A program made the translations under genes and the position numbers. 26,953 bases of DNA, taken from positions 1-26,953 of the IMG/VR virus record IMGVR_UViG_3300048597_000077; one strand, written 5' to 3'. The notes beneath the pieces were generated by a model that was not told the origin of the DNA, searched no databases, and saw only the letters and a list, made by a program, of their open reading frames with translations. Positions 1-26,953 of the stretch are shown here, one piece after another. This DNA is from a virus. Position 1 is the stretch's first letter; each line of letters opens with the position of its first letter.

Positions 1-2
1 AC

Positions 3-266
3 GCCGACGACGTGTGGTTCCTGCACCGCGAGGACTACTACCAGCGCGACAAGCCCAAGACCGGGCTGGTGGAACTGATCATCGCCAAGGCCAGAAACGC
101 CCAGGCCGGCGGCACGCTGAACTTCAAAAACCGATTCGACCAGATGCGCCTGGACCCTTGGGAGGGCGACCTGCCGGCGCCGCCGAGCGACGACACGCCG
201 AAGCCGCGCGCCCGGACGGGTGGCTGGTCCAGGGGAAGCAAGGGTTACCAAGGGAGGGACGACTGA
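3..266 (+). CDS. Replicative DNA helicase, DnaB-type, C-terminal end (partial)
   Basis: The reading frame is open from the window edge to TGA at 264-266 and gives about 87 residues. The sequence WFLHREDYYQRD followed by GLVELIIAKARNAQAGG and FKNRFDQMRL matches the last part of the RecA-like domain of DnaB helicases, where the arginine-finger hairpin and the typical I-I-A-K-x-R-N-G-P-x-G segment lie. DnaB-type helicases unwind DNA at the replication fork; in temperate phages such a gene usually closes the replication block. A proline- and arginine-rich tail of about 30 residues follows the conserved part. The gene is cut by the window, so the N-terminal domain and Walker motifs cannot be seen. 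Its stop overlaps the next start (TGATG). Confidence 0.82.
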   Translation, partial: ADDVWFLHREDYYQRDKPKTGLVELIIAKARNAQAGGTLNFKNRFDQMRLDPWEGDLPAPPSDDTPKPRARTGGWSRGSKGYQGRDD

Positions 267-508
267 TGGAGAACGACCAACACATCCCCGGCAGGTTTAT
301 CGTGTTGGATCGCCTTATCTGCCGGGCGAAGTTCCCGCCTCCTGAGCCTTGCCCGAAGCCGGCCACGTTCTACCTGAGCCCCTACTGGGTCGAGGTGGTC
401 AGCTACTCGCCCAAAGCCCGCATCGTGCGCTTCCGGCGGGTCCACGAGTGCGGCACCCTGCGGCGGATGTCCCGGCTGCGCTTCGAGCGCCAGGCCCGGC
501 CGGCATGA
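266..508 (+). CDS. Small phage protein of unknown function
   Basis: An 80-residue protein whose ATG overlaps the helicase stop and whose TGA overlaps the RusA start, so it is tightly held in the operon. It is basic and contains a central YLSPYWVEVVSYSP segment rich in beta-forming residues, then an arginine-rich end. I recognise no family. The overlaps on both sides and the lack of a better frame are the main reasons to call it real. Similar small proteins are common between replication and recombination genes of lambdoid phages; a role in replication or recombination would be guesswork. Confidence 0.6.
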   Translation: MENDQHIPGRFIVLDRLICRAKFPPPEPCPKPATFYLSPYWVEVVSYSPKARIVRFRRVHECGTLRRMSRLRFERQARPA

Positions 509-891
509 AGCAGCCCACCGTGCCCGTCCATGCCCTGGTGCTGCCCTGGCCCGACCGCCGGCTGCACCCCAACTCGCGCCCGCACTGGGGCGCCAAGAGC
601 AAGGCCACCAAGGCCGCGCGCCACAACGCCCACCTCTGCGCCCTCGAGGCCGGTTGGCACCTGCACAAGCTGCCCGAGGGCCGCCTGCACCTCTGGATCG
701 ACTTCTACCCACCCGACCGCCGCGCCCGCGACGACGACGGACTGCTCAGCTCCATGAAGGCGGCCCGGGACGGCATCGCCGACGCCCTGAAGGTGAACGA
801 CAGCCGGTTCGTGAGCCACCCCTACCTCAAAGACGAGACCCATCCGGGCGGCCGGGTGGAGATCCGCATCACCGGAGCCCCCGAGCAGTGA
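505..891 (+). CDS. rusA: RusA-family Holliday junction resolvase
   Basis: A 128-residue protein, close to the usual RusA length of about 120. RusA is a small dimeric, metal-dependent endonuclease that cuts Holliday junctions; phages use it to resolve branched DNA before packaging. Visible family marks are the N-terminal P-x-P-D-R-R-L-H-P-N-x-R segment, the acidic cluster at residues 76-78 within RARDDDGL, the following helix SSMKAARDGIADAL, and D99 in KVNDSRF; RusA enzymes use three aspartates in this part of the fold. Start is the ATG at 505, overlapping the upstream TGA. It sits between a helicase end and a Q-like gene, the place of the recombination genes in lambdoid phages. Confidence 0.88.
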   Translation: MKQPTVPVHALVLPWPDRRLHPNSRPHWGAKSKATKAARHNAHLCALEAGWHLHKLPEGRLHLWIDFYPPDRRARDDDGLLSSMKAARDGIADALKVNDSRFVSHPYLKDETHPGGRVEIRITGAPEQ

Positions 892-1361
892 ACGACCACC
901 CGACGATGGACTACGTGCGCCAAGCCGAGCACGACCGCCTTCAGGCGCAGATGGACGCCTTTCTGGCCAAGGGCGGCCAGATCCAGCGCCTGCCCATGGG
1001 GCAGATCACCGACGACGCCAGCGCCCCGCGCACCGTGCTGCCCGGCACCCCGCCGGCCGTCGAGAAACCGCCGCACATCAACCGCCCCAAGGCTGGCCTG
1101 CAGCCCGCCAAGCCCCGCCCGTCGCGCGCCAAGCCCAAGGAAGGCCCCAAGGGCCCGCAGGTGCTGGGGGACAAGGTCAAGGCCACCCTGGCGGCGCTGG
1201 CGGCGGGATGCCTGTCGGCCAAGGAGGTGGCCGCCTACACCGGCGAGAAACGCGGCGCCGAGGCCACCCGGCTCTGGGAGCTGTCCCAGAAAGGGGTGCT
1301 GATCAAGCGCGGTGGCCGGTTCAGCACCACCTGGCACATCAAGGCGACCGCATGCCCCTGA
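888..1361 (+). CDS. Putative winged-helix DNA-binding phage protein
   Basis: A 157-residue protein read from GTG at 888, which overlaps the rusA stop as GTGA; a later ATG at 906 is the alternative start. Residues about 1-90 look mostly disordered, with a proline/lysine-rich linker. Residues about 95-155 look like a winged helix: a helix LGDKVKATLAALAAG, then LSAKEVAAYTG, a recognition-like helix EATRLWELSQKGVLIKR and a short hairpin GGRFSTTWHI. This predicts DNA binding but not a target. Its position between rusA and the Q-like gene suggests a recombination, replication or regulatory accessory role. I cannot name a family. Confidence 0.6.
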   Translation: MNDHPTMDYVRQAEHDRLQAQMDAFLAKGGQIQRLPMGQITDDASAPRTVLPGTPPAVEKPPHINRPKAGLQPAKPRPSRAKPKEGPKGPQVLGDKVKATLAALAAGCLSAKEVAAYTGEKRGAEATRLWELSQKGVLIKRGGRFSTTWHIKATACP

Positions 1362-1597
1362 TCGGAGACCTCACCCGTCCCGAGAACGCCTGCGAACTCC
1401 AGCAGCGCCGACGCATCGCCGCCCGCATCGCCCAGGCCGGCGGGTGCGCGCTCTGCGTCCACCGCGACCCCACCGTGATGGTCTGGGGCCGCTCGGTGTG
1501 TAGCACCACCGCCGCCCGGGCCTATCCGCTCTGCCTGAAGGACGGCCGCGCGCCAGCCTTTGAACTCGACCACGAACAGCTGAAGGGGACCCCATGA
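1352..1597 (+). CDS. Small cysteine-containing phage protein, possible zinc binder
   Basis: An 81-residue protein starting at the ATG at 1352, ten bases inside the end of the previous gene, and ending four bases into the next one. It has CALC, then VCS and PLC further on, so four cysteines within about 35 residues could hold a zinc ion. The end is acidic (FELDHEQLKG). The overlaps at both ends argue that it is translated. No family is recognised; small zinc-ribbon proteins are common in this part of lambdoid genomes. Confidence 0.6.
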   Translation: MPLIGDLTRPENACELQQRRRIAARIAQAGGCALCVHRDPTVMVWGRSVCSTTAARAYPLCLKDGRAPAFELDHEQLKGTP

Positions 1598-2031
1598 CCA
1601 CCATCGATATGTTCGGCATATTCGTGCGCGATCGCCTCGAAGCTTGGGGCAGGGAGTTCGCCCTGCACCGGGATTGCGAGTACCTCGGGCACCAATCCAA
1701 GAACATGCTCCAGGTGCTGATCGACCACCGAGGGGAAATGCCCCCGCGCCCGACGGGCTTCAAGCCGCTGGAGTTCAACCCGGTCACCCTGCAGATCGAG
1801 GACCTGGTCGCGGAGATCGCGCGCCGGGACGTGCACCGGGCCTGCTGCATGCGGGCCTACTACTGCGGAAGGGGCCGCAAGGGCGTCGAGCGGCTCGAGG
1901 TAGCCCAGACCCTGATTCAAGGCGCCACGGGCCAGCGGTTCCTGATCGGCAAGCGGCACTATTTCACCCAGGTGGAGCTGGGCACGTCGGAGGTGCGCGG
2001 GTTCCTCGCCGGCCTTGCACAAGCCGCTTGA
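1594..2031 (+). CDS. Putative late antiterminator, Q-like
   Basis: A 145-residue protein. Its pattern fits the short Q-type antitermination proteins of the DLP12/QuuD kind: an N-terminal R-D-R-L-E-A-W-G helix, a middle with prolines, and a C-terminal helical part with D-L-V-A-E-I, RACCMRAYYC, RHYFTQVELG and VRGFLAGL, resembling the sigma-like helix-turn-helix end of that family. Q proteins bind the late promoter region and modify paused RNA polymerase so that it ignores terminators. Context supports this strongly: it is the last gene before a promoter-terminator pair (2028-2119) that precedes accessory, packaging and structural genes. Family assignment from pattern alone is uncertain; a different late regulator is possible. 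Confidence 0.6.
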   Translation: MTTIDMFGIFVRDRLEAWGREFALHRDCEYLGHQSKNMLQVLIDHRGEMPPRPTGFKPLEFNPVTLQIEDLVAEIARRDVHRACCMRAYYCGRGRKGVERLEVAQTLIQGATGQRFLIGKRHYFTQVELGTSEVRGFLAGLAQAA

Positions 2032-2056
2032 CAGTGCGCAACCAATCCTGTCGGAT
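2028..2056 (+). promoter_or_regulatory. Candidate late promoter (pR'-like)
   Basis: A perfect TTGACA at 2028-2033 overlaps the last codons of the Q-like gene; 17 bases later lies TCGGAT (2051-2056), an imperfect -10. In lambda the Q-responsive promoter also lies just behind Q, with the Q site between -35 and -10. Transcription would begin near 2063 and run directly into the terminator at 2083-2119. Confidence 0.55.
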
Positions 2057-2082
2057 TAGGGCACGCTGCGAAAAGTATCCCC

Positions 2083-2119
2083 AACGCCCTGGCCTAACCC
2101 GCCGGGGCGTTTTCGTTTT
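2083..2119 (+). terminator. Intrinsic terminator downstream of the late promoter (tR'-like)
   Basis: AACGCCC (2083-2089) pairs exactly with GGGCGTT (2105-2111), and TTTT-CG-TTTT follows. It would stop unmodified polymerase after about 55 nucleotides, giving a short leader RNA unless antitermination occurs. Confidence 0.75.
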
Positions 2120-2131
2120 GGGCCGCGCGTG

Positions 2132-2341
2132 ATGCGCCGCCAGCGGGCACGGGCTGGAAAACGCCGGCCGTCCTTCAAGGGCTGGGAGCGCCCGGCCGCC
2201 CGCTACAACTTGGCGCGCCTCCTGCGCGCAGGGTCCACGCCGGACGAGCACCCCCGGCCCCATCTGTCCCCGGCCCCACCCGGTCGGGCGTTGCCCAACG
2301 ATTGCCGGAAGCCCGCGGGTCGGGGGCAGACCTTCCACTGA
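2132..2341 (+). CDS. Small arginine-rich protein, doubtful
   Basis: A possible 69-residue product from the ATG at 2132 (GTG at 2129 is also in frame), ending directly before the next frame. It is very basic (RRQRARAGKRRP at the start) and proline-rich at the end. No family is recognised, and composition alone could arise by chance in such GC-rich DNA. Its support is position: it fills the gap between the late terminator and the next gene without overlap. It could equally be an untranslated leader. Confidence 0.35.
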   Translation: MRRQRARAGKRRPSFKGWERPAARYNLARLLRAGSTPDEHPRPHLSPAPPGRALPNDCRKPAGRGQTFH

Positions 2342-2356
2342 GTGCCTGGCTTACCC

Positions 2357-2698
2357 ATGACAGCATCGCTCTCGACCGACGCCAAGGCCCGGAAGGCCGC
2401 GCCGCTGGCCGAGGGCCTGCTCTGGTACTTCCCCAACGCCCTGGCGGCGGTGGCGGCCGTGAGCAAGGTGGGCAACGACCAGCACAACCCGGGCCAGCCC
2501 ATGCACCACGCCCGGGGCAAGAGTTCCGACCACGCCGACTGCATGCTGCGCCACCTGGTGGACGCCGGCACGGTGGACACGGACGGGCAAAGGCATAGCG
2601 CCAAGGTGGCCTGGCGCGCGCTCGCGCTGCTGCAGGAGGAACTCGAACGCGAGGAAGGGGCGCCCCTGCCCCGGAACGCGAAACCGGCAGGCACCTGA
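2357..2698 (+). CDS. dATP/dGTP diphosphohydrolase-like protein (DUF5664 type)
   Basis: A 113-residue, mostly helical protein from the ATG at 2357; GTG at 2342 would add five residues. The order A-P-L-A-E-G-L-L-W-Y-F-P-N-A-L, then a V-x-x-V-S-K-V-G-N-x-Q-H-N-P-G-Q turn, then DHADCMLRHLVDAG and a final helix A-K-V-A-W-R-A-L-A-L-L matches the all-alpha phage family called DUF5664 or dATP/dGTP diphosphohydrolase N-terminal domain. Family members are thought to act on purine deoxynucleotides; activity here is inferred from the family name. The conserved histidines and aspartates (HNPGQ, HAD, RH) could bind metal. No PurZ or other marker of modified-base DNA is visible in this window. The TGA overlaps the next ATG. 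Confidence 0.65.
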   Translation: MTASLSTDAKARKAAPLAEGLLWYFPNALAAVAAVSKVGNDQHNPGQPMHHARGKSSDHADCMLRHLVDAGTVDTDGQRHSAKVAWRALALLQEELEREEGAPLPRNAKPAGT

Positions 2699-3840
2699 TG
2701 GCCTACCCCCGGAGCTACACCGACGAGCAGCTGATCGCCGCGGTGAAGGAGGGCAAGACGGTCAGGGCAGCGGCCAGGCTCCTGGGCGTGAATCAGGCCG
2801 GCGTTGGCCGGCGGCTGGTCCAGATGCGCGCGCGGGGCTGGTCCCCGGAGCACGACTGGACCAACACGGTGCCCGAGGGCTACCGGATCAAGGGAGTCTC
2901 GACGCTCTACGGCGACGACGGCGCCAAGAAGCTGCAATGGGTCAAGTCTCAGGTGGACCCCGAGGCCATGCGGGCGGCGATCGACGCCGCGCTCAAGGTC
3001 ATGGGCGAGTCCATCCCGCGCGCCAAGCCGGTGAAGGCACCGGCGCACTGCGTCGAGCACCTGCTGAGCTGCTACGTGATCACCGACTACCACCTGGGCA
3101 TGCTTAGCTGGCACGAGGAAACGGGCGCCGATTGGGACACGGCTATCGCCGAGGATCTGCTGGTCGCCTGGTTCGAGTCGGCCATCGCCAAGGCGGAACC
3201 CGCCAAGCGCGCCGTGCTGGCGCAGCTGGGGGACTTCCTGCACTGGGACGGCCTGGACGCGGTAACGCCGGCCTCCAAGCACCTGCTGGACGCCGACACC
3301 CGGTTCCAGAAGCTGGTGCGGGTGGGCATCCGGGCACTGCGCCGGGTGATCGCCATGCTCCTGGCCAAGCACGACCACGTTCACCTGGTCATGGCCGAGG
3401 GAAACCACGATCCCGCCAGCTCGATCTGGCTGCGGGAGTGGTTCGCGGTCCTGTACGAGAACGAGCCCCGGATCACGGTGGATCTGTCGCCGGACCCGTA
3501 CTACTGCGTCGAGCACGGCCAGACGGCCCTGTTTTTCCACCACGGCCACAAGCGCAAGCCCGGCAACGTGGACGCGGTGTTCGTGGCCAAGTTCCGCGAG
3601 GTGTTCGGGCGGACCAAATTCGCATATGCCCACATGGGGCACATGCACCACATCGATCAGCGCGAGACCAACCTGATGGTGGTCGAGCAGCACCGGACCC
3701 TGGCCGCCCCAGACGCCTACGCATCGCGGGGCGGCTGGATCAGCGGCCGGGATGCTCAGGTGATCACTTACCACGTGAAGCGGGGCGAGGTCAGCCGCGC
3801 GCGCGTGAGCTACGACATGCTGCAGGACGCCGCGGCATGA
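2698..3840 (+). CDS. Metallophosphoesterase with N-terminal helix-turn-helix
   Basis: A 380-residue protein. Residues 8-45 form a homeodomain-like helix-turn-helix (DEQLIAAVKEGKTVRAAARLLG, then a recognition-like helix). Residues about 118-375 carry the calcineurin-like phosphoesterase motifs in order: D130-x-H132 (TDYHLG), GDF 178-180, GNHD 235-238, HHGH 281-284 and GHMHH 314-318. These ligands normally hold two metal ions that hydrolyse phosphomono- or diesters. The family is seen in tailed phages near the terminase, but its substrate is not known to me; nucleic acid is suggested by the fused helix-turn-helix. It overlaps both neighbours by ATGA and so is probably expressed with them from the late promoter. 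Confidence 0.85.
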   Translation: MAYPRSYTDEQLIAAVKEGKTVRAAARLLGVNQAGVGRRLVQMRARGWSPEHDWTNTVPEGYRIKGVSTLYGDDGAKKLQWVKSQVDPEAMRAAIDAALKVMGESIPRAKPVKAPAHCVEHLLSCYVITDYHLGMLSWHEETGADWDTAIAEDLLVAWFESAIAKAEPAKRAVLAQLGDFLHWDGLDAVTPASKHLLDADTRFQKLVRVGIRALRRVIAMLLAKHDHVHLVMAEGNHDPASSIWLREWFAVLYENEPRITVDLSPDPYYCVEHGQTALFFHHGHKRKPGNVDAVFVAKFREVFGRTKFAYAHMGHMHHIDQRETNLMVVEQHRTLAAPDAYASRGGWISGRDAQVITYHVKRGEVSRARVSYDMLQDAAA

Positions 3841-4271
3841 CCACCATCGCCTGGAAAAACGGCGTCATAGCAGCAGACCGGCAGCTGGCCGGCTGGCAGA
3901 TGGTGAACAAGCTGTTCCGGCTCAAGGACGGCTCGGTGGTCGGCGGCGCCGGCTACTTCGACGACGTGCACGAGATCGCGCGCTGGCTGGACGCTGGCGC
4001 CAAGGAAGCCACCCGGCCGCCGCTCACCGAGGGCCCGGACAACACCAGCGACGTGATCGTGGCCACGCCCGACGGCAAGGCCTACTGGCTCACCTGGCCA
4101 TGGCTCAGGCGGGTGGAGGTGCTGGACGGGTGCATCGCGGTCGGGTCCGGTGCAAAGGCTGCCCTGGGCGCCATGTACGCGGGCGCAAGTGCCAAGCGGG
4201 CGGTGGAGATCGCCTGCCGGCTGGATGAATCAACTGGGAAGGGCGTGAATGTGATCAGGGTCAAGAAGTGA
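3837..4271 (+). CDS. HslV/proteasome-beta-like Ntn hydrolase
   Basis: A 144-residue protein that begins MTTIAW. Removing Met would leave an N-terminal threonine, as in HslV and proteasome beta subunits, whose first Thr is the nucleophile. D14 in AADRQ and K25 in VNKLFRL fall where HslV has its Asp and Lys active-site residues, and G-G-A-G-Y follows in place of the HslV G-x-x-G stretch. The end (GSGAKAALGAMYAGASAKRAVEIACRLD) matches the helical C-terminal half of the fold. HslV needs the unfoldase HslU; no ATPase is seen here, so it would be a lone protease-like hydrolase, might use the host unfoldase, or may act on something else. It overlaps the phosphoesterase and the next small gene. Confidence 0.78.
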   Translation: MTTIAWKNGVIAADRQLAGWQMVNKLFRLKDGSVVGGAGYFDDVHEIARWLDAGAKEATRPPLTEGPDNTSDVIVATPDGKAYWLTWPWLRRVEVLDGCIAVGSGAKAALGAMYAGASAKRAVEIACRLDESTGKGVNVIRVKK

Positions 4272-4507
4272 GCACCGAGATCAACCCGATCCAATTCGGG
4301 CAGATGCTGGCCGAGCTCGCCGCCACGCGCGAGGAACTCGGCCGCACGCGCGTGCAGATCGACGCGCTCACCCGTCGCATCGCTGACATGGAAAGCCACT
4401 GGAGCCGCGGTCGGGCCTCACTGGCTGGCCTGGTGCTCGGGCTCGGGTTCGCCGTGCTGGGCCTCAAGCAGGCGCTGACCGCGCTTCTAGCGGTGTTGCG
4501 AGGGTGA
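4268..4507 (+). CDS. Small coiled-coil membrane protein
   Basis: A 79-residue protein starting at GTG 4268 (GTGA overlap). Residues about 10-45 form a heptad-like helix (MLAELAATREELGRTRVQID and on), followed by a hydrophobic segment at about 50-77 rich in Leu, Gly and Ala, ending with an arginine. This layout, a soluble coiled coil joined to one C-terminal membrane helix, resembles XhlA-type and other phage membrane proteins, but I do not recognise a close family. It lies far from the lysis cassette, so a lysis role is not obvious. The next gene also encodes a membrane peptide and the two may act as a pair. Confidence 0.6.
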   Translation: MSTEINPIQFGQMLAELAATREELGRTRVQIDALTRRIADMESHWSRGRASLAGLVLGLGFAVLGLKQALTALLAVLRG

Positions 4508-4623
4508 TCGCCCTGGTCTACATCGCTGCCTGGCTGGTGCTGAGCGCCGCGCTGAGTGCGTTCGCCATCATGGTCTGGCGCCTGATCGACTGGGCCTGGG
4601 AACTGGCGCGCCGCAATGCGTGA
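4504..4623 (+). CDS. Very short membrane protein (39 residues)
   Basis: Starts at GTG 4504 within a GTGA overlap and ends at TGA 4621-4623. Nearly the whole product is one hydrophobic helix (IALVYIAAWLVLSAALSAFA, then IMVWRLIDWAWELARRN) with Trp and Arg at the cytosolic-looking end. Overlaps on both sides and a clean membrane-helix pattern support it. Function is unknown; it may partner the preceding coiled-coil membrane protein. Confidence 0.5.
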   Translation: MIALVYIAAWLVLSAALSAFAIMVWRLIDWAWELARRNA

Positions 4624-4834
4624 CGACCAGGCCACCGCGCTGATCGCGGCCATCAACCGCAACACCGACGCCCAGCTGGCCCTGGCCGAGCAGGTGAGGG
4701 AACAAGGCAACGCCGTGCTGGCCTTGGCCGATGAGTGCACCAACCTGGTGGCACTGATGGTCGATGTGCCCCCGCAAGACGACGACGGCGCCGCGACCAC
4801 TGACCTGGCAGGCCGGGCGCTCAAGGGCCACTGA
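4616..4834 (+). CDS. Small acidic helical protein, unknown
   Basis: A 72-residue protein from the ATG at 4616, overlapping both neighbours. Residues about 4-48 look like one long helix (ATALIAAINRNTDAQLALAE and on), followed by an acidic, probably disordered tail (PPQDDDGAATTD). No family is recognised. The gene chain from 4268 to here keeps the same GTGA/ATGA spacing, which suggests a shared transcript. Confidence 0.5.
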   Translation: MRDDQATALIAAINRNTDAQLALAEQVREQGNAVLALADECTNLVALMVDVPPQDDDGAATTDLAGRALKGH

Positions 4835-5049
4835 TGTCCTGCAACTTCTGCGAGGAAACCCGGGCGCAGGCTTGGGCGCTGGCGCTCAGGACGCAGGCAT
4901 GGCTGGAAGGATACCGACGTGCCCAGACGCCCACCCACGCACAAGCCCAAGGGGTGGAAGCCGAGGCAGCCCTGGACCAAGCAGGGGCCAGCGAGGCAGC
5001 TCACGGGCAGGCCATGGCGCCGGCTCAGGGATCAGATCCTCAAGCGTGA
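4834..5049 (+). CDS. Short frame overlapping the HNH gene, doubtful
   Basis: A 71-residue frame whose ATG overlaps the previous TGA. Its first 28 residues (MSCNFCEETRAQAWALALRT and on) look protein-like, with a CxxxC-like cysteine pair, but the remainder lies in another frame of the HNH gene and is Ala/Gln-rich, as expected of a shadow. Either this is a small gene overlapping HNH by 131 bases or only the first part is leader sequence. Confidence 0.35.
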   Translation: MSCNFCEETRAQAWALALRTQAWLEGYRRAQTPTHAQAQGVEAEAALDQAGASEAAHGQAMAPAQGSDPQA

Positions 5050-5230
5050 CCATGGCCTCTGCCAGCCATGCAGCAGGGAAGGACGCCTGACCAGGGCGAC
5101 CGAGGTCGATCACATCATCCCGGTGTCGGGGTTCGGCAAGGACGACGAGGGCAACCTCGAGGCGATCTGCGGGCCTTGCCACAAGGAAAAGACGGCCGCC
5201 GAGGCCAAGGCTGGACTTCGGAGGGCCTAG
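4919..5230 (+). CDS. HNH endonuclease (terminase-associated)
   Basis: A 103-residue protein from GTG 4919. It has the zinc pairs C48-x2-C51 and C84-x2-C87, the core D64-H65 (EVDHIIP), N79 (NLEAICGPC) and H88, which together make the beta-beta-alpha-metal HNH site. HNH proteins directly upstream of terminase genes are known, in cos-packaging phages such as HK97, to work with terminase in cutting the cohesive-end site. That is the likely role here: the next gene is TerS, and a dyad-symmetric gap lies between them. A stand-alone homing endonuclease is less likely given this position. Confidence 0.85.
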   Translation: MPRRPPTHKPKGWKPRQPWTKQGPARQLTGRPWRRLRDQILKRDHGLCQPCSREGRLTRATEVDHIIPVSGFGKDDEGNLEAICGPCHKEKTAAEAKAGLRRA

Positions 5231-5338
5231 GCGGGGGAGGGGGTGTTCTATCTCTGCAACAATGAGCCCCGGACACCGTCTCCCCAGGGTTTTTTTCACA
5301 CAGTCAAGTTAGAGAAACCAGTTTTTTAGGACAATCCC
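5231..5338 (+). other. Candidate cos / packaging site region
   Basis: The 108-base gap between HNH and TerS starts with a G-rich run (5231-5243). An imperfect dyad joins 5234-5246 (GGGGAGGGGGTGT) to 5273-5285 (ACACCGTCTCCCC), 11 of 13 positions paired, around a centre near 5259. Seven T residues follow at 5290-5296. Cos sites of HNH-type phages lie in just this place. The same arms plus T run could instead act as a weak terminator. The TerS ribosome site TTAGGA ends at 5331. Confidence 0.45.
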
Positions 5339-5767
5339 ATGGCCGGACCCGGCAAGAAGCCCAGCCACCTGAAAGCGGTGGCCGGCACTGAGCGCAAGGA
5401 TCGCGCTGCGCCGCCGCCCGTGGACATTCCGGCCATAGAGTCGGTGCCGGATGCGCCCGACTGGCTACTCAACGCCCACGCGGTGAAGGAGTGGATGCGC
5501 CTGGCGCCGATCCTGACCGCCAACAAGCTGCTGACCGCGGGGGGCCTGAGCGCCCTGGGCCAGCTCTGCAACCTCCACGGCGAGATCGTTCGCCAGACCT
5601 CCGTCGGCATGATGCCGCCCGCGCACCTGTTCGCGCAGTACCGGGCCTTCGTGAACGACTTTGGCTTGACCCCGGTCGCCCAGGGAAAGGTTCGCCCGAG
5701 TGCCGAAAAGGAAACCCCCGGCGGCAAGTTCGCCGGCATCGGCAAGCGCCCGCCCGCGGGACGCTGA
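5339..5767 (+). CDS. Terminase small subunit, P27 family
   Basis: A 142-residue protein from the ATG at 5339, with TTAGGA seven bases upstream. The start MAGPGKKPSHLKAVAGTERK, then a helical core (DWLLNAHAVKEWMRLAPILT, LLTAGGLSALGQLCNLHGEI) and the SAEKETPGGKFAGIGKRP end are typical of P27-type small terminases (Terminase_4). The small subunit recognises the packaging site and hands DNA to the large subunit. The C-terminus overlaps the TerL start by 68 bases in another frame. Confidence 0.9.
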   Translation: MAGPGKKPSHLKAVAGTERKDRAAPPPVDIPAIESVPDAPDWLLNAHAVKEWMRLAPILTANKLLTAGGLSALGQLCNLHGEIVRQTSVGMMPPAHLFAQYRAFVNDFGLTPVAQGKVRPSAEKETPGGKFAGIGKRPPAGR

Positions 5768-7451
5768 CGGCGAGGTCGATTTCGTCCGCATAGCGGACGA
5801 CTACGCGGCCGAGGCGGCGGCAGACAAGAAAGGCAGGAAGTTCGGCAAGTGGGTGCGGCTGGCGGCGCGGCGGTACATCGCCGACCGCAAGCGGGCCCGG
5901 GCCAAGGGTGCGCCGTTCCGGTTCGACCCATGGGCCGCCTGCGACCCGTGCCGGTTCCTTGAGTGCCTCCCGCACGTAGAGGGCACCTGGGGCACGGAGA
6001 CCATCGAGCTGCACCCGGCGCATGTCTTTGCGACGGTGAACATCTTTGGGTTCCGCAACCTGGACGGGTCGCGGCGCTTCACCGATGCGCTGTTCGCGGT
6101 GGCCCGCAAGAACGCAAAGAGCACCTGGGCGGCCGGTGTGGCGCTCTACTGCCAAACTTGCGAGGGCGAGGTGGGGCCGCAGGTGATCTCGGCGGCCACC
6201 ACCGGCAGCCAGGCGCGCATTGTCTGGAGCATCGCAAAGCGGCAGGTCGAGCGGACGCTGGAGCTGAGGGACGCCTTCAACCTGGAGGCCTTCGCCAATT
6301 CCATCGCCAGCTGGAAGAACGGCGGGTCCTTCAAGCCCATCAACGCCAAGGCATCGACGCAGGACGGCCTCAACCCGAGCTGCGTGGTGCTGGACGAGCT
6401 GCACGCCCACAAGACCCACGACCTGCTCAACGTCCTGAAGTCGGCCGCCGGCGCCCGTCGCTCGCCGCTGTTCCTGCTCACGACGACCGAGGGCTACGAG
6501 TCCCCCGGGCCGTGGGCGGAGGAACGCAAGTTCGCGCAGCAGGTGCTCGAAGGCGCGGTCGAGGCTGACCACTACTTCGCGGTGATCTACGCGCTGGACG
6601 ACAAGGACGACCTGTTCAACCCGGCGGTGTGGATCAAGGCCAACCCGCTGATGGACGTGAACCCGGTGCTGGCTGAAAAGCTGCGCACCGACGCCATCGA
6701 GGCCAAGGCCAAGCCGGGCAAGCTGGCCGAGTTCAGCATCAAGCGTTGCAACCGGCCGGCGGCGAGCGCCAGCAGCTGGGTGGATCTGCCGCGGTGGATC
6801 GCCTGCGATGGCGCGGTGGATCTGGACTGGCTGGCGGGCTACCCCTGCACGGCGGCGTTCGACCTGTCGAGCACCACCGACCTCACGGCCTGGCGGCTGG
6901 TGTGGCGGGTGGAGGGCAAGACCTACACCTGGGGCCGGCGCTGGGTGCCGCAGGACGCGGTGGCGCAGCGGTCGGTACGCGGGACGGTGCCCTACCAGGC
7001 CTGGGTGGCTGGCGGGCACATGACCCAGACCGAGGGCGACGTGGTGGATTACGCCGTGGTCGAGGCGGCCATCCGGGCAGACGTGGAGCGGTTCAAGCCC
7101 ACGGTGATCGCCTACGACAGCTGGAACGCGCAGGACCTGGTGAACCGCCTCACGGCGGACGAGCTGCCCCTGGTGCAGTTCATCCAAGGCCCACGCAGCT
7201 ACCACCCGGCCATGCAGGAGCTGGAGCGGATCTATCGCGGCGGGAACCTCTGCCACGGTGGCGACCCGGTGCTGCGCTGGTGCGCGGCCAACCTGGTGGC
7301 GCGCTCCGACGCAAACCTCAACACCGCGCCGGACAAGAAGCGCAGCGCGGAAAAAATCGACGACATGGTGGCGCTGCTGATGGCGCTCGGCGTGTCCCTG
7401 ACCCCGGGTGACGACGGGGACTACATAGACGAAATGGTGATGGGAATCTAA
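5700..7451 (+). CDS. Terminase large subunit
   Basis: A 583-residue packaging motor of the Terminase_1/HK97 type. The ATPase domain has a Walker A variant ARKNAKST (135-142), Walker B VVLDELH (229-235) and the coupling motif LLTTTEG (259-265). The nuclease domain shows the expected acidic residues: D388 (AFDLSSTTD), D473 (AYDSW) and D554-D555 (KIDDMV). It pumps DNA into the prohead and cuts concatemers. GTG 5700 is chosen because the conserved segment DFVRIADDYA...WVRLAARRYIAD begins before any later start. The Walker A has Ala where Gly is more usual. The TAA overlaps the portal ATG. Confidence 0.95.
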   Translation: MPKRKPPAASSPASASARPRDADGEVDFVRIADDYAAEAAADKKGRKFGKWVRLAARRYIADRKRARAKGAPFRFDPWAACDPCRFLECLPHVEGTWGTETIELHPAHVFATVNIFGFRNLDGSRRFTDALFAVARKNAKSTWAAGVALYCQTCEGEVGPQVISAATTGSQARIVWSIAKRQVERTLELRDAFNLEAFANSIASWKNGGSFKPINAKASTQDGLNPSCVVLDELHAHKTHDLLNVLKSAAGARRSPLFLLTTTEGYESPGPWAEERKFAQQVLEGAVEADHYFAVIYALDDKDDLFNPAVWIKANPLMDVNPVLAEKLRTDAIEAKAKPGKLAEFSIKRCNRPAASASSWVDLPRWIACDGAVDLDWLAGYPCTAAFDLSSTTDLTAWRLVWRVEGKTYTWGRRWVPQDAVAQRSVRGTVPYQAWVAGGHMTQTEGDVVDYAVVEAAIRADVERFKPTVIAYDSWNAQDLVNRLTADELPLVQFIQGPRSYHPAMQELERIYRGGNLCHGGDPVLRWCAANLVARSDANLNTAPDKKRSAEKIDDMVALLMALGVSLTPGDDGDYIDEMVMGI

Positions 7452-8722
7452 TGGGCGCACTCGACAAGATGCTGGGTGCGGTCGGCCTTTCCCGGCGATC
7501 CACGCTCGCCACCCCTGAGTCCTGGATGTGGGAGGCGCTGGGCGCTTCCCGTACCGGGTCCGGCGTGGAAGTTTCGCCCGAGTCGGCCATGCGCCTGAGC
7601 CCGGTGTGGGCCTGCGTCCGGCTGCTCTCGGAGACCACCGCCACGCTGCCGCTGCATGTGTACGAGCGGCAGGAAGGCGGGCTGGGCAAGCGGGCCGACG
7701 ACAGCGCCCAGGCGCAGCTGATGGCGCAGCCTTCGCCCATGCTGACCGGCGTGCAGCTGCTCGAAGTGATGATGGGCCACGTGCTGCTCTGGGGTAATGC
7801 CTACGCGGCAATCCTGAGAAACGGCAGCGGCCAGCCCATCGAGATCGTGCCGATCCTTCCGCAGTTCGTCCGGGTCTACCTCACCGAGGCCCGCCGGCTG
7901 GTCTACGACGTGGTGCTGCCGGGCGACAACCTGCCCGTGCGCATGGACCAGGCGGACGTGATTCACGTGGCAGGCCTGAGCTTCGACGGGATCAAAGGCC
8001 TGAGCGTGGTCCGCTACGCCGCCCAGTCCATCGGGCTGGGCATCGCGGCCGAGACCTACGGCGCCAACTTCTTTGGCAACGCCTCGCAGCCTGCGGGCTT
8101 CATCAGCGTGCCGGAAAAGCTGACCAAGGAACAAGCCGAGACCCTGCGCAGCCAGTGGCAGTCGATCTATGGCGGGCTCGGTGGCGCGCACAAGACGGCC
8201 GTAATCCCGAACGGTGGCAAGTTCGAGAAAATCACCATCCCGAACAACGAAGCGCAGTTCCTCGAATCCCGCAAGTTCCAGATCACCGACATCGCCCGCT
8301 GGTTCCGGGTGCCGCCGCACATGATCGGCGACCTTGAGCGGGCCACGTTCAGCAACATCGAGCACCAGTCCCTTGAGTTCGTGCAGCACAGCATCCGGCC
8401 CTGGCTGGTGCGCATCGAGAACGAACTCAACCGCAAGCTGTTTCCCCCGGTGGCCGTCGCCCTGCGCGGGGACGCCATCGAGACCGCCCCGAGCCCGTAC
8501 TACTTCGAGTTCACGGTCGAGGGCCTGCTGCGGGGCGATCAGAAGTCCCGATCCGAGTATTACGTCAAGGCCCGCCAGTGGGGCTGGCTGAGCGTGAACG
8601 ACATCCGGCGACTCGAAAACATGCCGCCCGTAGAGGGCGGAGATACCTACCTCACCCCGCTGAACATGCAGCCGCTGACGGCCTCGGGTGATGCACCAGA
8701 AGGTGACCAAGATGAACCCTGA
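7451..8722 (+). CDS. Portal protein, HK97 family
   Basis: A 423-residue protein of normal HK97-portal length. Recognisable segments are AMRLSPVWACVRLLSETTAT near the N-terminus, LLEVMMGHVLLWGNAYAAIL, the IHVAGLSFDG stretch, FQITDIARWFRVPPHMIGD and the helical NIEHQSLEFVQHSIRPWLVR. Twelve copies form the ring through which DNA enters and leaves the head and to which the connector binds. It lies in the standard order TerL-portal-protease-capsid. Confidence 0.95.
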   Translation: MGALDKMLGAVGLSRRSTLATPESWMWEALGASRTGSGVEVSPESAMRLSPVWACVRLLSETTATLPLHVYERQEGGLGKRADDSAQAQLMAQPSPMLTGVQLLEVMMGHVLLWGNAYAAILRNGSGQPIEIVPILPQFVRVYLTEARRLVYDVVLPGDNLPVRMDQADVIHVAGLSFDGIKGLSVVRYAAQSIGLGIAAETYGANFFGNASQPAGFISVPEKLTKEQAETLRSQWQSIYGGLGGAHKTAVIPNGGKFEKITIPNNEAQFLESRKFQITDIARWFRVPPHMIGDLERATFSNIEHQSLEFVQHSIRPWLVRIENELNRKLFPPVAVALRGDAIETAPSPYYFEFTVEGLLRGDQKSRSEYYVKARQWGWLSVNDIRRLENMPPVEGGDTYLTPLNMQPLTASGDAPEGDQDEP

Positions 8723-9314
8723 GATTGAAAAGCGGATGCACGTGGGCGACCTGAAGGTCGAACGCGCCGAGGGCGAGCCGCCCAAGATTCGCGGCTACGC
8801 GGCCGTGTTCAACTCGCTGAGCGAGGACCTGGGCGGCTTCCGCGAGCAGATCAGCGTGGGCGCCTTCGCCGACGCGATGGGCCGGGATGATGTGCGGGCG
8901 CTGGTGAACCACGACCCCAACCTGGTGCTGGGCCGGAACAAGTCCGGCACCCTGGTCATGCGCGAGGACGGCACGGGCCTGTCGGTGGAGATCACCCCGC
9001 CCGACACCCAGGCGGCCCGCGACCTGGTGGCGCTGATGGAGCGGGGCGACGTGAGCCAGATGTCCTTCGCCTTCACGGTGTCCAAGGAGGATCAGTCCTG
9101 GGAGCGCAGCGGCACCGGCCCTTGGCTTCGCACCATCCGCAAGGTGGCGCGCCTGTTCGACGTGAGCGTGGTCACGTACCCCGCCTATGCGGCCACCAGC
9201 GCGGCGGTGCGGGCCCTTGAACAGCACCAGCAGGAAACGGCGACCCCGCCGGATGCCTGCCCGACGCTGCGCGGCCACCTGATCACCGCCTACGAGAAAG
9301 ACGCCATCGGCTAA
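8712..9314 (+). CDS. Prohead maturation protease, HK97/U35 family
   Basis: A 200-residue serine protease that cleaves the capsid delta domain and itself inside the prohead. Catalytic candidates are H67 in LVNHDPN and S118 in QMSFAF. The N-terminal IRGYAAVFNSLSEDLGGFRE and the later VARLFDVSVVTYPAYA are typical of the family. ATG 8712 is preferred because AAGGTG lies six bases upstream; GTG 8688 and ATG 8691 would overlap the portal gene more deeply. A strong terminator follows. Confidence 0.93.
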   Translation: MNPEIEKRMHVGDLKVERAEGEPPKIRGYAAVFNSLSEDLGGFREQISVGAFADAMGRDDVRALVNHDPNLVLGRNKSGTLVMREDGTGLSVEITPPDTQAARDLVALMERGDVSQMSFAFTVSKEDQSWERSGTGPWLRTIRKVARLFDVSVVTYPAYAATSAAVRALEQHQQETATPPDACPTLRGHLITAYEKDAIG

Positions 9315-9338
9315 CCGGCCGCCCCTTCCACCTTCCCG

Positions 9339-9367
9339 AAGCCCCGCCCAGTGCGGGGCTTTTTGTT
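9339..9367 (+). terminator. Strong hairpin terminator between protease and capsid genes
   Basis: AAGCCCCGC (9339-9347) and GCGGGGCTT (9353-9361) form a perfect 9-bp stem with a 5-base loop, followed by a T-rich run. It lies inside the late operon, so it must be leaky, or bypassed by antitermination, for capsid synthesis unless a local promoter exists. Confidence 0.85.
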
Positions 9368-9380
9368 TTCACCGCTCCGC

Positions 9381-9423
9381 GTCACGGGCGCGCGGTCGGC
9401 TTGCGCTTTCCACAGCCCGTGAC
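9381..9423 (+). repeat. Inverted repeat upstream of the capsid gene
   Basis: GTCACGGGC (9381-9389) is exactly complementary to GCCCGTGAC (9415-9423) with a 25-base loop. It lies just upstream of the capsid ribosome site (GGAG at 9435-9438). It could fold at the 5' end of capsid mRNA and protect it, or be a protein-binding dyad. I see no convincing promoter around it. Confidence 0.5.
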
Positions 9424-9447
9424 ACCTACCCCCTGGAGATTGAAACA

Positions 9448-10737
9448 ATGAGCATCAAGCTGAACCAGCTCCGCGACCTGCGGAACAACGCTGTCAAGGA
9501 AATGCGCGACCTGCACGAGGCGGCCGAAAATGAGAACCGTGGGTTCTCGGCCGACGAGCTGCAGAAGTTCAACACCGCCCGCGCCAGCGTGGACGACATC
9601 GAAGCCCGCATGAAGCGCGAGGCCGAGCTGTCCGATGCCGAGGCCGCCAACGCCAAGGCCGTGGAAGGCACCCGCGAGGACGCCGACGCCCGCGCCGCCA
9701 TGAAGGGCCGCGAAGCCCCGGCCACCGCCTACGACAAGGCCTTCCGCAACTACCTGCTCAACGGCCAGCAGGGCCTGAGCAACGAGGAGCGCGGCCTGCT
9801 GTCCGAGAAGCGCGACCTCTCGCTCACCCCCGCGTCCGGTGGCTTCACCGTTCCGCAGGGCTTCTACGCGACCTTGGTCGAGGCGCAGCGTGAGTACGGC
9901 GCGTTTCTGAACCCGGGCGTGGCCACCATCCTCGACACCGACTCGGGCAACCCGATGCCGGTCCCGCTTGAGGACGACACCGCCAACGCCGCGCAGATCG
10001 TGGCGGAAGCGGCCTCGCTCACCACCTCCACCGACGCGGTGTTCGCCAACATCACCCTGGGCGCCTTCACGTACCGCTCGCTGGTGCGCGTCTCGCTCGA
10101 GCTGCTGCAGGACTCCGCGTTCGACCTGGAGGCCTACATCGCCCGCAAGCTGGGCATCCGCCTGGGTCGCGGCTTTAACGCGGGCGCCACGGTGGGCACC
10201 GGCACCGGCCAGCCGGCCGGCCTGTTCAACGCCACGGTGGGCGCAAACATCGGTGTGACGGCCCCGACCGGCAACACGGTGAACTTCCCGTACCTGTCGC
10301 TGGTGGACCTGGAGCACTCGGTGGACCCGGCCTACCGCCGCAACGCCCAGTGGATGTTCGGTGACGGCGTGCTGCAGGCCCTCAAGCGCCAGCTGGACTC
10401 GCAGAACCGCCCGATCTGGCAGCCGAACTTTGGCACCAGCACGGACGGCAACAGCCCGTTCACCGCGTTCCCCGGCACCATCCTGGGCTACCGCTACACC
10501 ATCAACCAGGACGCTCCGGTGCAGGCCGCCAACGCCCGCGCTCTGGCCTTCGGCGATATGAGCTACTACATGGTGCGCCGCGTGCGGAACATGATGCTCA
10601 TCCGCGCCGACCAGCGCTTCATCGACCAGGGCCAGATCGGCTTCTACGTGTTCGCCCGCCTCGATGGCCGCTTCGCCAACCCGACCGCGGTTGCGGCTCG
10701 CTCGCCGATCCGTCTGGGCCAGAACTCCGCGACTTAA
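9448..10737 (+). CDS. Major capsid protein, HK97 family
   Basis: A 429-residue protein with GGAG nine bases before the ATG. Residues 1 to about 115 are charged and helical (LRDLRNNAVKEMRDLHEAAE and on), the delta domain that acts as scaffold and is removed by the protease. The body starts near LSLTPASGGFTVPQGF and contains the usual HK97-fold stretches FTYRSLVRVSLELLQDSAFD, RRNAQWMFGDGVLQALKRQL and a C-terminal FYVFARLDGRFANPTAV. It builds the icosahedral shell. The closest matches I would expect are HK97/phiC31-type capsids with no separate scaffold gene, and none is seen here. Confidence 0.95.
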   Translation: MSIKLNQLRDLRNNAVKEMRDLHEAAENENRGFSADELQKFNTARASVDDIEARMKREAELSDAEAANAKAVEGTREDADARAAMKGREAPATAYDKAFRNYLLNGQQGLSNEERGLLSEKRDLSLTPASGGFTVPQGFYATLVEAQREYGAFLNPGVATILDTDSGNPMPVPLEDDTANAAQIVAEAASLTTSTDAVFANITLGAFTYRSLVRVSLELLQDSAFDLEAYIARKLGIRLGRGFNAGATVGTGTGQPAGLFNATVGANIGVTAPTGNTVNFPYLSLVDLEHSVDPAYRRNAQWMFGDGVLQALKRQLDSQNRPIWQPNFGTSTDGNSPFTAFPGTILGYRYTINQDAPVQAANARALAFGDMSYYMVRRVRNMMLIRADQRFIDQGQIGFYVFARLDGRFANPTAVAARSPIRLGQNSAT

Positions 10738-10754
10738 TCGCGGCGCAAAAGGGC

Positions 10755-10778
10755 GCCCTCGGCCTTCGGGCCGGGGGC
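10755..10778 (+). other. UUCG-capped hairpin after the capsid gene
   Basis: Ten paired bases (GCCCTCGGCC with GGCCGGGGGC, one T-G pair) close a TTCG tetraloop, an unusually stable RNA hairpin. No T run follows, so it is not a normal terminator. A likely role is to protect the 3' end of capsid mRNA or to mark a processing boundary. Confidence 0.6.
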
Positions 10779-10800
10779 CTTCCCCCTCACGGAGCGCATC

Positions 10801-10983
10801 ATGAGCAAGCAGAAAAAGCAGGAGGGCCTTGTCGAGGTCCGTGTCCTGCGTGACAGTTACTTGGGCCTATGGGGCCAGGTGATCGAGATTCCCGCCGAGA
10901 TCGTGGCCGGGGCGGAGAAAGATGGTCTGGTCGATGCTTCGGTGGAAGCCGTCGCCTCTGCCAAAGCTGCGGCCGAGGGCTAA
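10801..10983 (+). CDS. Small protein following the capsid gene
   Basis: A 60-residue protein with GGAG about ten bases before the ATG. It starts with lysines (MSKQKKQEG), has a beta-like VEVRVLRDSYLGLWGQVIEI and a helical Ala-rich end. Small proteins of this shape often follow the capsid gene in HK97-type phages, where they may be minor head components. I cannot assign a family or role. Confidence 0.6.
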   Translation: MSKQKKQEGLVEVRVLRDSYLGLWGQVIEIPAEIVAGAEKDGLVDASVEAVASAKAAAEG

Positions 10984-10986
10984 GCC

Positions 10987-11397
10987 ATGGCCAACGCGCT
11001 GTATCCCAAGTGGAAAGAGGCCCTGATCGGCGGTGGCGCCAACGCTGCGCTGACCGGCACGGTTCGCGCCGTCCTGATCGACGCGGCCGACTACACCTAC
11101 AGCGCCGCGCACGAGTTCCTGACCTCGGTCATTGCGGGCGCCCGCGTGGGCACGCCGCAGACCCTGGGCACCAAGACCTTCACCGACGGCGTGTTCGACG
11201 CTGCCGACATCACCTTCCCGACCGTCACCGGCGATCCGTCGGAGGCGATCCTGCTCTACATCGACACCGGCGTGGAGGCGACCTCGCGCCTGGTGGCGTA
11301 CCTCGACACCGGATTCACCGGCCTGCCCGTGACCCCCAGCGGTGGCGACATCACCGTGGCCTGGGACAACGGCACCAACCGCATCTTCCGGATCTGA
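10987..11397 (+). CDS. Conserved phage head-region protein, unknown role
   Basis: A 136-residue protein, beta-rich with a typical MANALYPKWKEALIGGG start, a middle of SAAHEFLTSVIAGARVG and TLGTKTFTDGVFDAADITF, and an end of GLPVTPSGGDITVAWDNGTN. I have seen this pattern in many siphophage head-tail regions annotated as hypothetical; it is probably a structural or decoration protein. It follows the preceding gene by three bases with GAGG as ribosome site. Confidence 0.65.
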   Translation: MANALYPKWKEALIGGGANAALTGTVRAVLIDAADYTYSAAHEFLTSVIAGARVGTPQTLGTKTFTDGVFDAADITFPTVTGDPSEAILLYIDTGVEATSRLVAYLDTGFTGLPVTPSGGDITVAWDNGTNRIFRI

Positions 11398-11400
11398 TCC

Positions 11401-12234
11401 ATGGCCATCACCACCCGCGACCAGCTCATCGACGCGCTGGCCAACAACTCCAGCCGCATCGTGCTGGACAAGGCCTCGCTGGCCAACCAGCTGGCGGGGC
11501 GCTACTGCTCCATGTGGCGGGCCACCGGCCAGCCGGCGCAGGCGGCGATCCCCACGACCGCGGCCATACCCACCAAGGCCCTGACGGGCGCCATGGGTTT
11601 CAACAACCAGACGGCGCCGGCCACCTCGTACATCGGGTGGCTCTGGGCGGTGGGCAGCAACTCGGCGCAAGGGTTGGAGATCCACGACCGTGTGGCGCAC
11701 CTGGGCGGTCTGGTGCTCAACATCACCACCTCTCAGACGGTGACGGGCTTGGATCTCTCCACGCTCGGCCTGGTGGCGGACCGCCGCGGCGATGCCAACT
11801 ACAGCGACCTGCAGTGGTGGCTGGAGGTTTACACCGACGGCGGCGCCACGGCCTCCAACGCCACCATCAACGTCACCTACAACGACGCAAGCACCGGCAA
11901 CCTGTCGGTGGTGGCAGTCGGCGGCACCATCCGCGCCGGCATGATGTTCCCGCTTACCCCGCTGATCCCGAGCGCTGACCAGGGCAAGTTCATCCGGGGC
12001 ATCAACTCGGTGATTCTGTCGGCCAGCACCACGGTTGCCGGCAACTTCGGGTTCACCTGCACGCGCCCGCGCACCGCGGTCGAAATGGGCTTGGCCAACC
12101 TGCCCAACATCCGCGACTGGGCGCAGCTGGGCCTGCCCGAGGTTCCGAACGACGCGTGCCTGCAGGTGGTGGTGCTGCCTTCCACTACCAGCAGCGGCAC
12201 CATCCGAGGTGGCGGCAAGATTCCGCACGGGTAA
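11401..12234 (+). CDS. Conserved phage structural protein, unknown role
   Basis: A 277-residue protein. The first 60 residues are helical and then Ala/Pro-rich (ITTRDQLIDALANNSSRIVL). The rest is beta-rich with many Thr, Ser, Gly and Asn, as in jelly-roll or Ig-like virion proteins, for example LVLNITTSQTVTGLDLSTLG and DLQWWLEVYTDGGA. It sits between the 136-residue protein and the repeat protein in the head region, so a minor capsid, decoration or head-fibre protein is likely. I do not recognise a specific family. Confidence 0.65.
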   Translation: MAITTRDQLIDALANNSSRIVLDKASLANQLAGRYCSMWRATGQPAQAAIPTTAAIPTKALTGAMGFNNQTAPATSYIGWLWAVGSNSAQGLEIHDRVAHLGGLVLNITTSQTVTGLDLSTLGLVADRRGDANYSDLQWWLEVYTDGGATASNATINVTYNDASTGNLSVVAVGGTIRAGMMFPLTPLIPSADQGKFIRGINSVILSASTTVAGNFGFTCTRPRTAVEMGLANLPNIRDWAQLGLPEVPNDACLQVVVLPSTTSSGTIRGGGKIPHG

Positions 12235-12237
12235 GCC

Positions 12238-12984
12238 ATGACCATCCGCAACCCGGCCGACGAGAACCGCGTCCGGGGCGGCGCGGATGTCTGGGACGAC
12301 GGCCCGGCCGGCCAGCTGCTCACGCTGGAGTTCTTTGGCGGCCCGGTTGACGTCACCATCGTCGGCACGGGGTTCGCCAGCGCCAACGCCTTCGGCGCGG
12401 GCACGGTGTCGAATGCCGGTGGCGCCCAGACCATCACGCAGACGGCGGGCTTCGTCGATGCGGATGCGTTCGGTGCGGGCGCCCTGGTGCTGCGCCTGGC
12501 CGGCACAGGCTTCAGCGACCCGGACGCCTTCGGTACGGGCGGGGTATCCACCCGGCTCACCGGCACTGGGTTCACTGATCCGGACGCCTTTGGCAGCGGC
12601 TCGCTGGCCCTGCGGCTGGCGGGGCTGGGGTTCCTGGACCCGGATGCCTTCGGCGCCGGCACCGTGGCGGCGCTGCCGCCTGCGCAGACCATCACCCAGA
12701 CCGCAGGCTTCGCGGATCCTGATGCGTTCGGCGCGGCGGCTATCCGGTTGTGGCTGCAGCAAATCGCCGGGCTGGACTCCAGCAATGCCTTCGGGCAGGG
12801 CGCGCTCACGGTCACGGGCGGGCTGGTGCGAGGCCCGCTCCGGCGCTCGCCGCTGCGCCCACAGAACGATGAAACCCGGCCCGGCGAGGCAACGGCCACC
12901 CGGGCCATGGACGCGCCCAGTGCGCGCACTTCCACCGACATGAAACGGCCGGCGGATGCCGCACGGGTCAGGGACAAAGCATGA
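12238..12984 (+). CDS. Tandem-repeat virion protein with DAFG repeats
   Basis: A 248-residue protein. Residues 43-192 are built of seven copies of a motif like G-F-x-D-P-D-A-F-G-x-G-x-V/L. Copies starting at residues 71, 91, 111 and 131 are exactly 20 residues apart; those before 71 and after 131 are 26 apart because they carry an added A-Q-T-I-T-Q-T piece. The end (residues about 198-248) is charged and looks disordered, with many Arg, Pro and Asp. Related I-A-S-x-E-A-F-G repeats occur in other phage structural proteins, so a repeated beta fold exposed on the particle is plausible. The stop overlaps the connector ATG. Role on head or neck is inferred from position only. Confidence 0.7.
   Translation: MTIRNPADENRVRGGADVWDDGPAGQLLTLEFFGGPVDVTIVGTGFASANAFGAGTVSNAGGAQTITQTAGFVDADAFGAGALVLRLAGTGFSDPDAFGTGGVSTRLTGTGFTDPDAFGSGSLALRLAGLGFLDPDAFGAGTVAALPPAQTITQTAGFADPDAFGAAAIRLWLQQIAGLDSSNAFGQGALTVTGGLVRGPLRRSPLRPQNDETRPGEATATRAMDAPSARTSTDMKRPADAARVRDKA
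12364..12813 (+). repeat. DNA encoding seven tandem 20/26-residue repeats
   Basis: The region codes for the G-F-x-D-P-D-A-F-G units. At DNA level the units share blocks such as GGACGCCTTCGG or GGATGCCTTCGG but differ in many codons, so the copies are not recent duplications, except that the two A-Q-T-I-T-Q-T pieces are close. Confidence 0.75.
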
Positions 12985-13544
12985 AACTGATCACCCCGCC
13001 AGCGGTTGAGCCGGTCACCCTGGCCGAGGCCAAGGCCCAGCTCCGTATCACCGACACAGCGCAGGACGCCCTGATCACCGGCCTGATCATCGTCGCCCGG
13101 AAGGACTGCGAGAACGAGCTGCAGCGCAGCCTCATCACCCAGACCTGGGAGATCGCCCGCGACAGCTTCCCGGAAGCCATTGAGCTGCTGCGCGGCCCGC
13201 TGCAAAGCGTGGTCAGCGTAAAGTTCGACGACCTCAACGGCACCGAGCAGACGCTCGACCCCATCACCTACCGGGTCGACACCTACCGCCTGACCGGCTG
13301 GCTGCTGCCGGACCCCGACTACTCGTGGCCGGAAACCCGCCGGCACGTCAACGCGGTGCGGGTTCGCTACGTGGCGGGCTACGGGCTGACCGCGGCCGAC
13401 GTGCCGGAGCCGATCCTGCAGTGGATCAAGATTCGGATCGCCCAGCTCTGGGAGCACCGCGAGCAGGTGATCGCCGGCGCCACGGTGGCGCCAGTGCCCT
13501 TCGTGGGCACCCTGCTCGACGAATACCGCGTGCCGGTTTTCTGA
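12981..13544 (+). CDS. Head-tail connector protein (HK97 gp6-like)
   Basis: A 187-residue, mainly helical protein. The start LITPPAVEPVTLAEAKAQLR, then DALITGLIIVARKDCENELQ, the RGPLQSVVSVKFDD strand part and the end EPILQWIKIRIAQLWEHREQ are characteristic of the Phage_connect_1/gp6-like family, which forms the ring below the portal. Some 80 residues in the middle with YRVDTYRLTGWLLPD match the longer members of the family. Confidence 0.9.
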   Translation: MKLITPPAVEPVTLAEAKAQLRITDTAQDALITGLIIVARKDCENELQRSLITQTWEIARDSFPEAIELLRGPLQSVVSVKFDDLNGTEQTLDPITYRVDTYRLTGWLLPDPDYSWPETRRHVNAVRVRYVAGYGLTAADVPEPILQWIKIRIAQLWEHREQVIAGATVAPVPFVGTLLDEYRVPVF

Positions 13545-13873
13545 TGCGCGCCGGGAAGCTCAAGCACTACGTGACCATCCAGCAGCTCGCCTCGAGCCTG
13601 GACGCGAGCGGCAACACCGTGGAGGCCTGGACCGACGTGGCCAGCGTGTGGGCGGACATCGCCCCGCTGAGCGCCCGGGAGTTCATCGCTGCCCAGGGCC
13701 TGCAGTCGCAGGTGGTGGCCCGCATCACCATCCGCTACCGCCCCGACGTGCGCGCCAGCATGCGCGTGAACCACGACGGCGTGATCTACAACATCGCCGG
13801 CGTGCTGGCCGACCCGAACAGCGGGCGGGAATACCTCACCTTGCCGTGCAGCCAGGGGACGAACGATGGATGA
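13544..13873 (+). CDS. Head closure protein (SPP1 gp16 type)
   Basis: A 109-residue beta-barrel protein. MRAGKLKHYVTIQQL, then VEAWTDVASVWADIAPLSAR and the end GVLADPNSGREYLTLPC are the usual features of the phage head-tail adaptor family that closes the head after packaging. Start at ATG 13544 overlaps the connector stop; the end overlaps the next start by eight bases. Confidence 0.9.
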   Translation: MRAGKLKHYVTIQQLASSLDASGNTVEAWTDVASVWADIAPLSAREFIAAQGLQSQVVARITIRYRPDVRASMRVNHDGVIYNIAGVLADPNSGREYLTLPCSQGTNDG

Positions 13874-14357
13874 GTTCCGGATCGAAGGCCTCGATGTCGT
13901 CCTTGGCAACTTCAAGGAGGTCAAGGCGCAGATGCGGAACAAGGCCGTGCGAGCGGCCGCCCGCAAGGGGGCAAACGTCATTCGTGACGCCGCCAAGGCC
14001 GGCTGGCGTGCTGTGGACCGGCAGGAAACCCCGAACAGCATCGCCGACAACGTTGCGGTGCAGTTCGCCGGCCGAACGTTCCGGCGCACCGGCGACATCA
14101 TGTTTCGGGTCGGCATCCGGGGCGGCGCCAAGAGCTACGTCAACAACACGCGCAATCGGCGGATGCGGCGCGTGGGCGAGAAATACAACACGGGCGGCAC
14201 CACGTTCTACTGGCGCTTCTACGAGCTGGGCACCAGCACCCAGCCAGCGCGCCCGGTGATGCAGCCGGCCCTGTTCAACAACGCCGGCAAGGCGCTGGCC
14301 GCCTTCGTGCAGGAAATGGACCGCCAGTTCAAGCGGCTGGGCAAGGGGCCGGGCTGA
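13866..14357 (+). CDS. HK97 gp10-like morphogenesis protein
   Basis: A 163-residue protein. The start FRIEGLDVVLGNFKEVKAQM with basic helices AVRAAARKGANVIRDAAK and the late WRFYELGTSTQPARPVMQPA are typical of the HK97-gp10/putative tail-component family, which acts at the head-tail joint. It lies in the standard order between head closure and tail completion. Confidence 0.9.
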   Translation: MDEFRIEGLDVVLGNFKEVKAQMRNKAVRAAARKGANVIRDAAKAGWRAVDRQETPNSIADNVAVQFAGRTFRRTGDIMFRVGIRGGAKSYVNNTRNRRMRRVGEKYNTGGTTFYWRFYELGTSTQPARPVMQPALFNNAGKALAAFVQEMDRQFKRLGKGPG

Positions 14358-14719
14358 TGTTCTCTCCGCTCTACGACCTGGTGAAGAACAACGCCGGCGT
14401 GCAGGCCGTGCTCGGCAACCCCGTGCGGCTCTACGCCTTCGGTGATGCGGCGCAGGACGGCTCCAAGCCCTACGCGGTGCAGCAGACCGTGGGCGGCCAG
14501 CCTGAGAACTACCTCTCGGGCGTGCCCGACCTGGACAGCATCATCGTGCAGCTGGACGTGTACGCCCCGGCCATGACGCAGGCCAAGTCCATCGTGGTGG
14601 CGCTGGCGGCGGTGATCGAGCCGGTCGCCTACATCACCAGCTGGAACGGCGAGTTCCGCGACACCGAGACCAAGCTCTGGCGGATCAGCTTCACCGTCGA
14701 GTTCAAGCACCCCCGCTAA
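14357..14719 (+). CDS. Tail completion/terminator protein (DUF3168)
   Basis: A 120-residue protein. MFSPLYDLVKNNAGVQAVLG, YAFGDAAQDGSKPYAVQQTV, LDSIIVQLDVYAPAMTQAKS and the end W-R-I-S-F-T-V-E-F match DUF3168, which caps the tail at the side of the head. It is followed by a terminator that separates it from the tail tube gene. Confidence 0.9.
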   Translation: MFSPLYDLVKNNAGVQAVLGNPVRLYAFGDAAQDGSKPYAVQQTVGGQPENYLSGVPDLDSIIVQLDVYAPAMTQAKSIVVALAAVIEPVAYITSWNGEFRDTETKLWRISFTVEFKHPR

Positions 14720-14747
14720 TCCCCGACGCGCCCGCGCCGGTCACCTC

Positions 14748-14771
14748 ACCCGCCCGAGTGGCGGGTTTTTT
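14748..14771 (+). terminator. Hairpin terminator before the tail tube gene
   Basis: ACCCGCC (14748-14754) and GGCGGGT (14760-14766) form a perfect 7-bp stem with a 5-base loop and are followed by six T residues. Like the one at 9339, it interrupts the late operon just before a gene whose product is needed in many copies. Confidence 0.8.
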
Positions 14772-14797
14772 ATGCCCGCAACTCAAGGAAACCCGCA

Positions 14798-15502
14798 ATG
14801 ACCATCCCCACCCAAGGCACCCAGCTCTACTTCCTCGACCCGGTCGGCCCGGCGGTGGTCGAGGTCGCCTGCGCCCTGTCGATCGACGGCTTCGAGCTGA
14901 CCAACAACCAGACCCCCACCACCTGCCTGTCGAGCCTGGTGCAGACCTTCATCGCCGGCCGCGCCACCCCGGGCACCGTGACCTTCCCGGTCAACTTCAA
15001 CCCGGCCAGCACCAGCCACATCCGCCTCAAGCAGCTGCAGGCCGCTGGCACCACGCTCAGTTGGGCCGTGGGCTTTTCTCCCTTCGGCATCGCGGCGCCC
15101 ACCATCGGCAAGCCGGTGGCCTCGGTCACCGTCGGCACCCCGGGTTCGGGCTACACCACCACCCCCACGGTGGCGTTCAGCGCGGCCCCGGCCGGCGGCG
15201 TCACGGCCACGGGCGTGGCGGTGCGCAGCGGCTCTAACACCATCATCGGCGTGACCATCACCAACCCGGGCCGGGGCTACATCACCGCGCCCACCGTCAC
15301 GTTCTCGGGCGGCGGCGGCACCGGCGCAGCGGCCACCGCTGTCCTGGGCGCTGACGAGCTGGTGCCCGTCACCACCCGCGACTGGGTGCTGTTCAGGGGC
15401 TACATCGCCAGCTTTGGCCTGTCCTTCCCCAACGAAGGCGTGATCGGCGGCTCGGCCACGGTGCAGATCAGCGGCGACATCGAGATCGTTCCCAAGGTCT
15501 AA
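14798..15502 (+). CDS. Major tail tube protein with an inserted repeat domain
   Basis: A 234-residue protein with AAGGAAA before the ATG. Residues 1-105 and 185-234 look like a siphophage tail tube protein (start QGTQLYFLDPVGPAVVEVAC, end RGYIASFGLSFPNEGVIGGS and V-Q-I-S-G-D-I-E-I). Between them, residues about 107-183 hold two copies, 42 residues apart, of G-x-G-Y-x-x-x-P-T-V-x-F-S (116-128 and 158-170). This beta-rich insert probably projects from the tube surface, as Ig-like decorations do in other tails. The tube forms the DNA channel around the tape measure. It precedes the G/GT chaperone pair as in lambda. Confidence 0.85.
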   Translation: MTIPTQGTQLYFLDPVGPAVVEVACALSIDGFELTNNQTPTTCLSSLVQTFIAGRATPGTVTFPVNFNPASTSHIRLKQLQAAGTTLSWAVGFSPFGIAAPTIGKPVASVTVGTPGSGYTTTPTVAFSAAPAGGVTATGVAVRSGSNTIIGVTITNPGRGYITAPTVTFSGGGGTGAAATAVLGADELVPVTTRDWVLFRGYIASFGLSFPNEGVIGGSATVQISGDIEIVPKV

Positions 15503-15582
15503 GACCTTCCAGTTCTACGGGGCGGGTCTGGGGCGTGTGTCGCCGCACGATTCCCGCCGCCCCACCTACTACGGCGACCATC

Positions 15583-16062
15583 ATGGACCTTTCCCAACTG
15601 CAGGCCATGGGTGCATTCGTGCCCCAGGCCATTTTCAAGCGCGACATCCAAATCACCTATCGTCCGCTCAAGCCTGCCTCGGAGTGGGCGGAGCCGGACG
15701 TTCCCGAGCACGAATCCGAGCCCGTCAAGGCCACGGTGACCGTGCACATCCGCAAGCGCAGCTCGGCGGATTTCCTCGAGATCGTGAACGCACCCGACGG
15801 CGACAAGCCGTTCGTGTCCCTGCTGCGTTGCGTGGTCAACCCCGACGGCTCCCCGGTATTCGCTGACTTGGCCCAAGCCAAGCAGCTGGCCGAGTGGATG
15901 CTCCTGGCGCTGCTGCCAGCGGTGACCGAGGTCAACTCCTACGACGCAAAAAAATCGACGCCGAGGATGAGTGGTGGTGCGACCTCGCCCTCGCCCTCGG
16001 CGGGCGCAGCGTTGCGGAGTGGCAAGCGGCTATCTCGCAAGAGGAACGGAGCCTCTGGCTGA
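15583..16062 (+). CDS. Tail assembly chaperone, G-type (zero-frame product)
   Basis: A 159-residue product from the ATG at 15583, chosen because MDLSQLQAMGAFVP is a natural start and the upstream extension from GTG 15535 looks non-coding. The body (IQITYRPLKPASEWAEPDVP, VTVHIRKRSSADFLEI, AKQLAEWMLLALLPAVTEVN) fits the tail assembly chaperones that coat the tape measure protein. The last 35 residues after the A7 slip site (STPRMSGG...) are low-complexity and poorly folded, as expected of an alternative end. The slip site at 15948-15954 gives the longer GT-type form. Confidence 0.8.
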   Translation: MDLSQLQAMGAFVPQAIFKRDIQITYRPLKPASEWAEPDVPEHESEPVKATVTVHIRKRSSADFLEIVNAPDGDKPFVSLLRCVVNPDGSPVFADLAQAKQLAEWMLLALLPAVTEVNSYDAKKSTPRMSGGATSPSPSAGAALRSGKRLSRKRNGASG

Positions 16063-16289
16063 ACTACGTCCGCAAGCGCGGCCCGCTCAACCCCCTGCGG
16101 CGCCTGGACGGCAACCTGGCCGAGATCGCCCGGCTGATCGCCGTGGCGGCAAGGCTGGAGAAGTCCGGCGGCGGGAAATGGGAAAACACCGATTTCTGCC
16201 GCTGGGGCGCCCCGCCCGAGCCGAAACCCCTCGACCCCGACGCGGCCTTCGCCATGTTCGCGGCCTTCGCTAAACCCAAGGAAACGTAA
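15583..16289 (+). CDS. Tail assembly chaperone, GT-type (-1 frameshift fusion)
   Basis: Zero-frame codons GCA-AAA-AAA end at 15954. A -1 slip on A-AAA-AAA re-reads the last A, giving ATC-GAC-GCC, so K124 is followed by IDAEDEWWCDLALALGG and 111 residues in all, for a 235-residue protein. The second-frame part is well formed (helical, Trp-rich, ending AFAMFAAFAKPKET) and has no good start of its own. In lambda and many siphophages the same arrangement makes a few percent of GT, and a correct G:GT ratio is needed for tail assembly. The stop overlaps the tape measure ATG. Confidence 0.85.
15948..16002 (+). promoter_or_regulatory. Programmed -1 frameshift signal: slippery A7 and stem-loop
   Basis: The heptamer A-AAA-AAA (15948-15954) is in the correct zero-frame phase. 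Four bases later CGCCGAGG (15959-15966) pairs exactly with CCTCGGCG (15995-16002), leaving a 28-base loop; this could stall the ribosome over the slip site. Confidence 0.8.
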
Positions 16290-18328
16290 TGGCCAGCAGA
16301 AGTTTGGGCACGTTGTCTGTCGACCTGGTAGCCAAGGTGGGCGGCTTCGTGTCCGGCATGAGCGCGGCCGAGCGGGCGGCGGCCAAATCGTCCCGCGAGA
16401 TCGAGCAGCGCATGAAGCGGCTCGGCAAGGCGATCGACACCGGTCTGCAGGTGGCGGCGGCGGCAGCGGTGGCAGCCACGGCGGCCATCACCGTGGGCGT
16501 GGGCAACGCCATCAACCGGCTGGACGAGATCGGCAAGGCCGCCCAAAAGGTGGGCGTCACCACCGAGGCGCTGTCCAAGCTCGCATTTGCCGCCCAGCTC
16601 GCCGACGTGGATCTGCAGGCGCTCCAGGGCGGGCTGGTCAAGCTGGCCAAGTCTCAGGACATGGCCGCTCAGGGGTCCGCTGCCCAGCTCGAGCTTTTCC
16701 AGGCGCTGGGTGTGGAGTTCAAGAACGCCGACGGCACCCTGCGCGACACCGGCGAGGTGCTCACCGACCTGGCCGACAAGTTCCAGCTGCTGCCCGACGG
16801 GGCGAACAAGACCACTGCGGCCCTGGGCCTGCTCGGCAAGTCTGGCGCCCAGCTGATCCCCCTGCTCAACGGCGGCAGCGAGGCCATCCGCGAGGCCGGC
16901 GACGAGCTCGACCGCCTGGGCGGCACTGTGACCCCGGAGGCGGCCCGCCAGGCCGAGCAGTTCAACGACAACCTGACGCGCCTGCGCACCGCGGCCGACG
17001 GCCTGTTCACCTCGCTGGCCACCAGCGTGCTGCCCAGCCTGGTGGAGTTCTCCGAGAACGCCGTCGATGCCACCCAGAACACCCAGCGCATGTCGGAGGT
17101 GGCCGAGGCCGCCTCCAGCTTCGTGCGCGGCATCGGGCTCAGCGCCCAGCTGGCCGTGGACGGTGTGCAGCAGCTAACCTCCTACATCGAGGGCCTGTAT
17201 TTCTCGCTCAACGCCCTGAGCAAGATCAACGTCTCGGCCATTTTCCGGGGAGGCCCGGGCGAGGACATCGAGAAAGCCCGGCAGGCCTTCAGCCAGGACA
17301 ACCTGGCCGAGTCCCGCGCCAACTTCTTTGGCGGCGGCGGTGCGGAGGCCAAACCTTTCGACTTCGCCGCAGGCGAGATCGACGCCCAGAACCTGGCCGA
17401 CAAGGCAAAGCGTGAGCTCGGCTCCGAGGCCGAGGTCAAGCGGCTGTCGAAGGCGCTGGAGGAACAGCGCGCCGCAGCCAGTGGCGCCGCTGCCGCCAAG
17501 ACCGCCAGTGCGGGCGCCAGCCGCGCCCAGGCGGCAGCAGACCGGGAGGCGGCCGACGCGGCCCGGGCCCAGACCGAGCAGCGCGCCGAGGCCTACGACG
17601 ACATCCAGCGGGTCTACCAGGCCGAGCTCGACGCCAAGCGCGAGCAAGAGGACGCGGACCTGCGGGCGAAGGAGATCGTGGACCAGACCCTGGCCGACAT
17701 CGCCTTCGAGACCAAGCTGCTGGGCCTGAACAACCTCGAGCGCGCCAAGGCCATCGAGCTGCGCTACGCCAACGCCGAGGCGGCCGGGGACGAGCAGGAC
17801 CAGATCATCGCGGCCCTGGAGAACTACGACCAGGCGCTCAAGGAGGCCGAGGGCGTGGACTTCGCCCGGGATGCCACCAAGAGCGTGTTCGAGGACCTGG
17901 TCGACGGTGTGGGCAGCGCCCAGGACGCCGTGGACGACTTTTTCGACAACCTGCGCAACAAGGCGCTGCAGGTGTTTTCCGACAAGCTGTTCGACGGCCT
18001 GTTCGACGCCTTCAAGGGTGACGCGACCAAGGGCGGCGGCGGCATCGGCGGCTTCCTGGGCTCGCTGTTCGGCGGCGCCCGTGCCGGTGGCGGGCCGGTG
18101 TACCCCGGCAAGGCCTACCTGGTGGGCGAGGAAGGCCCCGAGCTGATCCGCCCCACCGGCGCCGGCATCGTGACCCCGGCCGCTGAGACCGCGCGCCTGC
18201 GCTCTGGCGGCGGCACTTCGAACATCACCTTCGTGCTGCCCGGCCGCAATGACCTGCGCACCGAATCCCAGCGGCAGGCCGACATGGGCCGCGCCACGCA
18301 GCGCCAGCTTGCCCGGAGCACCGCATGA
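16289..18328 (+). CDS. Tape measure protein
   Basis: A 679-residue protein. It is helical and Ala-rich, with a hydrophobic stretch near residues 54-75, a lambda-like middle (EALSKLAFAAQLADVDLQAL, LGLLGKSGAQLIPLLNGG), a long charged helix region near 380-560, a Gly-rich section and the typical tape measure end GGGPVYPGKAYLVGEEGPEL (about 599-618). It fixes tail length and is ejected with the DNA. At about 0.15 nm per residue a tail near 100 nm is expected. It follows the chaperones directly, as in other siphophages. Confidence 0.93.
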   Translation: MASRSLGTLSVDLVAKVGGFVSGMSAAERAAAKSSREIEQRMKRLGKAIDTGLQVAAAAAVAATAAITVGVGNAINRLDEIGKAAQKVGVTTEALSKLAFAAQLADVDLQALQGGLVKLAKSQDMAAQGSAAQLELFQALGVEFKNADGTLRDTGEVLTDLADKFQLLPDGANKTTAALGLLGKSGAQLIPLLNGGSEAIREAGDELDRLGGTVTPEAARQAEQFNDNLTRLRTAADGLFTSLATSVLPSLVEFSENAVDATQNTQRMSEVAEAASSFVRGIGLSAQLAVDGVQQLTSYIEGLYFSLNALSKINVSAIFRGGPGEDIEKARQAFSQDNLAESRANFFGGGGAEAKPFDFAAGEIDAQNLADKAKRELGSEAEVKRLSKALEEQRAAASGAAAAKTASAGASRAQAAADREAADAARAQTEQRAEAYDDIQRVYQAELDAKREQEDADLRAKEIVDQTLADIAFETKLLGLNNLERAKAIELRYANAEAAGDEQDQIIAALENYDQALKEAEGVDFARDATKSVFEDLVDGVGSAQDAVDDFFDNLRNKALQVFSDKLFDGLFDAFKGDATKGGGGIGGFLGSLFGGARAGGGPVYPGKAYLVGEEGPELIRPTGAGIVTPAAETARLRSGGGTSNITFVLPGRNDLRTESQRQADMGRATQRQLARSTA

Positions 18329-18933
18329 GCCACCTAGACGCCTACCTGGGCCCGTGCCCCACCTACGGCTGGAGCATCACGCCCCGGTTCAAGACCCGGA
18401 TCGTGGATCTGGCCAACGGCGACGAGTTCCGCAACGCCGAATGGGTGGACTGCCGGCACGAGGCCAGCGCGCCCTTCCTGAACATCAGCCGGGACGCCTA
18501 CCGCGAGCTGAAGCGGATGTTCCTGGTCTGCCGGGGCATGCTGCACGCCTTCCGCCTGCGCGATGAGCTGGACTTCACCGGCACCAACGAGATTTTCGGA
18601 ATCGGCAACGGCACCCTGCGCGAGTTCCAGCTGTCCAAGATCAGCACGGTGGACGGGCTGGAGTACGTGCGCAACGTGTACGCCCTGCCCAGCGTTCCGG
18701 TGATCACGATCAACGGCACGCCCACCACGGCCTTCCAGTTCAACATCCGCACCGGGCGGATCAAGTTCACCACCGCCCCGGCAGCGGCGGCCGTGCTGCG
18801 CTGGACGGGCACGTTCGACCTCTGGGTGCGGTTCAGCACCGACGACATGCCCTTCAGCCTGGACGACCCCAACGCCACGAACGGCCAGGTGGGGCTGATC
18901 GAAGTGCCGCCGCCGGTCGAGCCGTTCGTATGA
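18325..18933 (+). CDS. Distal tail protein, DUF2460 / GTA gp12-like
   Basis: A 202-residue protein. The pattern GWSITPRFKTRIVDLANGDE, REL-K-R-M-F-L-V-C-R-G, FRLRDELDF, LREFQLSKIS and the end LWVRFSTDDMPFSLDD matches DUF2460, whose member in the Rhodobacter capsulatus gene transfer agent is the distal tail protein. It probably joins tube and hub. It is the first of four genes in the order known from that particle, all overlapping by ATGA or TAATG. Confidence 0.9.
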   Translation: MSHLDAYLGPCPTYGWSITPRFKTRIVDLANGDEFRNAEWVDCRHEASAPFLNISRDAYRELKRMFLVCRGMLHAFRLRDELDFTGTNEIFGIGNGTLREFQLSKISTVDGLEYVRNVYALPSVPVITINGTPTTAFQFNIRTGRIKFTTAPAAAAVLRWTGTFDLWVRFSTDDMPFSLDDPNATNGQVGLIEVPPPVEPFV

Positions 18934-19889
18934 GCCACACCATCCCGGTCGCGCTGCAGGACCACCTGAATCAGGACGCCACCACCACCTGCCGCCTGCT
19001 GCGCATCGCCCCCAAGCGCGGGGCGGCGTTCGGCTACAGCAGCACGAACCGGGCGATTGACTACAACGACGGCGCGGGCCTGATCACCTACCAGGTGCAG
19101 TCGGGCTTCGACGTGTCCACGGTGGTGGGCAGCGCCGACACCTCGGTGGACAACGCCGAGGCGCGGGTGCTGGCGCTGGCGGGCGGGCCGGTGACCGAGG
19201 CGATGATCAACGCGGGCGAGCTGGACGGCGCCGAGTTCAGCCTGTACGAGGTGAACTACCTCGACCTGACCACCGGCCGGCACAAGGTGGTCATGCACGG
19301 CTACGTCGGCCGGGCGCGCTCCTTGCGCGGCGCGGCGTTCACGCTGGAGCTGCGGTCGCTGATCGACCTGTTGCGGCAGGAGCCGTGGGAAAAGTACCAG
19401 CGCCGCTGCCGGGTTCGGCAGTTCGGCAGCCAGCCGGGCGATGAGCGGTTCCCGTGCAAGTTCGTCCTGGCGCCTGAGCTGGTGACGGGCGTGGCGGTGA
19501 CGAGCGTGGGCACCGAGGCGAACCGGACCTTTACCGCGTCCAGCCTTGGCCAGGCAGCGGCGTACTTCGCCCCCGGGATGCTGCTCTGGACCACGGGTCC
19601 CAACGCGGGACTGAGCTTTGAGATCGAGACCTTCGGCACGGGCGGCGTGATCACGCTGGCCTTCCCGATGCCGTACCTGCCGGTGGCGGGCCACCTGTTC
19701 ACCATCCGGCGCGAGTGCAGCCGGGAGTGGTCGGGGTACAACAGCTGCCAGACCTTCGCCAACCGGGCCAATTTCCGCGGCGAGCCCAAGATGCGGCCGG
19801 CGGATGCCGCGGCCACCCAGATCCCGGGCGCCAACGCCTCGCCGGGCAGCGGCGGCACCACGTTCGTGCCGGAAGTCTCCGAGGCATGA
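18930..19889 (+). CDS. Tail hub protein, DUF2163 / GTA gp13-like
   Basis: A 319-residue protein of normal family length. The N-terminal half (PVALQDHLNQDATTTCRLLR, VQSGFDVSTVVG, LRSLIDLLRQ) fits DUF2163 and the C-terminal half fits the BR0599 phage domain with CSREWSGYNSCQTFANRANF. Four cysteines, C160, C176, C263 and C273, are placed as in hub proteins that hold a 4Fe-4S cluster (lambda gpL is the known example, and the gene transfer agent hub is reported to have one). An iron-sulfur site is inferred. The last 30 residues look disordered. Confidence 0.88.
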   Translation: MSHTIPVALQDHLNQDATTTCRLLRIAPKRGAAFGYSSTNRAIDYNDGAGLITYQVQSGFDVSTVVGSADTSVDNAEARVLALAGGPVTEAMINAGELDGAEFSLYEVNYLDLTTGRHKVVMHGYVGRARSLRGAAFTLELRSLIDLLRQEPWEKYQRRCRVRQFGSQPGDERFPCKFVLAPELVTGVAVTSVGTEANRTFTASSLGQAAAYFAPGMLLWTTGPNAGLSFEIETFGTGGVITLAFPMPYLPVAGHLFTIRRECSREWSGYNSCQTFANRANFRGEPKMRPADAAATQIPGANASPGSGGTTFVPEVSEA

Positions 19890-20293
19890 GTGCCCTGGTG
19901 CAGGCCGCGCGCCGGTACGTCGGCGTGCGCTTCGTCCACCGTGGGCGCCGGGCCGACAAGCTCGACTGCGCCGGGCTGGTGCTGCGCGCCTACGCCGACT
20001 GCGGCGTGGTGCTGCCGGCCCCGCCTGAGAACTACGGCCGCGAGCCGCAGCTCGACACCTTCATGGCCGCCATCGTGGCCGCGCTGGGGCCTGCCGTGCC
20101 CGGCCCGGCGCAGGTGGGCGACGTGGTGACGTTGCGTACCGCGCAACACCCGCATCACGTGGCCTTCGTCGGGGACTACCCCGGCGGCCTGTCCCTGGTG
20201 CATGCCAGTGGCGAGCACGGACGCGTGGTGGAACACCGCCTGTCCCCCGAATACCTCGCCCGCATCGTGACCATCCACCGGAGGCCCGTCTAA
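19886..20293 (+). CDS. NlpC/P60 tail peptidase, GTA gp14-like
   Basis: A 135-residue protein from the ATG at 19886. The Cys-His catalytic layout is visible: C28 in LDCAGLVLRAY, H90 or H91 in HHVAFVGD, and a third polar residue near H106. NlpC/P60 enzymes cut peptidoglycan peptides. In the gene transfer agent the equivalent sits in the tail tip and helps DNA cross the cell wall. Its place between hub genes agrees with that. Confidence 0.9.
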   Translation: MSALVQAARRYVGVRFVHRGRRADKLDCAGLVLRAYADCGVVLPAPPENYGREPQLDTFMAAIVAALGPAVPGPAQVGDVVTLRTAQHPHHVAFVGDYPGGLSLVHASGEHGRVVEHRLSPEYLARIVTIHRRPV

Positions 20294-23200
20294 TGGGTGT
20301 GCGCAACATCCTGACGGGCGCGGGCGCCGTTGTCGGCAGCTTCTTTGGCCAGCCGCAGCTTGGCCTGGCCATTGGCTCGCTGATCGGCAACATCGTGGAC
20401 CCCCAGCGCATCAAGGGGCCGGCGCTGAAGGAGTTCCCGGTGCTGGGCGTCACCGAGGGCGCGTACCGCCAGGTGGCCTACGGCACCACCATCATCCGCG
20501 ACTGCCAGCTGATCGACTGGGGCCCGCTGGACCCGGTGATCGTGGAGGAACAGCAGGGCAAGGGTGGCGGGCCGGTGGTGGACCCCCAGCGCCTGTACCA
20601 GACCTACGCCGTGGCCATCGGCGAGCCCATCGAGGCCGTGCGCTACATCAAGCGCGACGGCGTGATGGTGTACGACCTGCGGCCCGGCAGCACCATCCTG
20701 CCAGAGTCGGCGGACTTCGCCGGCCGGCTGCGCATCTACCTCGGCGACGAGGCCCAGCTGCCCGATCCCGACCTCGAGGCCCTACCCAACAACGGCGTGG
20801 GCAATACCCCGAGCTATCGCGGCACCTCGTACTTCGTGGTGGTGCGCGACGACCTGACCGACCTGGGCGGGCGGATTCCGACGTATGAGGTGGAGGTCCT
20901 TCGCACCGTTGGCAGCGTGGTCTCCAACGTGACGCTGGCCACAAACTTCGACTACTACTCGGGCAGCCCCGACGCGCTTCAGGTCGAGACCACCATGGGG
21001 TGGGCGGCGGGTATTGAAGTGGTGGCGGTTTCCCCGAACGGCCTCTACGCGGTGGGTTCCGACCCTACGTCTGCGTCGGCGGATCGCTTCGGGTTTCGGA
21101 AGTTCGATCCGGTCACGGGCACTTGGTCCACCTTGGGCGTCCCCGGGGGAGATATGACCCGCGGCCCGCGCGCCATGGCTTGGCACCCGTCGAGCCAGTA
21201 TGTGGCGATCTGCGGCATCAACAACGCAAGTTCTCAGGACTGGCGGGTCTACAAAGTCGTGGCCGACGAGTTGGTGGTGATCTCGGAAGCCTCCGCTTAC
21301 ATGAACGCCACCTGCGAATCGGTGGCGTGGAACGATGACGGTGACCTGCTCGCGGTCGGGAACACGAACAGCGGTCAGGTGTTGGGTATCTATGATTTCG
21401 ATGCCGGCTCGGGCGCCATTACCAACCTTCGGCAGCTCAACGGCACGCCGGGCCCGTTCGGGGGCCTAGCCAAGCACATGGATTTCCAGCCCGGCCCGAA
21501 CCCACGCTACCTGGTGTTCGCCAGCACCAGTTATCTGCACGTTGTGGACATCCTGAACGATCCAATCGACGAGGCATGCTGGGTCAGCACCGCCGCCATC
21601 CGGCCCTTTTGCGCATGGACCGCCGACGGTGCGCACGTCGTCGCCATTGAGGATGTCTCGACCCCCTTCGATGTTGGCGTCTGGGAGTTGGCGGGCGGCG
21701 TGGGTCTTGAGGCTTTGGCGCGGGTCAGTTCGGCAGCTTCTCCACCGAGCGGTCGCGTCGGAGGCGCCATGTTGAACCCTGCTCGGACTCACCTGGCGGT
21801 TGTGATTGATACCCTGTCGGTGATCCCGCCCGAGATTTACAGCCTCTCCACCGCTGTCCCGCCGGTCCTGACCAAGCTCTCGAACCCTGCCGCGGGTGGC
21901 GGCCTACTGCGGTCCGCGTCCTGGGCGGCCACGGCTTCGCTGCCTCAGTACGAGGACAACGCCGTGCCGCTGTCCACCATCGTGGCCGACATCGCCGACC
22001 GCTGCGGCATCCCGGCCAGCAAGCTGGATCTGAGCGAGCTCACCGACGAGGTGAAGGGCCTCACCCTGGGCGGCCAGTACGACGGCGCCGGGGCCATCAC
22101 CACGCTGATGCCGCCCTACTGGTTCGACCTGTACGAGGCCGACAAGGAAGTGCGGGCGCCGAAGCGGGGCGGGGCGGTGAAGGCCACCATCACCGAAGCG
22201 GACCTGGTGGAGGACATCGACGAGAACGCCCTGCGCGGGCAGGACATCGAGTATCCCCGCAAGCTCCAGCTGAAATACCTCAACCCGGGCCAGAATTACG
22301 CCGCCCCGGCGGCCGTGTTCGCGCGCACCACCCCCGACGTGCGGGTGCGTGGCGAGGCGAACATGGACCTGCCCATCTGCATGGACGAAACGCAGGCCCT
22401 CCAGACGGCCGAGCGGATCCTCAAGGTGATGTGGGAGGATCTCAACGGCGAGGTGACCTTCAGCCTGCCGGCCGGCCCGTTCGCCTGGCTGGCGCCCACC
22501 GACTGTCTGGGCCTGAGCATCCGGGGCGCCTTGTTCCGCATCCGGGTGGAAAAGGTGGAGGACGTGGACGGCGTGCTCAAGGTCACGGCCCGCCGCGACC
22601 GGCAAAGCGCCTACACCAGCGTGCTCACCGCCATCCCGCTGCCGCCGCCGGAAGGCCCGCCGCCGAGTCTGGCCGGCATCACCCAGTTCGTGGTGCTCAA
22701 CGGCCCCGGGATCATCGACAGCGACGACCGGCTGGGCGTGCGCATCGGTGTGTGTGGCCTTCCGGGCACGGCATGGTCGGGCGCCACCGTGCGCTACAGC
22801 ACCGACGCCGGGGCTACTTGGACCACCGCCGCCACCCTGCGCACCGCCGCGCGCCTGGGCACGCTCACGGCCGCGCTGCCGTCGAACCTGGCCGGCTACA
22901 CCGACGCCACCAACCCGCTGCAGGTCTTGATGGTGGACGACCGCCAGCTCGAGGCCATCACCGACCTGCAGCTGCTGCAGGAGGGCAACGGCGCGGCCAT
23001 TGCCCGGGCGGACGGCACGTGTGAGGTGCTCCAGTTCCGAGACGTGACCGACAACGGGGCGCGGTCTTGGACGCTGCGCCACATGCCCCGGGGCGGGTTG
23101 GGCACCACGGCGAGCGCGCACTCCATCGGCGCCAAGTTCGTGATGCTCGATGGCACCGAGTTCGTGCCCCTGCCGTCGGCGCTGATCGGGCAGACGCTGC

Positions 23201-23565
23201 GGTTCCAGTTCGTGAGCCTGGGCACCAGCCCCGAGACCGCGCCGATCTTTGATCTGGTGTGGAACCCGGCCGTGGCGCAGACCGAGTTCCCGCCGGCCTC
23301 GCTGCGGCTCACGCGGGGCAGCGGCACGATCTCGGCCACCTGGGCACCTCGCCACCGCTTTGGCATCGACACCCTTCCGGTGGCCTCGGTCAACTTCACC
23401 GGGTGGCGCGTGACGCTCACCGCCGGGCTGGTCACGCAGGTGCATGACGTGCTCGCGCCCAACTTCAGCGGGTCGGACGCTGCGTTCACTGGCGCCATCA
23501 CCGTCACCGTCCAGCAACTCAACCGCTTCACGGGCGCAGGCCCGGGCACTTCTGGGGTTATCTAA
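20293..23565 (+). CDS. Large tail hub/fibre-base protein, GTA gp15 (megatron)-like, with inserted beta-propeller
   Basis: A 1090-residue protein. Residues 1-45 contain a hydrophobic Gly-rich stretch (VVGSFFGQPQLGLAIGSLIG), then about 45-205 and 555-750 fit the phage-tail_3 type hub domain (PVLGVTEGAYRQVAYGTTII; LKYLNPGQNYAAPAAVFART). Residues about 230-545 are an insert with seven evenly spaced motifs of the type h-x-V-A-W-x-P-x-G-x-x-h-A-V, at residues 241, 292, 341, 393, 437, 489 and 539, which predicts a seven-bladed WD40-like propeller. The C-terminal part (about 750-1090) is made of beta domains. Hub proteins of this kind carry receptor-binding parts; the propeller may serve that or protein-protein contact. 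Codon use changes inside the insert. Confidence 0.88.
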   Translation: MGVRNILTGAGAVVGSFFGQPQLGLAIGSLIGNIVDPQRIKGPALKEFPVLGVTEGAYRQVAYGTTIIRDCQLIDWGPLDPVIVEEQQGKGGGPVVDPQRLYQTYAVAIGEPIEAVRYIKRDGVMVYDLRPGSTILPESADFAGRLRIYLGDEAQLPDPDLEALPNNGVGNTPSYRGTSYFVVVRDDLTDLGGRIPTYEVEVLRTVGSVVSNVTLATNFDYYSGSPDALQVETTMGWAAGIEVVAVSPNGLYAVGSDPTSASADRFGFRKFDPVTGTWSTLGVPGGDMTRGPRAMAWHPSSQYVAICGINNASSQDWRVYKVVADELVVISEASAYMNATCESVAWNDDGDLLAVGNTNSGQVLGIYDFDAGSGAITNLRQLNGTPGPFGGLAKHMDFQPGPNPRYLVFASTSYLHVVDILNDPIDEACWVSTAAIRPFCAWTADGAHVVAIEDVSTPFDVGVWELAGGVGLEALARVSSAASPPSGRVGGAMLNPARTHLAVVIDTLSVIPPEIYSLSTAVPPVLTKLSNPAAGGGLLRSASWAATASLPQYEDNAVPLSTIVADIADRCGIPASKLDLSELTDEVKGLTLGGQYDGAGAITTLMPPYWFDLYEADKEVRAPKRGGAVKATITEADLVEDIDENALRGQDIEYPRKLQLKYLNPGQNYAAPAAVFARTTPDVRVRGEANMDLPICMDETQALQTAERILKVMWEDLNGEVTFSLPAGPFAWLAPTDCLGLSIRGALFRIRVEKVEDVDGVLKVTARRDRQSAYTSVLTAIPLPPPEGPPPSLAGITQFVVLNGPGIIDSDDRLGVRIGVCGLPGTAWSGATVRYSTDAGATWTTAATLRTAARLGTLTAALPSNLAGYTDATNPLQVLMVDDRQLEAITDLQLLQEGNGAAIARADGTCEVLQFRDVTDNGARSWTLRHMPRGGLGTTASAHSIGAKFVMLDGTEFVPLPSALIGQTLRFQFVSLGTSPETAPIFDLVWNPAVAQTEFPPASLRLTRGSGTISATWAPRHRFGIDTLPVASVNFTGWRVTLTAGLVTQVHDVLAPNFSGSDAAFTGAITVTVQQLNRFTGAGPGTSGVI
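20980..21930 (+). other. Beta-propeller insert with deviant codon use
   Basis: Within the hub gene, codons such as GGT, GTT, GAT and TTG become common here, while the flanks use almost only C or G in third position. The insert borders match the edges of the propeller motifs and suggest a domain gained by recombination. Confidence 0.65.
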
Positions 23566-24431
23566 TGGCGCGACCACTGCTTCCCTTCGACCCGGCCCCG
23601 TCCGGCTCGGCCCTGCTGTCCATCCCGGCGAACGACAATGCGCTGCGCGCCGAGGTGATCGGTGCGGCGGCGATTGGCTTCCAGGCCACCCAGCCCACCC
23701 TGACCAGCCCGGCCGACGACGGCAAGCTATACGTGCTCAGCGCGGCCTGGGGCGCGGAACCCATCAACACCCTGGCCCTGTTCCGGGCCGGCAGCTGGAG
23801 CTTTTGGACGCCGTACAACGGCCTGCTGAAGCGGATCGGCGCCTCGGCGTTTTTCCAGTTCAACACCGGAGCCAATACCTGGGACTCCTACTCCCCTGGC
23901 GCGAGCACGCAGGGCCGCCACGCCATCTACGTGAGCGCGGCCGGTATGCGCCCGAGCGTGACCGGCGGCTGCTCGGCGCTGAACGCCATCGCCTCGGCAG
24001 CGAACCAGCCCGACATCGTGACGCTGGACTTTGATCCCACCACGCAGGAGTACGCCCAGTTCTCGCTGGTCATGCCCCGCAAGTGGAACGAAGGCACCAT
24101 CACGTTCATCCCTCACTGGAGCCACGCCACCACCACCGTCAACTTCGGCGTGGTCTGGGGCCTGCAGGCCGTGGCCGTGAGCAACGACGACCCGATCGCC
24201 GTGGCCTTCGGCACCGAGCAGACCAGCACCGACACGGGCGGCACCACGAACGACTACTACGCCGGCCCCGAGTCGGCAGCGATCACCATCGCCGGCACGC
24301 CCCAGCCCGAGGACATGGTGTTTTTCCGGGTGAACCGGAACCCGGCCGCTGGCAGCGACACGATGGCCATCGACGCGCGCCTGCACGGCATCACGGTGTA
24401 CGTGACCACCAACGCGGACACCGACGCATGA
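23565..24431 (+). CDS. Tail fibre / receptor-binding protein (DUF2793-like N-terminus)
   Basis: A 288-residue protein. Residues about 35-110 (KLYVLSAAWGAEPINTLALF, SWSFWTPYNG) resemble the DUF2793-type domain found at gene-transfer-agent-like tail tips. Residues about 118-288 form a separate beta domain with MPRKWNEGTITFIPHWSH, the WGLQAVAVSNDDPIAVAFGT stretch and VFFRVNRNP, resembling C-terminal receptor-binding domains of other phage fibres. It follows the hub gene by TAATG, where the host-recognition gene is expected. Ligand unknown; a surface sugar is plausible. Confidence 0.75.
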   Translation: MARPLLPFDPAPSGSALLSIPANDNALRAEVIGAAAIGFQATQPTLTSPADDGKLYVLSAAWGAEPINTLALFRAGSWSFWTPYNGLLKRIGASAFFQFNTGANTWDSYSPGASTQGRHAIYVSAAGMRPSVTGGCSALNAIASAANQPDIVTLDFDPTTQEYAQFSLVMPRKWNEGTITFIPHWSHATTTVNFGVVWGLQAVAVSNDDPIAVAFGTEQTSTDTGGTTNDYYAGPESAAITIAGTPQPEDMVFFRVNRNPAAGSDTMAIDARLHGITVYVTTNADTDA

Positions 24432-25057
24432 TCCCCTTCCCCTACCAGGTGGCGGGGGCGGGCAGGGTAGGGCCTTCGTCCGTTGTCTCGGGCGCCTATT
24501 CGGGCTGGAACCCGTCGGACAAGGCAGGCAACGTCACCCTGTCGGCCTCCGACTACGTGGCCACCGGCACCAGCGCCAGCGCGGGCAACGTGCGCTCGGT
24601 GAAGTCGCGCAGCACCGGCAAGTGGTACGTGGAGTTCGTCGCCACCAACTTCGTGAGCACCCAGGGCGTGGGCTTTGCCACCGCCTCGGCGTCTCTGTCC
24701 ACCTACCTGGGCGGCGATGCGAACGGCTGGTGTCTGTGGGGCAACTACAGCGCCGACCTGCGCCGCTACAACAACAACACCTTCGTGACACACGCCGGCC
24801 GGACCATGGCCACCAGCGAGGTGTACGGCCTGCACATCGACAACGACGCCGGCCTGGCCTGGTGGAGCGAAGGCGCGACCGTGATCTCGGGCAACCCCGC
24901 CGCCGGCACCGGCGCCATGGCCACCTTCACCGGCGGCAGCACCATCTTCCTGGCGTGCAGCCCCTTCGCCAACAACTCCGCGTGGCGCGTGCGTACCGAC
25001 CCCGCCGAGCACTCCCACTCCCCGCAATCGGGCTTCACCGCAGGCTGGCCAAACTGA
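24428..25057 (+). CDS. SPRY-domain tail protein, second receptor-binding candidate
   Basis: A 209-residue protein from the ATG at 24428. Residues about 60-185 fit a SPRY-like fold: S-T-G-K-W-Y-V-E-F, VGFATASASLSTYLGGDANG, G-W-C-L-W-G-N-Y, then VYGLHIDNDAGLAWWSEGAT. SPRY domains bind proteins or sugars and appear at the ends of phage tails. It lies between the fibre gene and the endolysin, in the usual position of the adhesin. The last 20 residues look unstructured. Whether it binds the receptor or is a chaperone for the fibre cannot be told. Confidence 0.7.
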   Translation: MIPFPYQVAGAGRVGPSSVVSGAYSGWNPSDKAGNVTLSASDYVATGTSASAGNVRSVKSRSTGKWYVEFVATNFVSTQGVGFATASASLSTYLGGDANGWCLWGNYSADLRRYNNNTFVTHAGRTMATSEVYGLHIDNDAGLAWWSEGATVISGNPAAGTGAMATFTGGSTIFLACSPFANNSAWRVRTDPAEHSHSPQSGFTAGWPN

Positions 25058-25605
25058 TGAAAACCGCATTCCTATCCGCCGGCCATTCCGGCACCGACCC
25101 CGGCGCGGTCACAACGCAGGACCTGCCGGACGGCAAGAAAGCCCAGCGCAAGGAATCCGACATCGGCGTCGAGTTCCGCAACATGGTGAGCTTCTACCTG
25201 TCGCGCGCCGGTGTCCCGCACGAATTGGACGGGACGGGCACCACCAACCTGCCGCTGCGCGAGGCCGTAGTGAAGGCTCGCCGGCATCCCATCGGCCTGG
25301 AGTTCCACTGCAACGCCTCGGCCAACCCGACCGCGACGGGCGTGGAGTGCCTGTCGGCGCCGGATGATGCCGGGCTGTCGGCCGATCTTTGCAAAGCCCT
25401 GGCCGGCGCGCTGGGCATCCGCAACCGTGGCGCCAAGCCCGAGAACGCGGGGCAGCACCACCGGCTGGCCTTCGTGCAAGCCGGCGGCGTGATCGTGGAG
25501 CTGTTCTTCATCACCAACCCCGCCGACCTCGCCGCCTACGACGAAAAGAAGTGGCTGGCTGCGAAGGCCGTGGCCGACGTACTCATCAAGGACGCGACCC
25601 AATGA
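25057..25605 (+). CDS. N-acetylmuramoyl-L-alanine amidase endolysin (Amidase_3)
   Basis: A 182-residue zinc amidase. Ligands and catalytic residues are visible: H10 in SAGHSGTDPGA, E33 in KESDIGV, H84 in EFHCNAS and E148 in VIVELFFITN. It cleaves the bond between muramic acid and the stem peptide. There is no signal peptide, so it needs the holin encoded next, whose start overlaps its stop. It starts the lysis cassette. Confidence 0.92.
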   Translation: MKTAFLSAGHSGTDPGAVTTQDLPDGKKAQRKESDIGVEFRNMVSFYLSRAGVPHELDGTGTTNLPLREAVVKARRHPIGLEFHCNASANPTATGVECLSAPDDAGLSADLCKALAGALGIRNRGAKPENAGQHHRLAFVQAGGVIVELFFITNPADLAAYDEKKWLAAKAVADVLIKDATQ

Positions 25606-26018
25606 CCGACCAGAAGAAAGGCATCGCCGGGGGCGTAGGCCTCGCCGGCATCGTCGCGCTGCTGGCCCTGTGGCCGCAGGTGCAGCCCATCCTCGCGTGG
25701 GCCTGGGCGAACCTGGGCGTGGTGCTGGGCCGCGAGCAGGTGCAGGCCGTGCTCGCCGCCATGACCATCGCCGTCACCGCCGGCGTGGCCCTGCCCAAGT
25801 GGCTGCCCGGCGACTGGACCCCCGCGCGCACCCGCACCGTCACCGGCCTGGCCTGCTCGCTGATGGCCCTGAGCGCCGCCGTGGTGCTGGTGCCCACCCG
25901 CGTGGGCGCGGTGTACGCCGTGCTCGCCGCCTTCGCCTCGCCCACCGCCAGCGCGGCCCTGCGCCAGCTCTGGTACTGGGCCAAGCCCGAGGCCAAGCCT
26001 GAAAGTTTGAAGTCGTGA
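25602..26018 (+). CDS. Holin
   Basis: A 138-residue protein with three or four membrane segments: about 9-24 (GGVGLAGIVALLALWP), 30-42, 48-65 (QAVLAAMTIAVTAGVALP) and 80-113 (a longer hydrophobic stretch, LACSLMALSAAVVLVPT then VGAVYAVLAAFA). It lies directly after the endolysin with ATGA overlap and before the spanins. It would open the inner membrane for the amidase. The exact holin family is not recognised. Confidence 0.8.
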   Translation: MTDQKKGIAGGVGLAGIVALLALWPQVQPILAWAWANLGVVLGREQVQAVLAAMTIAVTAGVALPKWLPGDWTPARTRTVTGLACSLMALSAAVVLVPTRVGAVYAVLAAFASPTASAALRQLWYWAKPEAKPESLKS

Positions 26019-26046
26019 CTGTAAAGAAAAACCCCCCGAGTGTTTC

Positions 26047-26079
26047 TTTCGTAAGCATGTCCCGGCGACATGTACGAAA
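26047..26079 (+). repeat. Long inverted repeat between holin and spanin genes
   Basis: TTTCGTA-AG-CATGTC (26047-26061) and GACATGTACGAAA (26067-26079) pair over 13 bases apart from the two-base AG bulge, with a CCGGC loop. The gap (26019-26107) is visibly richer in A and T than the rest. No T run follows, so it is not a normal terminator; it may be a binding site or an mRNA structure in front of the spanin genes. TAAGG (26098-26102) is the next ribosome site. Confidence 0.7.
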
Positions 26080-26107
26080 AAGACCCTTTCCTACACATAA
26101 GGCCGCC

Positions 26108-26497
26108 ATGCTGACCCCCGCCCAGATCCTGCTGCTGATCCGCGTCGTGCTGGTGGCCCTGGTGCTGGCCGCCCTGCTCGGGCTGGGCTGGTACTACCGG
26201 AGCGCCGTGGCGCGTGCCGAGCCGGCCGAGGCGGCGCTATCGGAGGCCACCGCCACCGCCCAGGCCACCACGGCCACCACCGGCGCCCTGGGCGAGGCCC
26301 AGACCGACACCCAGCGCGTGGAAGTCGTCGTCACCCAGGGCCGCGCCGCCGCCGCCCAAGCCGTCCAGGAGCTTTCCAATGCTGACCCGTCTGTTCGTGA
26401 GCTTCGCGCTCTGCCTATCCCTGACCAGCTGCGCGACATCGCCCGCCAGCGACGTGAGGCCCGCGACCGACCTGCAGGTGCTCCGGCTGGGGGTTGA
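26108..26497 (+). CDS. Rz-like i-spanin
   Basis: A 129-residue protein from the ATG at 26108 with TAAGG five bases upstream. Residues 6-30 are an N-terminal membrane helix (ILLLIRVVLVALVLAALLGL), then a long Ala-rich helix with alternating charges (RAEPAEAALSEATATAQATT and on) and a C-terminal LRDIARQRREARDR. This is the usual plan of inner-membrane spanins, which join the outer-membrane partner to break the outer membrane. The last 119 bases overlap the Rz1-like gene in another frame, as in many phages. Confidence 0.8.
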   Translation: MLTPAQILLLIRVVLVALVLAALLGLGWYYRSAVARAEPAEAALSEATATAQATTATTGALGEAQTDTQRVEVVVTQGRAAAAQAVQELSNADPSVRELRALPIPDQLRDIARQRREARDRPAGAPAGG

Positions 26498-26723
26498 TGC
26501 CCTGACCCAGCCGCGCCTGCCGGCCGGCGACGTGCAGCGGCTGGAGGATGCGGCCACGGTCGGCCAAGCCTGGGACTACGCCGCCGACCTCGAGGACGCC
26601 CTCTGGCTGAGCAACCGCGACAAGGCCAACCTGCGCGAGTTCGTGACCAAGGCCAGCGCGGCCATCGAGCAGTCCCGGCTTCCGGCCTGCCGGTGGTGGC
26701 AGCGGAAGGGCTGCCGGCGGTAG
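26379..26723 (+). CDS. Rz1-like lipoprotein o-spanin
   Basis: A 114-residue protein from the ATG at 26379 with AGGAG six bases upstream. It has a lipoprotein signal (MLTRLFVSFALCLSLTSC, lipobox LTSC) so the mature protein would begin at C18 and sit in the outer membrane. The mature part is helical (GDVQRLEDAATVGQAWDYAA, NLREFVTKASAAIEQS) and ends with CRWWQRKGCRR. It is longer and less proline-rich than lambda Rz1, closer to larger o-spanins. The overlap with Rz is out of frame. Alternative: an unrelated phage lipoprotein. Confidence 0.7.
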   Translation: MLTRLFVSFALCLSLTSCATSPASDVRPATDLQVLRLGVDALTQPRLPAGDVQRLEDAATVGQAWDYAADLEDALWLSNRDKANLREFVTKASAAIEQSRLPACRWWQRKGCRR

Positions 26724-26800
26724 GGGTGTGCTCACTGTGCTAACCCGTGCGCCAGAATGGGCCATTTCCTGCCACTCCAGCGCACCCGACCCCAGTAAAT

Positions 26801-26828
26801 ACGGGCCTCTCAGCGGGGCCGGTTTTTT
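26801..26828 (+). terminator. Late operon terminator at the right end of the prophage
   Basis: GGCCTC (26804-26809) pairs with GGGGCC (26815-26820), with one T-G pair and a 5-base loop; the outer A-T and C-G pairs extend it around one mismatch. Six T residues follow at 26823-26828. The T run touches the tRNA half. It ends the transcript from the late genes and keeps it out of the host. Confidence 0.75.
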
Positions 26829-26865
26829 AGGAGGGGGACGCTCTATCCAGCTGAGCTACGGGGCC
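26827..26865 (-). tRNA. tRNA-Arg(CCT), 5' half only, broken at the anticodon loop; attachment-site end
   Basis: On the minus strand the sequence runs GGCCCCG (acceptor, 26865-26859), TA, GCTC-AGCTGGATA-GAGC (D arm), G, TCCCC (anticodon stem) and CTCCTAA (loop, anticodon CCT at 26831-26829). The 3' stem GGGGA and T arm should follow, but phage sequence AAAACCGG does. So the gene is cut right behind the loop. The prophage probably recombined here. Confidence 0.8.
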
Positions 26866-26875
26866 TGGCCGGCGA

Positions 26876-26881
26876 ATTATC
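26876..26881 (-). promoter_or_regulatory. -10 element of the host tRNA promoter
   Basis: GATAAT on the minus strand ends ten bases before the tRNA 5' end at 26865. A clear -35 is not seen. It would drive the truncated tRNA and then the end of the prophage in antisense. Confidence 0.5.
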
Positions 26882-26902
26882 GCAGAAACCCCGCGGCCGG
26901 CC

Positions 26903-26953
26903 CTACCGTCCGCGCAGCGCGGCCTCGAAGGCCGCCTCCTGGGCGGGCAGGGA
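26903..26953 (-). CDS. Host gene, last 16 codons (partial)
   Basis: The minus-strand frame from the window edge to TAG (26905-26903) reads SLPAQEAAFEAALRGR. It lies upstream of the tRNA and outside the phage, so it is chromosomal. It is too short to identify, and could be a chance frame. Confidence 0.35.
   Translation of the reverse strand, partial: SLPAQEAAFEAALRGR

Follow-up and report, generated by a model that had tools for sequence, protein, structure and literature searches.

Background

Among the 3919 islands of the Islander data, the displaced tRNA gene fragment is the 3' one in 3760 cases and the 5' one in 159 (PMC4383910); 5'-displacing integration is therefore an uncommon but known kind, and the statement made in the initial annotation of the DNA described here, that sites of the 5'-half type are the rarer ones, agrees with these figures. 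In such islands the 5' tDNA fragment is displaced and the element supplies the 5' part of the gene, and the site classes include anticodon-loop sites (PMC4383910); at the locus analyzed here the 5' fragment is likewise displaced from an anticodon-loop site, and the element probably supplies the 5' part. This locus differs in belonging to a Lysobacterales siphovirus lineage at tRNA-Arg(CCT), where relatives with integrases of the same family restore the 3' half.

For archaeal pTN3-like integrases, the rebuilt tRNA is expressed from the integrase promoter, an arrangement seldom encountered in bacteria, and tRNA attachment sites have generally been noted to be palindromic around the anticodon loop (PMC8371274). 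Unlike those elements, the one studied here is a bacterial phage, for which expression from the integrase promoter may be envisaged.

A third strategy, tRNA-dependent lysogeny, has been reported for actinobacteriophages (Guerrero-Bustamante and Hatfull 2024, PMC10865867). Suggestive cases come from Rhizobium (PMC8631192) and, going by a citation in PMC10865867, from Lactobacillus; the prevalence of the phenomenon outside Actinobacteria is listed as an open question by its describers (PMC10865867). Common to that strategy and to the present locus is integration within a host tRNA gene, single-copy in this case. In contrast to it, the relatives of the phage examined here rebuild the tRNA, so that no full replacement tRNA is needed, while elements from Xanthomonas and Lysobacter at the same site do fit it.

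Results

A tRNA-Arg(CCT) gene cut at the anticodon loop

The window, i.e. the whole stretch of DNA analyzed, corresponds to an entire IMG/VR record (26,953 bp), a linear fragment of a prophage whose left junction lies outside the contig. On its minus strand, positions 26827-26865 are an exact match, 39 nt long, to the 5' half of tRNA-Arg(CCT) genes from Lysobacterales and read 5'-GGCCCCGTAGCTCAGCTGGATAGAGCGTCCCCCTCCTAA-3'. This orphan half starts with nucleotide 1 and comprises the anticodon loop up to its final base (CTCCTAA, 26827-26833), beyond which the minus strand turns into phage sequence, AAAACCGGCCCC, at the end of a siphovirus-type prophage that carries the lysis genes. The bases past the loop are AAAACCGG..., without tRNA continuation, rather than the GGGGAAGG that a canonical 3'-restoring integration would leave, and no tRNA gene was called by ARAGORN in the 26,953-bp window. 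The initial annotation had described the gene as cut at its anticodon loop, with only the promoter and the 5' half left on this side and the 3' half not restored; this description holds, although the span assigned to it, 26823-26881, is wider than the half itself, its right coordinate being set by the edge of a -10-like box located at 26876-26881.

A scan of genome contigs returned at least 120 stretches exactly matching the 39-mer, nearly all from Lysobacterales; among the matches listed, nearly all run on as GGGGAAGGTC into an intact tRNA gene, which excludes a chance match. The CTCCTAA loop is likely to represent the 7-bp crossover or overlap region of the attachment core: the identity between host and phage stops there, both in the window and in the related prophage of genome G393 (see below), and the same loop is common to the phage loci L226, L230 and L238. 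The anticodon stem flanking the 7-nt loop, CCCC/GGGG, is palindromic.

Host flank and empty sites

The sequence beyond the tRNA half (26866-26953) aligns best to the region just upstream of tRNA-Arg(CCT) in Arenimonas, the top loci scoring 84-67 against a best score of 40 for 500 shuffled sequences, all of which were exceeded. This outer flank, GGGGTTTCTGCGATAATTCGCCGGC, is the Arenimonas version found in A. metalli (L021), Arenimonas sp. (L054) and A. terrae (L068), and possibly includes the last codons of an upstream minus-strand gene. The -10-like box GATAAT (minus strand, 26876-26881), extended as TGCGATAAT to 26884, is kept at the intact loci of the same three genomes; judging from its sequence, it is a putative part of the host tRNA promoter, which would now feed the orphan half only. 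Since the flank matches the Arenimonas empty sites, the orphan half and the -10-like box were assigned to the host and the site was identified as an attR, with host promoter and 5' half displaced together at one junction (26827-26953).

The initial annotation had suggested comparing the locus with an empty site and counting the tRNA-Arg(CCT) genes. In the three Arenimonas genomes the gene is intact, preceded by the same flank and present in one copy each, along with one tRNA-Arg(TCT) gene each. No match to the terminase of the window was found in 27 Arenimonas genomes. An Arenimonas-type tRNA-Arg(CCT) locus was also observed in a contig labelled as a Rhizobium sp. metagenome-assembled genome (L051, JAIBEO010000217.1), which is probably misbinned.

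Gene content of the window

The phage genes recognized, all on the plus strand, include a terminase large subunit (5700-7451), 54-57% identical to the terminases of Pseudomonas phages phi2, TC7 and Psp6, with a value of 57% for phi2 and TC7; a portal protein (7451-8722; PF04860, E 1e-107); an HK97-type major capsid protein (9448-10737; PF05065, E 1e-53); and a tail tip or host specificity protein (20293-23565). The latter provides the main link to relatives with a complete attachment region, being 38% identical over 1134 aa to that of the IMG/VR phage locus L217 and 33-42% identical, in two pieces, to that of the G393 prophage. A search of viral contigs with a single tail-tip protein as the query had detected no relatives, though L217 later proved to encode one. 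No match to the right half of the window was found in the phage collection by megablast, nor to the junction pattern in viral contigs.

Nearest to the junction is an Rz1-like lysis gene (26379-26723), weakly matching PF23793 LysC (E 1.2e-5, 25.5 bits, under the cut-off of 27), overlapped by an ORF without Pfam match (26108-26497) which, by sequence and position, is a probable Rz-like spanin gene. The initial annotation had raised the possibility that the host promoter would also read antisense into this lysis end. A terminator-like hairpin at 26804-26820, whose T tail enters the attachment core, is the sole such site found (1 versus 0.2 expected); it lies on the plus strand, serving the lysis genes, and by its predicted fold would terminate the lysis operon. 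Neither an integrase nor a second attachment site was found within the 26,953 bp.

Related elements carrying a tRNA 5' half

Of 395 genomes of the family examined, 14 contain a tRNA-Arg(CCT) 5' half not followed by a normal 3' half. Among them is G393, which harbors a prophage of 51.5 kb between attachment sites, colinear with the window from the terminase to the tail tip (23-45% amino acid identity). Its right junction shows the same base, layout and orientation as that of the window. At the left junction, the integrase is followed by a phage-borne 5' half and then by the 3' half of the host, no other CCT 3' half having been found in G393; ARAGORN calls there an intact tRNA-Arg(CCT), the only intact CCT gene found in this genome. 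The sequence upstream of this 5' half is non-host, hence the half was brought by the element. What attL and attR have in common is the tRNA stretch that starts at nucleotide 1 and stops where the loop ends, and nothing beyond it.

G393 also bears on the reading that the junction in the window is an assembly join, or that its right end is a phage attP instead of host DNA. Such a reading would fit a metagenome contig with a junction 127 bp from its end, as is the case for the window; yet the attR of G393, obtained from an assembled genome, has the identical base, arm-site spacing and orientation, and the window flank matches Arenimonas tRNA flanks, without the phage arm sites seen there in attP. 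An assembly join is unlikely given that junction base and arm-site distances are the same in G393, and the reading as a whole appears extremely improbable.

The IMG/VR phage represented by L217 and L226 is 76% identical in nucleotide sequence to the right end of the window over 144 bp (window 26727-26865), and an exact 39-nt 5' half sits between its lysis genes and its integrase. An attP 5' half placed to rebuild the gene at the other junction was observed both in this phage and in the G393 prophage; the window does not include that end. Overall, the integrase points into a tRNA-Arg(CCT) 5' half in eight distinct elements (L226, L228, L230, L238, the L239-L241 phage, L244, G393 and G002), of which L238, the L239-L241 phage and L244 were retrieved by searching with an integrase alignment. 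L240 contains an intact tRNA, in which this 5' half is continuous with a 3' half.

Some additional features of these elements were recorded. In L230 (2975-4019) the integrase reading frame enters the tRNA 5' half and appears to stop at the TAG of GGATAG. L226 contains, between attachment site and integrase, an ORF without Pfam match (5334-5951), HNH-like by eye, which overlaps the integrase end. In Rudaea sp. 3F27F6 (G002; L019 and L128), two tRNA-Arg(CCT) 5' halves are separated by 52 kb; the sequence upstream of each is phage-like, which suggests tandem elements or a remnant attP.

Arm-type sites and integrases

A pair of arm-like repeats, TGTGCT-N3-TGTGCT, is located at 26727-26741 of the window (plus strand; 26727-26732 and 26736-26741). 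Distances were counted in the tRNA frame, where the motif reads AGCACA, taking the core CTCCTAA as 0; the arm consensus was deduced from position and repetition within the very sequences compared. The pair is invariant across an alignment of five right arms, from the window and four 5'-half-type relatives. It lies at +92 and +101 on the tRNA strand in the window, at the same distances in L226 and G393, at 93/102 in L230 and at 94/103 in L238. In 3'-restoring phages at tRNA-Arg(CCT) the pair is found at 104/113 (L171/L182) or at 112-115/121-123 (nine loci); these phages require room for the 3' half. The spacing of the 5'-half class, as derived in the present analysis, is thus that of the window (+92/+101). 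On the 5' side, pairs occur near -80/-67 or -71/-59 in 5'-restoring phages versus about -59/-48 in 3'-restoring ones; none was found on the 5' side in the window, as expected for host DNA in an attR.

In the relatives, a PF00589 integrase is adjacent to the attachment site. The integrases of 5'-restoring elements are about 38-46% identical to those of 3'-restoring ones at tRNA-Arg(CCT), indicating that the side of repair changed within one integrase family. In a tree of these proteins, in which some branches are long or weakly supported and which does not fix the number of half switches, three changes are required to account for the eight rows in which the 5' half lies on the integrase side. 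Related integrases are also found in L229 and L242, in which the 5' half (9389-9427 in L229) and the integrase lie on opposite sides; this is another arrangement seen at tRNA-Arg(CCT).

The palindromic anticodon stem could let one integrase family use either half. There is about an even chance that integrases of one family have switched the half supplied by the phage, the arm spacing shifting to accommodate it, while rebuilding was abandoned by other integrases at this gene, whose elements bring an entire tRNA. In that case, which half is supplied would be a trait open to change, linked with the geometry of the arms and recognizable from one junction.

A model for integration in the window

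Since the arm spacing in the window fits the 5'-restoring and not the 3'-restoring relatives, the phage most likely provides the 5' half with which the interrupted tRNA is restored. Very probably, then, the window contains the attR of a siphovirus-type prophage inserted in the tRNA-Arg(CCT) anticodon loop, with a phage 5' half rebuilding the tRNA at the left end. Integration into the loop would most likely be catalyzed by a tyrosine integrase. The host promoter-like flank and the host 5' half remain at the right end, separated from the 3' half. By comparison with the relatives, the phage attP is predicted to hold, on the integrase side, its own 5' half, which would begin with nucleotide 1 and include the whole anticodon loop; integration would thus fuse this half, at the left end, with the 3' half of the host. 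The predicted left junction would consist of the integrase, followed by the tRNA-Arg(CCT) 5' half joined to GGGGAAGGTCGTACG, and its product would be a hybrid, functional tRNA. Excision would give back the original gene. The arrangement in L242 and L229, where the 5' half is on the non-integrase side, argues against this model to the extent that the layout varies within the family.

The hybrid tRNA would be transcribed from phage DNA, either on the integrase transcript or from an unrecognised promoter. In the relatives the tRNA half is located just behind a co-directional integrase gene, with an overlap in L230, and a consensus scan of the tRNA strand at the G393 left junction found no consensus promoter ahead of the phage-borne half; transcription of the rebuilt tRNA along with, or downstream of, the integrase gene is weakly suggested. 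The initial annotation had considered a replacement 5' half with its promoter at the other end of the phage: the colinear G393 prophage and the IMG/VR relatives support the half, while the G393 scan gives no sign of the promoter. Integration of this type would place a host tRNA under phage control, as the only tRNA-Arg(CCT) of the lysogen would come from phage DNA.

Alternative fates of the tRNA and elements carrying a replacement gene

In principle, the tRNA could be destroyed with nothing to replace it, AGG being read through wobble by tRNA-Arg(TCT). In E. coli, a UCU tRNA with a modified U34 can read AGG, and a tRNA-Arg(TCT) gene is present in all seven genomes tested. The CCT tRNA is, however, restored or replaced in every occupied genome whose other junction was found; in four genomes (G275, G101, G385 and G359) no 3' half was found, possibly owing to contig breaks. 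This outcome, also raised in the initial annotation with other tRNA copies serving AGG codons, is very unlikely and finds no support for the window phage, the elements which do destroy the gene at this site carrying a complete replacement.

A prophage may also destroy the gene while encoding, at another place in its own genome, a complete tRNA-Arg(CCT) that replaces it, as in tRNA-dependent lysogeny. Elements of Xanthomonas and of Lysobacter genomes G003 and G006 do so at this very site. In the two Lysobacter genomes, and in those Xanthomonas-type cases for which both junctions were identified, the tRNA is rebuilt at neither junction and the junctions share only a core of about 10-12 bp. Next to the host 3' half, about 95-165 bp within the element, there is a divergent but complete tRNA-Arg(CCT). 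Several data set the window phage apart from them. Their integrases, where found, belong to a different family of about 450-470 aa; the elements compared have no protein in common with the window phage; their junctions do not show the TGTGCT arm pair; and no tRNA is present in the 26.9 kb of the window, though the integrase end is missing. The colinear relative G393 does not show the short unreconstructed core of about 10 bp that goes with tRNA-dependent lysogeny. The reading is very improbable for the window phage, for which repair by a phage-borne 5' half is preferred. The occupied Xanthomonas and Lysobacter sites were set aside as models of the window, from which they differ in integrase family, arm sites and proteins. 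A search of viral contigs for the Xanthomonas replacement tRNA found none.

Taken by themselves, the loci L137/L138 (G004), L141 (G005), L164-L168, L134 (G003) and L133 (G006) are candidates for tRNA-dependent integration outside Actinobacteria, and such elements may extend the phenomenon further beyond that group. The tRNA-Arg(CCT) site offers a natural series of 3'-restoring, 5'-restoring and whole-replacement elements, suited to studying the course and the causes of changes in the repair strategy.

The Xanthomonas LMG 31884 element (L137, 6775-10999 and 12886-14556; L138, 6156-7850) resembles a mobilizable element more than a phage: it encodes a MobA/MobL relaxase and a T4SS coupling protein, together with a CBASS-like set made up of a patatin effector, a DncV-like cyclase, E1-E2 and JAB proteins. 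In genome G272, a 9.4-kb element at tRNA-Arg(CCT) (L233, 2226-3633 and 4027-9624) is probably fixed in place, its integrase being split into two ORFs. The tRNA of this element is the only CCT gene seen in G272, and the element also encodes a 1866-aa protein matching PADLOC PDC-S37/Hhe.
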